Made by a program: the position numbers and the translations under genes. DNA of 64,000 nt from an uncultured Pelagibacteraceae bacterium (GTDB lineage: Bacteria; Pseudomonadota; Alphaproteobacteria; Pelagibacterales; Pelagibacteraceae). Positions 1 to 64,000 of this stretch are shown here, piece after piece. The first letter of the stretch is position 1, and the number at the start of each line of letters is the position of its first letter. The stretch is taken from contig CACIMN010000003.1 of assembly GCA_902587755.1 (NCBI GenBank), positions 1-64,000 on the forward strand. Reading direction: 5' to 3'. The notes below the pieces were generated by a model. The model ran no database searches. It saw nothing but the letters and a program-made list of their open reading frames with translations, and was not told where the DNA came from.

Positions 1-762
1 AAAATTATTATCTATCTCAACTACTTTGAATTTTTCTTTTCGACCTAATAGGTCTAAACGTTGTTCAATTTTTTCTTTAATTTTTTTTTCATCTAAAAAT
101 TCATCTGGAATTTTTTCATTAAAAACATATTGATCGTTTGTTTCACACAAATTTTGATACTTATAAAGAAGTTCACTTGCTGTTTTTAGGTTACAGAAAT
201 GCCAACCTCCATTTTCAATTATATTATTTAATCTAAATTTATCTATTCTCCAAAAAGGTCTTTTCTTAAACTTTAAACTTCTCAACCATTGAGGAGACTT
301 TAAATATTTTTTTACACACATTCTTGAGCCTATCCAAAATGGATTTGCTTGAGCTTGTAAATTTAATTTGTAGTAATAATGATTTTGCTTCAAAGCAACA
401 TATCTTTTTTTATGATCAAAACTTTTAATTGCTCGTGGGTTTGGTATTTCATCTAAATCTGATATTATTATTAAGTCATTTTTTTTAGCGTCTTCTAAGC
501 CTCTTTGAATACAGTTTCTTTGATAGTTTTCTCTTAGCCAAGGATTCTTTCCATCGGGCATGTCATCGACCTGGATGTAAATAATTTTTTTTTTAAATTT
601 ATCAAATTTTTTAATATCAAATCTAAATTTCTTATAGTTATTTTGCCAAGTCTTGTTTCCTTCAACAATTACAAAATAGTCTACATAATCATTTAAAATA
701 TTCAATCTTAAGTCTAATAGTAAGTCTTCATCCCAATAAGAAAAGCAATCATATATTTTCAT
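1..762 (-). CDS. Glycosyltransferase family 17 protein, 3' end cut by window edge
   Basis: The reading frame stays open for 254 codons from an ATG at 762 to the left edge, so the C-terminus is missing. The N-terminus ([15 protein letters not shown]), the [11 protein letters not shown] segment and an acidic SDLDEIPNP motif (about residues 91-99, the likely metal/nucleotide-sugar site), plus a later GGWHFC motif, are typical of GT17 enzymes. That family includes eukaryotic bisecting N-acetylglucosaminyltransferase and many bacterial surface-glycan enzymes. The true donor and acceptor cannot be read here. The start codon overlaps the lepA stop by 4 bases (ATGA), which suggests translational coupling to the translation operon. 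No signal peptide is seen, so it is probably cytoplasmic. Family call fairly sure, substrate unknown. Confidence 0.8.
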
Positions 763-2570
763 TTATTATCTTTGTTAATTTTTAAAACCCCTATAAAGGC
801 TTCTTGAGGAATTTCAACTCTCCCAAATTGTTTAGATCTTGCCTTTCCTTTCTTTTGTTTTTCTAAAAGTTTTCTTTTTCTATCAGTTGCACCACCACCA
901 TGAATTTTAGTAAGCACATCTTTTTTAAATCCTTTTATTGTTTCTCTCGCAATAATTTTTCCACCTATTGCAGCTTGCACTGGTATCATAAAATTATGTC
1001 TTGGTATCAAGTCTTTTAATTTTTCGCATACTTCTCTACCTGTTTTTTGAGCAAAATCTTTATGTATCATCATGGCTAAAGCATCAACTGGTTCTCCATT
1101 AACTAGAATACCAAGTTTTACCAAATCACCTTCCCTATGCTCAATGATTTCATAATCAAAACTCGCATAGCCACTAGTCATAGATTTTAGTCTGTCATTA
1201 AAATCAAAAACAACTTCATTTAATGGCAACTCATAATTTACTACAGCTCTATTACCTGAATAACTTAAATTAGTCTGAATTCCTCTTTTATCCTGACACA
1301 TTTTTATAATCGAACCTAAATATTGGTCGGGAGTAATGATTGTTGCTTTTATCCATGGCTCTTCGATATATTTGATTAAAGTTGGATCAGGTAAACTTGA
1401 TGGATTTTGAAGATCAATTATATTTCCGTTATTCAGATGAACCTTGTAAACAACACCAGGTGTAGTTGTTAATAAATTAACATCAAATTCTCTTTCTAAT
1501 CTTTCTGTTACAATTTCTAAGTGAAGTAAACCTAAAAATCCACATCTAAAACCTAATCCTAAAGCAGATGATGACTCTGGCTCAAATGAAAAACTTGCAT
1601 CATTCAATTGTAATTTAGCTAGACCGTCTTTAAGTTTTTGAAACTCAGAACTATCTACTGGAAACAGCCCACAGAACACCACCGGCTTACTTGGTTTAAA
1701 TCCTGGCAAAGCATTTTTTAAAGGTTTTGAAGCATCACAAATAGTATCTCCAACTTTTGTTTCAGACAAAACTTTAATTCCTGTTGTAATAAATCCAATT
1801 TCACCTGTTCTTAGTTCATTTATATCTACTGGTTTTGGTGTAAAAACCCCAACTTTTTCAACAATATATTCCTGGTTAGTAGACATCATTTTTATTTTCA
1901 TGTGTTTTGAAAGTTTGCCATCAATTACTCTAACTAAAATTACTACACCTAGATACGTATCATACCAACTATCAACCAATAGACATTTTAGATCCGCAGA
2001 ACTTTCTCCTTTTGGAGCTGGTAATATTGTAATAATTTGCTCTAAAATATCTTCTATTCCTTCTCCAGTTTTACCTGAACACGGAATTGCATTTTCAGTA
2101 TCAATTCCTATTACATCCTCGATTTGTTTTTTTGATCTATCGAGATCTGAAGCTGGTAAATCTACCTTATTTAAAACAGGTACTATTTCATGATTAGTAT
2201 CAAGCGCTTGATAAACGTTTGCTAAAGTTTGAGCTTCTACACCTTGAGTACTATCTACAATTAAAATTGAACCTTCACATGCATATAATGATCTACTAAC
2301 TTCATAACTGAAATCAACATGGCCTGGGGTATCAATAATATTTAAAATATAATCTTTTCCATTTTTAGCTTTGTAATTTAATTTTACGGTTTGAGCTTTA
2401 ATTGTGATTCCTCTTTCACGTTCAATATCCATAGAATCCAAAACTTGAGCTTTCATTTCTCTTTCAGTTAATCCACCGCAACTATGAATAATTCTATCAG
2501 CTATAGTAGATTTTCCATGATCAATATGTGCAATGATTGCAAAATTTCTTATATTATCAATTGTACTCAT
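759..2570 (-). CDS. lepA: Elongation factor 4 (LepA) ribosomal GTPase
   Basis: This 603-residue protein has the usual LepA length. The GTPase domain shows G1 AHIDHGKST (residues 14-22), G3 DTPGHVDF with His84, and G4 NKVD (134-137). EF-G-like domains II, III and V follow, then the LepA-specific lysine-rich C-terminal domain ([19 protein letters not shown]) that reaches toward the peptidyl-transferase centre. EF4 binds stalled or mistranslocated ribosomes and has been described as a back-translocase and as an assembly/initiation factor. It is the last complete gene of the minus-strand translation block, 8 bases downstream of pheT, and overlaps the next glycosyltransferase gene by 4 bases. The ATG start gives the canonical N-terminus. 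Confidence 0.98.
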
Positions 2571-2578
2571 TATTTTTT

Positions 2579-4987
2579 TTAAGAACGGATTTTAGCGCCA
2601 GTTTTATTTTCAACTGTTTCTATAATCAAGTTATTAATTTTCTCTAAATCATTATCCGTTAATGTTTTTTCCAATGATTGAATAGTAACACTTATAGCAA
2701 CTGATTTTTTATTTTCAGGAATATTTTCTCCTTCGTAAACGTCAAATACTTTAATGTTTGAAATTAAATTTTTATCAATAGTTGATATGACACTTACTAG
2801 ATCTTGCGTACTTATTTTTTTATCAACAATAAATGCAAAATCTCTCTCAGATTTTTGAAAGTCAGACACTGAATATTTTATTTTTTGATCTTTTAAAGGT
2901 TTTTTTGGCAATTTTAAATTATCTAGAAATATTTCGAATCCTACTAAAGACTCTGTTTTAATATCTAACTTTTTGATAATGTTTGGATGAATTTCACCAA
3001 AATAAGCAGCTACCTTATCTTTTCCCTTATTTAAGTATACTCTACCTGATTTTCCTGGATGATAATAATTAGGGCTTTCATCATCAATATAAAATTTTTC
3101 TGAGTCATAACCGGCTTCTACTAAAGTTTGTATAACATCTCTTTTAATATCAAAAACATCTATATTTCTTTCTTTTTCAATCCATGAAAGTCGAGATTTT
3201 TTTCCAGCTGACAAACCACAAACAACTGTATTCTGTTCTCCAGGTTTTGAACCATAAAATATTGGCCCTATTTCAAATATTGATAAATCTTTAATTCCTC
3301 TATCTAAGTTTTTGCTCATGTACATTACTAAATTTGAAAAAATAGAATTTCTTAATACTCCCAATTCAGAGCTAATTGGATTTACAATTTTTATTTCTTT
3401 ACTATATTCTTTAAAGTGATCATTATATTTAGAGTCTGTAAAAGACCATGTAATTGCTTCCAAATACCCTTTGGATGCTACTGCCCTTTGAAGAAAATGA
3501 AATAACTTTTGAGTTGGATTTAAAGTATTTTTTGATCTTTCTTTAATAGGATTTTCTATTTTTATTTTTTCATAGCCACTAATTCTTACAAGTTCCTCAA
3601 CTATATCAATTTCTTGAACAATATCTGGTCTCCAAGATGGAACTGATAATTTAAAGAATTTTTTTTCTTTTTTTAATTTAAAGCCAAGCTTTTCTAAAAT
3701 GATTATCATTTCTTTGGTTGAAATTTTAAAACCAGTAATTTTTTCAAATGTTTTTGGTTCAAATTTTATTACTTTGTTTTTATAAGTTTCAATTTTTTGA
3801 ATATCTATTTTACTAATTTCACCACCACAAATTTCCTTAATTAAAAAAGCTGCTTTATTCAATCCATCTTCAATAGATAACTGATCAATACCTCTTTCAA
3901 ATCTAAATTTAGCATCTGTATCGATATTCAATTTTTTAGCAGTTTTTCTAATTGATCTTGGATCAAAATAAGCCGATTCTAATAAAACATTTTTTGTATC
4001 TAACTCTGTACCAGATCTTGTTCCTCCAATAATTCCTCCTAAACCTAAGACACCTTTGTTGTCACTTATTACACACATTTCATCATGTAGTTTATAATTT
4101 TTATTATCTAGAGCAGTAAATTCTTCTCCTGATTTTGAATTTCTAACAATTATTCCCTTATCAATTTTATCAGCATCGTATGCATGCAAAGGACGATTAA
4201 TATCAATCATGACATAATTTGTAATATCTACAATTGCAGATATTGGTTTTTGACCTATAGAAATTAATTTATCTTTCAACCATTTAGGACTTTCTGTATT
4301 TTTAACGTTAGTTATCAAGCAGCTGCCAAAAGACAAACAGCCTTGTTTTTTTTCTTTTGTTATTTTTACTTTTAAGGTCTGTTTTTTATTAGATTTAATT
4401 TTTTTATCTTTTTCTGGTTTTAAATTTCCAAAACCTGCGGCTGATAGATCTCTTGCTATCCCCCGAACACCAAGACAGTCTGGTCTATTTGGTGTAATTG
4501 ATAAATCGATAAGATTAGAACTTGGTTTAGAAAAATAACTTTTTCCAATATTTTTTGCATATTTCAAAGATGATAATTCAGTAATTCCATCACTTTCATC
4601 TGATAAATTCAATTCAGACTCAGAACAAAGCATTCCATAAGATGTAACATCTCTAATTTTAGCAACAACAAGTTTAGTTTTGTTTTTTGGGATTATTGCA
4701 CCTGGTGGAGCATACACAGTAATAAGACCCTCTCTTGCATTTGCAGCCCCACAAATAACTTTTTTGATTTCTTTATTACCAACATCAACATCGCAAACTT
4801 TAAGCCTATCTGCGTTTGGGTGTTTTTCTGTTTTTATGATTTTTGCTACCTTAAATAAATCTAATCCTTCAGATAAATTTTCTATACTCTCAACCTCAAG
4901 ACCTATGTCTGTTAGTTTCTCAAGAAGTTTATCTTCTTTAGCACTTATTTTTAAATGATCTTTTAACCATTCATATGTAATCTTCAT
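2579..4987 (-). CDS. pheT: Phenylalanine-tRNA ligase beta subunit
   Basis: This 802-residue protein is the beta chain of the alpha2-beta2 phenylalanyl-tRNA synthetase, which charges tRNA-Phe using ATP. The order of domains matches bacterial PheT: an N-terminal tRNA-binding OB fold (about residues 40-150, [19 protein letters not shown]), the B3/4 editing region ([19 protein letters not shown] and after), the B5 domain, the inactive synthetase-like core (RFERGIDQ region), and a C-terminal ferredoxin-like anticodon-binding domain ([19 protein letters not shown], about residues 705-800). The ATG overlaps the pheS stop by 4 bases (ATGA), consistent with coupled, stoichiometric synthesis of the subunits. 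Confidence 0.98.
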
Positions 4988-6051
4988 CTGCTTAAACCTC
5001 TGTAATTTGAGGGAACATCAAGTGGATCAAAACCAAAATGATTTAGCCATCTGTAGTCACAATCAAAAAACGCTCTTAAATCATTAATGCCGTATTTAAG
5101 CATTGCTAATCGGTCTATACCTATGCCAAAAGCGTATCCTTGAAATTTAGAAGGATCTACTTTTACATTTTTTAAAACATTAGGATGCACCATGCCACAG
5201 CCTAAAATTTCAAGCCACTTATCTCCTTCTCCGATAATTATTTTGCCATCTTTTATTTCATAACCAATATCAACTTCTGCAGATGGTTCTGTAAATGGAA
5301 AATGACTGGGTCTAAATCTCATTTTAATTTTTTCGACCTCAAAAAATTCTTTAATAAAATAATTCAAGCATCCTTTTAAATGTCCCATATTAATATTTGT
5401 GTCTATATGCAAACCTTCTACTTGATGAAACATTGGTGCGTGTGTTTGATCACTATCAGATCTATAAGTTCTACCAGGAGCAATGATCTTAAATGGAGGT
5501 TTGTCTTTTAGCATAGTTCTAATTTGAACTGGTGAAGTATGAGTTCGTAACAAAACTTCTTTGTTTTCATCTAAGTAAAATGTATCATGCATATCTCTTG
5601 CTGGATGATTGTCCGGTGTGTTTAAAGCAGTAAAGTTGTTATATTCATTTTCAACATCAGGGCCTTCCTCAACACTAAATCCTATTTCAGAGAAAATAGA
5701 TGAAATTTCATCAATAGTTTGTGATACTGGATGAACTTTTCCTCTAACGAATGGTCTTTCAGGTAAAGTTATATCAACTTTTTCCTTTTCTAATTTTTCG
5801 TTTATCTTTTTTCCTTCTATCTCTTTAATTTTAGAAGTTATCAAATTCTGAAGCTCATCTTTAACTTGATTTAAATCTGATGCAAATTTTTTTCTATCAG
5901 TCTCTGGAATTGACCCTATTGTTTTAAATTTTGATGAAATTAAACCATTTTTACCAAAGAGATCAGTTTTGATTTCATTTATTTGATCAATGCTTAAATC
6001 ATTTTCAAGCTTTGATATAAACTGATCTCTAATATTTTTTATCTCTGACAT
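4984..6051 (-). CDS. pheS: Phenylalanine-tRNA ligase alpha subunit
   Basis: This is the 355-residue catalytic alpha subunit. The N-terminal coiled coil that contacts tRNA-Phe (about residues 1-85) is followed by the class II core: [10 protein letters not shown], motif 2 [17 protein letters not shown], and motif 3 GFGIDR-type [11 protein letters not shown] near the C-terminus. Length is slightly above the E. coli enzyme. It lies 43 bases downstream of rplT in the same order as the E. coli thrS-infC-rpmI-rplT-pheM-pheS-pheT operon, but no pheM-like leader peptide gene is present in the gap, so phenylalanine-responsive attenuation of the E. coli type is not supported here. Confidence 0.98.
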
Positions 6052-6094
6052 ATTAGTAGATTATTTCCTTAAGAAATAAAAACAATAGCGAAGA

Positions 6095-6451
6095 TTAATT
6101 TAAAGCTGATTGAGCTTTTTGGACAATTGTTTTGAATGCTTCTGGGCTATCGTAAGCAATTTCAGCAAGAATTTTTCTATCTATTGCAATACCGCATTTA
6201 TTTAATCCATTGATAAATTTTGAGTAAGTTAAGCCTTCAGCTCTAACTCCAGCGTTGATTCTCTGTATCCACAATGATTTAAAATCTCTTTTTTTATTTC
6301 TTCTGTCTCTGTAAGCGTATTGCATGGATTTTTCCATAGCTTGCTTAGCAACTCTAATAGTGTTTTTTCTTCTACCCCATTGACCCTTTACAGCTTTTAA
6401 AACTTTTTTATGTTTAGCTTTACTGGTTACACCTCTTTTAACTCTTGCCAT
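6095..6451 (-). CDS. rplT: 50S ribosomal protein L20
   Basis: This basic 118-residue protein has the standard L20 length and sequence ([19 protein letters not shown]; later [24 protein letters not shown]). L20 binds 23S rRNA early and is essential for 50S assembly. In E. coli and B. subtilis it also represses the infC-rpmI-rplT mRNA; whether that occurs here cannot be told, as no clear leader mimic was found. It starts 2 bases after rpmI stops, which fits coupled translation. A weak AT-only inverted repeat (6061-6079) lies between it and pheS. Confidence 0.98.
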
Positions 6452-6453
6452 TA

Positions 6454-6660
6454 TTAACCTCTTAAACTGTAAGGCATGTATGACTTAACAATTTTTCCAT
6501 CTTGTTTAGACAATGTTGTAGTGCCTCTCAGTTTTCTTATTTGTGAATTCGTTCTTTTGATCATACCATGTCTTTTGCCTGCTTGAGCAGAAATAACTTT
6601 ACCCTTAGCAGATATTTTAAATCTTTTTTTTGCTGAGCTTTTTGTTTTTAGTTTTGGCAT
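6454..6660 (-). CDS. rpmI: 50S ribosomal protein L35
   Basis: This 68-residue lysine/arginine-rich protein has the usual L35 size and signature ([21 protein letters not shown], then [17 protein letters not shown]). It is a small structural component of the large ribosomal subunit. It lies between infC (54 bases upstream) and rplT (2 bases downstream), the classic IF3-L35-L20 arrangement. Confidence 0.98.
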
Positions 6661-6713
6661 AATTCTGCGGACTTATACAAAGAAAGATATAATTTTACAA
6701 CCTCTATTAAGGC

Positions 6714-7259
6714 TTATAAAGGCTGAATTACCATAATCATTTGCTTCCCATCAAACTTGGGATGTAATTCCACCTTACCGATATCTTTCATATCTTCTTT
6801 AATTTTGCCCATTAGTTCGTTTCCTAAATGGGAATGCTGGAGTTCTCTACCTTTAAATCTAATAGTGAATTTTACCTTATCTCCTTTAGCTATAAATTTT
6901 TTAGCATTTTTAACTTTAAACTCATAATCATGAGTTTCCGTAACAGGTCTCATTTTAATTTCTTTTAAAGAAACAATTTTTTGTTTTTTCTTTGCTAGAT
7001 TTGCTTTTTTCTGAGCATCATACTTGTATTTACCCATATCCATTATTTTACATACTGGAGGATTTGCATTAGGTGCTATTTCAATTAAATCTAAACCTTG
7101 ATTTTTTGCCATTGAAATAGCCTCATTGGTATTTATAACTCCAAGATTTTCGCCATCACTTGCTATTACTTGTACATCTGGAGAAGAAATTCTATTATTA
7201 GATCTTGGACCTCTGTCCTTAGTTCTTCTTTGAAAATAATTTTGCTTGAAGTCTGCCAC
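6714..7259 (-). CDS. infC: Translation initiation factor IF-3 (GTG start)
   Basis: This 181-residue IF-3 has an N-terminal domain (RISSPDVQVIASDGENLGVI, about residues 23-42), a lysine-rich linker, and the C-terminal domain (KEIKMRPVTETHDYEFKVKNA) that blocks 30S-50S joining and proofreads the start codon. The first codon is GTG directly after the thrS stop TAA, with no gap and no obvious Shine-Dalgarno, implying coupling to thrS. E. coli infC uses a rare AUU start for autoregulation; GTG is not a comparable discriminator, so that loop is not supported. No in-frame ATG precedes the conserved domain, so the GTG call is fairly safe. Confidence 0.95.
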   Translation of the reverse strand: MADFKQNYFQRRTKDRGPRSNNRISSPDVQVIASDGENLGVINTNEAISMAKNQGLDLIEIAPNANPPVCKIMDMGKYKYDAQKKANLAKKKQKIVSLKEIKMRPVTETHDYEFKVKNAKKFIAKGDKVKFTIRFKGRELQHSHLGNELMGKIKEDMKDIGKVELHPKFDGKQMIMVIQPL

Positions 7260-9176
7260 TTAGTTTGATGATGCTTTATTTAAAGCAGAGAATGTTTTTA
7301 AAAATTTATCTATACCCATATTTTCTTGTTTATTAGAGTCTAATCTTCTAATCGTTACTGAATTGGAGTCAACTTCTTTTTTACCACAAATTAATAAAAG
7401 CGGTATTTTTGCTAAAGAATGATCTCTAATTTTATAATTTAAATTATGATTTTTTAAATCTACTGCTGAACTTATACCTGAATTTTTAATTTTTTCTGAT
7501 ACCTTGAGTGCATAATCATTAAATTCTTCTGAAATAGGTATTACCATAGTTTGTAAAGGAGATATCCAAAATGGAAATTTGCCCGCATAGTTTTCAATTA
7601 AAATTCCAATAAATCTCTCTAAAGAACCAAATAATGCTCTGTGCAACATAACAGGAATTTTTTTAGTTCCATCTTTATCAACATAAGAAGCGTCTAATCT
7701 TCCAGGTAAATTTAGATCTACTTGCAAAGTTCCACATTGCCAATCTCTGCCAATAGCATCTCGTAAAACAAATTCAATTTTAGGACCATAAAATGCTCCC
7801 TCACCTTTATTAATAGTATATTCTAATTTAGAAGCTTTAACAGCTTCGAGTAAGGAGGCTTCTGCTTTATCCCATATTAAATCATCACCAACTCTTATTT
7901 CCGGTCTATCTGCATATTTTAGAATTACATTTTCAAAACCAAGGTCCTTATAAATATCTAGTATTAAATTTGTAACAATTAAACATTCACTAGTAATTTG
8001 ATCTTCAGTACAAAAAATATGGGCATCATCTTGTGTAAAGGCTCGTACTCTTAATAACCCATGTAAAGCGCCAGATGGCTCATAACGATGAACTTTTCCA
8101 AATTCAGCAAAACGTAAAGGAAGATCTCTGTAACTTTTTAGGCCTTGATTAAATACCTGAATATGACCAGGGCAATTCATCGGTTTAATTGCAAAAACTT
8201 TCTCATCTGGTGTTTCAGAAGTGTACATGTTTTCTCCATATTTTTCCCAATGTCCTGATTTTTCCCATAGTTGTCTATCTAGTACCTCAGGAGTATTTAC
8301 CTCTTTATAACCGGCAGCATCTTGTCTGCTTCTCATGTAGTTAATTAGCTTTTGAAATAAACCCCATCCTCTTTCATGCCAAAATACTGAGCCAGGGCTT
8401 TCTTCTCTAAAGTGAAATAAATCCATTTCTCTTCCTAATTTTCTATGATCTCTTTTTTCCGCTTCTTCTATTCTTTTCAAATATTCATCTAGATCTTTTT
8501 GAGTTGCCCAACTCGTACCATATATTCGTTGCAACATTTCATTATTAGAGTCTCCTCTCCAATATGCTCCTGATACTTTTGTAAGTTTAAAATATTTTCC
8601 TATTTTACCTGTAGAGGATAGATGTGGGCCTCTACATAAATCATGCCATTCTCCATGAAAATAAATTGATACATCTTCGTTTTCAGGTATGGCTTCAATC
8701 AGCTCGGCTTTATAAATTTCTCCTTTTTTTTTAAAATGACTAATTGCTTTATTTCTATCCCAAACTTCTCTTTTTGTTATTTCATTCCTATCAACAATCT
8801 CTCTCATTTTATTTTCAATTTTTACTAGATCATCCTCTGTGAATGGTTCTTTTCTAGCAAAGTCGTAATAAAATCCATTTTCAATCACGGGTCCAATTGT
8901 AACTTGAGTTCCAGGAAATAATTCTTGAACAGCCATAGCTAAAATATGAGCTGTGTCATGCCTTATAGTTTCCAAGCCCTCAGGATTTTTTGAAGTAAAA
9001 ATTTTTACAGAACAATCTTTTTCAATTAGAAAATCAAGATCTTTAAGCTCACCATCAACGCTTATGACCATGGCTTGCTTGGCTAACGATTTACTAATTT
9101 TTTCAGCTACTTCCAGTCCAGTAACTTTATTAGGAAAATCAATATTGTTTCCGTCAGGTAATGTTATTATCGGCAT
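7260..9176 (-). CDS. thrS: Threonine-tRNA ligase
   Basis: This 638-residue enzyme has a TGS domain (residues 1-60), an editing domain with the HxxxH pair (HDTAH, about residues 73-77), and a class II catalytic core with the zinc/ATP-site landmarks MNCPGHIQVF and RYEPSGALHGLLRVRAFTQDDAH, then an anticodon-binding domain. It charges tRNA-Thr and removes mischarged serine. It is the first gene of the thrS-infC-rpmI-rplT-pheS-pheT-lepA block. Its ATG is immediately after the stop of the upstream glycosyltransferase gene, so that gene may share the transcript. Confidence 0.98.
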   Translation of the reverse strand: MPIITLPDGNNIDFPNKVTGLEVAEKISKSLAKQAMVISVDGELKDLDFLIEKDCSVKIFTSKNPEGLETIRHDTAHILAMAVQELFPGTQVTIGPVIENGFYYDFARKEPFTEDDLVKIENKMREIVDRNEITKREVWDRNKAISHFKKKGEIYKAELIEAIPENEDVSIYFHGEWHDLCRGPHLSSTGKIGKYFKLTKVSGAYWRGDSNNEMLQRIYGTSWATQKDLDEYLKRIEEAEKRDHRKLGREMDLFHFREESPGSVFWHERGWGLFQKLINYMRSRQDAAGYKEVNTPEVLDRQLWEKSGHWEKYGENMYTSETPDEKVFAIKPMNCPGHIQVFNQGLKSYRDLPLRFAEFGKVHRYEPSGALHGLLRVRAFTQDDAHIFCTEDQITSECLIVTNLILDIYKDLGFENVILKYADRPEIRVGDDLIWDKAEASLLEAVKASKLEYTINKGEGAFYGPKIEFVLRDAIGRDWQCGTLQVDLNLPGRLDASYVDKDGTKKIPVMLHRALFGSLERFIGILIENYAGKFPFWISPLQTMVIPISEEFNDYALKVSEKIKNSGISSAVDLKNHNLNYKIRDHSLAKIPLLLICGKKEVDSNSVTIRRLDSNKQENMGIDKFLKTFSALNKASSN

Positions 9177-10331
9177 TTAATTTAATAATCTCTTATACTC
9201 TGAATAAGTAGAAAAGCACATTTTTTCAACATTAAATTTTTGAACTATGTTTTTTCTTCCCTCATTACCAATTGATTTTAATAGAGTTTCATCCATCTTA
9301 AGAGTTTTTAAAATTTTATCACTTAATGATTTAGCATTTCCTGCTTCGAATAAAAAACCAGTTTTTTCATCAATTATCGTTTCGTTAGAACCTCCAATGT
9401 TACTTGCTATAATTGGTTTTTCCATTGATTGTGCTTCAACAGCAACTCTGCCAAAAGCCTCTGGTTCTGTTGAGGCTGAAACAATAATATCAGAAACTTT
9501 ATAAGCTAAGGCCATATCTTTACAATGATCTATGAATCTTATTTGTTTCAATAATCTGTATTGCTCTGAGAGTCTTATTAATTTTTTCTTATATAAATCT
9601 CTACCTTGATCACTACCTAAAATAACTGCATAAAACGCTTCATAACCCAGTTCTATATTCACTAAATTAATTGCCTCTATAAAAACTTCCTGTCCCTTCC
9701 AAGAGGTTAATCTACCAGGTAAAAGTATAATTTTTTTATCTTTTTCAATGTTCCATTTTTTTAATAATTTTTTCTCATCAATTTCAATTTTAGTTGTTGG
9801 ATCAAAGTAGTCGACATTTATTCCTCTAAAAATAACCATTAATTTTTTTTTCTCATTTAAATATTTTGAATAATTTTTTTTTATATGAGAAAAAATAAAA
9901 TTAGATCCTGCAATAATTAAATCTGCTCTAATCATTACTGAATTATAAATTTTTTTTATATTACTCTTAAAATTGTATGTTCCATGAAATGTAGTTACAA
10001 ATTTTCGTCCTGTGATTTTTGTTGCTAACAAACATGACCAAGCAGGTGCTCTACTTCTCGCGTGAACAAGAGAAATATTATAAACCAAAATTATTCCAAT
10101 TAAGATAAAAGCATTAATTAAAATTAGTAAAGGATTTTTACTTTGCACTGGAAGTCTAAATATTTTAACTTTTTTTCTATCTACAAATTTAAGTAATTCA
10201 CCACCACTTGTTACAATAAATGATTTACAATTATTTTCTGGTAAATAATGGGCAATATCATAACAGCCTGTTTCAGCTCCTCCATAACCTAATTTTGGAA
10301 TTACTTGTAAAACTTTTAAATCAGATGACAT
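9177..10331 (-). CDS. GT4-family glycosyltransferase
   Basis: This 384-residue GT-B fold enzyme has an N-terminal domain starting LKVLQVIPKLGYGGAETG, a feature of nucleotide-sugar retaining transferases, then a GT4 C-terminal domain (ILLPGRLTSWKGQEVFIEA) and the EX7E-type site EPEAFGRVAVEAQSMEKPII. A hydrophobic stretch near residue 70 (NPLLILINAFILIGIILVYN) may anchor it to the inner membrane. It probably adds a sugar to lipopolysaccharide or another envelope glycan; the sugar is not predictable. It ends exactly where thrS starts. A 42-base gap separates it from the divergent hydrolase gene, so both promoters must be packed there. Confidence 0.85.
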   Translation of the reverse strand: MSSDLKVLQVIPKLGYGGAETGCYDIAHYLPENNCKSFIVTSGGELLKFVDRKKVKIFRLPVQSKNPLLILINAFILIGIILVYNISLVHARSRAPAWSCLLATKITGRKFVTTFHGTYNFKSNIKKIYNSVMIRADLIIAGSNFIFSHIKKNYSKYLNEKKKLMVIFRGINVDYFDPTTKIEIDEKKLLKKWNIEKDKKIILLPGRLTSWKGQEVFIEAINLVNIELGYEAFYAVILGSDQGRDLYKKKLIRLSEQYRLLKQIRFIDHCKDMALAYKVSDIIVSASTEPEAFGRVAVEAQSMEKPIIASNIGGSNETIIDEKTGFLFEAGNAKSLSDKILKTLKMDETLLKSIGNEGRKNIVQKFNVEKMCFSTYSEYKRLLN

Positions 10332-10373
10332 TTGATATGATTATATATTAATAGACAAAACTTATAAACGATT

Positions 10374-11117
10374 ATGGCAAATTTCAGATTTCATCAAATA
10401 TCGAATACACAAAAAATTAGACATATTTCCAAAATTTATAAGAATAGTTCTTTTATAGTTTTTTTGCATGGCTTTATGTCAGATCTTGAAGGAAAAAAAC
10501 CAAATGCATTTTTGAAATTTGCTAAAAAAAATAAAATTAGTTTTTTGGCACTAGAATACTCTGGTCATGGTAAATCTTCTGGAAAATTTGAAAATGGAAA
10601 TATTTCAAAATGGAGTAAAGAGACATCAATTTTAATAAAAAAATACGTTAAAAAAAAAGAATTTATACTAATTGGTTCAAGTATGGGTGCATGGATTTCG
10701 CTCAATCAATTCAAAATTTTCAAAAAACAGATTAAAGGATTTTTAGGAATAGGGGCTGCTCCTGAATTTTTAGAAAATTTAATGTGGAAAAAATTTACTA
10801 AAAAAATGAAAAAGGAAACAATACGTAAGGGTATTTATCTATTAAGACATGACAATTATGAATATCCAATTACTCTACAATTAATAAAAGATGGAAGAAA
10901 AAACAAAGTCTTAAATAAGAAAATTAATTCAAATATTAAAGTAACAATGGTACATGGTGAAAAAGATGAGGCAGTTCCTGTCTCATATTCAAGAAAAGTT
11001 TTAAAATTATTTCCAAAAGCTAAGAAAAAATTAAATATTATAAAAAAAGGTGATCACAGTTTATCAAATAAAAAATGGCTAAATATAATTTTAAAAGAGC
11101 TTCAATTATTAATTTAG
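10374..11117 (+). CDS. Alpha/beta hydrolase, small serine esterase type
   Basis: This 247-residue protein shows an alpha/beta-hydrolase layout: oxyanion strand FIVFLHGFMSD (about residues 27-37), nucleophile elbow GSSMGAW with Ser near residue 103, acid region HGEKDEAVP (about 192-200), and catalytic His in KKGDHSLSN (near 229). It resembles short carboxylesterases of the ABHD10-like group; the substrate is unknown. No signal peptide is visible. It is transcribed away from the GT4 gene and converges on gltB, the two stop codons overlapping by 4 bases. Confidence 0.8.
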   Translation: MANFRFHQISNTQKIRHISKIYKNSSFIVFLHGFMSDLEGKKPNAFLKFAKKNKISFLALEYSGHGKSSGKFENGNISKWSKETSILIKKYVKKKEFILIGSSMGAWISLNQFKIFKKQIKGFLGIGAAPEFLENLMWKKFTKKMKKETIRKGIYLLRHDNYEYPITLQLIKDGRKNKVLNKKINSNIKVTMVHGEKDEAVPVSYSRKVLKLFPKAKKKLNIIKKGDHSLSNKKWLNIILKELQLLI

Positions 11118-14100
11118 CTTACTTTTTTTATATCTTTTTTTAAAGTAATTGGAATTTTTAATTTATCCAACATTTCTTTAGGACACACCTGAATAAAATT
11201 ATTTACTTCATCGTCGAAGTTCTCAATTATTTTTTTCGATAATTGAGACTCAGTTTCTTTAAAGTGCTCACTCACTAAACTTTTTAGATATTTTTTCCAA
11301 TAATCTGTTTCTAAATTTTGCCAAACTACTGATTCTGGATTTACTTTCTTTTCAAACTGTTGAGATTTGTCATATATAAATGCCATTCCACCTGTCATAC
11401 CGGCTGCAAAATTATCACCAACATCTCCTAAAATTACTACAGTTCCACCAGTCATATATTCACATCCATTAGAATCACATCCTTCAATTACTGTAACTGC
11501 ACCAGAATTTCTAACTGAAAATCTTTCACCAGCCTGGCCAGCAGCAAAAAGTTTTCCTGAAGTAGCTCCATAAAGAACAGTATTTCCTAAAATTGTATTC
11601 TCGTTTGAAACTAAATTACTCTCTTCAGGTAATTTTATCGAAATTGTAGCTCCAGACAAACCTTTGCCAACATAGTCATTTGCATCTCCTTTTAATGCAA
11701 GTTTCAAGCCTTTAGAAGAAAATGCACCAAATGATTGACCCGCCGATCCTTTAAAATTTAAAACTAAAAAGTTTTCATCAAGTTTTTCATAACCGTATTT
11801 ATTATACAAATGATGAGAAATTCTTGTGCCTACTGCCCTATGAGTATTTTTTATTTGATATTCTTTCTCAATTTTTTCAGAATTATCTAAAGCTTGTTCA
11901 ATTTCTGGCCAAATTTGTTGGTCAAGAGTATCTGGTACACTATTTATTTCTTGATCCTCACAATACCTTGGATTATTTCCAGTATCAGCTTGAACAAATA
12001 AAGGATTTAAATCTAAATCGTCTAAATTTGGAGAACCCTTACTAACCTGTTTTAACAAGTCGGTCCTACCAATCACTTCATTTAATGATTTAAAACCTAA
12101 ATTTGCTAATATTTCTCTTACTTCAGTAGCTATAAATGTGAACAAATTAACTACTTTTTCTGGAGTTCCAGTAAATTTTTCTCTAAGCTTTTCATCTTGT
12201 GTACAAACGCCTACAGGACACGTATTTGAATGACACTGCCTTACCATTATACATCCCATTGCAACTAATGCTGTTGTAGCAACTCCATATTCTTCAGCAC
12301 CCATCATTGCTGCTATCACCACATCTCTTCCAGTTTTAATTCCACCATCTGTTCTCAATGTAACTTTATGTCTAAGATTATTTAAAGTTAATACTTGGTT
12401 TGCTTCGGTCAAACCCATTTCCCATGGTATTCCAACATACTTAACACTAGTCTGTGGTGTTGCTCCTGTTCCACCATTATGTCCAGAAATTAATATTATA
12501 TCTGCTTTTGCTTTAGCTACACCAGCTGCAATTGTTCCTACTCCAGAGGAAGCAACAAGCTTAACTCCAACTCTTGCATTAGGATTTATCTGTTTCAAAT
12601 CATAAATTAGTTGTGCAAGATCTTCGATTGAATATATATCATGATGCGGTGGTGGTGATATTAAAGTTACTCCAGGAGTTGAATGTCTAAGTTTAGCAAT
12701 TTCCTCTGTAACTTTAAATCCAGGTAGCTGACCTCCCTCACCAGGCTTAGCGCCTTGTGCAATTTTAATTTCTATCTCATTACAATTATTAAGATAATTA
12801 ACTGTAACTCCGAATCTTGCAGAAGCTATTTGTTTTACTCTTGAGTTTGCGCTGTCACCATTATCTAAAACTTTAAATCTACTTGCGTCTTCACCGCCCT
12901 CTCCACTACATGAAGCACCTTTGATCCGGTTCATTCCAGTTGCCAAAGTTTCATGTGCCTCTTTCGATAAAGCTCCATGAGACATGCTCCCGCTTCCAAA
13001 TCTTTTTAAAATATTTTCTATTGGTTCAACCTCAGAAATATCTATTGGTCCACTTAATTTTTTTTCTCTAAAATCAATTAAATCTCTAAGATTTATTGGT
13101 GGTAAACTATAAATACCGTCTGCATATCTTTTATAAGCATCATAGGAGTTAGATCCAACAGCACTTTGAAGTAAATGAATTAATTTTCCCTGATATTGAT
13201 GAGTTTCACCATTTTTACGATATCTGTATATACCACCTATCGGTAAAATACTTTCAGTACTTTCAAACGCCTCTTTATGAATCTCTCGAATTTTTTTCTC
13301 TATTCCCGTAAGTCCAATACCTGAAATTTTAGAAACAACTCCTGGAAAATAATCTGCAACAATTGTTCTACTTAAACCTACAGTTTCAAAGTTACATCCA
13401 CCTCTATAAGAACTTAGAACTGAAATACCCATCTTAGACATAATTTTTAATAGACCTGCGTTTACTGATTTTATGTATCTCTCCACACATTCATTAAAGC
13501 TAAATTGACCAAATAATTTCTTTTCATGACGCTGAAATAAACTATCAAATGCTAAATATGGATTTACAGTAGTTGCTCCAACTCCTATTAATGTTGCAAA
13601 AGAATGTGTATCTAAAGCCTCTCCAGATTGAACATTTATTGATACATATCCTCTTAGTTTTTTTTCAATAAGGAATGAGTTAATTGATCCAACTGCTAAA
13701 AGCATTGGTATTGGAAGTTTTAAGTCAGAAAGCTCTTTGTCACTTAAGATCAATTGAGTAACTCCCTGTCTTACTGCAATTTCAGCTTCTTTTTGAATTT
13801 TTTTAATTGTATCAAATAAAGTTTCTTCCTCGGAAAAAGTACAATCAATTATAGATGAATTGTTGCCAAAAAAATTTATAAATTTTTCAAACTGAGAATT
13901 TGATAAAATTGGACTATTTAAAACATAAATATTTTGCTTTGTTAAATTATCAAAATTTAAAATATTTCCAAGATTTCCAAATCTTGTTTTCAAACTCATA
14001 ACCTTGTTTTCTCTTAAAGAGTCTATTGGCGGGTTTGTGACTTGACTAAAATTCTGTCTAAAAAAATGGTATAACGGTCTATACCTATCTGACAAAACTG

Positions 14101-15619
14101 CCAATGGTGTATCGTCCCCCATGGATCCAGTTGCTTCTTTAGCATCTTCTGCCATAGGATGTAGTATGAGCTCAAGGTCTTCTAAACTTATTCCAAAAGT
14201 ATATTGCCTTCTTCTTAAATCATCTCCCGAAAAAAAATTTTTTTCATCTGAAATAGTTAACTTATCATCTAGATCGATGATTTGTGAATTAAAGTGTTTA
14301 TACTCTTTGGCTAAATAATCTTTTATTTGCTTATTAGTAAATACTTTACCTTTTTCTATTCTAACTCCAATTATTTCCCCAGGACCCAATCTTCCCTTTG
14401 ACAAAATTCTTTTTTCATTTAATTCAATCATTCCTGTTTCAGAACCTGCAAATAATAATTTGTCTTTTGTAATTGCGTATCTTAAAGGTCTTAATCCATT
14501 TCTATCATTTGCGGCTATAACCCACTCATTATCAGTCCCAGCAATAGCTGCCGGTCCATCCCATGGCTCCATAGTACTGTTTAAAAAATTAAACAATTGT
14601 TGGTGATCTTTTGTTAGAGTTTTATTTTTTTTAGACCATGCGTCTGGAACCATCATAAGCTTCGCCAAAGGCGCAGGCTGACCAGATATATTTAATAATT
14701 CAAAAACATTGTCTAATGCAGCAGAGTCTGATGCTCCCTGTTGTATAACAGGTTTTAAGTTTTCAATATCGTCAAAAAGGGTACTGTTCATCTCTTGCTC
14801 GTGAACCTTCATCCAATTTTTATTTCCTCTATAAGTATTAATTTCACCATTATGCGCTATAGCTCTAAAGGGTTGAGCTAAATTCCAGCTAGGTGCTGTG
14901 TTTGTTGAAAATCTTTGATGAAAAATAGCAAACCTTGAAACAAATCTCTCATCTTTTAGATCAAGGTAGAAATCTGAGATAGCTTCAGCTAAAAACATTC
15001 CCTTATAAATGACAGATTTAGAGCTCAATGAACAAATATAAAAATTGTTTAAAGACTTTTTAAAAGCCTCATTTTCTATCTTTCTTCTAGTTTCATAAAT
15101 TTTTCTTTCTAAATCTTTATTTGTTAATTCTGGATCATAAGGTTTGAACAACACTTGGATGATTTCAGGCATTGTTTGGAATGCTTTTTCTCCTAAAACT
15201 TTAGGATTAACTGGAACTTGTCTCCAACCATAAATACTAAAATCATTTTTTGTTAGTTCACTTTCAACAATAGTTTTGCAACTTTCTTGTGCTGAGTAAT
15301 CATTACGAGGTAGAAATATCATGCCCACACATATTTCAGAATTGTCATGTGTGTGTCCTGTCACTTCTATCTTTTCAATGAAGAAATCTTTAGGTATTTC
15401 AACATGAATCCCAGCTCCATCACCAGTTTTCCCATCGGCATCTACAGCACCTCTGTGCCAAACTGCTTTTAACGCTTCAATACCATACTCTACAACTTTA
15501 CGAGATTTTTTACCTTCGGTTGATGCAATTATACCAACACCACAAGCATCATGCTCCATGTCCTCTGAATAAATATTATTTTCTTTTAAAAGGTGAAGGT
15601 TCTTTTTGTAATTTTCCAT
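11114..15619 (-). CDS. gltB: Glutamate synthase large subunit
   Basis: This 1501-residue NADPH-GOGAT alpha chain makes glutamate from glutamine and 2-oxoglutarate. The glutaminase nucleophile is Cys26 in EHDACGVG, so a 25-residue propeptide is probably removed. The central domain, the FMN-binding synthase domain (GGEDASRF, SGHNGGTGATP) and the cysteine cluster CIMVRQCHSNTC (C-x5-C-x4-C for the 3Fe-4S centre) are all intact, followed by the GXGXG beta-helix domain (GGTVVILGDVGDNFAAGMTGG). The ATG overlaps the gltD stop by 1 base (TAATG). This enzyme is the main route of ammonium into glutamate together with glutamine synthetase. Confidence 0.98.
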   Translation of the reverse strand: MENYKKNLHLLKENNIYSEDMEHDACGVGIIASTEGKKSRKVVEYGIEALKAVWHRGAVDADGKTGDGAGIHVEIPKDFFIEKIEVTGHTHDNSEICVGMIFLPRNDYSAQESCKTIVESELTKNDFSIYGWRQVPVNPKVLGEKAFQTMPEIIQVLFKPYDPELTNKDLERKIYETRRKIENEAFKKSLNNFYICSLSSKSVIYKGMFLAEAISDFYLDLKDERFVSRFAIFHQRFSTNTAPSWNLAQPFRAIAHNGEINTYRGNKNWMKVHEQEMNSTLFDDIENLKPVIQQGASDSAALDNVFELLNISGQPAPLAKLMMVPDAWSKKNKTLTKDHQQLFNFLNSTMEPWDGPAAIAGTDNEWVIAANDRNGLRPLRYAITKDKLLFAGSETGMIELNEKRILSKGRLGPGEIIGVRIEKGKVFTNKQIKDYLAKEYKHFNSQIIDLDDKLTISDEKNFFSGDDLRRRQYTFGISLEDLELILHPMAEDAKEATGSMGDDTPLAVLSDRYRPLYHFFRQNFSQVTNPPIDSLRENKVMSLKTRFGNLGNILNFDNLTKQNIYVLNSPILSNSQFEKFINFFGNNSSIIDCTFSEEETLFDTIKKIQKEAEIAVRQGVTQLILSDKELSDLKLPIPMLLAVGSINSFLIEKKLRGYVSINVQSGEALDTHSFATLIGVGATTVNPYLAFDSLFQRHEKKLFGQFSFNECVERYIKSVNAGLLKIMSKMGISVLSSYRGGCNFETVGLSRTIVADYFPGVVSKISGIGLTGIEKKIREIHKEAFESTESILPIGGIYRYRKNGETHQYQGKLIHLLQSAVGSNSYDAYKRYADGIYSLPPINLRDLIDFREKKLSGPIDISEVEPIENILKRFGSGSMSHGALSKEAHETLATGMNRIKGASCSGEGGEDASRFKVLDNGDSANSRVKQIASARFGVTVNYLNNCNEIEIKIAQGAKPGEGGQLPGFKVTEEIAKLRHSTPGVTLISPPPHHDIYSIEDLAQLIYDLKQINPNARVGVKLVASSGVGTIAAGVAKAKADIILISGHNGGTGATPQTSVKYVGIPWEMGLTEANQVLTLNNLRHKVTLRTDGGIKTGRDVVIAAMMGAEEYGVATTALVAMGCIMVRQCHSNTCPVGVCTQDEKLREKFTGTPEKVVNLFTFIATEVREILANLGFKSLNEVIGRTDLLKQVSKGSPNLDDLDLNPLFVQADTGNNPRYCEDQEINSVPDTLDQQIWPEIEQALDNSEKIEKEYQIKNTHRAVGTRISHHLYNKYGYEKLDENFLVLNFKGSAGQSFGAFSSKGLKLALKGDANDYVGKGLSGATISIKLPEESNLVSNENTILGNTVLYGATSGKLFAAGQAGERFSVRNSGAVTVIEGCDSNGCEYMTGGTVVILGDVGDNFAAGMTGGMAFIYDKSQQFEKKVNPESVVWQNLETDYWKKYLKSLVSEHFKETESQLSKKIIENFDDEVNNFIQVCPKEMLDKLKIPITLKKDIKKVS

Positions 15620-17058
15620 TAGGCCACTCTTTTTTCCACTTTAGATTTACTCTCTAGATAAGTTTTAATTGAAGCTGCTGCATCTCTTCCATCTTTTATC
15701 GCCCAAACAACTAGTGAAGCTCCTCTGACTATATCACCAGCAGCAAACACACCTTTTATATTTGTTTCCATAGTATCAAAATCTGTTTTAACAGTTCCCC
15801 ACTTTGTTACTTGTAATTCACTACTATCAAATAAATTTGGTAAATCCTCAGGATCAAAACCTAGTGCTTTGATAACCATATCTGCTTTTGTTTCATAACT
15901 TGAGCCTTCTTGTACTTGTGGCTTTCTTCTTCCTGTCTCGTCTGGATCACCTAATTTAATTTGATCTACAATTATTTTTTCTACTTTATTTTTACCTTTA
16001 AATTCTTTAGGACTTGATAACCAAACAAACTCAACACCTTCTTCTTCTGCGTTTGCAACTTCTCTAGCAGATCCTGGCATATTTTCTTTATCTCTTCTAT
16101 ACAAACATTTAACAGATTTTGCCTTCTGTCTTATAGAAGTTCTTACACAATCCATTGCTGTATCACCTCCACCGATTACAACAATATCTTTACCTTCTGC
16201 GTTTAAAATTCCTTTGTCAAACAACTCAACATCATCTCCTAAACCTTTTTTATTAGATGCTGTTAAAAAATCCATTGCAGGAAAAATATTATCAAGATCA
16301 TTTCCAGGTAAGTTTACTTCTCTTGCTTTATAAACTCCTGTAGCAATTAAAATTGCATCGTGTTTTTTTCTCAATTGGTCTAGGCTTGCATCTTTACCAA
16401 CTTCAAAATTTTGAACAAATTCAATTCCTCCATCCTTTAAGAGTTTTGTTCTTCGCTCTACAACTTCTTTTTCTAATTTAAAATTTGGAATTCCATAAAT
16501 TAATAATCCTCCTGCTCTATCATATCTATCGTAGACAGTAATTTTATATCCATTTTTTCTTAATTGTTCTGCAGCAGCTAAACCAGCAGGACCTGCTCCT
16601 ATAATTCCTACACTTTGATTTTTTTCATTCGTTACCTTAATTGGTTTTACCCAACCCTTAGCCCAAGCATTATCTGTAATATATTTTTCTACTGATCCAA
16701 TAGTTACTGTTCCATGACCAGACTGTTCAATTACACAATTTCCCTCGCATAATCTATCTTGGGGGCAAATTCGGCCACACACCTCAGGCATATTGTTTGT
16801 GCTTTGGGATAATTCATACGCCTCTTTTAATCTTCCCTCTGCTGTCAGTTTAAGCCAATCTGGAATATTGTTACTTAAAGGACAATGAACTTGGCAAAAA
16901 GGTACTCCACATTGCGAACACCTACTCGACTGTTCTTTGGCTTTTTCGTTGATATACTCGTCATAAATTTCTTTAAAATCTTTCTTTCTGTTATCAACTT
17001 CTCTTTTAGGTGGAGTTTGTTGACCTATTTTAACAAATTTGAGCATTTTATCAGACAT
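15619..17058 (-). CDS. gltD: Glutamate synthase small subunit
   Basis: This 479-residue flavoprotein passes electrons from NADPH through FAD and 4Fe-4S clusters to GltB. The N-terminal ferredoxin-like cysteines are RCSQCGVPFCQVHCP and CGRICPQDRLCEGNC; the FAD GxGxxG is GIIGAGPAGLAAAEQL; the NADPH fold is VVIGGGDTAMDCVRT; and AAGDIVRGASLVVWA closes the FAD site. It is the first gene of gltD-gltB. The 183-base gap upstream is a divergent promoter region shared with uppP and contains a 19-base inverted repeat. Confidence 0.98.
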   Translation of the reverse strand: MSDKMLKFVKIGQQTPPKREVDNRKKDFKEIYDEYINEKAKEQSSRCSQCGVPFCQVHCPLSNNIPDWLKLTAEGRLKEAYELSQSTNNMPEVCGRICPQDRLCEGNCVIEQSGHGTVTIGSVEKYITDNAWAKGWVKPIKVTNEKNQSVGIIGAGPAGLAAAEQLRKNGYKITVYDRYDRAGGLLIYGIPNFKLEKEVVERRTKLLKDGGIEFVQNFEVGKDASLDQLRKKHDAILIATGVYKAREVNLPGNDLDNIFPAMDFLTASNKKGLGDDVELFDKGILNAEGKDIVVIGGGDTAMDCVRTSIRQKAKSVKCLYRRDKENMPGSAREVANAEEEGVEFVWLSSPKEFKGKNKVEKIIVDQIKLGDPDETGRRKPQVQEGSSYETKADMVIKALGFDPEDLPNLFDSSELQVTKWGTVKTDFDTMETNIKGVFAAGDIVRGASLVVWAIKDGRDAAASIKTYLESKSKVEKRVA

Positions 17059-17115
17059 AATATTATTTAAGTTTCGGCAAAATATACCCTGATTTATGTA
17101 TATAAAGCATAAAAT

Positions 17116-17134
17116 AGGTCATATATATTGACCT
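17116..17134. promoter_or_regulatory. Inverted repeat in the gltD/uppP divergent promoter region
   Basis: The sequence reads AGGTCA, seven A/T bases, TGACCT: a perfect 6-base dyad that stands out in an AT-rich spacer because its arms contain G and C. It is 58 bases upstream of the gltD ATG and 108 bases upstream of uppP. The symmetry suits a dimeric regulator. A nitrogen regulator is an attractive guess because of gltBD, but the sequence does not name one. A second, weaker dyad (GCATA/TATGC arms) is at 17179-17193, nearer uppP. Confidence 0.45.
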
Positions 17135-17241
17135 TAATTTTTAAAATATTACCGCCAATAAACAAGTTTTTAATTATTGCATAGCTATTATGCTTAAATC
17201 GAATTGTTTTAAATAAATACTTTATAAGTTACGAAGAAATA

Positions 17242-18006
17242 ATGTTTCAAAATATTATAGAAGTTTTAATTCTATCTGCAATTCAAGGAATATCTGAATT
17301 TCTTCCAATTAGTTCTTCTGCTCATTTAATTTTGGTTTCTACTTTATATGAATTTAAATCTAGTTCTTTGCTTATTGATATCAGCCTCCATCTAGGTTCA
17401 CTAATAGCAATAATTTATTTTTTTAGAGATGAACTATTTGATGCTAGAAAAAATAAAAGAATTTTAAATTTAATTGTATTAGGATCTATTCCATTAATAA
17501 TTGTTGGATACATACTTTATAGTACAAATTTAATTTATCAGTTAAGAAATATAGAAATTATTGCATGGACTACATTAATCTTTGCAATAATTTTATACCT
17601 CTCAGACAAAAATCGATTCGATAAAAAAATTTCCTCAAATTTAAATTTTCAATCAATAATATTTATAGGTATTTTCCAAATTTTCTCTCTTATGCCTGGA
17701 GTGAGTAGGGCAGGAATTACTATAACAGCTGCGAGAATTTTAAAATTTAATAGAGTAGACTCAAGTAAGATATCTTTTTTACTTTCAATCCCAGCGTTGG
17801 CAGGAGCTAGCGTCTTAAGCTTAAAAGATGTTTTTGAACAACCAATTCAGTTTAATTACTTAGTTGTTATCGCAATTATATCTTCTTTTATTTTTTCTTT
17901 TCTAACAGTTAAATTCTTTTTAATTTATATAAATAAATTTTCAATGAATGCGTTTGTAATTTATAGAATAATAATTGCTTTGATTTTATTTAGTTTAATT
18001 TATTAA
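17242..18006 (+). CDS. uppP: Undecaprenyl-diphosphatase
   Basis: This 254-residue polytopic membrane enzyme recycles undecaprenyl pyrophosphate to the lipid carrier of peptidoglycan and polysaccharide synthesis. The two signature regions are present: QGISEFLPISSSAHLIL (about residues 15-31, with the catalytic Glu and Ser/His) and MPGVSRAGITITAARI (about 152-167, with the catalytic Arg). Around seven or eight hydrophobic helices are evident. It overlaps the convergent permease gene by 4 bases at their stops. Loss of BacA-like side activities cannot be judged. Confidence 0.95.
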   Translation: MFQNIIEVLILSAIQGISEFLPISSSAHLILVSTLYEFKSSSLLIDISLHLGSLIAIIYFFRDELFDARKNKRILNLIVLGSIPLIIVGYILYSTNLIYQLRNIEIIAWTTLIFAIILYLSDKNRFDKKISSNLNFQSIIFIGIFQIFSLMPGVSRAGITITAARILKFNRVDSSKISFLLSIPALAGASVLSLKDVFEQPIQFNYLVVIAIISSFIFSFLTVKFFLIYINKFSMNAFVIYRIIIALILFSLIY

Positions 18007-18896
18007 GTATATTTCTTTTTAATTAAAGGAAGTAATTGAGACAAGAGAACTCCACATAAAATAAAAAAGCATCCAAGTAAATTATTAACATCTAGAATTT
18101 GATTTAAAATAAACCAAGCAGCTATAGTCGCAAAAACACCTTCAAGAGAAAAAATTATTGCTGCAGGTGCTGGAGTAATATTACGCTGGGCATAAATTTG
18201 TAATACAAATGCAAATCCACCGGATAATATACCTGCATATAAAATTGAATAAATTTCCATTAAAATATTAATTAAAATAAATTCTTCATAAATAATTCCA
18301 ATTATAAATGAAAAAATAGCCACAATTAAAGTCTGTGCAGCTCCTAAGGTAAGTGGAAGATTATATTTAGTTATAATGATACCAGTAAAAATGATATGAG
18401 TGCTCCAAAATAAAGCTCCAAGAACTACTAAAGTATCTCCTAATCTTACTGTTGCATCATGAAAGTTTGTTAATAAATATCCTCCAATTAAACATAGAAC
18501 AACAGAAGGCCATACACTCCAATGAATTGATTTTTTACCAAACAAAAAAATGATAATCGGCACCAATGGTACATAAAAAATTGTAAAAAAAGCAGCATTT
18601 GCAACATCTGTATAAAGCAAAGCAACTTGTTGTAGTGCAGAGCCTAAAAATAAAGAAATTCCAATTAACAATGAATAAATTATGAAAGTTTTTTTATCTA
18701 ATTTAAATTCTGATTTGAAATTTTTTAATTCAAATAAAATCATTAGTGGAATTATGGCTAAAAAACCAACAAAGAATCTCACAGCATTAAATGTAAAAGG
18801 GCCGATATTATCCATACCTGTGTCTTGGGCAATAAAAGTTGTTCCCCAAATGAAAGTGCACAATAAGGCACTAAATAATGATATGGATTTACTCAT
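18003..18896 (-). CDS. EamA-family (DMT) permease
   Basis: This 297-residue protein has two repeated EamA halves with about ten hydrophobic helices. The first half begins SALLCTFIWGTTFIAQDTG and contains NAVRFFVGFLAIIPL; the second half contains AGILSGGFAFVLQIYAQRNITPAPAAIIFSLEGVFA, the conserved end of EamA domains. Such carriers export or import small metabolites or amino acids in the inner membrane; the substrate is unknown. It lies 6 bases downstream of aceF on the same strand, so it may be a distal member of the pyruvate dehydrogenase transcript. Confidence 0.9.
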   Translation of the reverse strand: MSKSISLFSALLCTFIWGTTFIAQDTGMDNIGPFTFNAVRFFVGFLAIIPLMILFELKNFKSEFKLDKKTFIIYSLLIGISLFLGSALQQVALLYTDVANAAFFTIFYVPLVPIIIFLFGKKSIHWSVWPSVVLCLIGGYLLTNFHDATVRLGDTLVVLGALFWSTHIIFTGIIITKYNLPLTLGAAQTLIVAIFSFIIGIIYEEFILINILMEIYSILYAGILSGGFAFVLQIYAQRNITPAPAAIIFSLEGVFATIAAWFILNQILDVNNLLGCFFILCGVLLSQLLPLIKKKYT

Positions 18897-18902
18897 TTTT
18901 AA

Positions 18903-20165
18903 TTAGACAGCTAATTTATAAGCAAAATTTTTGCCTAAATTTTCTTTTAGATCATTGTTAAACCTAGCTGCTTCTGCACCATCAATAATTCTGTGATCAT
19001 AAGATAAAGAAATTGGGAGCATAGTCCTAGTTTGAAACTTCCCATTGATAAAAATTTGTTTTTTTTCCGATCTTCCTACTCCTAATATAGCAACTTCAGG
19101 ATAATTAATTATAGGAGTAAAAAATGAACCTCCTATACCACCTAAACTCGTAATCGTCATCGATCCGCCAAACAATTCTTTTTTGTCAATTTTTAAATTT
19201 CTACAAAGTTCACTTACCTCTTTTAATTCTTTACTTATAAGAGAAATTTTTTTGTTATTTGCATTTCTTATTTTTGGGACCATTAATCCATTTGGCGTGT
19301 CAACTGCTATCCCAATATGGTAATATTTTTTTAAAGTCATTTTTCCAGTCTCAATTTCGTCAATAGAAGAATTAAAACTAGGAAATTTCTTAAGAGATGC
19401 AACTAAAGCCTTTATTATAAATGCTAGAGGTGTGATTTTAATTTTTTCTCCAGTATACATGTCCGTTAATGAACTTCTAAAACTTTCCATCTCCGTTATG
19501 TCGGCTTCATCGTGATTTGTAACATGAGGAATTGTTGTCCATGACTTCGTAAGATATTTTGATGATAATTTTTTTACTCTTGGTATGTCTTTAATTTCTA
19601 TTTCACCAAAATCAGAATGTTCAAATTCGTTTTTAATTTTATCTGGTTTACTATCTTTTATTACAAATTTGTTTTTTGAATTAGATGAAACAAATTTTTT
19701 AATATCATCTTCAACAACTCTACCATCTTTCTGACTTCCCACTACTTGATTAATATCAACACCAAGTTCTCTAGCAAATTTTCTAGCTTTTGGACTTGCA
19801 GATGAAATGTCTGAAATATTATTTTTAGAAAAAGTTTTTTCTTGGATTTCAGGTTTTATTACCTCAATATTTTTTGAATCTTTTTTAATTTCTTGTTTTT
19901 CTTTTACCTCTTCCTTTTTAACTTCTGAAACACTTTCTATAGTTAAAATTAAGTCACCCTCAGAAACTTTGTCTCCTACTTTTATTTTTAAATTTTTAAT
20001 TTTACCTTCTAAATTTGATGGTATTTCAACGCTAGATTTATCGCTTTCAATTGTTATAAGAGCATCATTTTTTTTAATTGATTGACCTTCAGAAACTAAT
20101 ACCTCAATGACCTCAACATCTTTAAAATCTCCAATATTAGGTACTTTAATCTCAGTTTCTGACAT
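18903..20165 (-). CDS. aceF: Pyruvate dehydrogenase E2, dihydrolipoamide acetyltransferase
   Basis: This 420-residue E2 has one lipoyl domain (residues 1-77, modified Lys43 in ESDKSSVEIP), a lysine/serine-rich linker, a peripheral-subunit-binding domain (ASPKARKFARELGVD, from about residue 121), and the catalytic domain with YDHRIIDGAEA near the C-terminus. It forms the core that moves the acetyl group from E1 to CoA. E. coli E2 carries three lipoyl domains; here there is one, and a second, very similar lipoyl domain sits on E1 (next gene). No E3 (lpd) gene is in this window. It starts exactly after the aceE stop codon. Confidence 0.96.
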   Translation of the reverse strand: MSETEIKVPNIGDFKDVEVIEVLVSEGQSIKKNDALITIESDKSSVEIPSNLEGKIKNLKIKVGDKVSEGDLILTIESVSEVKKEEVKEKQEIKKDSKNIEVIKPEIQEKTFSKNNISDISSASPKARKFARELGVDINQVVGSQKDGRVVEDDIKKFVSSNSKNKFVIKDSKPDKIKNEFEHSDFGEIEIKDIPRVKKLSSKYLTKSWTTIPHVTNHDEADITEMESFRSSLTDMYTGEKIKITPLAFIIKALVASLKKFPSFNSSIDEIETGKMTLKKYYHIGIAVDTPNGLMVPKIRNANNKKISLISKELKEVSELCRNLKIDKKELFGGSMTITSLGGIGGSFFTPIINYPEVAILGVGRSEKKQIFINGKFQTRTMLPISLSYDHRIIDGAEAARFNNDLKENLGKNFAYKLAV

Positions 20166-23100
20166 CTATAATTTTGTTGGCATTGGTTTGTTAGTATCAA
20201 TATTATACTTTTCTATTGCATCTTTTGCATATTTAGAGGTTATAAGCTGTTCTTTTGCCAAAATACTTAAACCGTAAGCAACTAAATGTTCTTTATCTAC
20301 CTCAAAAAATTTTCTTAAATTTTTTCTTGTATCGCTTCTTCCAAAACCATCCGCTCCTAATGAATAAAAACTTTTATTAGTATAAGGTCTGATTTGATCT
20401 GAATTCATTCTCATGTAATCAGATGCAGCCATAATCGGGCCTTCTGCTTGACCTAGGCATTGCTCAACATGAGATTTTTTAGGTTCTTTATCTGGGTTCA
20501 AAAGATTATATCTTTCTACTTCCATTCCATCTTTTCTTAATTCATTAAAACTTGTTACACTCCATATTTCACTGTCAATTTGATAATCATTTTGTAAAAT
20601 CTCTGCAGCAGATATCATTTCTCTTAAGATTGTACCTGATCCTAAAAGTTGAATTTTAGTTTTTTTATATTTGTTAAATTCTTTTATTTTATACATGCCC
20701 TTTAGAATGCCTTCCTCACAATTTTTATCTTTCGGCATTTCTGGATGTGAGTAATTTTCATTCATTGTTGTAATATAATAGAAAACATTCTCATTTTTCT
20801 CATGCATTCTTCTTAGACCTTCTCGAAAAATTACTGCTAATTCATAATGAAATGTAGGATCGTAAGTAACACAATTTGGAATGGTCGATGCAATTAAATG
20901 ACTATGTCCATCCTGGTGTTGCAAGCCTTCACCTGCTAGAGTTGTTCTTCCAGCCGTTGCACCAACTAAAAATCCTCTAGCCTGACTGTCCCCAGCTGCC
21001 CAAGCTAAATCTCCTACTCTTTGAAATCCAAACATTGAATAAAAGATATAAATAGGAATCATTTCGATATCATGATTAGTATATGCTGTTGCAGCAGCTA
21101 TCCATGAAGACATTGCACCAGCTTCATTAATACCTTCTTCTAAAACTTGTCCACTTTTATCTTCTCTGTAAGAACTTAATTGAGCTGAATCCTCAGGTTC
21201 ATATTTTTGTCCCTCATGTGCATAAATTCCTATTTTTTGAAAAAATCCTTCCATACCAAATGTTCTTGCTTCGTCAGGAATAATAGGAACCAGTCTAGGA
21301 GATATATTTTTATCCCTTAATAAATTTGTTAACATTCTTACAAGTGCCATAGTAGTAGACATTTCTTTTTCACCAGTTGAAACTTTCATAAAATCAAAAA
21401 TATCTTTTGAGGGTGCTTTGATTGGTTTAGCGAAAGTCGAACGTTCAGGTAAATATCCACCTAATTTAATTCTTCTTTCTTTTATGTATTTTATTTCTGT
21501 AGAATTTTCGTCAGGCCTAAAGTATTCAATATTTCTCACCTGTTCATCTGTTAAGGGAACATCAAATCGATCTCTATAGTACATTAAGTCGTCTACATCT
21601 AATTTTTTTGTTTGATGAGTAGTATTTACACTTTCTCCTGATTTTCCCATTCCATAACCTTTGATAGTTTTTGCAATTATCACTGTTGGACTCCCCTGAT
21701 TTTTAGTCGCTTTATCATATGCAGCAAAAACTTTGTGAGGATCGTGACCACCTCTATTAAGTCTCCAAATATCTGTATCTGACATGCTTGAAACTAATTC
21801 TAATGTTTCAGGAGATTTACCAAAAAACTTTTCTCTTACATAAGCACCGTCTCTTGCTTTCATTGCTTGGTACTCACCATCTACTGTCTCGTTCATAATT
21901 TTTATTAAGTGACCAGTTTTATCATTAGCAAGCAACGAATCCCAATATGATCCCCAAATAACTTTTAAAACGTTCCAGCCAGATCCTCTGAAACTTCCCT
22001 CAAGCTCTTGAATTATTTTTCCATTACCTCTAACTGGACCATCCAATCTTTGAAGATTGCAATTAATTACAAATATTAAATTATCTAAATTTTCTCTTGC
22101 AGCCAATCCAATGGCTCCCATTGACTCCGGTTCATCCATCTCCCCATCACCTAAAAAAGCCCATACCTTTCTTCCCTCATCTTTAATCAAACCTCTATTG
22201 ATTAAATATTTCATGTATCTAGCTTGATATATAGCAAGCATAGGACCTAAACCCATTGATACTGTGGGGAACTGCCAAAATTTTGGCATTAACCATGGGT
22301 GTGGATATGATGATAGACCTCCAGGTTTTACCTCTTGTCTAAAACTGTCTAATTGTTTTTCATTTAATCTACCCTCTAAGAATGCCCTCGCATACATTCC
22401 TGGAGCGCTATGTCCTTGAAAATAAATTAAATCTCCACCAAATTTATTATTTTTTGCTCTCCAAAAATGATTCATCCCAACATCATATAATGTTGCAGCA
22501 GATGCAAATGTACCAATGTGTCCACCAAGCTCAGGGTATTTTTTATTCGCTCGAACCACCATTGCTGCTGCATTCCATCTAATTAATGATCTAATTCTTC
22601 TCTCAATATTTTGATCGCCACCAGACTTTACTTCAGCCTCGGGAGGTATTGTATTTATGTATGGTGTATTTTGAGTATAAGGAATATTTGCTCCTTCACG
22701 ATAAGCTTTGTTAATTAGTTCTTTAATTAAAAAATGAGCTCTTTGATTTCCATCTTTTGAAATAACTGCAGATAAAGATTCCAACCAATCTTGGGTTTCA
22801 AGTGGATCAATATCAGCCCCATTAACTAATTGAATTGAAGATTGTTTTTTTTCAATTATAGGTTCAGATATAATTTTTTTTTCAACCATTGCCTCTTCAG
22901 CTTGTTTAATTATATTTTCTGTATCTTTTGGAAGGTTGGTTTCTAATGGTGTTTTTGATAAAGATGTGAGATTAAGCAACAAATCTCCTTTAGAAACTTT
23001 ATCACCAACTTTAACTGCTAAATTATCTACTTTTCCAGCGACGGTAGAAGGAATTTCAACGCTTGATTTATCACTTTCAATTGTGACTATTGGATCATTT

Positions 23101-23192
23101 TCTTTAATTTGATCACCAGGTTTTACAAGTATTTCTATAACCTCAACATTTTCAAAGTCACCAATGTCAGGAACAAGTAATTTTTCGCTCAT
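20166..23192 (-). CDS. aceE: Pyruvate dehydrogenase E1 with N-terminal lipoyl domain
   Basis: This 1008-residue protein is a homodimeric-type E1 that decarboxylates pyruvate with thiamine diphosphate. From about residue 126 (ADIDPLETQDWLESL) it follows E. coli AceE closely, including the ThDP motif GDGEMDEPES to NCN, GGHDPHKVFAAY, DEARTFGMEG and GEGLQHQDGHSH. About 120 extra residues precede this: a complete lipoyl domain (1-77, Lys42 in ESDKSSVEIP) almost identical to that of the adjacent E2, then a linker. The frame is continuous and the start ATG at 23192 is the natural one, so the fusion looks real. Most alphaproteobacteria instead use the PdhA/PdhB heterotetramer, so the operon may have been acquired from beta- or gammaproteobacteria. 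Confidence 0.97.
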   Translation of the reverse strand: MSEKLLVPDIGDFENVEVIEILVKPGDQIKENDPIVTIESDKSSVEIPSTVAGKVDNLAVKVGDKVSKGDLLLNLTSLSKTPLETNLPKDTENIIKQAEEAMVEKKIISEPIIEKKQSSIQLVNGADIDPLETQDWLESLSAVISKDGNQRAHFLIKELINKAYREGANIPYTQNTPYINTIPPEAEVKSGGDQNIERRIRSLIRWNAAAMVVRANKKYPELGGHIGTFASAATLYDVGMNHFWRAKNNKFGGDLIYFQGHSAPGMYARAFLEGRLNEKQLDSFRQEVKPGGLSSYPHPWLMPKFWQFPTVSMGLGPMLAIYQARYMKYLINRGLIKDEGRKVWAFLGDGEMDEPESMGAIGLAARENLDNLIFVINCNLQRLDGPVRGNGKIIQELEGSFRGSGWNVLKVIWGSYWDSLLANDKTGHLIKIMNETVDGEYQAMKARDGAYVREKFFGKSPETLELVSSMSDTDIWRLNRGGHDPHKVFAAYDKATKNQGSPTVIIAKTIKGYGMGKSGESVNTTHQTKKLDVDDLMYYRDRFDVPLTDEQVRNIEYFRPDENSTEIKYIKERRIKLGGYLPERSTFAKPIKAPSKDIFDFMKVSTGEKEMSTTMALVRMLTNLLRDKNISPRLVPIIPDEARTFGMEGFFQKIGIYAHEGQKYEPEDSAQLSSYREDKSGQVLEEGINEAGAMSSWIAAATAYTNHDIEMIPIYIFYSMFGFQRVGDLAWAAGDSQARGFLVGATAGRTTLAGEGLQHQDGHSHLIASTIPNCVTYDPTFHYELAVIFREGLRRMHEKNENVFYYITTMNENYSHPEMPKDKNCEEGILKGMYKIKEFNKYKKTKIQLLGSGTILREMISAAEILQNDYQIDSEIWSVTSFNELRKDGMEVERYNLLNPDKEPKKSHVEQCLGQAEGPIMAASDYMRMNSDQIRPYTNKSFYSLGADGFGRSDTRKNLRKFFEVDKEHLVAYGLSILAKEQLITSKYAKDAIEKYNIDTNKPMPTKL

Positions 23193-23320
23193 TTTTTAAG
23201 ATGTTTTATATACCCAAAAAAAAATTATTGGATTTTATTTTATCACATTAATAAGGTTTTTCCTTTAATCTTGCATTTTTATTATAAAAAAAATAAAAAA
23301 ATAAATGAATATTAAGCTTT

Positions 23321-24508
23321 TTAGCTTCTCTCAATACACATAGCTATTCCCATACCTCCACCAATACAGAGTGCCGCACAACCTTTTTTTTTATCTTGCT
23401 TAATCATTTCATGAACGAGAGTAACCAAAATTCTCGCCCCAGAAGCTCCAATCGGATGACCTAAAGCTATTGCTCCTCCATTAACATTAAGTTTTTGTTC
23501 AGAAATTTTTAATTCTTTAATTACTGCAATACTTTGTGCTGCAAATGCCTCATTAATTTCAAATAAGTCTACTTCATCTATTTTCCAATTTGCTTTAAAT
23601 AAAGCTTCTTGAATTGAAGGTATAGGTCCCAATCCCATTAATGAAGGTTCAACCCCACATGTAGCCCAAGATACAATTTTAACCAGCGACTCTAATGATT
23701 TTTTTTCTGCTTGCTCTCTAGACATTAAAACTAAGGCTGCAGCACCATCATTTATGCCTGAGGAATTTCCAGGTGTTACAGTCCCGTTTTCTTTGAACAC
23801 TGTTTTTAATTTTTTTAAATCATCTATACTTAAATTTTCTCTAGGATGTTCATCTTTTTCAAAAATAAATTTTTTATCTCCTTCTTCAATTTGTAATTTA
23901 ATAAGCTCATCCCGAAATTTATTTTCACTATATGCTTTTTCTGTTTTCTTCTGAGAATTTAAAGAAAAATTATCTTGTTCATCTCTTGAAATTTTATATT
24001 TCTCAGCAACGTTCTCAGCTGTAACACCCATATGATAATCATTAAATGAATCTAATAGACCATCTTTAATCATTGTATCTACTAATTTTTTTTCAGAAAA
24101 TTTTTTATCTTCTCTATAGTAAATTGCATGAGTTGCACTAGACATATTTTCTTGACCACCTGCAACAACTATTTGATTTTCTCCTAAGCTGATTGATTGA
24201 TAACCAGAAACAACAGATCTTAATCCAGATCCACAAACTTGATTGATAATATGAGCAGGTTTTGAAACTGGTACTCCAGCTCCGACTGATGCTTGTCTAG
24301 CAGGATTTTGGCCAAGTCCAGAAGTTAAAACATGCCCCATGATTACTTCATCTATCTCCTCTACATCTAATTTTGATTTATAAATTACCTCTTTAATTAC
24401 TATTGACCCTAATTTTGATGCACTAAGATTCTTTAATGATCCTTTATACCTTCCTATTGGAGTTCTTAGCGCAGATGTAATTACAACATCGTTAGGTTTT
24501 TTGTTCAT
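23321..24508 (-). CDS. Acetyl-CoA acetyltransferase (thiolase)
   Basis: This 395-residue thiolase interconverts two acetyl-CoA with acetoacetyl-CoA. The acylated cysteine is Cys92 in NQVCGSGLRSV; the second site is GHPIGASGARI (His near 351) and the proton-exchange cysteine is in CIGGGMGIAMCIE at the C-terminus. These match biosynthetic/degradative type II thiolases (PhaA/AtoB); chain-length preference cannot be certain. Acetoacetyl-CoA synthetase (25214-27175) and a hot-dog thioesterase lie close by, so a route acetoacetate to acetoacetyl-CoA to two acetyl-CoA can be drawn. No PHA synthase is present here. It is divergent from tRNA-Arg. Confidence 0.93.
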   Translation of the reverse strand: MNKKPNDVVITSALRTPIGRYKGSLKNLSASKLGSIVIKEVIYKSKLDVEEIDEVIMGHVLTSGLGQNPARQASVGAGVPVSKPAHIINQVCGSGLRSVVSGYQSISLGENQIVVAGGQENMSSATHAIYYREDKKFSEKKLVDTMIKDGLLDSFNDYHMGVTAENVAEKYKISRDEQDNFSLNSQKKTEKAYSENKFRDELIKLQIEEGDKKFIFEKDEHPRENLSIDDLKKLKTVFKENGTVTPGNSSGINDGAAALVLMSREQAEKKSLESLVKIVSWATCGVEPSLMGLGPIPSIQEALFKANWKIDEVDLFEINEAFAAQSIAVIKELKISEQKLNVNGGAIALGHPIGASGARILVTLVHEMIKQDKKKGCAALCIGGGMGIAMCIERS

Positions 24509-24581
24509 AAAGTAATTAACTTAATATTTTATAAGTTAAATTACATTAAAAACTTTGATATATGGAATATATTATTTTAAT

Positions 24582-24658
24582 GGACCGCTGGCCAAATTGG
24601 ATAAGGCGCTCGGCTACGAACCGGGAGATTCCAGATTCGAGTTCTGGGCGGTCCACCA
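24582..24658 (+). tRNA. tRNA-Arg (anticodon ACG)
   Basis: A full cloverleaf can be folded: acceptor GGACCGC with GCGGTCC, D arm GCC/GGC, anticodon stem CTCGG with CCGGG around loop CTACGAA (anticodon ACG), and T arm CCAGA-TTCGAGT-TCTGG. The CCA end is encoded in the DNA. A34 is normally deaminated to inosine by TadA, letting it read CGU, CGC and CGA. At 77 bases with the CCA it is of normal length. Confidence 0.97.
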
Positions 24659-24672
24659 AATAGGAAATAAAA

Positions 24673-24771
24673 ATGTTTGATTGGCTTTTAAAAGCATCCT
24701 TACAAAAATCTGTAATATATTTTTTTATTATTATTTTAATTATTTTGTTAATCTTAACTTATATATTATAA
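24673..24771 (+). CDS. Possible 32-residue single-pass membrane microprotein
   Basis: An ATG at 24673, preceded by AGGAAATAAAA (a reasonable Shine-Dalgarno), opens a 32-codon frame. The product has a short amphipathic start (MFDWLLKASLQKS) and then about 18 almost unbroken hydrophobic residues (VIYFFIIILIILLILTYIL), so it would be a single transmembrane helix. It fills the gap between tRNA-Arg and the thioesterase gene with only 6 bases before the latter. In AT-rich DNA hydrophobic codons arise easily, so this may be chance; the ribosome-binding site and tight spacing are the only support. No family is recognised. Confidence 0.4.
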   Translation: MFDWLLKASLQKSVIYFFIIILIILLILTYIL

Positions 24772-24777
24772 AAAATT

Positions 24778-25203
24778 ATGAGTAATAAATTTGAGCAAAT
24801 AAGTATTAAACCTGGATTTATGAAACACAATGGGGGTGTTTTATTTAGATCTATTTCAGAAAATGAATACGAATTTAAGTCAATAATTAATGAAAATCAT
24901 TTAAATGCTGCTGGAATTACCCACGGAGGCTATTTGTCTGCATTAATAGATGCAGGCGCAGGAACAGCTGCACATAGAGCGACTGGAAATGCTCCATGTG
25001 TAACCATTTCTTTAGATATAAAATTTATTGGTGCCTCAAAAGTTAAAGATGAAATTATTGGTAATACAAAAATTTTAAAAAAAACAAATACTCTTGTCTT
25101 TTTATTTTGTGAACTAAGATGTAATGATAAAATTATAACTTCTGCATCAGGCGTGTGGAAAATTATAAAAATAAAACCTTCTAATTTGGGACCTGGAGGT
25201 TAA
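24778..25203 (+). CDS. PaaI-family hot-dog thioesterase
   Basis: This 141-residue single hot-dog domain protein carries the characteristic NAAGITHGGYLSALIDAGAG (about residues 43-62), in which HGG begins the central helix and Asp near residue 58 is the likely catalytic acid, followed by TISLDIKFIGASKVKD. Such enzymes hydrolyse acyl-CoA or aryl-CoA esters. It sits between the thiolase and acetoacetyl-CoA synthetase genes and converges on the latter with a 10-base gap, so it may remove CoA from dead-end short acyl-CoAs, but this is inference. Confidence 0.88.
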   Translation: MSNKFEQISIKPGFMKHNGGVLFRSISENEYEFKSIINENHLNAAGITHGGYLSALIDAGAGTAAHRATGNAPCVTISLDIKFIGASKVKDEIIGNTKILKKTNTLVFLFCELRCNDKIITSASGVWKIIKIKPSNLGPGG

Positions 25204-25213
25204 TTTTTCATAT

Positions 25214-27175
25214 CTAAATATTTAGTTCTTTTAAATTACTATATTGTTCGAGGGCTTCAGGATTTGCTAAAGCTTCAATGTTTTTGATTTGACTTCCTTC
25301 TATCTTACTTTTAACTGCTAGCTCAACTATTTTACCACTTTTTGTTCGAGGAATATCTTTAACAACAATAATTTTTTTTGGAACATGTCTTGGAGATGCA
25401 TTTTTTTTTATTTGTGATTTTATCTTATTAATTAATTTTGTTGTTAATAGAAAATTTTTGCTCATTACAATAAATAAAACTATTCTAACATCATTATCCC
25501 AAGATTGTCCTACAACGATAGATTCTTTTATTTCTTTAAACTTCTCAACCTCTGAATAAATCTCTGCTGTTCCAAGTCTAGCACCTCCTGGATTTAAGGT
25601 GGTATCTGATCTTCCATGAATTATATACCCACCATTATTCTTTATTTCTGCATAATCACCATGATGCCATATATTTTTAAATTTATTAAAATATGCATTC
25701 TTAAATTTAATATCATTTTTATCATTCCAAAACTTTAAAGGCATTGATGGAAAAGGATTTTTACAAACAAGCTCTCCTTTGATATTTTTTAAAGACTTCC
25801 CTTTATCACTTAAAACATCTACATCTAGAGCCAAACCTTTGTTTTGTATTTCTCCTATATTTACGGGCTGATATAAATTTCCTAATACGAAACATGAAAC
25901 AATGTCGGTACCACCAGAAATAGATGACAAGTGGACATTTTTTTTAATGTGCTTATAAACATACTTAAAACCCTCTTCTGAAAGAGGTGACCCTGTTGAA
26001 CAAATTGTTCTTAATTTATTTAATTTAAATTTATATTTTAGTTTTGGTTTTAACTTTCTTAAAGCATCTACATACTTCGCGCTTATTCCGAATAAGGTTA
26101 TTTTTTCTTTTTGTGCTATTTTCAAAAGCAAATCAGACGATTTAAACATTGGATATCCATCAAACAGAACAATAGAAGCTCTAGAAGCCAATGAACTAAC
26201 TAACCAATTCCACATCATCCATCCACATGTCGTAAAATAAAAAACGTTATCATTTTCTTTAATATTACAATGTAATTGATGTTCCTTCATGTGCTGGATT
26301 AAAACGCCACCAGATCTGTGACAAATACATTTGGGTTTTCCAGTAGTTCCACTTGAATATAATATTGCTAACTCTGTTTCAAAATCATATCTTTTAAAAT
26401 TTATTTTTTTGGAATTAGTTTGCATTAATTCATTCCATTTAAATAAATTAATTTTTTTAAATCTATTTTTATTCTTAATAAACTTTTTTCCAGGATAGCT
26501 ACTAATTACAACACTTTTAATTGATGGTATTGATTTTAAAATCTCTGGAAGTCTTTTTAAAACATTTATTTTTTTTCCATTATAAAAATACTGATCAGTG
26601 ATGAATAAAACTTTTGGATTAATTTGAGAAAATCTCTCTATAACACCTTTAGAACCAAAATCAGGACTACAAGATGACCAAATTCCTCCCAAAGAAGTTG
26701 TAGCAATGAATGCCTCTACAGTTTCAATAGTATTGGGCATATAAGCCGCTACTCTATCTCCTTTTTTAATATTTATTTTTTTTAAAAATTTTGAAATTTT
26801 ATAAGTATTTAAGTTTAATTGTCTCCATGATTTTTCTTCTCTAAATCCATTTTCACTAATAAAGGTTACTGCTTTTTCTTTATTATTTTTTGATAATAAA
26901 TTTTCACCAAAATTTAGTTTACTACCTGGTAAAAATAAATTTTTATAAAAAGTTTTTGATTTTCTAAATTTTTTTTTACTTTTAGCTCCTTTAATTTTGC
27001 TAAAATCCCAAAATCTGCTCCAAAACTCGGGTGAATTTTTAATACTCCAATTTAACAAGTTTTTATAATTTCTATTAAATTTTATTTTTAGTTTTTTTGA
27101 GATGAAACTTTCAAAAGCAAATAAATTTGAATTTCTTTTTAAAATTAGAGAAGGTTGCCAAAGTTTTTTACTCAT
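25214..27175 (-). CDS. Acetoacetyl-CoA synthetase
   Basis: This 653-residue adenylate-forming enzyme has the AACS architecture: an N-terminal region with SPEFWSRFWDFSKIKG, ATP/AMP motif ILYSSGTTGKPKCICH (about residues 270-285), the SISGGTDIVSCF motif that distinguishes acetoacetyl- from acetyl-CoA synthetases, LNPGGARLGTAEIY, and the catalytic lysine in PRTKSGKIVELAVK near the C-terminus. It activates acetoacetate to acetoacetyl-CoA with ATP, supplying the nearby thiolase. Very lysine-rich for its family, in keeping with the AT bias. Related acids such as 3-hydroxybutyrate cannot be excluded as substrates. Confidence 0.9.
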   Translation of the reverse strand: MSKKLWQPSLILKRNSNLFAFESFISKKLKIKFNRNYKNLLNWSIKNSPEFWSRFWDFSKIKGAKSKKKFRKSKTFYKNLFLPGSKLNFGENLLSKNNKEKAVTFISENGFREEKSWRQLNLNTYKISKFLKKINIKKGDRVAAYMPNTIETVEAFIATTSLGGIWSSCSPDFGSKGVIERFSQINPKVLFITDQYFYNGKKINVLKRLPEILKSIPSIKSVVISSYPGKKFIKNKNRFKKINLFKWNELMQTNSKKINFKRYDFETELAILYSSGTTGKPKCICHRSGGVLIQHMKEHQLHCNIKENDNVFYFTTCGWMMWNWLVSSLASRASIVLFDGYPMFKSSDLLLKIAQKEKITLFGISAKYVDALRKLKPKLKYKFKLNKLRTICSTGSPLSEEGFKYVYKHIKKNVHLSSISGGTDIVSCFVLGNLYQPVNIGEIQNKGLALDVDVLSDKGKSLKNIKGELVCKNPFPSMPLKFWNDKNDIKFKNAYFNKFKNIWHHGDYAEIKNNGGYIIHGRSDTTLNPGGARLGTAEIYSEVEKFKEIKESIVVGQSWDNDVRIVLFIVMSKNFLLTTKLINKIKSQIKKNASPRHVPKKIIVVKDIPRTKSGKIVELAVKSKIEGSQIKNIEALANPEALEQYSNLKELNI

Positions 27176-27347
27176 TTTATTAAATTAAAATACTGTTATA
27201 GAATTAATCTTTTTATGATAATCTCACTAGCATTTAAAAGAAAATGAGAACTTTTTACCTTCCGATTCGGTCATGTTTTAGTCTATTTTTGTTCTTAACA
27301 AGTAACAATATCTGGTAGGTAAAAAAAAAGAAGCACAAAAAGTAGAA

Positions 27348-29828
27348 ATGACTAAAAAAAAAATTACAGCTGTTCTAGGCCCTACCAATACAGGTAAAAC
27401 CCATCTTGCTATCGAAACTATGCTTTCTTTTGAAAGTGGTATGATTGGATTTCCACTTAGATTACTTGCAAGGGAAGTATACGACAAAGTAATCAAGAAA
27501 ATAAGTTTAGATAAAGTTGCACTTATAACTGGAGAAGAGAAAATAATTCCATCAAACGCTAAATATTATTTATGTACGGTGGAGTCTATGCCAATTGAAA
27601 AACATCTAGACTTTGTTGGAGTGGATGAGATTCAAATGTGCTCTGATCACGAAAGAGGTCATATTTTTACTGATAGACTTTTAAATATTAGAGGTGAAAA
27701 ACTTACAATGTTAATGGGTTCAAGCACTATTAGAAATATTATCTCAAAATTAGATGGAGATATCGAATTCATAAATAGAGAAAGACTATCTAAACTTACT
27801 TATGCGGGTCATAAAAAAATATCAAGAATTAACAGAAAAACAGCAATAATTGCATTTTCAGCAGAGGAAGTTTATGCCATTGCTGAGTTAATAAGAAGAC
27901 AAAAGGGTGGGGCTGCTATTGTAATGGGGTCACTAAGTCCAAAAACAAGAAATGCTCAAGTTGAATTATATCAATCTGGTGACGTCGATTTTTTAGTTGC
28001 AACAGATGCTATTGGAATGGGAATAAATATGGATTTAGATTTTGTTTACTTTTCAAATATTAAGAAATTTGATGGAAGAAAATTAAGAAGATTAAATATA
28101 TCTGAAATAGGTCAAATAGCAGGTAGAGCTGGCAGGTACCTTAACGATGGAAGTTTTGGTATTACTGGTGATTGCAAAGAAATAACTCCAGAAGAAGTGG
28201 AGTTATTAGAAAATCATAAATTTGAAGAAATTAGAACTTTGTTTTGGAGAAATTCAAATCTTAATTTCAATAATCCATATAGTTTAATTAAAAGTTTAGA
28301 GGAAAAACCTCAGGCGGAATGGTTAAGAAAAATTCATGAATGTGAGGACGAAAAAGCACTAAAATATTTTTTAAAAGATCAAAGAATTTTTAATATAGGA
28401 TTTGATGAGAAAACTTTAATGCTTTTATGGGAATGTTGCCAAATACCTGATTTTGTTAAAAAAACTTACGGAAATCATTTTGAGGTAATTGGGAATGTAT
28501 TTAAATTTTTAACTAGCAAAAAAAGACTTATTTCTGAAGATTATATGAGATTACAGCTTGTGAAACTAGATAAATTAGATGGAAATGTAGATTCTTTATC
28601 AAATAGAATTGCAAATGTCAGAACTTGGTCATATGTTTCTAATAAAAATAATTGGGTAGAAAATCAAAGTTATTGGATTGAAAAAACTAAACACTTAGAA
28701 GATAGACTTTCAGACAGATTGCATGAAGAACTTATTAAAACTTTTATTGACAAAAGAGCAAGTGTACTTGCTAGAGGTTTGAAACAAGATATGGAATTTA
28801 AAACTGAAATTTTACAGAACAACGATGTTAAAATTGATGATCAATTTATTGGAAAGATAAAAGGGCTAAAACTGGAATTATATCTAAAAAAAGGTGCTTT
28901 GGAAACGGATATCAAATCTTTAAAAAAAGCTGCCAGACAAACTATTGGTCCAGAATTAGAAAAACGTGTTCAATCAATAATTGATACGGGATTAATAAAT
29001 TTGAATGAAGACTTTAAAATTTACTGGAATGATTTCCCAATTGCGAAATTAACACAAGGTAATGACTATTTAAATCCTAATTTTGATTTAATCGTTGATG
29101 ATGTTATTGAACAAAATACTAAACAAAAATTAAATGATTACATTTACAAGTGGATACATGCAAAAGTAAATAACGTTCTTAAAAGTTTAATTGATTTAAA
29201 AAATATAAAAGAAAATAATTCATCAATTAAAGCACTAGCATACCAACTATATGAAAATAATGGAGTATTAAAACGAGACCAAGTTTCTGAATACCTAAAA
29301 AAACTGGAGCAAAATGATAGAAAAATTCTTAGAGACTTGGGGGTAAAATTTGGAAGATACCATGTTTTCCTTTATCAATTAATTAAACCAGAAGCAGTAT
29401 CTTTACGAACACTATTATGGAAAAATTTTTATCAAAAATTTCACAATTTAAAACCACCTACATTTGGTTTAAATTTTTTAGATGATAAAGAAATAAAAAA
29501 TAAAAATTTTATGCTTTTGTGTGGATTTGAAAGATTTGATAATTTTTTTGTAAGAATTGATATTTTAGAAAGATTATTTGTATTAATAATAAATTCTACT
29601 TCAAAAGAAAATCCAGAAGTAAAATTAGTTCCAGAAATGCTAAATCTTTTAGGGTGTAGTAAAGGTAATTTTAAAAAATTACTTCAAAGAATGAACTATA
29701 AAATATTTGAGAAAGAAAATGAAACGTTTTTCAAATATAGTCCTATTAAGAAATTTAAAAAAATGACTACAAAAAAAATCCCAAATGAAAATCCATTTAA
29801 AATATTAAAGAATTTAAATTTAAATTAA
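27348..29828 (+). CDS. Suv3-like RNA helicase
   Basis: This 826-residue superfamily II helicase has Walker A GPTNTGKTH (residues 11-19), Walker B VDEIQM, motif V-type VATDAIGMGINMDLD and motif VI IGQIAGRAGR. This pattern is that of mitochondrial Suv3 and its alphaproteobacterial relatives, which unwind RNA and in mitochondria feed the exoribonuclease (PNPase or Dss1). A long C-terminal half (about residues 330-826) contains the Suv3 C-terminal region and a poorly characterised, lysine-rich remainder. It starts a plus-strand operon with the TerB-like, ferredoxin and CarD genes, and is divergent from acetoacetyl-CoA synthetase. Confidence 0.92.
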   Translation: MTKKKITAVLGPTNTGKTHLAIETMLSFESGMIGFPLRLLAREVYDKVIKKISLDKVALITGEEKIIPSNAKYYLCTVESMPIEKHLDFVGVDEIQMCSDHERGHIFTDRLLNIRGEKLTMLMGSSTIRNIISKLDGDIEFINRERLSKLTYAGHKKISRINRKTAIIAFSAEEVYAIAELIRRQKGGAAIVMGSLSPKTRNAQVELYQSGDVDFLVATDAIGMGINMDLDFVYFSNIKKFDGRKLRRLNISEIGQIAGRAGRYLNDGSFGITGDCKEITPEEVELLENHKFEEIRTLFWRNSNLNFNNPYSLIKSLEEKPQAEWLRKIHECEDEKALKYFLKDQRIFNIGFDEKTLMLLWECCQIPDFVKKTYGNHFEVIGNVFKFLTSKKRLISEDYMRLQLVKLDKLDGNVDSLSNRIANVRTWSYVSNKNNWVENQSYWIEKTKHLEDRLSDRLHEELIKTFIDKRASVLARGLKQDMEFKTEILQNNDVKIDDQFIGKIKGLKLELYLKKGALETDIKSLKKAARQTIGPELEKRVQSIIDTGLINLNEDFKIYWNDFPIAKLTQGNDYLNPNFDLIVDDVIEQNTKQKLNDYIYKWIHAKVNNVLKSLIDLKNIKENNSSIKALAYQLYENNGVLKRDQVSEYLKKLEQNDRKILRDLGVKFGRYHVFLYQLIKPEAVSLRTLLWKNFYQKFHNLKPPTFGLNFLDDKEIKNKNFMLLCGFERFDNFFVRIDILERLFVLIINSTSKENPEVKLVPEMLNLLGCSKGNFKKLLQRMNYKIFEKENETFFKYSPIKKFKKMTTKKIPNENPFKILKNLNLN

Positions 29829-29829
29829 A

Positions 29830-30240
29830 ATGTTTTTTAAAAAAGAAGAAATAAAAGATAATAACTTTATTATAAAAGTTTGTGCTTTATTAATTCATGC
29901 AGCTAAAATAGATGAGAATTATACTGATAAAGAGGAAGATATTATTAAAAAAACTCTTGATGAGCTTGGTGTAGAAAACAAAGATATTTCTAAAACAATC
30001 GAAAAAGCAAAAATAATTGAAGAAAGCTCAAATCAGATTTTAGATTTCACTCGAGAAGCAAAAGCTTTGCCTGAGAAAGATAAAGTTAAAATAGTAGAAG
30101 CTCTGTGGTCTATAATTTATTCCAACAACGAAGCAGATATGTATGAAACTAGTTTAATGAGACGACTTGCGGGGCTGCTATATATTGACAATAAAACAAT
30201 GGGCGATATTAAAGAAAAAATCAAACAAAATTTAAAATGA
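29830..30240 (+). CDS. TerB-like domain protein
   Basis: This 136-residue all-helical, acidic protein matches the TerB (tellurite-resistance TerB) fold: [30 protein letters not shown], then [40 protein letters not shown]. Metal-binding acidic residues ([17 protein letters not shown]) recur in the two halves. Cytoplasmic; proposed roles in stress or metal sensing are not proven. It follows the helicase stop by one base and overlaps the ferredoxin start by 4 bases. In many alphaproteobacteria I recall an S4-domain RNA-binding gene in this slot, so its presence is noteworthy. Confidence 0.85.
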
Positions 30241-30563
30241 CATATATCGTTAACGACAATTGTATTAAGTGTAAATTAACAGACTGTGTTGATGTGTGCC
30301 CAGTTGATTGCTTTTATGAAGGTAAAAATATGCTTGTAATTAAACCCGATGAGTGTATAGATTGTGGCGTTTGCGAGCCAGAATGTCCTGTCGATGCCAT
30401 AAAAGCAGACACTGAACCTGGAAGTGAAAAATGGTTAGAGATCAATAAAAAGTACTCTGAAATCTGGCCTAACATTAGCGAAAAAAAAGATCCACCAGCG
30501 GATCATGAAAAATTTAAAAATGAGCAAAATAAGTACGAAAAATATTTTAAAGAAAATCTTTAA
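30237..30563 (+). CDS. fdxA: 7Fe-8S type ferredoxin
   Basis: This 108-residue ferredoxin starts [29 protein letters not shown] and continues [16 protein letters not shown]. The cysteine spacing, with a long first loop ([14 protein letters not shown]), is that of Azotobacter-type FdxA proteins that bind one 3Fe-4S and one 4Fe-4S cluster. The charged C-terminal tail (about residues 75-108) is family-typical. Its ATG overlaps the TerB stop (ATGA) and its 3' end overlaps the start of carD by up to 59 bases in another frame. It is an electron carrier whose partner is unknown. Confidence 0.95.
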
Positions 30564-31407
30564 AAGCAAAACAAATAAAAAAGTAAAAAAAAAAGTTTCC
30601 AAAAAAAAGGTTGTAAAAGTTAAAAAATCTAAAAAAGCTAAAAGAATAATTTTAAAAAAAACAAAAAAAATTATTAAAAAAATTCCTAATAAATCAACTA
30701 AGACAAAAAAAACTATTAAAACTTCAGAAACAACAGCTGAAACGAAAGTAGATAATTTAAGAATATCAAAAACAAATGAAGTTAAACCTGAAATTAAAAA
30801 GATAAAAAAACAAGAAACTGAAAAAAGAGAGTACAAAGTTAAAGACTTTGTTGTATATCCAAAGCACGGTGTTGGCCAAATTACAGAATTCAAAAAAATT
30901 AATATCGGTGGAATTGATGTCGAAACATATGTTATAAAATTTGAAAAAGATAAAGCTAATGGAATGGTGCCTGTAAATAAGCAATCTCACTTGAGACCCT
31001 TATCAACAATCAATCAAGTTAACAAATGTATTTCAATACTTAAAAGTAAACCAAAAATAAAAAGATCGATGTGGAGTCGAAGAGCACAAGAATATGAAGC
31101 TAAAATTTCTTCTGGAAAAATATATGAATTAGCTGAAGTTGTTAGAGATTTAAATAAAGGTGATGATCTTATGGTAGATCAATCTTATAGTGAAAGACAA
31201 TTATTTGAGAAAGCTTACGAAAGAATTTTATCAGAGTTTCAAATTGTTTTGAATGTATCTTTAGAAGATACACAAAAAAAACTTGATAAAGCATTAAAAA
31301 GAAACCTAGGAAGTCAACCTAAGCCTATAACAGTTGCAAAAGCTTCTAGTGAAGAATTAAACGAAGATGAGCCGATTTCTGAAAATGACGATGCGATTGA
31401 TCAATAA
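30505..31407 (+). CDS. CarD-family RNA polymerase regulator with lysine-rich N-terminal tail
   Basis: This 300-residue protein has a CarD_CdnL_TRCF domain at about residues 111-275: [20 protein letters not shown], the RNA polymerase beta-binding Tudor-like part, then a helical DNA-binding part ([30 protein letters not shown]). About 110 residues precede it; the first 70 contain 32 lysines and resemble histone H1 tails. No ATG, GTG or TTG occurs in frame between codon 6 and the CarD domain, so the tail is almost certainly translated. Starts at 30505 or 30520 both lie inside fdxA. CarD proteins stabilise open promoter complexes. A strong terminator follows at once. Confidence 0.9.
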
Positions 31408-31448
31408 AAAAACGCTTCTCACACAAACTGCAATGAGAAGCGTTTTTT
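31407..31448. terminator. Bidirectional intrinsic terminator between carD and the basic peptide gene
   Basis: A 10-base stem, ACGCTTCTCA pairing with TGAGAAGCGT, encloses a 12-base loop. The stem is flanked by an A run on the left and a T run on the right, so a U tract follows the hairpin in either transcription direction. It begins at the last base of the carD stop codon and lies 18 bases from the stop of the convergent peptide gene. It is the clearest terminator in the window. Confidence 0.9.
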
Positions 31449-31466
31449 GTAAAGAATACTAAGTTA

Positions 31467-31559
31467 CTATTTTCTTCTTCTTTTTTTTGCTTTTTTCTTA
31501 GCTTTTTTCTTAGCTTTTTTCTTAGTTTTCTTTGCCGCTTTTTTTCTTTTCTTAGGCAT
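31467..31559 (-). CDS. 30-residue lysine/arginine-rich peptide, histone-tail-like
   Basis: The frame opens with ATG (31559-31557), preceded by the strong Shine-Dalgarno GGGAG about six bases upstream. The product starts MPKKRKKAAKKTKKK, runs through KKKA repeats and ends KKRRRK: 18 lysines and 4 arginines in 30 residues, no acidic residue, five alanines. It resembles the C-terminal tails of histone H1 or bacterial H1-like proteins and would bind DNA, RNA or the ribosome non-specifically. A consensus promoter (31613-31641), a leader dyad and a strong terminator frame it, so a real, well-expressed gene is likely despite its size. An alternative is that the RNA itself is functional. Confidence 0.7.
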   Translation of the reverse strand: MPKKRKKAAKKTKKKAKKKAKKKAKKRRRK

Positions 31560-31584
31560 CTTTAGCTCCCTTTATTTAGTTAAA

Positions 31585-31601
31585 CGAATCAAATTGATTC
31601 G
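31585..31601. promoter_or_regulatory. 17-base palindrome in the leader of the basic peptide gene
   Basis: CGAATCAA, a central A, then TTGATTCG form a perfect 8-base dyad, and GTTAA/TTAAC arms recur further out (31579-31583, 31605-31609). With the predicted promoter, transcription would begin near 31605, so the dyad would be at about +5 to +21. It could be an operator just downstream of the start or a stabilising hairpin at the 5' end of the mRNA. It stands out because the surrounding sequence is A/T only. Confidence 0.55.
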
Positions 31602-31612
31602 CTGTTAACATA

Positions 31613-31641
31613 TTTTTATTTTTTTCTTCAAGTTATGTCAA
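31613..31641 (-). promoter_or_regulatory. Sigma-70-type promoter for the basic peptide gene
   Basis: On the minus strand, TTGACA (31641-31636) matches the -35 consensus exactly. After a 17-base spacer, TAAAAA (31618-31613) matches 4 of 6 bases of a -10 box. The start would be near 31605, giving a leader of about 46 bases that contains the dyad and the Shine-Dalgarno. Perfect -35 boxes are uncommon enough in this AT-rich DNA to make the call worthwhile. Confidence 0.55.
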
Positions 31642-31758
31642 TTCTTTAATTAAAAGTTTAATTTTGTAAAAATAATTTTTAAATTTTTTATTTTATAAAA
31701 CTTTTTTTATTAATTAAGTTAATGTTTATGCGGTTAATAAACTGTTTTATTTATTTTT

Positions 31759-33489
31759 TTAATAAAGATTTTCTAATTGATTTTTATATTTTTCAGTAAC
31801 TTTTTTTCTTTTCACTTTCATTGTTGGAGTCATTAAACCATTTTCAATAGAAAAATTTTCATCTATTAATTGAATCTTTTTAATCTTTTCCAATAAAGTT
31901 AATTTTGTATTTATTTTTTCAATTACTTCATTAATTTTTTCTTTTTCATCTAAAAAATCTTTATTAGGCACTATTAATGCAACTAAATAATTTTTTTTAT
32001 CACCATAAACCATACATTGATCAATTTCTGGCTCATTAGTGATCATATTTTCAATTTTAGCTGGTGAAATATTATCTCCTCCAGCACTTACAATAATATC
32101 TTTTTTTCTATCAGTAATTTTTAGATAACCATCGTTTGGATCAATTTCTCCAATGTCACCTGTATGAAGCCATCCATTTATAATAACTTTGTCGGTTTCA
32201 TCCTGTTTATTCCAATACCCCAACATTACATTTTCACCCTTAACTAAAATTTCTCCATCTTCTGCAATTTTAACTTCATTACCCTTAAATGGAGGGCCTA
32301 CAGTTTCCACTTTTATTTTATGTATTGGATTGCAACTCACTACAGGCGATGTTTCTGTTAAACCATAGCCCTGAAGTGTTGGTAGTCCTATAGCATTCAA
32401 AAATTCACCTATTTCTTTATCTAGAGCACCACCACCTGAGACAAAAGCTTTTAAATTTCCACCAAATTGTTTTTTTATTTTTTTTCTAACTAATTTATCA
32501 ACAATAAAATTTAGTAATTTTTCAAAAAAAGTCATTTTTTGATTTAACAGTTTTTTTCTTCCTAAACGAATGGTTGCTTCAATTAATTTAGCTTTGAAAC
32601 CTGTTTGTTTTTTTAAATTCATGTTTATTTTGTTGTAGAGGTTCTGATAGAACCTTGGAACAGCTGTCATAATTCTAGGTTTTGCTTCAGATATATTTTC
32701 TAGAAGTTTTTCAATTTTTTCAGCGTAGAATACTTTAGCTCCTACTGCTATCTGCACAAATTGAAGGCAATGCTCATAAGAGTGAGAAAGAGGAAGCCAA
32801 GTTAAAAATACTAGTTTTGAGTTAAATAATGGTTTTAGAATTTCTATCGATCCCTCAACATTATTCAAAATTCCACCATGACTTAATATTACTCCCTTAG
32901 GATTCCCGCCGGTTCCTGAAGTATAAATAATGCATGCTGGTGAATTTCTTTTTAATTTATTATTTTCAATTTTATCTTCTGCTAATAAATTATTTTTTGT
33001 TATAGAATTATAATCTAAATATTTTTCTTTGTTATTTATATGTAAGTTATTTATTACGTTATCTATTTGATCTAGAGTAACAACTTTATTTATAAAATCT
33101 TTTTCATTAATTAAGTTATGCAATTTTTTTAACATTTCATTATTAGACACAATAACTAAGCTAGGTTCGCAATCTTCTATCAAATACTTATAATCATCTT
33201 CAATGTATGTTGTATATGCTGGTACAGTAATTCCACCAGCTAACATTATAGCCAAATCAGACACAAACCACTCAGGTCTGTTCTCTGAAACTAAAAGACA
33301 TCTATCACCTTCTTTTATATTTTCTTTAATAACTTTTGATAATTTTAATATATTCTTTTCAGTTTGTTCCCATGTATATGATTTTTTATTACTTGGATTT
33401 AGCCATTCTAAAAAAATATCTTTTTTATTTTGTTTATTTACTTGATTAACAAACAATTCGATCAAATTATTTAAATTATTTATATTCAT
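31759..33489 (-). CDS. Long-chain acyl-CoA synthetase (AMP-forming)
   Basis: This 576-residue adenylate-forming ligase contains ACIIYTSGTGGNPKGVILSH (P-loop-like motif, about residues 185-204), the long-chain-type LTWLPLSHSYEHCLQFV, GYGLTETSPVVSCNP and GWLHTGDIGEID with the DRKKDIIVSAGGDNISP hinge. The terminal catalytic lysine region (TPTMKVKRKKV) is also present. It belongs to the long-chain FACS group (FadD15-like), activating fatty acids for membrane lipids or oxidation. It is transcribed alone, after a tRNA-Leu gene on the same strand. A 351-base stretch beyond its 3' end (31408-31758) holds only the basic peptide unit and AT-rich filler. Confidence 0.92.
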   Translation of the reverse strand: MNINNLNNLIELFVNQVNKQNKKDIFLEWLNPSNKKSYTWEQTEKNILKLSKVIKENIKEGDRCLLVSENRPEWFVSDLAIMLAGGITVPAYTTYIEDDYKYLIEDCEPSLVIVSNNEMLKKLHNLINEKDFINKVVTLDQIDNVINNLHINNKEKYLDYNSITKNNLLAEDKIENNKLKRNSPACIIYTSGTGGNPKGVILSHGGILNNVEGSIEILKPLFNSKLVFLTWLPLSHSYEHCLQFVQIAVGAKVFYAEKIEKLLENISEAKPRIMTAVPRFYQNLYNKINMNLKKQTGFKAKLIEATIRLGRKKLLNQKMTFFEKLLNFIVDKLVRKKIKKQFGGNLKAFVSGGGALDKEIGEFLNAIGLPTLQGYGLTETSPVVSCNPIHKIKVETVGPPFKGNEVKIAEDGEILVKGENVMLGYWNKQDETDKVIINGWLHTGDIGEIDPNDGYLKITDRKKDIIVSAGGDNISPAKIENMITNEPEIDQCMVYGDKKNYLVALIVPNKDFLDEKEKINEVIEKINTKLTLLEKIKKIQLIDENFSIENGLMTPTMKVKRKKVTEKYKNQLENLY

Positions 33490-33496
33490 AATTACA

Positions 33497-33581
33497 TGGT
33501 GGGCGAAGAGAGAATCGAACTCTCACTTCTTACGAAACACGATTTTGAGTCGTGCGCGTCTACCAGTTCCGCCATTCGCCC
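33497..33581 (-). tRNA. tRNA-Leu (anticodon CAA)
   Basis: Read on the minus strand, the gene begins GGGCGAATGGCGGAACTGG and ends TTCGCCCACCA with an encoded CCA. The anticodon stem CACGA/TCGTG encloses CTCAAAA, so the anticodon is CAA (reads UUG). A long variable arm (TTTCGTAAGAAG) marks a class II tRNA, and the T loop is GTTCGAT. At 85 bases it is normal for tRNA-Leu. It lies 8 bases upstream of the acyl-CoA ligase start on the same strand. Confidence 0.97.
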
Positions 33582-33642
33582 TTTATATTCAATTAAATTA
33601 TATTTAATAGTATAAGAACTAAATTTATATTAAAACCAAAAA

Positions 33643-34248
33643 ATGTTTCAAAAACTTTACAAAAAATGTTTAGAATTAGCTGCACATAAAAGTTCAAATT
33701 TTTATTTGGGGCTTGTGTCTTTTATAGAAAGTTCTTTTTTTCCTATACCTCCAGATACAATGATAATCCCAATGGTTATTGCTAAAAAAAAGGAATATTT
33801 GAAAATATTCTTAATAGCATCAATTTTTTCAGTTCTTGGAGGTATCTTTGGATATTTGATAGGTTATTTATTTTTTGATTTAGCAATGTATGTAATCGAA
33901 TTTTATGGTTATGAAAATAAAGTTGAAAATTTGAAATTGAGCATGTCTCAAGGTAGTGGACTCCTTGCGTGGCTTAGTATTCTATTTTTAGCAGGTTTTA
34001 CACCATTGCCTTATAAAGCCTTCACGATTTCAAGTGGTTTAATTGCTTTTAATCTTCCTATTTTTATAATTGTTAGCTTAATTTCAAGAAGTCTGAGATT
34101 TTTTATAGTTGCTTTTTTATCTTATAAATTTGGGGAATTATTTACAGAATACATGGAAAAACATGGATCAAAATGGTTCACCATTATTGGAATTATTATA
34201 GTTATAATATTTATTATTATTTATTTATTCTTTAAATTTAATGATTAA
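33643..34248 (+). CDS. YqaA/DedA-family membrane protein
   Basis: This 201-residue inner-membrane protein has a VTT (SNARE-associated) domain: FIESSFFPIPPDTMIIPMVIAKKKEYL near the N-terminus, then FSVLGGIFGYLIGYLFFD and AGFTPLPYKAFTISSGLIAFNLPIFI, the paired motifs of the YqaA subgroup of DedA proteins. DedA relatives have been linked to undecaprenyl-phosphate and lipid flipping and to proton-motive-force homeostasis. About five hydrophobic segments are seen. It overlaps dsbB by 8 bases, starting a YqaA-DsbB-Coq7 operon of membrane-associated proteins. Confidence 0.9.
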   Translation: MFQKLYKKCLELAAHKSSNFYLGLVSFIESSFFPIPPDTMIIPMVIAKKKEYLKIFLIASIFSVLGGIFGYLIGYLFFDLAMYVIEFYGYENKVENLKLSMSQGSGLLAWLSILFLAGFTPLPYKAFTISSGLIAFNLPIFIIVSLISRSLRFFIVAFLSYKFGELFTEYMEKHGSKWFTIIGIIIVIIFIIIYLFFKFND

Positions 34249-34726
34249 GATTAACAAAACAATTATATTAAAGTTAATTTTTTTAATTAGTATTCTTGCT
34301 CTAGCTTCGGCATTTTTTATTGAATATGTTCTAGGTCATCAACCTTGTAACTTATGTATACTGGAAAGAATTCCATACCTAATAGCATTAATAATTATTG
34401 TATTAAATTATAAATTTATAAATCTTGAAAAATATTTCATTCTTTCTCTTATTTTAATTTTTTTAGCTGCTACTATTTTATCTTTATATCATTTGGGTAT
34501 TGAGCAAGGTTTTATTGAAGAATCATTGGTTTGCGATTTAAAAAATGGCTCCAATTTGCTGTCAAAAGAGGACATATTAAGACAATTACAAGAAAAAAAT
34601 GTAAGTTGCAAAGATGTTACATTTAAAATTTTAGGATTATCACTTACAAGTTATAATATAATAATATCAATATTAATTGTTTATTTTACAACAAAAGCTT
34701 ATTTAAATTATGGAAACAATAAGTAA
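34241..34726 (+). CDS. dsbB: Disulfide bond formation protein DsbB
   Basis: This 161-residue protein has four hydrophobic helices. The first periplasmic loop carries the quinone-linked pair Cys36-x2-Cys39 in GHQPCNLCILER, and the second loop carries a further pair (VCDLKNG and NVSCKDV, near residues 98 and 123). DsbB reoxidises DsbA and passes the electrons to ubiquinone. No DsbA gene is in the window, though a TlpA-like thioredoxin is at 36756-37265. The gene overlaps YqaA by 8 and coq7 by 17 bases; the link to coq7 is fitting because DsbB needs quinone. Confidence 0.92.
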   Translation: MIKINKTIILKLIFLISILALASAFFIEYVLGHQPCNLCILERIPYLIALIIIVLNYKFINLEKYFILSLILIFLAATILSLYHLGIEQGFIEESLVCDLKNGSNLLSKEDILRQLQEKNVSCKDVTFKILGLSLTSYNIIISILIVYFTTKAYLNYGNNK

Positions 34727-35243
34727 AAAAAGAATAGAAGAGTTTATTAGAGTTGATCATGCGGGAGAACGTGGTGCTGTTAAAATTTATGAGGGACAGT
34801 TGCTTGCTTTAAATACATTGGTTAAAGATGAAGCTTTAAAAAAAACAATTGAGAAAATGAAAGTTCATGAAAAAGAACATTCTGATTTTTTTGAAGAAGA
34901 AATTAAAAAAAGAAATATAAAACCGACAAAATTTTTACCTTTGTGGGATTTATTAGGTGTAGGATTGGGTTTTGGTTCAACTTTACTTGGTAAGAAAGCG
35001 GCTATGCTTTGTACAGCTTCTGTTGAAGAAGTGATAGATGAACATTATTTAAACCAAATAAAACAACTTAATAATATTGAACCAAAACTTAAAAAGAAAA
35101 TAATTAAATTTAGAGAAGATGAGTTAAATCACAAAGAAATTGCTTATGAGAAGGGTGCAACTAAAAAGGGTCCATACTCTATATTAGATAAAATTATTAA
35201 ATCAGGATCGAAAATTGCAATAAATATTTCTGAAAAAATCTAA
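34710..35243 (+). CDS. coq7: Demethoxyubiquinone hydroxylase (Coq7 type)
   Basis: This 177-residue diiron monooxygenase hydroxylates demethoxyubiquinone in the penultimate step of ubiquinone synthesis. Iron ligands are visible in two symmetrical halves: DHAGERGAVKIYEGQ and HEKEHSDF, then ASVEEVIDEHYL and DELNHKEIAYEKGA (ExxH motifs). It is a membrane-surface protein. The start lies 17 bases inside dsbB in another frame; the next ATG would delete part of the conserved N-terminus. Its stop overlaps the convergent HNH gene by 4 bases. Together with ubiE and ubiB (44771-47043) it shows aerobic ubiquinone metabolism. Confidence 0.96.
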   Translation: METISKKRIEEFIRVDHAGERGAVKIYEGQLLALNTLVKDEALKKTIEKMKVHEKEHSDFFEEEIKKRNIKPTKFLPLWDLLGVGLGFGSTLLGKKAAMLCTASVEEVIDEHYLNQIKQLNNIEPKLKKKIIKFREDELNHKEIAYEKGATKKGPYSILDKIIKSGSKIAINISEKI

Positions 35244-35809
35244 GTTTCTAGTTCTACATCCCAATACAGGTAATCCATCCAACTTTTATGTAGAAAATTT
35301 GGTGGAAAATTTTTACCATTTTTATGTAGATCCTCTGTTGACGGTCGATAAGGGTACTGATGTAACTTCATACCTGAGTATTTTAAAAGTTTTCCACCCT
35401 TTTTTACATTGCATGCAGAACAAGCTGTTACAACATTATCCCAATTAGTTTCACCCCCTTTTGATCTAGGTAATAAGTGATCAAAAGTTAACTCCTCATT
35501 GCTTCCACAATATTGGCAGGAAAATTTATCTCTTAAAAAAACATTAAATCTAGTAAAACTCGGCTTGCTTTGAGGAACAATATAATCCTTTAATGCGATA
35601 ACACTTGGTAATTTCATATTAAATGATGGACTTCTTATTGTTCTATCGTAATTACTGACAATAATAACTCGATCAAGAAAAACAGATTTAACTGTATCCT
35701 GCCATGACCATAAAGACAAAGGGTAGTAACTCAAAGGTCTATAGTCTGCATTCAGTACTAGCGCAGGGCACTTTTCTAACGAAACATCTTGTTCGATGAA
35801 ATTATTCAT
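35240..35809 (-). CDS. HNH endonuclease-domain protein
   Basis: This 189-residue protein begins with a conserved module (LVLNADYRPLSYYPLSLWSWQDTVKSVFLDR) and contains an HNH fold: CQYCGSNEELTFDHLLPRSKGG, then NWDNVVTACSACNVKKGG. The zinc-coordinating CxxC pairs and the DH-x-N core are complete. This stand-alone HNH type is widespread in proteobacteria and not part of a recognisable restriction or phage unit here. Its biological role is unknown. It is convergent with coq7 and lies 31 bases downstream of the esterase gene. Confidence 0.9.
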   Translation of the reverse strand: MNNFIEQDVSLEKCPALVLNADYRPLSYYPLSLWSWQDTVKSVFLDRVIIVSNYDRTIRSPSFNMKLPSVIALKDYIVPQSKPSFTRFNVFLRDKFSCQYCGSNEELTFDHLLPRSKGGETNWDNVVTACSACNVKKGGKLLKYSGMKLHQYPYRPSTEDLHKNGKNFPPNFLHKSWMDYLYWDVELET

Positions 35810-35840
35810 TAATTAATTTTAACTTAGTTAAACAATTTTA

Positions 35841-36506
35841 TCAATAATAAGAGATGTTAAATTTTTTTAAGATAAAATTTAAAGCTGTACTTGATGCTTC
35901 AATAGGAATATGATGATCACAGTTTTTAATTAATAATGTATCAACTTGAACATTATTTCTAATTAAAAAATCTTTTGACTCTAACAAGTGTGTAGATGGG
36001 ACAATTTGATCAGCTTCACCATGTATAAGTAAAGTTTCAGTATTATTTTTGATTCTATTTTTCAAATCTTTTTGATTTATTATTTTTCCAGAAAAACCAA
36101 CTATGCATAAAAATTTTTCTTCAAATGTAAGACCAACATTTAAAGACATCATGCATCCCTGGCTGAAACCTGATAAACAGATTTGACTATTTGATAACTT
36201 GAAATCTTGTTTTACTTCATTAATAAATTTTTTTAAAATTTCTTCAGCTTTAATTGATTGCTGTAATATGTAATCAGAATTCTCTTTTGTTAAATCAAAC
36301 CATTGATAGCCTGAAGGATTTATAGCGCATGGCTCATGACCATTTGGACAAATAAAGACAGTATTAGGCATATGTCTTTTCCAATTTAGAGATAGCATGC
36401 TTATATCCTTTCCATCACCTCCATAACCATGAAGCAAAATAATTGCATTTTTGATTTCAACACCGTTTTCTGGTTTAATAATAATGGAATCTAGGCAAAA
36501 TGTCAT
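35841..36506 (-). CDS. Phospholipase/carboxylesterase-family hydrolase
   Basis: This 221-residue alpha/beta hydrolase belongs to the acyl-protein thioesterase/YpfH group: AIILLHGYGGDGKDI near residues 21-35, nucleophile CLSGFSQGCMMSLNVG (Ser near 117), acid LLIHGEADQIVP, and His in KNCDHHIPIEA. These enzymes cleave carboxyl or thioester bonds of medium to long acyl chains. No signal peptide is seen. It is divergent from the HIG1-domain gene over 49 bases. Substrate not determinable. Confidence 0.88.
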   Translation of the reverse strand: MTFCLDSIIIKPENGVEIKNAIILLHGYGGDGKDISMLSLNWKRHMPNTVFICPNGHEPCAINPSGYQWFDLTKENSDYILQQSIKAEEILKKFINEVKQDFKLSNSQICLSGFSQGCMMSLNVGLTFEEKFLCIVGFSGKIINQKDLKNRIKNNTETLLIHGEADQIVPSTHLLESKDFLIRNNVQVDTLLIKNCDHHIPIEASSTALNFILKKFNISYY

Positions 36507-36555
36507 AGTAGATAAATTATGTTTTTTATGTCAAAACACAATCTAAAATAAAAAA

Positions 36556-36759
36556 ATGATTTCAGGAATATTAGTAAAAGTTATATCAATAGCTCTTTTG
36601 ATAGCTGTTGGAATAGTTTTAATCTTAGGTATTGGAACTCTTTTTAAGGGAGGAGAGACAAGTAAGAAATATTCAAATAAATTAATGCAGTTAAGAGTTA
36701 TTTTACAGTTTATTGCTATTATTGCTTTAGTTGGCTTTGCTTATTTTTTCAAAAATTAG
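36556..36759 (+). CDS. HIG1-domain twin transmembrane protein
   Basis: This 67-residue protein has two hydrophobic helices (ISIALLIAVGIVLILGIGTLF and LQFIAIIALVGFAYFF) joined by the short basic/glycine turn KGGETSKKYSNKLMQLRV. This is the hypoxia-induced gene 1 pattern, whose mitochondrial members (Rcf1) associate with cytochrome oxidase supercomplexes. A role in respiratory complex stability is thus plausible but unproven in bacteria. It overlaps the convergent TlpA-like gene by 4 bases. Confidence 0.9.
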   Translation: MISGILVKVISIALLIAVGIVLILGIGTLFKGGETSKKYSNKLMQLRVILQFIAIIALVGFAYFFKN

Positions 36760-37265
36760 TTATACTTTTTAATCCAATCAATGAAATTTTTATCCTCAAA
36801 ATCGATTGAACCCATTACTCTTGCAAATTCTTGGCCTTCTTTATTAATTAAAATTGATGTAGGTACACCTCTTAGAGAAAACGTTTTTGCTAATGTTGTC
36901 GGTGGATCAAAATATGGTTGAATGTTTTTAATATTAAGATCTAGAAAAAATTTATTAGCTTTATCTGAATTTTCTTTACCAATATTAATTGCAAAAATTT
37001 TTATTTTATCTAATTCTGGGTTGGCTTGAAGTTTATCTAAAGATGGCATTTCTTCTTTACAGGGTGCACACCAGGTAGCCCAAAAATTCAATAATAATAA
37101 TTTACCCTTAAATTCATTAATTTTTATCTTTTGATCTTTTTTGTCTAAAAAAATAACATTATCATATGTTTTTGGTACTTTATGAATTACAATGTTTTTA
37201 ATATTAGGTAGTTCCTCAGCTTCAACACTTGTTATCAAAAAAATAAATATTATTAAAAATCTCAT
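36756..37265 (-). CDS. TlpA-like periplasmic thioredoxin
   Basis: This 169-residue protein has an N-terminal export signal (MRFLIIFIFLITSVEAEE) and a thioredoxin fold with FWATWCAPCKEEMPSL (redox pair C-A-P-C) and the cis-proline loop RGVPTSILIN. This is the TlpA/ResA type, which reduces apocytochrome c or the Cu centre of cytochrome oxidase in the periplasm. It is divergent from argH with only 24 bases between the two start codons, an arrangement I recall for tlpA in rhizobia; the promoters must be minimal or overlap the coding regions. Confidence 0.92.
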   Translation of the reverse strand: MRFLIIFIFLITSVEAEELPNIKNIVIHKVPKTYDNVIFLDKKDQKIKINEFKGKLLLLNFWATWCAPCKEEMPSLDKLQANPELDKIKIFAINIGKENSDKANKFFLDLNIKNIQPYFDPPTTLAKTFSLRGVPTSILINKEGQEFARVMGSIDFEDKNFIDWIKKYN

Positions 37266-37289
37266 GTTAAATAGGTATAATTAAATATC

Positions 37290-38681
37290 ATGACAAAAAA
37301 TAAAAACAACCAGACAATCTGGAACACACGGATAAAAAAAAAAGCATCGAATTTGTTTCAAAAAGTTGGTACTTCAATAAATATTGATAAACGACTTTAT
37401 AAAGAGGATATCCAAGGGTCAATTGCTCATGTTGAGATGCTTTTTAAACAAAAAATAATTTCATTTAAAATAAAAAATAAAATTATTTATGGACTAACAA
37501 AAATTCATAAGGAAATCACAAACAATAAATTTGAATTTAATAAAAAATATGAAGATATTCATATGAATATTGAAATGAGACTTTTTCAGATTATAGGTGA
37601 AGAAGCCGGCTATGTTCACTCTGCAAGATCAAGAAATGATCAAGTAATTACTGATTTAAAAATTTGGATGAAAAATTCAACTAACGAAATAAATAATAAC
37701 ATTAATAAAGTCATTAAGAGTACAATTAAGCTAGCTGAAAAAAATGTTGAGACTATTATGCCTGGATTTACTCATCTTAAAAATGCCCAAGCTATCTCTT
37801 TTGCACATTATTTAATGTCTTATGTAGAAATGTTTAATAGAGACAAAAAGAGATTTTCAAATAATTTAGACAGCTTAAATGAAAATCCCTTAGGCGTTGC
37901 AGCTTTAGCAGGAACATCTTTTAATATAGATAGAAATTATACAACCAAAAAACTTGGTTTTAAAATACCTACTAATAATTCTATTGATACAGTTTCGGAT
38001 AGAGATTTTGTATTAGATTTTTTATACGCTTCATCTGTGTGTGCTATGCATATTTCTAGAATCGCCGAGGAGCTAATTATTTGGAATTCTGATGGTTTTA
38101 ATTTGATCAATTTATCTGATAAAGTTGTTACTGGATCATCGATAATGCCACAAAAGAAAAATCCTGATCTTTTAGAGTATTTGCGTGGAAAGTCAGGAAA
38201 CGCTTATGGTAATTTATTTTCGATGCTTACAATTTTAAAAGGATTACCATTATCTTATTATAAAGATTTACAAGACGATAAAGAGATTGTTTTCAAATCT
38301 AACGATAATCTAAATAATTGTTTAAAAATTTTTGATGAAATACTAAAAAATTGTAATCCAAATAAGAGTAAAATGTTAGAACTTGCTAATTCTGGATATA
38401 CTACAGCAACTGATTTAGCTGACTATCTTGTGAAAAATCACTCAATATCTTTTAGAAAAGCATATCAAAAAACTGCTGCTATAGTTAATTTTGCTGAAAA
38501 AAGAAAAAAGAAATTAAATGAATTATCCTTAGACGAATTAAGAAAAATTGAACCTAAACTTAAAGAAGATGTATTAAAAATATTTAACTTAAAATATTCA
38601 ATTAATTCCAAGAAATCTTATGGTGGAACTTCTTTTGATAACATTAAAAAAATGATAATGAAATATAAAAAAGAAAAATGA
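37290..38681 (+). CDS. argH: Argininosuccinate lyase
   Basis: This 463-residue enzyme splits argininosuccinate to arginine and fumarate. It has the fumarase/aspartase-superfamily signature GSSIMPQKKNPD (about residues 285-296, flexible catalytic loop), the HSARSRNDQV region near residue 110 and TPGFTHLKN-like MPGFTHLKNAQ near 160. The length is normal. It leads a plus-strand group with a LptM-like lipoprotein, lysA and an acyltransferase, linked by 4-base and 1-base overlaps; grouping arginine and lysine biosynthesis in this way is common in alphaproteobacteria. Confidence 0.97.
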   Translation: MTKNKNNQTIWNTRIKKKASNLFQKVGTSINIDKRLYKEDIQGSIAHVEMLFKQKIISFKIKNKIIYGLTKIHKEITNNKFEFNKKYEDIHMNIEMRLFQIIGEEAGYVHSARSRNDQVITDLKIWMKNSTNEINNNINKVIKSTIKLAEKNVETIMPGFTHLKNAQAISFAHYLMSYVEMFNRDKKRFSNNLDSLNENPLGVAALAGTSFNIDRNYTTKKLGFKIPTNNSIDTVSDRDFVLDFLYASSVCAMHISRIAEELIIWNSDGFNLINLSDKVVTGSSIMPQKKNPDLLEYLRGKSGNAYGNLFSMLTILKGLPLSYYKDLQDDKEIVFKSNDNLNNCLKIFDEILKNCNPNKSKMLELANSGYTTATDLADYLVKNHSISFRKAYQKTAAIVNFAEKRKKKLNELSLDELRKIEPKLKEDVLKIFNLKYSINSKKSYGGTSFDNIKKMIMKYKKEK

Positions 38682-38809
38682 TTAAAAAATTTACCATAAT
38701 TGTATTTTTATTTTGCACAATTATTTCTTGTGGGAAGAAAGGTGATCCTAAATATGTAGATCCAGATAAAAAAGCAGAAATAAAAGAAGTTTTAATTAAC
38801 TTAGCTTAA
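38678..38809 (+). CDS. LptM/YifL-like small lipoprotein
   Basis: A 43-codon frame starts at 38678, overlapping the argH stop (ATGA), and its TAA shares a base with the lysA ATG (TAATG). The product has a lysine start (MIKKF), a hydrophobic segment and a lipobox ending at Cys18 (CTIISC), followed by GKKGDPKYVDP. The pattern C-G-x-K-G-x-P next to lysA or dapF matches the LptM (YifL) lipoprotein family, which in E. coli assists oxidative maturation of the LPS translocon LptD. It would be an outer-membrane lipoprotein. Exact overlap on both sides makes the gene very likely; the family call rests on the short motif and neighbourhood. Confidence 0.8.
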   Translation: MIKKFTIIVFLFCTIISCGKKGDPKYVDPDKKAEIKEVLINLA

Positions 38810-40023
38810 TGAAATACATAAATAAAATATTAACTATAGAAAAAATTAGTCTCCAAAAAATTGCAAATAAATTTGGAACACCATTTTATTCTTATTCCTA
38901 TTCTAAATTAAAAGAAAATATTAATAAATTTAAAAAAGACTTCAGATCTTTTTCACCAATTATATGCTTTGCAGTCAAATCAAACACAAATATTAATATA
39001 ATTCGAGAAATTAAAAATTTTGGATTAGGTGCTGATGTTGTTTCATTAGGAGAACTGATGATGGCACTAAAAGCAGGAATTAATCCAAACAAAATAGTAT
39101 TTTCTGGTGTTGGTAAAACAACAAGTGAAATCAAATTTGCTATTGATAAAAAAATTTTGCTTATTAACGCAGAGTCTTTAAGTGAAATAAAAGAAATAAA
39201 TCGAATAGCAAAATCAAAGAATAAAAAAGTAAAAATCGGTGTAAGACTGAACCCTAACACAGATGCAAAAACATTAAGCCAAATATCCACTGGGAAAAAA
39301 GAAAATAAATTTGGTGTAAATAAAAATACATTCTTTGAAATTGTAAATTATTGCAAAAATTCAAAAAATGTTGATTTAAAATGTTTAAGCGTTCATATAG
39401 GTAGTCAAATTTTAGACCATAGACCCTATGAAAAAATGCTTAAAGCAGTCAGTCAAATTCTCAATAAAACCAATCATAAATTTGAATTCATAGATTTAGG
39501 TGGTGGGATGGGTATTACCTACACTGATAAAAATAAAAAGCTTAATTATAAAAAATATAACGCGGCAATACTTAAATTTTTAAGAAGACATAAAGTTAAA
39601 ATTATATTCGAGCCAGGTAGATCAATTATTGGGGATACTGGTACATTAGTATCAAAAATAATCTACATAAAAGATAGCGGAAGTAAAAAATTTATCATTT
39701 TAGATGCTGCAATGAATGATTTAATGAGACCTGCTTTGTATGGTGCGTTTCATAAAACCTTACCTGTTACAAAATCTAACAAAACATCTAAAAAAACATA
39801 TGAATTTGTAGGTCCTATTTGTGAAAGTACAGATAAATTTGTTACATTAAAAAAGTTTCAAGTGTTAAAAGAAAGTGATTTAATAGCAATATGTGATGTG
39901 GGAGCTTATGGAATGTCACTTAGCTCAAATTATAATTTAAGACCTAAGCCAGTAGAATTATTGATAAAAGGATCAAAAATTAAAATAATAAGAAAAAGAC
40001 AAAAGCATAAAGATATAATTTAG
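38809..40023 (+). CDS. lysA: Diaminopimelate decarboxylase
   Basis: This 404-residue PLP enzyme performs the last step of lysine synthesis, decarboxylating meso-diaminopimelate. The PLP lysine lies in CFAVKSNTN (about Lys58), the PLP phosphate-binding glycines in DLGGGMGITY, and the substrate/PLP loop in GRSIIGDTGTL and CDVGAYGMSLSSNYN. Length is normal. The TAATG overlap with the preceding lipoprotein gene indicates translational coupling. Confidence 0.97.
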   Translation: MKYINKILTIEKISLQKIANKFGTPFYSYSYSKLKENINKFKKDFRSFSPIICFAVKSNTNINIIREIKNFGLGADVVSLGELMMALKAGINPNKIVFSGVGKTTSEIKFAIDKKILLINAESLSEIKEINRIAKSKNKKVKIGVRLNPNTDAKTLSQISTGKKENKFGVNKNTFFEIVNYCKNSKNVDLKCLSVHIGSQILDHRPYEKMLKAVSQILNKTNHKFEFIDLGGGMGITYTDKNKKLNYKKYNAAILKFLRRHKVKIIFEPGRSIIGDTGTLVSKIIYIKDSGSKKFIILDAAMNDLMRPALYGAFHKTLPVTKSNKTSKKTYEFVGPICESTDKFVTLKKFQVLKESDLIAICDVGAYGMSLSSNYNLRPKPVELLIKGSKIKIIRKRQKHKDII

Positions 40024-40035
40024 TTTTTGACAAAA

Positions 40036-40737
40036 ATGATAAGAAACTTTTTATTTTCAATATTATTTTTTTCTGGAATTATTTTTATTTCATTTATTTT
40101 TTTACCATCATTTTTTTTGCCTAATCATGTTGTTTTGATTGGAGGTAAATTAATGGGCCATTGGACAAGCTTTTGTTTAAGGTTTGTTCTTTCAGTAAAA
40201 ATTTCAATAAAAGGAAGAGAAAATATTATTAATGATGAAAAATTCTTTATAGCGGCATCTCATCAATCAATGTTTGAAACTTTTTATTTACAAACAATCT
40301 TTAACTCACCTGTATTTATTTTAAAAAAAGAATTATTACTAATTCCAATATTTGGTTGGTATTTAAAAAAAATAGGATCTATTTCAATTAAAAGAAATAA
40401 AGTTACAAAAGATAACTTGGGTTTTTTGGATGATATTTCAAAAATGATGGCTACTTCTAATAGGCCTTTAATTATTTTTCCTCAAGGAACTAGAGTTCTT
40501 CCAGATGAAAGACCACCTTTCAAAAAGGGTGCTTCGAGAATCTATGAACAATTAAATGTTACTTGTCAGCCTATTGCAATTAATTCAGGATATGTGTGGC
40601 CTAAAAAAGGTGAGAAGAAATCCAATAAAACGATAACAATCTCTATTCTAAAACCAATTCCTTCTGGGTTAACAAAAGAAAATTTTATTCAAATTCTTGA
40701 AAAAAATATTTATTCAGAGTTAGACTTAATTAATTAG
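40036..40737 (+). CDS. plsC: 1-acyl-glycerol-3-phosphate acyltransferase
   Basis: The ATG at 40036 (MIRNFLFSILFF) is chosen; a TTG at 40027 only three codons earlier would add LTK and is less likely. The product, 233 residues, has a hydrophobic N-terminal segment, the acyltransferase motif SHQSMFETF (the H-x4-D/E variant), the FPQGTR motif with the usual Glu replaced by Gln as in several alphaproteobacteria, and an IPIFGWYLKKIGSISI segment. It acylates lysophosphatidic acid to phosphatidic acid in the membrane. It follows lysA by 12 bases and converges on dnaN. Confidence 0.9.
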   Translation: MIRNFLFSILFFSGIIFISFIFLPSFFLPNHVVLIGGKLMGHWTSFCLRFVLSVKISIKGRENIINDEKFFIAASHQSMFETFYLQTIFNSPVFILKKELLLIPIFGWYLKKIGSISIKRNKVTKDNLGFLDDISKMMATSNRPLIIFPQGTRVLPDERPPFKKGASRIYEQLNVTCQPIAINSGYVWPKKGEKKSNKTITISILKPIPSGLTKENFIQILEKNIYSELDLIN

Positions 40738-41846
40738 CCCTTCATAGGCATAACAACAAAAATGCTATCAAAATCACCTGGATCTTTTATTAGTGCTGGT
40801 GAACCAGTATCATTAAAGAAAATTTCAACTCTGTCTCCATCTAGTTGTGAAGCAACATCAATCAAATATCTAGAGTTAAAACTTATCTCTAAGTCATGAT
40901 CAAACTTAACACTTAAAGTTTCTTTACCATCACCACTGTTGGTATTATTTACCGAAAGATCTAGAGTGTCTTTAGATAAATTGAATTTCACACCATCTTT
41001 TTTATCCAATGAAACAGATGCTACTCTATCAACAGAATTTAAAAATAATTTTAACTCTATTTCTAATTTTTTTTGATTATTTTTAGGTATAACTTGAATG
41101 TAATTAGGAAATTTTCCATCAATAAGTTTTGAAATTAAAATACTGTTACTTAATTCAAATTTTATTTTTGATTTCACATTTGAAACTTTTACATCTCCGT
41201 CATAGCTATCTAATAAAGAACAAAGTTGGAAAATTGTTTTTTTTGGTAAAATTATTGGATCAAAATCAATTTTTTCCTCTAATCTAATTTTAGAAATGGA
41301 CATTCTATGACTATCAGTAGCAACTGCGGTTAAATAATTTTTATCCTCAACTTCTGTTTGATGAAAATAAATTCCACTTAAGTAATGCCTTGTTTCGTCA
41401 TTAGAAACTGAAAATTTACACTTATTTAATAATTTTAATAATTGTTTTGATTTAATTATAAATTCATTTTGATTAAAATTTTCATCTGTCAGTGGAAACT
41501 CTGTTGCACTTATACAATTCAAATTAAAAATTGATTTTTCAGACTCTACTTGTAATTTGCTTATATCTGAAAGAGAAAGATTTATTTTTTTACCAGAGTT
41601 AAACTTTCTTATAATATCGTACATGATTGAGGAAGTTGTTGTTGTTTTGCCCTCCTCTAAAATTTCTACATTATTTAATTGATGTATAAATATTAAATCT
41701 AGATCAGTCGCAGTGATAGTGAGTTTTGAATTGCTTGCATCTAATAAAATATTAGAAAGTATTGGTAATGTGCTTCTTTTTTCAATAACTCCTTGGCAGT
41801 AATTTAATGCTTGCTGAAGGTCTCTTTGATTTACGTTAAATTTCAT
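40734..41846 (-). CDS. dnaN: DNA polymerase III beta subunit (sliding clamp)
   Basis: This 370-residue clamp has the three-domain DnaN pattern: N-terminal KFNVNQRDLQQALNYCQGVIEKRSTLPIL, a middle domain with RHYLSGIYFH and ATDSHRMSIS, and C-terminal FNSRYLIDVASQLDGDRVEIFF ending in VVMPMKG, the residues that make the partner-binding pocket. Two copies form the ring holding polymerase III on DNA. Its ATG overlaps the dnaA 3' end by 11 bases. There is no recF downstream; the convergent plsC gene follows instead. Confidence 0.98.
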   Translation of the reverse strand: MKFNVNQRDLQQALNYCQGVIEKRSTLPILSNILLDASNSKLTITATDLDLIFIHQLNNVEILEEGKTTTTSSIMYDIIRKFNSGKKINLSLSDISKLQVESEKSIFNLNCISATEFPLTDENFNQNEFIIKSKQLLKLLNKCKFSVSNDETRHYLSGIYFHQTEVEDKNYLTAVATDSHRMSISKIRLEEKIDFDPIILPKKTIFQLCSLLDSYDGDVKVSNVKSKIKFELSNSILISKLIDGKFPNYIQVIPKNNQKKLEIELKLFLNSVDRVASVSLDKKDGVKFNLSKDTLDLSVNNTNSGDGKETLSVKFDHDLEISFNSRYLIDVASQLDGDRVEIFFNDTGSPALIKDPGDFDSIFVVMPMKG

Positions 41847-43254
41847 TTTCTTTATTATTATATAAAATCTGATTTTTTAATTTATTTATATTATCAACCA
41901 TCTCAGGATCTTTTTCTTTTATCTTTTCAATAGTTTTTACTGAATGAATTATTGTTGTATGGTCTCTGTTAGAAAATTCTCTTCCAATTTCAGGTAACGA
42001 TTTGGAAGTCAAAATTTTAGTTAAATAAATTGCTGTTTGTCTAGGTCTTACTAAATATCTTGATCTTCTTGATGATAACATTTCATTTTTGCTGATTTTA
42101 AAAAACTTACAAACAATGGTCTGAATTAAGTCTATTGTAACCTTATTTTCTGCTAAATTTAACAAATCTTTTAAAACTACTTTTGTTTCAGCAAGATTTG
42201 GGACTTTCTTGTAAATTCTTGAAAACGAAACAACTCTGTTTATTGCACCAACTAGTTCCCTTACACTTCCAGTTATTTCATTACTTATAAAATCTTGAAT
42301 TTCTTTAGAAACTTGTAATTGTTCGGAATACAAAGCATTCAATTCCTCAGTTTTTTTTTCAACTATTTTTTTTCTTAACTCAAGGTCTGGCTTTTGAATA
42401 TCAACAACTAATCCACCAGAAAATCTTGATTTAATTCTTTCTTGAATCCTTGATAATTTATTTGGTGATCGATCAGCTGATACGATTATTTGAGATCCCT
42501 TATCAAGTAATGCGTTAAATGTGTGAAAGAACTCCTCTTGCATAGCTTCTTTTCCACTAATAAACTGGATATCATCTATTAATAAAATATCTGTATTTCT
42601 AAAATATTCTTTAAATTTTACCATATCGTTTGATTTAATTGATTTTACAAACTGATACATAAAACGTTCAGCAGAAATAAACATTACTTTATTATTTTTT
42701 TTAAGCTCTAAACCAATTGAATTTAATAAATGAGTTTTTCCCATTCCAACACCACCATAAATATAAAGCGGATTATAATGGGAAATGTTTTCAGAAACTT
42801 TTAATGATGCTTCGTAAGCTAATTTATTACTTGATCCAGTTATAAAATTATCAAATCTTTTATTTGGATCAATTCGATTATACTGAAGGAAAGTGTCTTT
42901 TATAAATGAAACGTTTTCATTTGTATTATTCTCTTTAACATTAATTTCTTTTAAGGTGAAATCTTGAGATTTTTCAACTATTTTAAACTCAATTCTAATA
43001 ATGTTTTTTTTATATGATTTAATAATTTTTAATATTTGATCTAAATATCTTGATGTAATCCAATCTCTTATAAACCTTGTTGGAACTGATAATAACAAAT
43101 AATTATTAAATTCCTCAATGAAAGAAATCTTTTTTAACCAGCTTTCGTAAATTTCTAAGCCTAGTTTATTTTTCATTTCATTCTGCACTTGCTTCCATTT
43201 GAAACTTTCAGGTGAAAAATTGTTAATATTTTTTGTATTTGTATATTTGCTCAT
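41836..43254 (-). CDS. dnaA: Chromosomal replication initiator protein DnaA
   Basis: This 472-residue initiator has an N-terminal interaction domain (WKQVQNEMKNKLGLEIYESWL), a variable linker, the AAA+ domain with Walker A YGGVGMGKTHLL and Walker B ILLIDDIQFISGKEAMQEEFFHTFN, and the DNA-binding signature GREFSNRDHTTIIHSVKTI near the C-terminus. It melts the origin and loads the helicase. It is transcribed away from a 312-base repeat-rich region, and is followed by dnaN with an 11-base overlap. Confidence 0.98.
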   Translation of the reverse strand: MSKYTNTKNINNFSPESFKWKQVQNEMKNKLGLEIYESWLKKISFIEEFNNYLLLSVPTRFIRDWITSRYLDQILKIIKSYKKNIIRIEFKIVEKSQDFTLKEINVKENNTNENVSFIKDTFLQYNRIDPNKRFDNFITGSSNKLAYEASLKVSENISHYNPLYIYGGVGMGKTHLLNSIGLELKKNNKVMFISAERFMYQFVKSIKSNDMVKFKEYFRNTDILLIDDIQFISGKEAMQEEFFHTFNALLDKGSQIIVSADRSPNKLSRIQERIKSRFSGGLVVDIQKPDLELRKKIVEKKTEELNALYSEQLQVSKEIQDFISNEITGSVRELVGAINRVVSFSRIYKKVPNLAETKVVLKDLLNLAENKVTIDLIQTIVCKFFKISKNEMLSSRRSRYLVRPRQTAIYLTKILTSKSLPEIGREFSNRDHTTIIHSVKTIEKIKEKDPEMVDNINKLKNQILYNNKENEI

Positions 43255-43357
43255 AACTTATGAAGGAATCTCAGTTAGAACTATTTAAAAAAATTTGCAA
43301 CAAGTTAATAAGGAAAATAAAAAAAAAATAAAATCTATGATTGTGATTTATATTTTT

Positions 43358-43395
43358 AAATTAATTTAAAATTATAAAATTAATTTAAAATTATA
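43358..43395. repeat. Two tandem 19-base AT-only repeats
   Basis: The unit AAATTAATTTAAAATTATA occurs twice in direct succession without a mismatch. It contains no G or C, so it would melt very easily, as expected of a DNA-unwinding element. Position: about 104-140 bases upstream of the dnaA start codon. Confidence 0.9.
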
Positions 43396-43400
43396 AATTG

Positions 43401-43463
43401 AATCAAATATAGATTGAATCTATAAAGTTATTAGATTTTTATTAAATCAAATATAGATTGAAT
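43401..43463. repeat. Two exact 19-base direct repeats
   Basis: AATCAAATATAGATTGAAT occurs at 43401-43419 and again at 43445-43463, 44 bases apart start to start, about four helical turns, so the copies face the same side of DNA. The first copy extends into the palindrome TATAGATTGAATCTATA (43408-43424). Iteron-like spacing suggests protein binding; whether the protein is DnaA, another initiator or a regulator of dnaA/rpsT is unknown. Confidence 0.9.
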
Positions 43464-43566
43464 GGCCATAATCCAAATATTTACTAAATCTAAATATAGT
43501 AACTTAAGACCAAACTAGAATATATAATGTAGATATCAGGAGTTGTTAAAAAATTTAAGCTAACGT

Positions 43567-43827
43567 TTAGATTGCAGCAATTTTTTTTGTAATTTTAGAA
43601 ACATTCCTTGAAGCATTTTGTTTTTTTATAATTCCTGTTTTTGCAATTTTCATCAACTCAGAGTTTAACTTTGGTAAATATTTTAAAGCTTCATCTTTTT
43701 TTTTACCATCAATTAGAATGTTCATTTTCTTAATAGCGTTTCTAAACCTGCTCTTTCTAGCTTTATTTACTTCAGTTTGTTTAGAAATTCTTCTAATTCT
43801 TTTAATTGCTGATTTTGTGTTTGCCAT
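43567..43827 (-). CDS. rpsT: 30S ribosomal protein S20
   Basis: The start chosen is the ATG at 43827, giving 86 residues that begin MANTKSAIKRIRRISKQTEV, the normal S20 N-terminus. A longer frame from 43899 would add 24 residues without S20 resemblance and overlap mutM, so it is rejected. S20 is a basic helical protein binding 16S rRNA near the base of the small subunit. The sequence ends KNVSKITKKIAAI-like. Only the gene-free stretch separates it from dnaA. Confidence 0.96.
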   Translation of the reverse strand: MANTKSAIKRIRRISKQTEVNKARKSRFRNAIKKMNILIDGKKKDEALKYLPKLNSELMKIAKTGIIKKQNASRNVSKITKKIAAI

Positions 43828-43877
43828 CTGCGCAGGGGTATAGCTTGAGAAATTATAGTGGTCAACTAAATATTTAA

Positions 43878-44741
43878 CTATTTTTGACAAGAAATACAAA
43901 AAAAAGTTGATCTATTTGATGTTATTTTTTTTTTTATAATACCATTGCACTGCGTACGCTTACATTCAGTACCGTCTTGCTGATAAACTTTAAACTCCTT
44001 TTGAAAGTTACCTTTATTACCTGAGATATCTTTAAAATCTCTAATACTTGAACCACCCTTGCTGATTGCCTGTTGAAGTATTTTCTTAGAATTTAAAATA
44101 ATATTCAAACATTCGTTTTTATTTAGTCTTTTTGCCTTTTTAAATGGATTTATTTTACTAGCAAAAAGAATTTCACTTGCATAAATATTACCTACTCCAG
44201 AAACAAATCTTTGATCAAGTAAAAAACTTTTTATATCTTTATTTTTATTCTTAAAATAATTAAATACATAATTTAAATTAAACTTATCACTAAAGGGCTC
44301 AGGTCCCATTGATTTAAATCTTTTCTCTAAATCTTGATGGTTTTTGATAATTTCGAAAAATCCAAAGCGTCTTGGATCATTATAAATTACTTTCATGTTA
44401 TCGAATATGAACTCTGCATGATTGTGTTTTTTGGGTAAAAAAGGTGAATGATAAAAACTGGTGTTTGTAAATTTTACAGGATTTTTCTTATCAAGAATAT
44501 GGATTGTTCCTGACATTCCTAAATGAATTAAACAATAGTCCTTATTCTGAAAATGAATGATTAAATATTTAGAAAATCTACTAACTTTAATTATCTTTTT
44601 ATTTTTTATAAAATTTTCGAAATCATAAGGTATTTTAAACCTTAAATTTCTGTTTCTAATTATTACTTTTTGTATGCTTTTTTTTTTGATCTTATTATGA
44701 AGGGATTGTCTAACAATTTCTACTTCTGGTAATTCTGGCAT
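43878..44741 (-). CDS. mutM: Formamidopyrimidine-DNA glycosylase
   Basis: This 287-residue base-excision enzyme removes 8-oxoguanine and formamidopyrimidines. The catalytic N-terminus MPELPEVEIVRQSL (Pro2, Glu3) is intact, the helix-two-turn-helix is at VSGVGNIYASEILF, and the C-terminal zinc finger is complete (CKRTQC and CISC, the C-x4-C form common in alphaproteobacteria). It is divergent from ubiE across 29 bases, so both promoters are compact. Confidence 0.97.
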   Translation of the reverse strand: MPELPEVEIVRQSLHNKIKKKSIQKVIIRNRNLRFKIPYDFENFIKNKKIIKVSRFSKYLIIHFQNKDYCLIHLGMSGTIHILDKKNPVKFTNTSFYHSPFLPKKHNHAEFIFDNMKVIYNDPRRFGFFEIIKNHQDLEKRFKSMGPEPFSDKFNLNYVFNYFKNKNKDIKSFLLDQRFVSGVGNIYASEILFASKINPFKKAKRLNKNECLNIILNSKKILQQAISKGGSSIRDFKDISGNKGNFQKEFKVYQQDGTECKRTQCNGIIKKKITSNRSTFFCISCQK

Positions 44742-44770
44742 TTGATACTATATTCAATATATATTTTTTT

Positions 44771-45475
44771 ATGCAACAAAATCTTCAAAATAAAAAAGGT
44801 CTTGTAGAAAATGTATTTAATCAGGTCTTCAATAAATACGACTTGATGAATGATTTTATGTCTATGGGCGTTCATAGATATTGGAAAAAAAGTTTAATTA
44901 ACATGATGAATCCAAGAAATAACAGGAAGCTAATTGATGTTGCGTGTGGGACGGGAGATGTCGGAAAATTATTTTTAGATACAACGAGTAAAGAGGCCGA
45001 AATCACTTGTGTAGACCCTAATAAAGGTATGGTAAGTCAAGGAAAGCAAAAATTATCTAATTACAAAAATGTTAAATGGGTTATTTCTCCAGCAGAAAAA
45101 TTACCAATAACAGACAATTCATTTGATTATTACACTATCAGCTTTGGGCTAAGAAATACAAAAAATTTAAATAAAGCACTTTCAGAAGCCTATAGAGTTT
45201 TAAAGCCTGGTGGACGCTATCTATGTCTGGAATTTTCTAAGATTCAAAATTCAAATCTTGATTTTGTATATAAAAATTATTCAAAACTCATTCCTATTAT
45301 TGGTCAGTTTGTAGTTGGAGAAAAAGAACCTTACGATTATTTAATCAAAAGTATTGAGCAATTTATTAATCAAGATGAATTAATAGAGTTGATGGAAAAA
45401 AATAATTTTCATAAATGTTCTTATAGAAATCTTTCTGGCGGTATTGTTTCAATTCATAGTGGTTGGAAAATTTAA
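44771..45475 (+). CDS. ubiE: Ubiquinone/menaquinone C-methyltransferase
   Basis: This 234-residue class I SAM methyltransferase C-methylates the quinone ring. It has VFNQVFNKYDLMNDFMSMGVHRYWK, the UbiE signature near the N-terminus, SAM motif I LIDVACGTGDVGKLFL, and the second signature RVLKPGGRYLCLEFSK. The gene leads ubiE-ubiB-coaBC-dut-thiF, a set of plus-strand genes packed with tiny overlaps. Its TAA shares one base with the ubiB ATG. Confidence 0.96.
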   Translation: MQQNLQNKKGLVENVFNQVFNKYDLMNDFMSMGVHRYWKKSLINMMNPRNNRKLIDVACGTGDVGKLFLDTTSKEAEITCVDPNKGMVSQGKQKLSNYKNVKWVISPAEKLPITDNSFDYYTISFGLRNTKNLNKALSEAYRVLKPGGRYLCLEFSKIQNSNLDFVYKNYSKLIPIIGQFVVGEKEPYDYLIKSIEQFINQDELIELMEKNNFHKCSYRNLSGGIVSIHSGWKI

Positions 45476-47043
45476 TGATTAAAAAACTTATTACTTTATT
45501 TAAATTAGGAAGAAAAATTGCAAAATCAGATATTTTAAAAATTGCATCAAAATTTAAAAAACCTCCTTTAGCTGTAACAATATTATTCCAAATTTTATCT
45601 ATTTCATTTGAAAAAAAGAAACAAAGTAATTTAATTGAGGATGATGGTGAAAGACTATCTAGGTCATTAGAGTCCATGGGTACAACTTTCATCAAACTTG
45701 GTCAATTTCTTGCTACTAGACCAGATATAATCGGAGAAGAATTATCTTTTAAGCTAGAAAAACTTCAAGATCGATTACCCCCTTTTTCAATTAATGAAGC
45801 AAAAGAAATTATTAAAGAAGATCTCGGTATCGATGCGTTTAATTCTATAATTGATTTAAGTGAACCAGTTGCTGCTGCTTCGATTGCACAAGTTCATAAA
45901 GCAAAAATAAATGACAATGGAACTATTAAAGATGTAGCAATAAAAATTTTAAGACCAAATATAAAAAAAATATTCAATGAAGAAATAGATGCGATGATGT
46001 TATTTGCATTTATTATTGAGTCATTTGTAAAAAAAACAAAAAGATTAAAACTTGTTGAAGTTGTTTTTTTACTCAAAGAAATAACTAATCTTGAAATGGA
46101 TTTAAGATTCGAAGCTGCTGCAGCAAATGAATATGCGGAAAATACAAAAAATGATGCTGGATTTAAAGTTCCTGAGATTTATTGGAATTTTACTAGTGAA
46201 AATGTAATGACTTTGGATTGGATAGATGGAATTTCAATAAGAGAAGCTGAGGAGCTTAAGAAAAAAAATTTAGATACTAATAAAATAGCTGAAGATATTA
46301 TCCAACATTTTTTGAGACATGCTGTAAGAGATGGTTTTTTTCATGCAGACATGCATCAAGGAAATATTTTTGTTGATAATAGTGGCCAGATAGTCCCTAT
46401 AGATTTTGGGATTATGGGTAGATTAGATAAACTTAGTAAAAGGTTTTTAGCAGAAATTTTATTTGGATTTATTCAAAGAGATTATCGCAAGGTAGCTGAA
46501 GTTCACTTGGTTGCTGGATTAGTTCCTAAAGAAGTGCCAATCGATGATCTAGCTCAAGCTTTGAGATCTATTGGTGAACCTATATTTGGTCAAGAGGTAA
46601 AAGATATTTCAGGAGGTAAATTACTCAAACAATTGTTTGATGTAACAGAAAAGTTTAATATGCAAACTCAACCCCAATTATTAATGTTGCAAAAAACTAT
46701 GGTTGTTGTTGAAGGTGTGGCAAGAAAATTAAATCCAAACACAAATATTTGGACAACTTCAAAGCCTGTACTAGAAAATTGGCTTAAAGAAACCAAAGAT
46801 CCAATTAATAATTTAAATGAAACTTTAAAAAATACATCTGAAGTAATTAAACGTTTACCAGAATTTCCTGAGATTATGGATAAAGCAAATCAAGCATTAA
46901 CGTTTTTAGCTAGTGGTCAAATTCCACAAAATTCAAATTCTTACACCGCTCTGAATGATAAGAAATCAGAAATGATAGCATTTAGAAATCAATCTATTAT
47001 TGGTTTATTACTTCTTGTAATTTTTGGCCTTATAGTATTTTAA
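45475..47043 (+). CDS. ubiB: Ubiquinone biosynthesis kinase-like protein UbiB
   Basis: The ATG at 45475 overlaps the ubiE stop by one base (TAATG) and gives 522 residues; a TTG at 45463 four codons earlier is less likely. The ADCK/UbiB fold shows the KxGQ motif (FIKLGQFLATRPDII), the alanine-rich loop (EPVAAASIAQVHKAKI) in place of a glycine P-loop, and the catalytic-loop and DFG equivalents (HADMHQGNIFV, VPIDFGIMG). Two hydrophobic segments occur near the C-terminus, the last IIGLLLLVIFGLIVF. UbiB is an atypical ATPase needed for ubiquinone synthesis and precursor handling in the membrane. Confidence 0.95.
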   Translation: MIKKLITLFKLGRKIAKSDILKIASKFKKPPLAVTILFQILSISFEKKKQSNLIEDDGERLSRSLESMGTTFIKLGQFLATRPDIIGEELSFKLEKLQDRLPPFSINEAKEIIKEDLGIDAFNSIIDLSEPVAAASIAQVHKAKINDNGTIKDVAIKILRPNIKKIFNEEIDAMMLFAFIIESFVKKTKRLKLVEVVFLLKEITNLEMDLRFEAAAANEYAENTKNDAGFKVPEIYWNFTSENVMTLDWIDGISIREAEELKKKNLDTNKIAEDIIQHFLRHAVRDGFFHADMHQGNIFVDNSGQIVPIDFGIMGRLDKLSKRFLAEILFGFIQRDYRKVAEVHLVAGLVPKEVPIDDLAQALRSIGEPIFGQEVKDISGGKLLKQLFDVTEKFNMQTQPQLLMLQKTMVVVEGVARKLNPNTNIWTTSKPVLENWLKETKDPINNLNETLKNTSEVIKRLPEFPEIMDKANQALTFLASGQIPQNSNSYTALNDKKSEMIAFRNQSIIGLLLLVIFGLIVF

Positions 47044-47051
47044 TTCTGCAG

Positions 47052-48257
47052 ATGAAAAATTTGTTAAATAAAAAAATACTATTTATTATCTGTGGAGGTA
47101 TATCTGCTTATAAAAGTCTTGAAACAATTAGGCTTTTTAAAAAGAATGGTGCAGAAATAAAGACAATTCTTACAAAAAGTGCAAAAGAGTTTGTAACTCC
47201 GCTTTCAATAACATCACTTTCTCAAGGTAAAGTTTATAGTGATTTATTTAGTGTAGAAAATGAGGCTGAAATGGATCATATTTCACTTTCAAGATGGGCA
47301 GATATAATTGTAATTGCACCTGCAACGGCAAATACAATTTCGAAACTAGCTCAAGGAACAACCGATGATTTAGCATCCACTGTTGTTTTGGCATCAGATA
47401 AAGACATTATTTTAGCACCAGCAATGAATGTAAGAATGTGGGAGCATCCAACTACTAAAACAAATATCAAAAAATTAAAAGAGTTTGGATATAAACTAAT
47501 AGGTCCAGATCTTGGTGATATGGCATGTGGTGAATATGGAGAGGGTAAAATGTCAGACCCTTCAGTAATTGCTGAAGAAGTTGATAAATATTTCTTAACT
47601 CAAAAAAATAATAAAAAATTTAAAGCACTAGTTACAGCAGGTCCAACTAATGAGTACATAGATCCAGTTCGTTTTATTACAAATAAATCAAGTGGCAAAC
47701 AAGGATATGAATTAGCAAAATCATTATCCAAAAAAGGTTTTGATACAACATTAATATCAGGTCCAACTAATCTTGAAATAACTAAAGATATTAATCTTAT
47801 AAAAATTGAAACAGCAGATGAAATGTTAGTTGCTACTCAAGAAAATTTACCTGTTGATGTAGCAATTTTTTCTGCTGCGGTAGCTGATTTTAAGATTAAC
47901 AAAAAGTATAAAAATAAAATTAAAAAACAAGAGAACTTAAACTTAAATTTAGAAAAGAATGTAGATATACTTAATTATGTCTCTAACCATAACTCTATGA
48001 GACCTGAACTTGTAATAGGATTTGCAGCAGAAACTAATCAGATCGATAAAAATGCAGAGGAAAAATTAAACAAGAAAAATTGTGACTGGATAATTTCTAA
48101 TGATGTATCAAATAAAGATATAGGATTTAATTCTGATTATAATGAGGTAACAATTCATTATAAAAATAAAGACGTTAAAAAAGAAAAACTTTCATATAAA
48201 AAAAAATCTGGAATTTCTGATGAAATAGTTGATAGAATAATTGATCAATTAAATTAA
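47052..48257 (+). CDS. coaBC: Phosphopantothenoylcysteine decarboxylase/synthetase
   Basis: This 401-residue bifunctional enzyme makes 4'-phosphopantetheine for coenzyme A. The N-terminal CoaC flavodecarboxylase half shows GGISAYKSLETIRLF, HISLSRWADIIVIAPATANT (catalytic His) and APAMNVRMW. The C-terminal CoaB half begins near residue 190 with ALVTAGPTNEYIDPVRFITNKSSGKQG and contains FSAAVADF and VIGFAAETN. The domain order is the usual one. It lies 8 bases after ubiB and overlaps dut by one base. Confidence 0.97.
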   Translation: MKNLLNKKILFIICGGISAYKSLETIRLFKKNGAEIKTILTKSAKEFVTPLSITSLSQGKVYSDLFSVENEAEMDHISLSRWADIIVIAPATANTISKLAQGTTDDLASTVVLASDKDIILAPAMNVRMWEHPTTKTNIKKLKEFGYKLIGPDLGDMACGEYGEGKMSDPSVIAEEVDKYFLTQKNNKKFKALVTAGPTNEYIDPVRFITNKSSGKQGYELAKSLSKKGFDTTLISGPTNLEITKDINLIKIETADEMLVATQENLPVDVAIFSAAVADFKINKKYKNKIKKQENLNLNLEKNVDILNYVSNHNSMRPELVIGFAAETNQIDKNAEEKLNKKNCDWIISNDVSNKDIGFNSDYNEVTIHYKNKDVKKEKLSYKKKSGISDEIVDRIIDQLN

Positions 48258-48694
48258 TGGCAAAAGTTCTTATCAAAAAGTTAGACCCAGCGGTTGAATT
48301 ACCTACTTACAAAACAGAAGGTGCATCTGGCATGGATTTAATGGCATTAGTAAAAGAACCCATCAATCTTAAACCAAACTCATCATGTTTAGTTCCAACA
48401 GGGCTTGCTGTTGCATTTTCAAGTGATTTCGAAATCCAAATAAGGCCAAGATCTGGTTTAGCTGCAAAAAACAGTATAAGTGTTTTAAATACACCTGGAA
48501 CTATTGATAGTGATTACAGGGGAGAAATAAAAGTAATCCTTTTTAATCACGGGGAAAATGATTTCTTGATAAATAATAAGGATAGAATAGCACAAATGAT
48601 TTTAACTCCTGTAATTAAAATGGATCTTGAGGAAACTGATGATCTACCAGAAACAATTAGAGGAGAAGGTGGTTTTGGCTCTACTGGAAAATGA
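48257..48694 (+). CDS. dut: dUTP diphosphatase
   Basis: This 145-residue trimeric dUTPase removes dUTP and supplies dUMP for thymidylate. The five motifs are intact: GASGMDLMA, RPRSGLAAK, GTIDSDYRGEIKV, RIAQMILTPV and the C-terminal RGEGGFGSTGK, the mobile glycine arm that closes the site. It overlaps coaBC by 1 base and the next gene by 4 bases. Confidence 0.97.
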   Translation: MAKVLIKKLDPAVELPTYKTEGASGMDLMALVKEPINLKPNSSCLVPTGLAVAFSSDFEIQIRPRSGLAAKNSISVLNTPGTIDSDYRGEIKVILFNHGENDFLINNKDRIAQMILTPVIKMDLEETDDLPETIRGEGGFGSTGK

Positions 48695-49458
48695 GCAAAA
48701 ATTTAAGCAAAAAAGAAATAGATAAATTTTCTAGACAAATAATTTTAAAAAACATAGGTCCATTAGGACAAAAAAAAATCCTAGACTCAAAGGTTTTAAT
48801 AATTGGGATGGGTGGTCTAGGATGTCCAGCGGCTGATTTTTTGACCCGATCTGGCATTGGGAAACTAGGAATTGTTGATCATGACACTGTTAGCCTATCA
48901 AATATTCATAGACAAAGTTTATATGATGAAAAAGATTTAAATCACTCAAAAGTTATAATTGCCAAAAAAAAACTAAATAGAATAAACCCAAAAATAAAAA
49001 TAAATCTTTATAACTTTAAAATGGATAGAGTAAAATTCGAAAAAATAATAAAAAATTATGACTTCATTATTGATGGTACTGACAATTTTGAAAGTAAATT
49101 TTTAATAAATGATTTAAGTTTAAAATATAAAAAATTTCTTGTGACTGGAGCAATTAGTAAATTTGATGGTCATATTTTTACTTTTAATTTTGTAGATAAA
49201 AATACTCCTTCTTTACGAGACTTCTATCAAGAGGAAGTTATTACTGATGAAATATTAAACTGTGAATATGAAGGAATATTGGGACCAGTAGCAGGAACAA
49301 TTGGAACAATGCTAGCTAATGAAGTTTTAAAAAAAATATTAAAAATTGGTCAAAATTTAAATGGATTTATTCTTATTATAGATTTATTAAATTTAAGCTT
49401 TAGAAAAGTTAAATTAAATAAAACAAAGAAAAGTGAAAATAAAAAATCTAATAAATAA
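48691..49458 (+). CDS. ThiF/MoeB-family adenylyltransferase lacking zinc cysteines
   Basis: This 255-residue E1-like protein has the nucleotide-binding GMGGLGCPAADFLTRSGIG (about residues 39-57) and DHDTVSLSNIHRQSLY, the ATP/Arg-finger region, then DGTDNFESKFLINDL. The acyl-adenylate-side cysteine of NCEYEGILGPVAGTIGTM is retained, but the two CxxC zinc motifs usual in MoeB and ThiF are absent: only two cysteines exist in the whole protein. It probably adenylates the C-terminal glycine of a ubiquitin-like sulphur carrier (ThiS or MoaD); the partner is not nearby. Alternative: a diverged HesA-like enzyme. Confidence 0.88.
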   Translation: MSKNLSKKEIDKFSRQIILKNIGPLGQKKILDSKVLIIGMGGLGCPAADFLTRSGIGKLGIVDHDTVSLSNIHRQSLYDEKDLNHSKVIIAKKKLNRINPKIKINLYNFKMDRVKFEKIIKNYDFIIDGTDNFESKFLINDLSLKYKKFLVTGAISKFDGHIFTFNFVDKNTPSLRDFYQEEVITDEILNCEYEGILGPVAGTIGTMLANEVLKKILKIGQNLNGFILIIDLLNLSFRKVKLNKTKKSENKKSNK

Positions 49459-49888
49459 TATTTTTATATTCTCTCTTTTAATATTCTTTATTACCTCAAG
49501 TAATGCAGGAGAAATATTCGTTTCTCTTAAAAAAAATAAGGTGAACGTACGCTATGGACCAAGTTTTGAGTCTGACATCAAGTATGTTTACAAGAAAATA
49601 AATTTACCTTTAAAACAAATCGATAAAAAAGAAAATTTTAGACGAATTATTGATTTTAAAAATAACAGTGGATGGATTCATATTTCACAATTAAAAAAAA
49701 GTAATTCAGTAATAGCCACAAAAGATAAAGTCTTATTTAAGAAACCTACATCTTTTGCTAAACCAGTTGCTCAAATAAAAGAAGGAAGATTATTAATTTT
49801 AGAAAAATGTGAACAAAATTGGTGCAGAATTACATCAGAAGAATTTGAAGGTTGGATTAAAACAGATAATGTTTGGGGACTAAATTAA
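49433..49888 (+). CDS. Exported bacterial SH3-like domain protein
   Basis: This 151-residue protein starts with GTG inside the 3' end of the ThiF-like gene (26-base overlap) and has a clear signal peptide (lysine start, IFIFSLLIFFITSSNA). The mature part holds two SH3-like segments: VNVRYGPSFESDIKYVY with NNSGWIHISQL, and a second with EGRLLILEKCEQNWCRITSEEFEGWIKTDNVWG. This pattern is found in a family of alphaproteobacterial periplasmic proteins that may bind peptidoglycan or proline-rich segments. GTG is chosen because the signal peptide begins there and no ATG follows before it. Confidence 0.85.
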   Translation: MKIKNLINNIFIFSLLIFFITSSNAGEIFVSLKKNKVNVRYGPSFESDIKYVYKKINLPLKQIDKKENFRRIIDFKNNSGWIHISQLKKSNSVIATKDKVLFKKPTSFAKPVAQIKEGRLLILEKCEQNWCRITSEEFEGWIKTDNVWGLN

Positions 49889-50478
49889 CTAAAATCAGCA
49901 GATAAAGAGGCTATATTTTCTTTAGATAGTTTTGTGCTATGAGAATATTCTTTGTGATCTATACCAAGCTCAATTTCTGAACTATTGGATTTAAATTTTT
50001 CTATTTGATCATCAGTAAAATTAAAATGAATAAACTGTACTGAAGAAGCTTTTCCTTCAGTGGAAGTTCTATCTACATCTTCCTCTGGAATCGCTTTAAT
50101 TTTTTCACCATTTATTTTCATAAATACTGTTTCTTCTATTCCACCAACTTTTCCAAGAAACGCCGCTCTTGAAATAGGATTATCTATTTCAAACATTAAA
50201 GTTGCTGTAAGCTCTTTTCCATCAGGTATTAAAGGATTATACGCAGAAAGCTCATCCTGAAGTTGTTCATCACCACCTTTTTCAATATATAGCATTTCTT
50301 GAACTTGAGCTAACATTGTTTCATAACTTTCAAAATAAAAAGTAGCATAAGGACCTAAAGCAACTCTTCTATTTTTTTTAAAATCAACAATATTTTTTCT
50401 TAGTTCACGTCTCTTCCCTGTATAAACTTCTAGAGACATGATGTCTTCTTTTTGGATTTCTCTTTTTTCTCTCGGCAT
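49885..50478 (-). CDS. DUF3501 family protein
   Basis: The ATG at 50478, 2 bases after the upstream stop codon, gives 197 residues; a GTG at 50484 overlapping that stop would add two. The protein (MPREKREIQKEDIMSLEVYTGKRRELRK, VALGPYATFYFESYETMLAQVQEMLYIEKGG) matches the uncharacterised DUF3501 family. It is acidic, lacks cysteines and has no signal or membrane segment. In many bacteria DUF3501 genes travel with rubrerythrin and a CCG-domain Fe-S protein, as here, so a role in that redox unit is likely, but no activity is known to me. It converges on the SH3 gene with a 4-base overlap. Confidence 0.85.
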   Translation of the reverse strand: MPREKREIQKEDIMSLEVYTGKRRELRKNIVDFKKNRRVALGPYATFYFESYETMLAQVQEMLYIEKGGDEQLQDELSAYNPLIPDGKELTATLMFEIDNPISRAAFLGKVGGIEETVFMKINGEKIKAIPEEDVDRTSTEGKASSVQFIHFNFTDDQIEKFKSNSSEIELGIDHKEYSHSTKLSKENIASLSADFS

Positions 50479-50480
50479 AA

Positions 50481-51812
50481 TCACAAGTTATAACTTTTTG
50501 CCATTAATTCGATAGGGTGTAGTGCCTCATCATTAGATATATTTGTATCAACTTCTAACTGTTTTAAATGTTTACCAGCTAAAGGGCAATCCGAAGCCAT
50601 ATACTTATTATTTTTATTTTTAATTTGTCTAGCTGTAGGTCTTCCAACTTTGTTTGCTAAATCATGCGTTTCTTTCATTACTCCAAAAGTTCCCCCGTGA
50701 CCAGCACATCTTTCAACAACATCAATTTTAACGTTTGGTATTAATTTTAACATATCTCTTGCTTTAATACCCATGTTCTGTGCCCTGGCATGACAAGCAT
50801 GATGTACGGTTACTCCTCCATCAATTTCATTTAATCCTTCTGCTAATCCCTCTTTGTTTGCTATATCGACCACATACTCATCAATATCCATAACATTTGC
50901 AGATAATTTTTTAATTTTTTCATCGCTTGGTAATAACAAAGGCCATTCGAATTTTAACATCAATCCACAACTTGCCGTTAAAGTTACTACTTTATAACCT
51001 TTATCAATCCATTCTAATAAGTCTTTGGATACTTTCTTTGCTTGTTCGACAACTTTTGGAAGATCTGCTTGCTCTAGAAATGGCATCCCACAACAACCAG
51101 GATAAGCCTCCTGAACCTCTACACCATTTTTTTTCAAAACTTTTAAAGCTGCAACACCAGTATTTTTTTTATTAAAATTAACAAAACAAGTTGAATAGAT
51201 GACTACTTTTCTATCTTTAGAGGATATTTGGTAATTTATTTTGTCTTTATTTTTTTTAAAGAAGTTCGAAAAAGTTTCTGAGTTATATTTTGGCAGCTGA
51301 ACTCTTTTATCTATTCCAGCAATGAGTTCTAAAATTTTTCTAATTAATTTATTTTTAATATTTGACGCCCAGTTGACCATTTTAGAGAACATGATGCCAA
51401 TTTTAGCATTTCGGTCTATTTGAGCTAATTGTGTTGGTACACTTGGTAATTTACCTAATTTTTTTTGAGCTGTTCTATATCGCAGCATTAAATGTGGAAA
51501 ATCTAAATCAAAATCATGAGGCGGAACATATGGGCATTTAGTCATAAAACACATATCACATAAAGTGCATGCATCAACAACAGGAGTAAATTGATCGCTA
51601 GATAAGCTTTCAACATCCTCATTTTCAGACTCGTCTATCATGTCAAATAATTTTGGAAATGAATCACAGAGATTAAAACATCTTCGGCATCCATGACAAA
51701 TATCAAATACTCTTCTCATCTCAGCATCTAACTTTTTAGGATTTAAAAAATCAGGATGCTCGAAATCTATAGGATGTCTTATAGGTGCACTTAAACTTCC
51801 CTCTTTGCTCAT
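50481..51812 (-). CDS. CCG-domain Fe-S oxidoreductase (GlpC/HdrD-like)
   Basis: This 443-residue protein has two 4Fe-4S binding sets near the N-terminus (CHGCRRCFNLCDSFP and CTLCDMCFMTKCPYVPP) and two CCG domains further on (STCFVNFN to YPGCCGMPFLEQADL, and HHACHARAQNMG to VVERCAGHGGTFG). This is the plan of GlpC and of heterodisulfide-reductase subunits; no FAD or membrane segment is evident. It probably relays electrons, possibly to the neighbouring rubrerythrin, from a donor not identified here. It sits between rubrerythrin and DUF3501 on the minus strand. Confidence 0.9.
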   Translation of the reverse strand: MSKEGSLSAPIRHPIDFEHPDFLNPKKLDAEMRRVFDICHGCRRCFNLCDSFPKLFDMIDESENEDVESLSSDQFTPVVDACTLCDMCFMTKCPYVPPHDFDLDFPHLMLRYRTAQKKLGKLPSVPTQLAQIDRNAKIGIMFSKMVNWASNIKNKLIRKILELIAGIDKRVQLPKYNSETFSNFFKKNKDKINYQISSKDRKVVIYSTCFVNFNKKNTGVAALKVLKKNGVEVQEAYPGCCGMPFLEQADLPKVVEQAKKVSKDLLEWIDKGYKVVTLTASCGLMLKFEWPLLLPSDEKIKKLSANVMDIDEYVVDIANKEGLAEGLNEIDGGVTVHHACHARAQNMGIKARDMLKLIPNVKIDVVERCAGHGGTFGVMKETHDLANKVGRPTARQIKNKNNKYMASDCPLAGKHLKQLEVDTNISNDEALHPIELMAKSYNL

Positions 51813-51843
51813 AAAAATATGTTATTTGAAATTCAAATTGTTT

Positions 51844-51868
51844 TTAGTGGGCGACTAACGCCCACTAA
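51844..51868. promoter_or_regulatory. Stable hairpin between rubrerythrin and Fe-S oxidoreductase genes
   Basis: TTAGTGGGCG pairs with CGCCCACTAA over a 5-base loop: a perfect 10-base stem in the 65-base gap. On the minus strand (the direction of both genes) no U run follows, so it is not a classical terminator. It may protect the 3' end of the rubrerythrin mRNA or reduce downstream expression. On the plus strand a T run precedes, not follows, the stem. Confidence 0.65.
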
Positions 51869-51877
51869 GAAATTTGA

Positions 51878-52294
51878 TTAGCTAATAGACTCTAAAGTTT
51901 TTTGGAATTTACCAGCGTGTGATTTTTCTGCTTTTGCTAAAGTTTCAAACCAGTCAGCAATTTCTTCAAAGCCTTCTTCTCTGGCAGTTTTAGCCATTCC
52001 GGGGTACATATCAGTGTACTCATGTGTTTCACCTTGCACTGCAGAAGCAAGATTAGCTTTTGTTTCACCAATTGGCATACCAGTTCCTGGATCACCAACT
52101 TCTTCTAGATACTCTAAATGACCATGTGCATGACCAGTTTCACCTTCGGCTGTTGATCTAAAAACTGCAGCAACATCATTGTAACCTTCAATGTCAGCTT
52201 TTTGTGCGAAATACAGATATCTTCTGTTTGCTTGACTTTCACCAGCAAACGCTTCTTTTAAATTTTCTTCTGTTTTACTTCCTTTTAAAGACAT
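51878..52294 (-). CDS. Rubrerythrin-like diiron protein
   Basis: This 138-residue four-helix-bundle protein has the diiron ligands [25 protein letters not shown] (EAFAGE near residue 13) and [12 protein letters not shown] (ExxH), later [27 protein letters not shown]. The usual C-terminal rubredoxin domain is absent; the protein ends KTLESIS. Rubrerythrins reduce hydrogen peroxide in the cytoplasm, needing an electron donor, which the downstream Fe-S protein might supply. The upstream region has a strong promoter and an Irr-box-like site, and a good AGGAG ribosome-binding site. Confidence 0.93.
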
Positions 52295-52320
52295 TTTTTC
52301 TCCTTTTTAATGATTAACAA

Positions 52321-52350
52321 ACCATATAATGAATATTAACAGTATGTCAA
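52321..52350 (-). promoter_or_regulatory. Promoter of the rubrerythrin operon
   Basis: On the minus strand TTGACA (52350-52345) is a perfect -35 box, followed after 18 bases by TATGGT (52326-52321), a 4-of-6 -10 box. The start would be near 52314, giving a leader of about 20 bases ending with AGGAG and the ATG at 52294. An Irr-box-like site lies 3 bases upstream of the -35 box. Confidence 0.55.
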
Positions 52351-52353
52351 CAG

Positions 52354-52370
52354 TTTAGAATTATTATAAT
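52354..52370. promoter_or_regulatory. Irr-box-like motif upstream of rubrerythrin
   Basis: The plus strand reads TTTAGAATTATTATAAT; its reverse complement ATTATAATAATTCTAAA matches the irr-upstream site (TTTATAATTATTCTAAA) at 15 of 17 positions. Alphaproteobacterial Irr boxes are described as a palindrome of TTTAGAA and TTCTAAA halves; one half is exact here and the other degenerate. Position just upstream of -35 suits an activator or repressor. AT-rich sequence makes a chance match possible. Confidence 0.4.
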
Positions 52371-52399
52371 GTAGATTTTAAGTATCTGATTTAATTAAA

Positions 52400-52828
52400 T
52401 TATTTTTGAGTTTGATTATCACTCGCAACTCTAACCAACACTTCAACGGAATTTATTTTTTTTCCAGTAATATTTTTTCTGATATTTATTTTGTCTATAT
52501 CGCTCTCATCACAATCAATTAGCTCATGCGTATCTTCATCAAAAAAATGATGATGTGCTGATGTGTTTGTATCAAAATAACTTTTGTGACTATCGATTGA
52601 AATTTCTTTTAAATATCCTTTTTTTTCAAATGCATGAACTGTGTTATAAACTGTAGCTAGAGATATCTTTTCATTCATTTTTTCAGATATCATTTTAACA
52701 AGATCGTTAATAGTGAAATGGAAAGTTTTTTCTCTATTATACAAAACTTCACATATTTTTATTCTTTGCTTGGTTGGTCTAAGCCCAACTTCTCTTAATT
52801 TTTCAATAAAATTGCAGTTTTTTGTCAT
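52400..52828 (-). CDS. irr: Fur-superfamily regulator, probably Irr
   Basis: This 142-residue protein has a Fur-type winged helix (GLRPTKQRIKICEVLYN, ISLATVYNTVHAFEKKGYLKEI) and a dimer domain with SAHHHFFDEDTHELIDC. The HHH run followed by FF, without the cysteine pairs of zinc-Fur, is typical of Irr, the haem/iron-responsive regulator of alphaproteobacteria. The neighbour set irr-fabA-fabB-fabI also recurs in rhizobia and Brucella as I recall. PerR or Mur are alternatives. The rubrerythrin operon lies downstream on the same strand with its own promoter. Confidence 0.82.
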   Translation of the reverse strand: MTKNCNFIEKLREVGLRPTKQRIKICEVLYNREKTFHFTINDLVKMISEKMNEKISLATVYNTVHAFEKKGYLKEISIDSHKSYFDTNTSAHHHFFDEDTHELIDCDESDIDKINIRKNITGKKINSVEVLVRVASDNQTQK

Positions 52829-52833
52829 TGTTT

Positions 52834-52850
52834 TTTATAATTATTCTAAA
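52834..52850. promoter_or_regulatory. Irr-box-like motif between irr and fabA
   Basis: TTTATAATTATTCTAAA: the right half TTCTAAA is exact and the left half differs by one base from TTTAGAA. It starts 6 bases upstream of the irr ATG and lies about 70-86 bases upstream of fabA, where it could control irr itself, fabA, or both. An overlapping dyad (TTATTC/GAATAA, 52841-52860) is also present. Similarity to the site at 52354-52370 is the main support. Confidence 0.4.
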
Positions 52851-52919
52851 GTATGAATAAAAATATAATGTTTTATTATATTATATTAGGATTAAATCAA
52901 GTATTAAGGGTGCTCGAAT

Positions 52920-53420
52920 ATGAAAAAAAACTCATACTCCTATGATGATCTAATAACTTGTGGGAATGGTGATCTTTTTGGTCCTGGTAATGCAAAATTA
53001 CCACTCCCACCAATGCTTATGTTTGACAGAATAACGGAAATCAATGAGAATAATGGAGCGTTTAATAAAGGCTCTTTAAAAGCTGAATTAGATATAAAAA
53101 ATGATCTTTGGTTTTTTGATTGTCATTTTAAAAAAGATCCAGTTATGCCAGGGTGCCTAGGTTTAGATGCTATGTGGCAACTGGTAGGTTTTTTTCTAGG
53201 TTGGCTAGGAAATCCTGGAAAAGGAAGAGCTCTAGGAGTGGGTACTGTGAAATTTACAGGCGAAGTATTACAAAATGTAAAAAATGTAAGATATGAAATA
53301 AATATGAAAAAAATTATGTCTCCTGGTGGAACAACTGTTGGACTTGCAAATGGAATTGTTCTTGCAGATAATAAAAAAATATATTCAGCAGAAAGTTTAA
53401 AAGTAGGGTTGTTTAAATAA
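52920..53420 (+). CDS. fabA: 3-hydroxydecanoyl-ACP dehydratase/isomerase
   Basis: This 166-residue hot-dog enzyme introduces the cis double bond of anaerobic-type unsaturated fatty acid synthesis. The active-site His69 ([19 protein letters not shown]) and Asp83 (LDAMWQL) are present, and [10 protein letters not shown] is conserved. It starts fabA-fabB-fabI, and its stop shares one base with the fabB ATG. A GGG-containing ribosome-binding stretch (AAGGGTG) precedes it. The neighbouring irr gene is divergent. Confidence 0.97.
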
Positions 53421-54631
53421 TGCGAAGAGTAGTTATTACAGGTTTAGGAGTTGTTTCTTGTTTAGGAAATAATCAAGAAGAAGTTCACCAATCTTTATTA
53501 AATTCAAAATCAGGAATTTCTTATGCTGAAGATTATAAAGAGCATAACCTGAAAAGCCATGTTCATGGTAAACCAAATATTAAACTTGAGGATCATATAG
53601 ATAGAAAAACAATTAGATTTATGGGATCAGGCTCAGCTTACAATTATATCGCAATGAAAGAAGCTATTGAAGACTCTGGATTAGAAGAAAGTGAAGTAAG
53701 TAATTTTAAAACCGGAATTGTGATGGGCTCAGGGGGACCTTCTATAGAAAATGTAATTTTAGCTGCAGATAAAACTAGAGCGAAGACACCGAAATTAATG
53801 GGACCTTTTATTGTTCCAAGAACTATGGCCAGTACTGCTTCTGCAACACTTGCCGTACCATTTAAAATTAAAGGAACTAACTACACAATGAGTTCTGCGT
53901 GTGCAACTAGTGGACATTGTATAGGAAATTCTATGGAATTAATTCAAATGGGTAAACAGGATGTTGTTTTTGCAGGTGGTAGTGAAGAAATTCATTGGGC
54001 AATGACAGCAATGTTTGATGCTATGACAGCTTTATCATCAAAATATAATGACACTCCACAATCTGCGTCTAGAGCTTATGATAAAACTAGAGATGGGTTT
54101 GTAATTGCAGGTGGTGCAGGCGTATTAGTACTTGAGGAATACGAACATGCTAAAGCAAGAGGGGCTAAAATATACGCAGAATTAACTGGTTATGGAGCAA
54201 CATCAGATGGATACGATATGGTAGCGCCATCAGGTGAAGGTGCTGTTAGATGTATGAAAATGGCAATGGCAACTGCTAAAAATAAAATTGATTACATTAA
54301 TACTCACGGAACATCCACTCCTGTTGGAGATATAACTGAACTTAATGCTATAAAAGAAACTTTTGGAGAGGACATTCCAAAAATAAGTTCAACAAAATCT
54401 TTATCAGGTCATCCCTTAGGGGCAGCTTCAGTGCATGAAGCAATTTATTGTTTAATAATGATGAAGAATAATTTCATTACAGGTTCTGCAAATATTACTG
54501 ATATGGATGATGATGCTAAAAAATTCCCTATAGTTTCAAAAACTGAAACAGGAGCAACTTTAAGTACAGTAATGTCAAATAGCTTTGGTTTTGGTGGAAC
54601 TAATGCAGCTTTAATTTTTGAAAAGGTTTAA
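53420..54631 (+). CDS. fabB: 3-oxoacyl-ACP synthase I
   Basis: This 403-residue condensing enzyme elongates the unsaturated intermediate made by FabA. The nucleophile is Cys161 in [13 protein letters not shown]; the two histidines are in [13 protein letters not shown] and [15 protein letters not shown]; the C-terminus has [16 protein letters not shown]. The pairing with fabA separates FabB from FabF. It is coupled to fabA by TAATG and leads into fabI after 3 bases. Confidence 0.97.
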
Positions 54632-54634
54632 TTT

Positions 54635-55420
54635 ATGAGTTTAATGAAAGGTAAAAAAGGATTAATAATGGGTGTCGCTAATGAAAGATCTATTGCCTGG
54701 GGTATATCTCAAAAACTTGCTGAAGCAGGAGCTGAACTAGCATTTACTTATTTGGGTGACGCTTTAAAAAAAAGAGTAGTACCTTTAGCAGAAAAATTAA
54801 ATTCAAACGTTACATTTAGTTGTGATGTTGAAAAAAAAGAGGAAGTTGTAAAATTATTTAAAGATATAAAATCTAAATGGGGTGAAATTGATTTTGTAGT
54901 TCATGCAGTTGCTTTCTCTGATAAATCAGAGTTATCAGGTGAATATTTAAATACGACTAGAGAAAACTTTTTAAGAAGTATGTTGATCTCATGCTTTTCA
55001 TTTACTGAAGTAGCAAAAGAGGCTTCAAATGTAATCAAACAAGGTGGAAATTTGTTAACTTTAACTTACGAGTCTACTAAAGCAATTCCAAATTATAACG
55101 TAATGGGTGTTTGTAAATCAGCTCTGGAGGCAAGTGTTAAGTATTTAGCAAGAGACTTAGGAGCCAAAGGTATGAGAGTAAATGCTATAAGTGCTGGACC
55201 TATCAAGACATTGGCTGCCTCTGCAATTGGAGACGCAAAATTCTTATATAAATGGAATGAAGACCATTCTTTCCTTAAGAGAAATGTAGATATCCACGAT
55301 GTTGGAAATTCAGCCTTATATCTATTAAGTGACCTTGCAAATGGCGTTACTGGTGAAATTCATTATGTAGATGCTGGATATAACAAGGTTGGTATGCCAG
55401 ACCCAAAGAATATTACCTGA
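54635..55420 (+). CDS. fabI: Enoyl-ACP reductase (NADH)
   Basis: This 261-residue short-chain reductase completes each fatty-acid elongation cycle. The nucleotide site is GVANERSIAWGISQKLAEAG, and the catalytic Tyr-x6-Lys is YNVMGVCKSALEAS. FVVHAVAFSDKSEL and NAISAGPIKTLAASAI are also family-typical. It is the triclosan/isoniazid-target class. It converges on a methyltransferase gene with 17 bases between stops and no clear terminator. Confidence 0.97.
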   Translation: MSLMKGKKGLIMGVANERSIAWGISQKLAEAGAELAFTYLGDALKKRVVPLAEKLNSNVTFSCDVEKKEEVVKLFKDIKSKWGEIDFVVHAVAFSDKSELSGEYLNTTRENFLRSMLISCFSFTEVAKEASNVIKQGGNLLTLTYESTKAIPNYNVMGVCKSALEASVKYLARDLGAKGMRVNAISAGPIKTLAASAIGDAKFLYKWNEDHSFLKRNVDIHDVGNSALYLLSDLANGVTGEIHYVDAGYNKVGMPDPKNIT

Positions 55421-55437
55421 CAGCAAGTAGAATTACA

Positions 55438-56208
55438 TCAAACCTTTTCTATAAATAATATATCTGATATATTTTGTTTTAAGGTAACCATACTGCCTTT
55501 GTGTAAATTTATTTTTTTTATATTTCTAAAAAGATATTTTTGGTCTTTTAGACTGAGAATTTTTGACTTAAAAAATTTTTTTTTTTTTAAATTTTCAATT
55601 ATTACGTCAACTAATAACTCCTTATTATTTGAGTCATTCAAGTAATTAAAATATTTTGGATGATTAAAATCTTCGATTACATAATATCCTCCTTTATCTA
55701 ATAACTTAAAAAAAAATTTTAAATTACTAATAATATCATTCAATAAATGTGAGCCATCATCGATGATTATTTTAAATTTTTTTTTCCTTAATTTTTTTTT
55801 TAAATCTATTAAATCAGAAACACTAGTTGTGTTACAATAAATGAATTCTAATCTTTTAGAAGAATAATTATTTTTAAAATTTCTATCAATCCCATAAATA
55901 AATGCTTTTTTAAAGTAAAAATAAAAAGAAGCTAAAGATGCACCTTTCCATATTCCAATTTCTAGAAAATTGAAATTATCATTCTTAAATTTATAAAAAT
56001 ATTTTTCATAAAATTTTCCAAATCCATGTCCTATTTGTTTTTTTGAAAATTTACTATATGGATTTTTTACATTAATACCTTTGTCGGTACCAAAATAATT
56101 AAAAACTTCATTTAAGGATTTCTTTTTATTTAATATAAGATTGTCTAGATTTATCTTTCTTCTTAATTTAAAAATAAATAATTTATAATACCAACTTAAC
56201 TTTTTCAT
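55438..56208 (-). CDS. Class I SAM-dependent methyltransferase, CmcI/sugar-modifying type
   Basis: This 256-residue protein contains NFLEIGIWKGASLASFYFYF (SAM-binding motif I, about residues 79-98), an acidic motif IIIDDGSHLLNDIISNL, and LLDKGGYYVIEDF. This arrangement is seen in cephalosporin-hydroxylase-like and macrolide/sugar O-methyltransferases (metal-dependent DD motif), and in many surface-polysaccharide clusters. The substrate is unknown. It lies downstream of pnp behind a hairpin, and its very lysine/phenylalanine-rich composition is more biased than its neighbours, possibly a sign of transfer or relaxed constraint. Confidence 0.8.
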   Translation of the reverse strand: MKKLSWYYKLFIFKLRRKINLDNLILNKKKSLNEVFNYFGTDKGINVKNPYSKFSKKQIGHGFGKFYEKYFYKFKNDNFNFLEIGIWKGASLASFYFYFKKAFIYGIDRNFKNNYSSKRLEFIYCNTTSVSDLIDLKKKLRKKKFKIIIDDGSHLLNDIISNLKFFFKLLDKGGYYVIEDFNHPKYFNYLNDSNNKELLVDVIIENLKKKKFFKSKILSLKDQKYLFRNIKKINLHKGSMVTLKQNISDILFIEKV

Positions 56209-56221
56209 AAAATTAATTGAT

Positions 56222-56243
56222 AAAGGGCTAAGTGAGCCCTTTT
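56222..56243 (-). terminator. Hairpin terminator after pnp
   Basis: AAAGGGCT and AGCCCTTT pair perfectly (8 bases) across a 5-base loop, 3 bases beyond the pnp stop. The minus-strand U tract is short (UUU then AUCAAUUAAUUUU), so termination may be partial. It separates pnp from the methyltransferase. Confidence 0.6.
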
Positions 56244-56245
56244 AA

Positions 56246-58324
56246 TTATTGTTCAGCTAATGCTTGTTTAATGGATAGCTTAACTTTGCCTCTATCAAAA
56301 CCAATTACTTTAACTTTTACCTCATCACCCTCTTTCACAACATCCGTGACTTTGGCAACTCTCTTGTCTGCAAGTTCTGAAATATGAACAAGTCCATCTT
56401 GTTTTCCTAAGAAATTAACAAATGCACCAAACTCCATGATCTTCATTACTTTTCCTGAATAAATTTTATTCAATTCAGCTTTTGCAGTGATGTCTTTAAT
56501 CATTTGCAGTGCGATGTTTCTTGATTCTTCATCTGGCGCTGCAACTGTTATTATACCCTCGTCATTTACATCTACTTTCGCTCCTGATTTTTCTACTATC
56601 TCTCTGATTGTTGCACCACCTTTTCCAATCACAGCAGCAATGTCTTTTTTATCTACATTAACTTGTTCCATTTTTGGAGTATGTTTTCCAACATCAGCTC
56701 TTGAAGCTGATAATGCTTTATTCATTTCTCCCAAGATATGAACCCTTCCATCTTTGGCTTGGCTTAATGCCTGCTCCATAATTTCAAATGTAATACCTGT
56801 GATTTTGATATCCATTTGGAGAGAAGTAATTCCATCTTTAGTTCCAGCAACTTTAAAGTCCATGTCACCAAGATGATCTTCATCACCTAGGATGTCTGAA
56901 AGAACGCTGAAATCATCACCTTCTTTAATTAATCCCATTGCAATACCAGCAACTGGCTCTTTTATTGGTACTCCAGCATCCATTAATGCTAAAGAAGTTC
57001 CGCAAACAGTAGCCATTGATGAAGAGCCATTAGACTCTGTAATCTCTGAAACTACTCTAAAAGTATATGGAAATGCCTCTTTGGTTGGTAGTGAAGAGTT
57101 AATTGCTCTCCAAGCTAATTTACCATGACCAATTTCTCTTCTACCTGTTCCAATTCTTCCAGTTTCTCCAACTGAAAAAGGAGGAAAATTATAGTGAAGC
57201 ATAAATCGCTCTCTTTGTAATCCATCTAAACTTTCAATTCTTTGCTCGTCATCAGATGTTCCTAAAGTTGCTACAACAATTGCTTGAGTTTCACCTCTTG
57301 TAAATAATGCAGAACCGTGTGCTCTTGGTAGAATACCAACTTCACATTCGATAGGCCTTACATCTGATAAGCCTCTACCATCGATTCTATTTTTGTTTTT
57401 TAGAATGTCTGTTCTAACAATAGATTTTTCAAGATTTTTTAACTGACTGTTAACATCAAGATCAGTGTACTTTTCATCTTCCTCATAAAGCTTTTTGGCT
57501 TTATCAGTAATAACTGAAATCTGATTTGATCTATCTTGTTTATCTCTTGTTGCAAAAGCTTTCTTAAGATCTTCCGTGAAAGTTTCCTCAAGTTTTTTCT
57601 TAACTTCAGATAAATCTTTTTTCTCAACTATCCAATCAGGTTTTCTACATTCTTTTGCAAGTTCCTCAATCATTTCAATCACTGGAACAAAGCCTTCATG
57701 ACCAAATTTAACTGCGTTTAACATTTCTTCCTCTGTTAAACCGTTAGCTTCAGATTCAACCATAAGCACAGCATCTTTTGTACCTGCTACAACTAAATCT
57801 AATTTTGATTTTTCTAAATCCACTTTTGATGGATTTAAAACATATTTTCCGTCTACAAAGCCAACTCTTGAAGCACCTACAGGACCCATAAAAGGCATTC
57901 CTGATATAGCTAAAGCTGCTGAGGATGCAGTGATTGATAAAATATCTGGTTCATTTTCTTTATCGTATGAAATTACTGTTGGTAATAACTGTACTTCATT
58001 CTTAAATTCATCAGGAAACAGTGGTCTGATAGGTCTGTCAATTAATCTAGAGATTAATGTTTCGCTTTCAGTTGGTCTTGCTTCTCTTTTAAAATACCCA
58101 CCTGGAATTTTTCCGGCTGCATAATATTTTTCTTGGTAATTTACAGATAATGGAAAGTAATCCATATCAGGATTTACTTTTTTTGCCCCCACTACTGTTG
58201 CTAGTACGACTGTCTCTCCACATGTTGCTATTATTGCACCGTCTGCCTGTCTTGCTACTTTACCTGTTTCTAAACTTATCTTCTTTCCCGCTACTTCAAT
58301 TTCCTTCTTGTATACTTTAAACAT
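56246..58324 (-). CDS. pnp: Polynucleotide phosphorylase
   Basis: This 692-residue 3'-5' exoribonuclease has two RNase PH domains (about residues 10-220 and 310-540; [18 protein letters not shown] and [37 protein letters not shown]), a linking helical part, a KH domain ([24 protein letters not shown]) and an S1 domain ([26 protein letters not shown]). It degrades mRNA with phosphate and may work with the Suv3-like helicase of this genome, by analogy with mitochondria. The leader (58325-58366) has unusual pentanucleotide repeats. Confidence 0.98.
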
Positions 58325-58366
58325 TTCATTTCCATTTCGTTTCGTTCGTTTCGTTCCATTCCGTTC
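58325..58366 (-). repeat. Degenerate pentanucleotide repeat in the pnp leader
   Basis: On the mRNA strand about seven successive units of the type GAACG, GAATG or AAACG precede the pnp ATG (for example GGAACGAAACGAACGAAACG). Such low-complexity purine-rich sequence is rare among the otherwise minimal spacers. It supplies several GGAA/GGAAATG ribosome-binding-like elements. A structural or autoregulatory role is possible; slippage-generated sequence without function is the alternative. Confidence 0.6.
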
Positions 58367-58381
58367 TATCTATCTTGACTT

Positions 58382-58630
58382 CTATTTTCTTAAATTCAAT
58401 TTCGACAGTACATTTTTGTAAGAATCCATTTTATTTTTCTTTAGATATTCTAACAATTTTTTTCTTCTATTTACCGCTCTCAACAATCCAACAGATGAAT
58501 GTTTGTCCTTTTTGAATTGCTTAATATGTTTAGAGAGAGTTTCAATTTTCTCTGTTAGCAAAGCGATCTGTATCTCTGAAGAACCAGTATCTTTATCGTG
58601 CATTGCTAATTCTTGTGCCTTTTTGTTCAT
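58382..58630 (-). CDS. rpsO: 30S ribosomal protein S15
   Basis: This 82-residue protein is slightly shorter than the usual 88-89 at the N-terminus. It has HDKDTGSSEIQIALLTEKIETLSKHIKQFKKDKHS and LLRAVNRRKKLLEYLKK, the conserved 16S rRNA-binding surface. The start MNKKAQELAM fits. It lies between rbfA (12 bases) and pnp (57 bases), matching the rpsO-pnp pairing of E. coli; truB, often next to rbfA, is missing. Confidence 0.96.
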   Translation of the reverse strand: MNKKAQELAMHDKDTGSSEIQIALLTEKIETLSKHIKQFKKDKHSSVGLLRAVNRRKKLLEYLKKNKMDSYKNVLSKLNLRK

Positions 58631-58642
58631 GCCTCTTTCTTC

Positions 58643-59011
58643 CTATTTATTTGTTTGTTTTATTAAGTTTTCTATTTTTTCTGCATACTCAAAAGACTCA
58701 TCTTTTCTAAAAAGTAATTTTGGTAAAAATTTCATAACCACTTTTTGTGATAAAATTTTTCTAATTAAAAATGAGTATTCCTTTAAAACACTAATTGTTT
58801 CCTCTGCATCTTTTCCACCCAATGGAAGAACATAAGCTTTAGCAATTTTTAAATCGGGACTCATTCTAACTTCAGTAACCGTTATTGTATTTGTTTCTAA
58901 ATTGGGCACCTTAGCCTCATTTCTAATAAAAATCATGCTTAAAGACTGCTTAATCATTTCTCCTACTCTAAGCTGTCTTTGTGATATTGGTTTTCCTATT
59001 CTATCCGCCAT
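58643..59011 (-). CDS. rbfA: Ribosome-binding factor A
   Basis: This 122-residue KH-like protein assists 16S rRNA 5'-end maturation. The start MADRIGKPISQRQLRVGEMIKQSLSMIFIRN and the core ITVTEVRMSPDLKIAKAYVLPLGGKD match RbfA, as does LRFRKDES-like LLFRKDESFEYAEKIENLI. Its ATG overlaps the infB stop by one base. Confidence 0.95.
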   Translation of the reverse strand: MADRIGKPISQRQLRVGEMIKQSLSMIFIRNEAKVPNLETNTITVTEVRMSPDLKIAKAYVLPLGGKDAEETISVLKEYSFLIRKILSQKVVMKFLPKLLFRKDESFEYAEKIENLIKQTNK

Positions 59012-61227
59012 TAAATTGACCTCTCAGTAGATGTAACACTAAATGCCTCTATTGTGTCATTTTTTTGGAAATCCATGTAATCTTTTACGGTTATTCCACA
59101 TTCTTGACCATCATTTACCTGTTTAACCTGGTTTTTTTCTCTAAATATTGTTGAAACTTTTCCAGTATATATAATAGCACCATCTCTAATAATTCTTACA
59201 TCTGAAGTACTATTAATTTCTCCTTCAGTTACTTTTGAACCAGCAACTTTTCCAGCTCCTGAAACTTTAAATATTTCCAGAATTTGTGCTGTACCAGTAA
59301 TTTTTTCTTGAACATCGGGCGCCAATAATCCTGACATTCTTAGTTTAATATAATCTAAAACTTCATAAATAATATTGTACGAAGATATTTTTATTTTCTC
59401 ATTTTCTGAAAGTTTTTTTGCTTCTTTACTTGGTTTAACATTAAAAGCTATTAACACTGCATTAGAAGCTTTAGCTAAAGTAACATCTGTTTCAGTTACC
59501 ATTCCAATATCTGCTAAAATTATTTTAGGTTTAACTTCATCATGTTTAATTTGATTAATTGCATTTTTAATAGCTTCTGATGATCCATGGACATCAGTTT
59601 TAATAATTAAATTTAATTCTTGAGTAGATTTATCTGAAAAAGCAGAGTCTTGAGTTGCGAAAGTAAGTGGATTTTTTCCACTTTTACTCTCTTGGGCTCT
59701 ATTTTCACTTAATGTCTTAGCTTCTTTTTCTGTATCAAGAACAATAAAATCATCTCCAGCTTTTGCTGCCCCATTTATTCCTAAAATCTCAACTGGAGTA
59801 GAGGGTAATGCTTCACTAATATTTTGACCTTTATCATTAATAATAGCTCTAACTTTTCCCCATTTTAAGCCGCTTACAAAAAAATCACCTCTCTTAAGTG
59901 TTCCAGTTGTTACAATTATATTTGCAACTGGACCTCGACCAACATCAATTTTAGACTCTAAGACTATTCCTGTAGCTTTGGATTCATAATCTGTTTTAAG
60001 ATCTAAAATTTCTGCTTGAAGTATTATAGAATCTACTAATTTATCTAAGTTTTGTTTTGTTTTAGTTGAAATTTCAACCATTAAAGTATCACCAGATAAG
60101 TCTTCAGCAATTAACTCGTGCTCTAACAATTGGTTTTTAATTTTCTGTGGATCTGACTCTGGTAGATCACATTTATTTATGGCAACAACTATTGGAACAT
60201 TTGCAGCTTTAGCATGTTTGATAGATTCTACCGTTTGGGGTTTAACACCATCATCAGCAGCAACAACTAAAACAACTACATCTGTTAATTTCGATCCCCT
60301 TGCTCTCATCTCTGTAAAAGCAGCATGTCCTGGTGTATCAATAAATGTTAATTTATTTTTCTGGCTTTCAATTTGATAAGCTCCAATATGTTGAGTTATT
60401 CCACCGAATTCACCTGAGACCACATTTGCACTTCTAAGAACATCCAAAACTGATGTTTTACCATGATCAACATGGCCCATAACTGTAACTATTGGAGGTC
60501 TATTTTTTAAATTTTCAGTTCTAGAAGCTTTAATTTTTTGTATAATCTCATCAGCCTTTTCCTCTCTAATTGGATTATGACCAAATTCTTTTACTAAATA
60601 TTCTGCTGTATCAGCTGCCAAAGTCTGATTGATAGTTACAGTAACTCCCATACCAAACAAATGTTTAATAACATTGCTTGATTGCTCAGCCATTCTATTT
60701 GCAAGTTCTCTTACTGTAATTGCTTCTGGAATATTAACATCTCTTTTTATTGGTTTTAAATTTTCTTGAGTTTCATCTTTTGTAGCATTTTTAATTTCTT
60801 TTTGTCTTGCTCTTTTCACAGATGCTAGACTTCTTTGTTTTGCATCAATCTCGTCACTCAATGCTCTTGATACAGTCAGTTTTAATTCCCTTTTCTTTGT
60901 TCCTGCCTTTAAGGTCTTTTTATCTTTATTTTCACCATCTCCTTTAAGTCTTTTGGTGGCTCTTTGTTCCGCTAATTTTCTCTTCTCAAAATCATTTATG
61001 GCTGGTGATTTATTATTAAATGAAGGTTTAAATGGTGTCCCTCTATTAATTGTTGAAGAAGGTCTTGGTTTATTTGATGAAGATCTAAACGACCCCCCTC
61101 TATTTGAAAACTTTCCAGTCTGCTTTTCAATTACTACAGAGTTTTTTCCATGCGTCTTGGCTATCTCAATATTTTTGATAGATTTTTTGGCTTCGCCTGA
61201 AATTGTTAATTTTGTTTTTTTCTCCAT
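59011..61227 (-). CDS. infB: Translation initiation factor IF-2
   Basis: This 738-residue GTPase brings initiator tRNA to the 30S subunit. After a short, positively charged N-terminal region (about residues 1-165, reduced compared with the 800-900-residue enzymes of most proteobacteria), the IF2_N/G2 region (ITVRELANRMAEQSSNVIKHLFGMG) and GTPase follow: VTVMGHVDHGKTSVLDVLR, DTPGHAAF, NKCDLP. Domains II-IV end with the initiator-tRNA-binding C-terminal region. It is in the nusA-infB-rbfA-rpsO-pnp operon, 10 bases after nusA. Confidence 0.98.
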   Translation of the reverse strand: MEKKTKLTISGEAKKSIKNIEIAKTHGKNSVVIEKQTGKFSNRGGSFRSSSNKPRPSSTINRGTPFKPSFNNKSPAINDFEKRKLAEQRATKRLKGDGENKDKKTLKAGTKKRELKLTVSRALSDEIDAKQRSLASVKRARQKEIKNATKDETQENLKPIKRDVNIPEAITVRELANRMAEQSSNVIKHLFGMGVTVTINQTLAADTAEYLVKEFGHNPIREEKADEIIQKIKASRTENLKNRPPIVTVMGHVDHGKTSVLDVLRSANVVSGEFGGITQHIGAYQIESQKNKLTFIDTPGHAAFTEMRARGSKLTDVVVLVVAADDGVKPQTVESIKHAKAANVPIVVAINKCDLPESDPQKIKNQLLEHELIAEDLSGDTLMVEISTKTKQNLDKLVDSIILQAEILDLKTDYESKATGIVLESKIDVGRGPVANIIVTTGTLKRGDFFVSGLKWGKVRAIINDKGQNISEALPSTPVEILGINGAAKAGDDFIVLDTEKEAKTLSENRAQESKSGKNPLTFATQDSAFSDKSTQELNLIIKTDVHGSSEAIKNAINQIKHDEVKPKIILADIGMVTETDVTLAKASNAVLIAFNVKPSKEAKKLSENEKIKISSYNIIYEVLDYIKLRMSGLLAPDVQEKITGTAQILEIFKVSGAGKVAGSKVTEGEINSTSDVRIIRDGAIIYTGKVSTIFREKNQVKQVNDGQECGITVKDYMDFQKNDTIEAFSVTSTERSI

Positions 61228-61237
61228 ACTTCATTAC

Positions 61238-62791
61238 TCAATCTTTATAAACAATGTTTCTTGCGGACATGATTAGTTCATCTGCTTCTTCTTTAGACAA
61301 AGCAAAATCTTCAAGATATCCTTGAATTTTAACCCTCTCACCTTTAACAACATCATAACCACCAGTTAATTCATCAGATGCTAAATCTGCAAAATTTTCT
61401 AAACTAAGGATTTTTTGCTCACCAAGTGTGACTAACATACCTGGCGTTAATCCGTTTAGGTTAATCAATGCATCTTGAAGACCCAATTCTTTAATTCTTA
61501 GGGAAATATCCTCCTGATCTTTTTCGTGAAACTCCTTAGCTCTTTCTATCAATGCTTTAGCAGTGTCTTCCTCTATACCTTCGATCTTCATCAAATTTTC
61601 AGATGAACTGTCTTTTATATCATCAATAGTGGAAAAACCTTCTGCAACAAGTAACTGACCTAATGTTTCATCTAATTCTAGATTTTTTACAAAGTTTTCA
61701 GTTTTTTCTTTAAATTCTAATTGTCTTCGTTCTGAATCCTCTGCATCAGTCATTATGTTGATTTCATAATTTAATAGTTTTGTCGCAAGTCTAACGTTTT
61801 GACCTCTTCTTCCAATTGCCTTACTTAAGTTTTCTTCTGTTAAAATTACATCAAGCTTTTTTCTTTCGAGATCTACGTTTACTCTTTGTACATCTGCTGG
61901 TGATAATGCATTTGAAACTAGAATGGCAGGATCCTCAGACCAATTAACAATATCAATTTTCTCTCCTTGAAGTTCATTCACCACAGCCTGAACTCGTGAG
62001 CCTCTCATACCCACACATGCACCAACCGGATCAAGTGATGTATCAACTGCTTTTACACATATTTTTGCTCTACTTCCAGGATCTCTCGAGGAAGATTTAA
62101 TTTCTATTAATCCATCATAAATTTCTGGAACCTCCTGAACAAAAAGTTTTTCCATAAATTTAGGATGAGCTCTAGATAAGAATATTTGTTGTCCTCTTGG
62201 CTCTCGTCTTACATCAAAGCAATAAGCTTTAATTCTATCTCCAGCTTTAATATTTTCACGAGGAATTAACTCATTTTTTTGAATTATTGCCTCTGTTCTA
62301 CCTAAGTCAACTATCACATTTCCAAATTCTAATCTTTTTACAATACCACTTAATATTGTATCTTTTTTGTCTATGAAATCATTAAATTGTCTCTCTCTCT
62401 CTGCTTCTCTCACATTAAAACTAATTACTTGCTTTGCGGTTTGCGCAGCTATTCTTCCAAAATCAAATGAAGGAAGTGGTTGCAATACTTCATCGCCAAT
62501 AGATTTATCTTTGTTTGTTTCATTTAAAATTATAGCATCCTCTAATTTTATCTGAGTATTTGTATTTTCAGGATTTTCAGCGATGACTAGTTTTCTAAAG
62601 AGCTCAATATCTCCACTGTCTCTATTGATAGAAACTTTAATTTCATTTTCTTGACCAAATTTAGATTTAGCAGCTTTTGCAATACCAGTTTCCATTGAAC
62701 TTATAATAAGTTCTTTATCAATAGATTTTTCTAAAGCCACAGCTTCAGCAATTCTTAATAATTCGAGTTTATCTGCTCTTTTGTTTAACAT
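61238..62791 (-). CDS. nusA: Transcription termination/antitermination factor NusA
   Basis: This 517-residue RNA-polymerase-binding factor has an N-terminal domain (LLRIAEAVALEKSIDKELIISSMETGIAKAAK), an S1 domain (about residues 137-205, GIVKRLEFGNVIVDLGRTEAII), two KH domains (DPVGACVGMRGSRVQAVVNELQGEKIDIV, LSKAIGRRGQNVRLATKLL) and two C-terminal acidic repeats. Length is typical of proteobacteria. The usual upstream gene rimP is missing; instead a metK terminator lies 15-42 bases before the ATG, so nusA is probably read from its own promoter or by read-through. Confidence 0.97.
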   Translation of the reverse strand: MLNKRADKLELLRIAEAVALEKSIDKELIISSMETGIAKAAKSKFGQENEIKVSINRDSGDIELFRKLVIAENPENTNTQIKLEDAIILNETNKDKSIGDEVLQPLPSFDFGRIAAQTAKQVISFNVREAERERQFNDFIDKKDTILSGIVKRLEFGNVIVDLGRTEAIIQKNELIPRENIKAGDRIKAYCFDVRREPRGQQIFLSRAHPKFMEKLFVQEVPEIYDGLIEIKSSSRDPGSRAKICVKAVDTSLDPVGACVGMRGSRVQAVVNELQGEKIDIVNWSEDPAILVSNALSPADVQRVNVDLERKKLDVILTEENLSKAIGRRGQNVRLATKLLNYEINIMTDAEDSERRQLEFKEKTENFVKNLELDETLGQLLVAEGFSTIDDIKDSSSENLMKIEGIEEDTAKALIERAKEFHEKDQEDISLRIKELGLQDALINLNGLTPGMLVTLGEQKILSLENFADLASDELTGGYDVVKGERVKIQGYLEDFALSKEEADELIMSARNIVYKD

Positions 62792-62805
62792 AATTTTATC
62801 TGCTC

Positions 62806-62833
62806 AAAAAAAAAATGGGCTAATGCCCATTTT
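62806..62833 (-). terminator. Intrinsic terminator between metK and nusA
   Basis: On the minus strand AAAATGGGC, loop ATTA, GCCCATTTT is followed by further T bases to make ten in a row. It is a textbook terminator for metK transcripts. Its U tract ends just 15 bases before the nusA start codon, and a promoter-like sequence lies upstream of it (62857-62884), so it may also act within the nusA leader. Confidence 0.88.
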
Positions 62834-62856
62834 GTAAATTCAATAATGTTGATGGA

Positions 62857-62884
62857 AATATAGTAAAGTTTTTTTTTAATTCAA
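62857..62884 (-). promoter_or_regulatory. Candidate promoter of the nusA operon
   Basis: On the minus strand TTGAAT (62884-62879, 4 of 6 for -35), a 16-base spacer, then TATATT (62862-62857, 5 of 6 for -10). The start would be near 62850, so the nusA mRNA would begin with a leader of about 58 bases containing the whole terminator hairpin. In such AT-rich sequence promoter-like matches are common, hence the modest score. Confidence 0.4.
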
Positions 62885-62893
62885 CAGAAACTA

Positions 62894-64000
62894 TTAAGAA
62901 AAAACACTAATTTTATCTATTTTTTCCCACGAAAATGAACCGTTTTCTTCAGCAGCTCTACCAAAATGACCATAAGCTGCTGTTTTTTCATATATAGGTT
63001 TATTTAGTTTCAACATTTCTCTAATACCTCTGGGGCTTAAATCAAAATTTTCTTTAATTTTTTCTACAACAAATTTATTTTTATCTAAATCATTGTCAAA
63101 TAAATCAACATAAATTGACAAAGGCTTTGATACACCAATTGCATAAGCTAATTGAATTAAACATTTTTCAGAAATTTTTGAAGCTACTATATTTTTGGCA
63201 ATATATCTTGCTGCGTAAGCTGCTGATCTATCAACTTTGGTTGGGTCCTTTCCTGAGAAAGCTCCACCACCATGCGGTGCAGCTCCACCATAAGTATCTA
63301 CAATAATTTTTCTACCTGTGAGACCACAATCTCCATCAGGGCCACCAATCACAAAATTTCCTGTCGGATTTACATAAAATTCATCTTCATCAAAACCCTT
63401 TAGAAAATTTTCAGGAATAGATTTAAGCATGTAAGGCCTTAATAAATCTCTAACTTGTGCTTGATTAACATCAGGTGAATGTTGTGATGATATAACGACT
63501 GATTTGACTTTTGAAGGTTTTCCATCAATATATTCAAAAGTAACTTGGCTTTTTGAGTCTGGTTCTATATTTTTTAATTTTCCAGATTTTCTGTCCTCAG
63601 CCATCAATCTTAAAATTTTATGTGAATAGTGAATTGGTGCTGGCATCAACACATCTGTTTCATTGCAAGCATAACCAAACATTATACCCTGGTCTCCAGC
63701 CCCTTCATCTTTATTACCTGATGAATCTACTCCCATAGCAATATCAGTTGATTGAGAGTGTAAATGACTTTCAATTTTTGTGGCTTCTTTCCAAGTAAAT
63801 CCATCTTGGTCATAACCAATATCTTTTATACAATTTCTTACTTTTTCAATTAATTCATTTTGTTTAATTTCAGGTCCTCTTACTTCACCAGCTAAAACAA
63901 CTTTATTTGTTGTAGTTAATGTTTCACAGGCAACTCTTGAATGTGGATCTCCAGAAATAAAACTATCAACAACCATATCTGAAATCCTATCTGACACTTT
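62894..64000 (-). CDS. metK: S-adenosylmethionine synthetase, 5' end cut by window edge
   Basis: The frame runs off the right edge; the first visible codons read [15 protein letters not shown], which in complete MetK is preceded by about 18-20 residues (the ...GHPDK ATP-binding start). A GTG at 63997 is therefore internal, not the start. The visible 368 residues contain [46 protein letters not shown] and [27 protein letters not shown], the methionine/ATP-site motifs. The enzyme makes S-adenosylmethionine from ATP and methionine. The C-terminus is normal ([16 protein letters not shown]). A terminator follows the stop. Confidence 0.98.

Follow-up and report, generated by a model that had tools for sequence, protein, structure and literature searches.

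The short reading frame that lies between carD and an acyl-CoA ligase-like gene of an uncultured Pelagibacteraceae bacterium raises the question of whether so small and so basic a product comes from a real gene and, if it does, how its translation might be controlled. The window, i.e. the whole stretch of DNA analysed, is 64,000 nucleotides long. The reading favoured here, to which a probability of about 0.75 is assigned from sequence comparison, is that of a conserved SAR11 gene for a short, probably disordered polycation, whose binding to DNA or RNA would resemble that of a free histone-H1 tail and which, within the genus of the window (g1), would be under the control of the rhtB RNA. The coordinates of the relevant features are collected in Table 1.

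Table 1. Features of the peptide locus, its neighbours and its predicted RNA partner. Positions refer to the window, unless a contig is indicated.
Feature	Position	Strand	Remarks
carD, convergent neighbour	30505-31407	+	about 100 Lys-rich N-terminal residues ahead of the CarD domains
Hairpin terminator common to the convergent carD and peptide genes	31408-31448 (about)	.	A and T tracts on both sides
Lys/Arg-rich peptide gene	31467-31559	-	ATG frame, 30 codons plus stop; frame conserved in relatives, with synonymous excess
Codon-2 region	31549-31556	-	one mismatch (CCT in the window against GCT in the complement of the sRNA), followed by CTAAGAA, seven matching bases
SD-to-AUG core GGGAGCTAAAGATG	31557-31570	-	GGGAG at 31570-31566, ATG at 31559-31557; predicted target of the rhtB antisense RNA
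5' leader hairpin CGAATCA..TGATTCG	31585-31601	-	close to the predicted transcript start
Weak -10-like hexamer AAAAAT	31612-31617	-	from promoter scan
-35 box TTGACA	31636-31641	-	present in g1 leaders; other genera have TTGACA or TTGACT
AMP-binding (acyl-CoA ligase-like) gene	31759-33489	-	upstream of the peptide gene
rhtB antisense RNA gene	G000:C4:87688-87768	-	another contig; RF01814 81.4 bits, cut-off 55

The initial annotation had described a self-contained gene for a 30-residue, 73% basic peptide, preceded by a TTGACA box, a leader dyad and a GGGAG ribosome-binding site and followed by a bidirectional terminator, and all of these elements were confirmed. The product contains 18 Lys and 4 Arg, i.e. 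22 basic residues out of 30; the dyad corresponds to the leader palindrome, and a gap of six bases separates GGGAG from the ATG. The TTGACA box and the AAAAAT hexamer, spaced by 18 nt, match a promoter at 10 of 12 positions, the -10 being weak; over the whole region, 8 promoter-like sites were found against a mean of 11.5 in shuffled sequences, i.e. no excess. High expression, which had been proposed as well, would be an incomplete description: the ribosome-binding site is matched by an antisense RNA, described below, so that under some conditions translation is probably kept low. Annotation may miss so short a gene, as had also been supposed; the records of the relatives are without annotation in this region. 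Comparison of the 30-mer with Pfam and NCBIfam revealed no family at E 1.

Relatives were oriented by carD and the strand opposite to it, downstream of the gene, was then read for frames. A Lys/Arg-rich frame was found at this place in 71 of 73 loci from g1, the two misses being located on contigs which stop 134 and 86 nt past carD, and in all 20 loci from eight other genera of the family (g12-g19), whose leaders carry TTGACA or TTGACT, plus CGAATCA. In the second family of the order (f2), 13 loci were fetched among 41 carD places, and the frame is present in 12, the thirteenth locus being truncated where carD ends; no such frame was seen in four carD loci from other orders. Among named Pelagibacteraceae genomes, which may coincide with those of the other counts, 79 of 80 loci contain the frame and the remaining one is a short locus. 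The search of other SAR11 genomes at this locus, which the initial annotation had proposed as a check, supports the gene.

Intact peptides range from 21 to 35 residues in g1, reach up to 58 in the other genera and extend over 40-99 residues in f2, where they begin with MEELKVIFAKA, or a close variant of it, and contain KKAAPKKK repeats. These longer forms resemble histone-H1 tails, in agreement with the likeness originally noticed for the short peptide; three of them, compared with Pfam and NCBIfam, produced chance-level matches only, and the match to a curated profile that would place the peptide in the Histone-H1-like Hc1/HC2 families was not obtained. In some f2 loci (L106-L114, L122) the homologues start with MEELK and their first codons, GGAGGAACTTAAAGTG in several of them, resemble the g1 leader sequence GGGAGCTAAAGATG, which looks like an exchange between coding and RBS sequence.

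Conservation at the codon level, a check proposed at the outset, was evaluated on the 70 g1 loci left after setting aside 3 of 73 with no RBS on their contig. The 85 close pairs compared, which are not independent, differ at 251 codons, with 159 synonymous and 92 non-synonymous changes, while random mutation would produce 18% synonymous ones. Indels disrupting the frame had been named as evidence that would speak against the gene: the frame is intact nearly everywhere, but one of the 70 g1 loci (G068) has an extra A in an A-run, resulting in a 16-residue product, and in G451, the sole g19 genome, the frame is apparently shifted in an A-run too. Because frame, RBS and leader recur at the same place in relatives, the locus is more than a chance occurrence and, on the comparative evidence, is a real gene, compact and equipped with its own signals.

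The terminator, which falls outside the span 31467-31641 originally assigned to the unit, is missing from the terminator scan list because its loop measures 12 bases and loops of 3-8 were allowed; 70 of 70 same-genus loci can form a stem of no fewer than 8 pairs at its position. The convergent neighbour deserves a description of its own. The N-terminal extension of CarD (30505-30810 in the window) is 81-106 residues long, with 34-43% Lys/Arg, in the window as well as in the fully read g1 relatives, so that a CarD with a histone-like tail adjoins the gene for a free histone-like peptide. Some genomes of the same genus (L138-L142) also encode a 225-261-residue MRPG(A/S)VLVGN... protein with a long Lys-rich tail, which was not seen in a DNA search of the own genome. 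Eleven further Lys-rich loci, fetched along with one f2 peptide locus, turned out to be different genes.

The leader palindrome was considered as an operator shared by a regulon, and this was rejected, since the CGAATC..GATTCG site is the sole one in the own genome. A slightly looser form occurs once in each of nine other genomes, at the peptide locus in eight of them; in the ninth (G004) it lies elsewhere, and the peptide locus is at a contig end. A reversed control pattern gave one match in three of the nine genomes. The spacing of the half-sites varies among relatives, and other genera keep a hairpin with a substituted 3' arm, for which reasons an RNA structure fits better than a dimer site. 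The palindrome also holds two GANTC sites, which we take to be of the CcrM type, and so do those of most g1 relatives; the second site is missing in L097-L099.

A search for the sequence around the peptide start led to a second genomic site. The pattern GGGAGCTAAANATGNC, searched in 397 genomes of the order, is present in 261, all belonging to g1, with none exceeding two copies among the matches listed. In the own genome, GGGAGCTAAANATG occurs at two places, the peptide start and G000:C4:87721-87734, and the latter sits, on the opposite strand, within a match to Rfam family RF01814, the rhtB RNA. The covariance-model score, well above the gathering cut-off of 55 bits, places this RNA within the family. 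Its hairpin folds with -17.3 kcal/mol (z -5.0) and has the loop-region sequence UUAGCCAUCUUUAGCUCCCGG, which is complementary to the Shine-Dalgarno sequence and start codon of the peptide gene; correspondingly, the strand opposite to the peptide gives a sub-threshold RF01814 match at 31533-31599 of the window (23.3 bits vs 55). A translated mini-ORF on the other strand of the rhtB locus was rejected, the frame which follows GGGAGCTAAA.ATG varying between 2 and 22 codons.

The pairing was evaluated in 60 g1 genomes containing both loci, 55 of them obtained from the RF01814 search and 5 (G182, G197, G215, G223, G254) picked for a variant; the 66 hairpins collected in all include 6 with no peptide start, which are therefore outside the 60. 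The 14-nt core, from GGGAG to ATG, shows full Watson-Crick pairing in 55 genomes, one G.U in four (G053, G084, G215, G254) and a mismatch at the outermost base in one (G223), so that no genome has more than one non-Watson-Crick position. At position -1 an A in the mRNA is accompanied by the matching RNA base in five genomes (G037, G071, G079, G307, G438), with no discordant case among the 60. On the carD tree, which includes three further A-form mRNAs with no known RNA, two changes of the RNA and four of the mRNA are required; as this corresponds to only 1-2 independent pairs, the double change alone is no significant test. Past the AUG the pairing is looser, with mismatches at +4 in 20 of the 60, at +5 in 3 and at +6 in 1; the +4 mismatch is the Pro2 form of codon 2, found in the own genome as well.

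Predicted duplexes average -36.4 kcal/mol, compared to -13.2 for shuffled mRNA, and the weakest real one (-31.3) is still below the best shuffle (-30.7); these values refer to 51 genomes and, like the stem counts reported below for 55 hairpins, predate the addition of 4 hairpins after inspection and that of the five picked genomes. Swapping partners gave a mixed result: G-form RNAs pair less favourably with A-form mRNAs (-31.1) than with G-form ones (-37.5), while A-form RNAs are equal with A-form (-33.2) and G-form mRNAs (-33.5). By comparison of the two loci, the complementarity between the peptide SD-AUG region and the rhtB loop is conserved in g1. Such a lasting match to the start site of a distant gene's mRNA is one mark of trans-encoded base-pairing sRNAs; another is a transcribed RNA which changes the translation or stability of its target, on which the promoter-like TGnTA boxes and the U-tracts described below bear.

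These data suggest that the rhtB RNA is probably a trans-encoded antisense repressor of the peptide, acting as an off-switch. Transcription of the peptide gene would start close to the hairpin of the leader, whose role may be protection of the 5' end. Encoded at another locus, the rhtB hairpin of about 47 nt would be present at the same time, and the 13 nt of its terminal loop, with their neighbours, would pair with the mRNA from the Shine-Dalgarno sequence through the AUG; the resulting 14 to about 20 base pairs should block ribosome entry. When the rhtB RNA falls, the polycation would be made. The peptide is probably disordered and most likely binds nucleic acids, as its composition and the H1-like f2 forms indicate. 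The interpretation given in the initial annotation is, overall, partly supported: DNA compaction, ribosome binding and neutralisation of polyphosphate are roles that the peptide could have and that we regard as putative, composition being what points to nucleic-acid binding.

A similar arrangement is described for Chlamydia in the available text of PMC4355289, where a hairpin loop of the IhtA RNA occludes the start codon of the mRNA for hctA, encoding the histone-like protein Hc1. In both cases a trans-encoded RNA places, or would place, a hairpin loop over the start codon of the mRNA for a small basic, histone-H1-like product. According to the same text, IhtA has three stem-loops and a 7-nt contact which does not involve the Shine-Dalgarno sequence, whereas the SAR11 pair features one hairpin and a 14-20 nt contact including it; moreover, nucleic-acid binding by the short SAR11 peptide is a prediction. 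The SAR11 pair may thus work like IhtA/HctA, a likeness of function for which no descent is claimed. On the side of the protein, the KKKA and KKAAPKKK composition is shared with the SAR11 CarD tails and with repeats of the Hc2/AlgP type, but the SAR11 product is a free peptide with no folded domain.

A more far-reaching version, which we put forward only tentatively, is that of an RNA-controlled chromatin switch: the polylysine-like peptide would be silenced by the rhtB RNA during growth and, once the RNA falls, freed to cover nucleic acids and to lower the activity of the cell. Such a switch would have arisen independently of chlamydial IhtA/HctA, next to a CarD which itself bears a histone-like tail.

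The distribution of the RNA is narrower than that of the peptide. Among 77 g1 genomes, RF01814 exceeds its cut-off in 58, and 15 of 16 high-quality ones have a match at E 0.001; at that threshold 18 of the 77 have none and, as the hairpins are found by a model which includes the loop in its consensus and would miss strongly diverged loops, genomes with such loops could be among them. No match was obtained in 14 control genomes, nor over the cut-off, with stricter filters, in 17 genomes from g12-g19, 8 from f2 and 6 from other orders. The RNA therefore arose after the peptide, or changed beyond the reach of the model elsewhere; with none over the cut-off in g12-g19 and f2, the peptide there does without the rhtB RNA. 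The weak Rfam matches (19-23 bits) of f2 and of the other genera were inspected, and their loops all lack the g1 core complement. The RBS sequence of the peptide in g12-g19 differs from that in g1, and a search for GGAGN{3,8}ATGGCTAA in 19 g12-g19 genomes revealed no second copy identical to the own peptide RBS. Masking in cis was evaluated as a stand-in outside g1 and is supported only in g14 (5 genomes), where the SD is paired at 0.99 vs 0.41 in shuffled sequences; corresponding values are 0.58 vs 0.49 in g12, 0.68 vs 0.55 in g18 and 0.49 vs 0.68 in f2. In g14 (L284-L286, L290, L291) an ACTCC in the leader can mask GGAG, paired at 0.97-0.99, perhaps another way of holding the gene down.

The same distribution bears on the possibility that the two loci form a pair of the type I toxin-antitoxin kind, in which the free polycationic peptide is harmful and the rhtB RNA is the antitoxin. 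The loci do combine a short peptide with an antisense RNA over the translation start of its mRNA and, as in IstR/tisB, the complementarity is long and the RNA is encoded away from the small-peptide mRNA. Known type I toxins, however, are mostly hydrophobic membrane peptides, like that of tisB, while the SAR11 peptide, at 73% Lys/Arg, lacks the character of a small hydrophobic, membrane-acting product. Typical toxin-antitoxin modules are not bound to one fixed place, but this gene is conserved at a single one, and it is kept in genera with no recognized rhtB RNA. The possibility is thus regarded as rather unlikely, despite the chlamydial precedent, in which the basic HctA kills E. coli if IhtA is lacking (PMC4355289, available text).

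Control may also run in the opposite direction, the peptide mRNA opening the hairpin in the 5' leader of rhtB, or both RNAs acting mutually, so as to regulate the exporter RhtB. Several properties of the hairpin are relevant here. Among the 495 stem cells of 55 hairpins, 6 are non-Watson-Crick; every one reads as G.U along the rhtB strand but as A.C along the opposite one, and these wobbles orient the hairpin on the rhtB strand. A promoter-like TGnTA, presumably as in an extended -10, begins 15-17 nt ahead of the stem in 65 of 66 hairpins, and a U-tract follows the stem in only 24. By pattern, a rhtB-like start codon lies within 25 nt after the hairpin in 52 of 66, and the 3' arm holds AGGA or AGGG in most, as leader control would have it; in the other 14, hairpin and loop are kept with no rhtB-like start within that distance. 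The available text of PMC2704228 (Meyer et al. 2009) describes a conserved bulged hairpin upstream of rhtB, with a poly-U tract in about half of the cases, and suggests a potential regulatory function or a termination signal, but also reports the element ahead of other genes, such as proC. Neighbours other than rhtB fit a free RNA, and the loop exactly matches the SD and AUG of the peptide, features against which control of rhtB by the peptide mRNA appears improbable.

Small basic ribosomal proteins such as bTHX and eL41 are similar to the peptide in length and charge, and its RBS is strong, as might be expected if it were a ribosomal or ribosome-associated protein of their sort. This is doubtful, since a length varying between 21 and 99 residues is unlike that of a part with a fixed place, and the 85-residue f2 form, compared with PDB, found a sole match at E 0.52, to a putative ribosomal protein L29. 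That the shared 14-mer is an old duplication or a common protein-binding site, with no RNA pairing, is very improbable: just two loci share it and -1 changes on the tree are few, but four of the five genomes with a non-Watson-Crick core position keep a G.U on the antisense reading, the stem wobbles fit the antisense strand only, and the RBS differs in the genera where the RNA was not found.

One of the two elements of this proposed pair is already catalogued, the rhtB element of RF01814 being the same RNA as the partner described here. The available part of PMC2704228 names no target of the element, and its main text contains no 'carD'; 'rhtB' does not occur in the available text of PMC5069720. 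No mention of the pair was found in the text consulted from one open-access library on the rhtB motif, on SAR11/Pelagibacter small RNAs and on histone-like proteins. As far as this text shows, an orphan Rfam family receives its first predicted target, and a short ORF of a streamlined ocean bacterium becomes a candidate riboregulated gene. According to the available text of PMC13198564, transcriptional regulators are relatively scarce in oligotrophs whose genomes are reduced, so that a histone-like peptide under antisense control would stand out as a circuit. If true, this would be a circuit with a close functional parallel in Chlamydia, operating in some of the most abundant bacteria of the sea.
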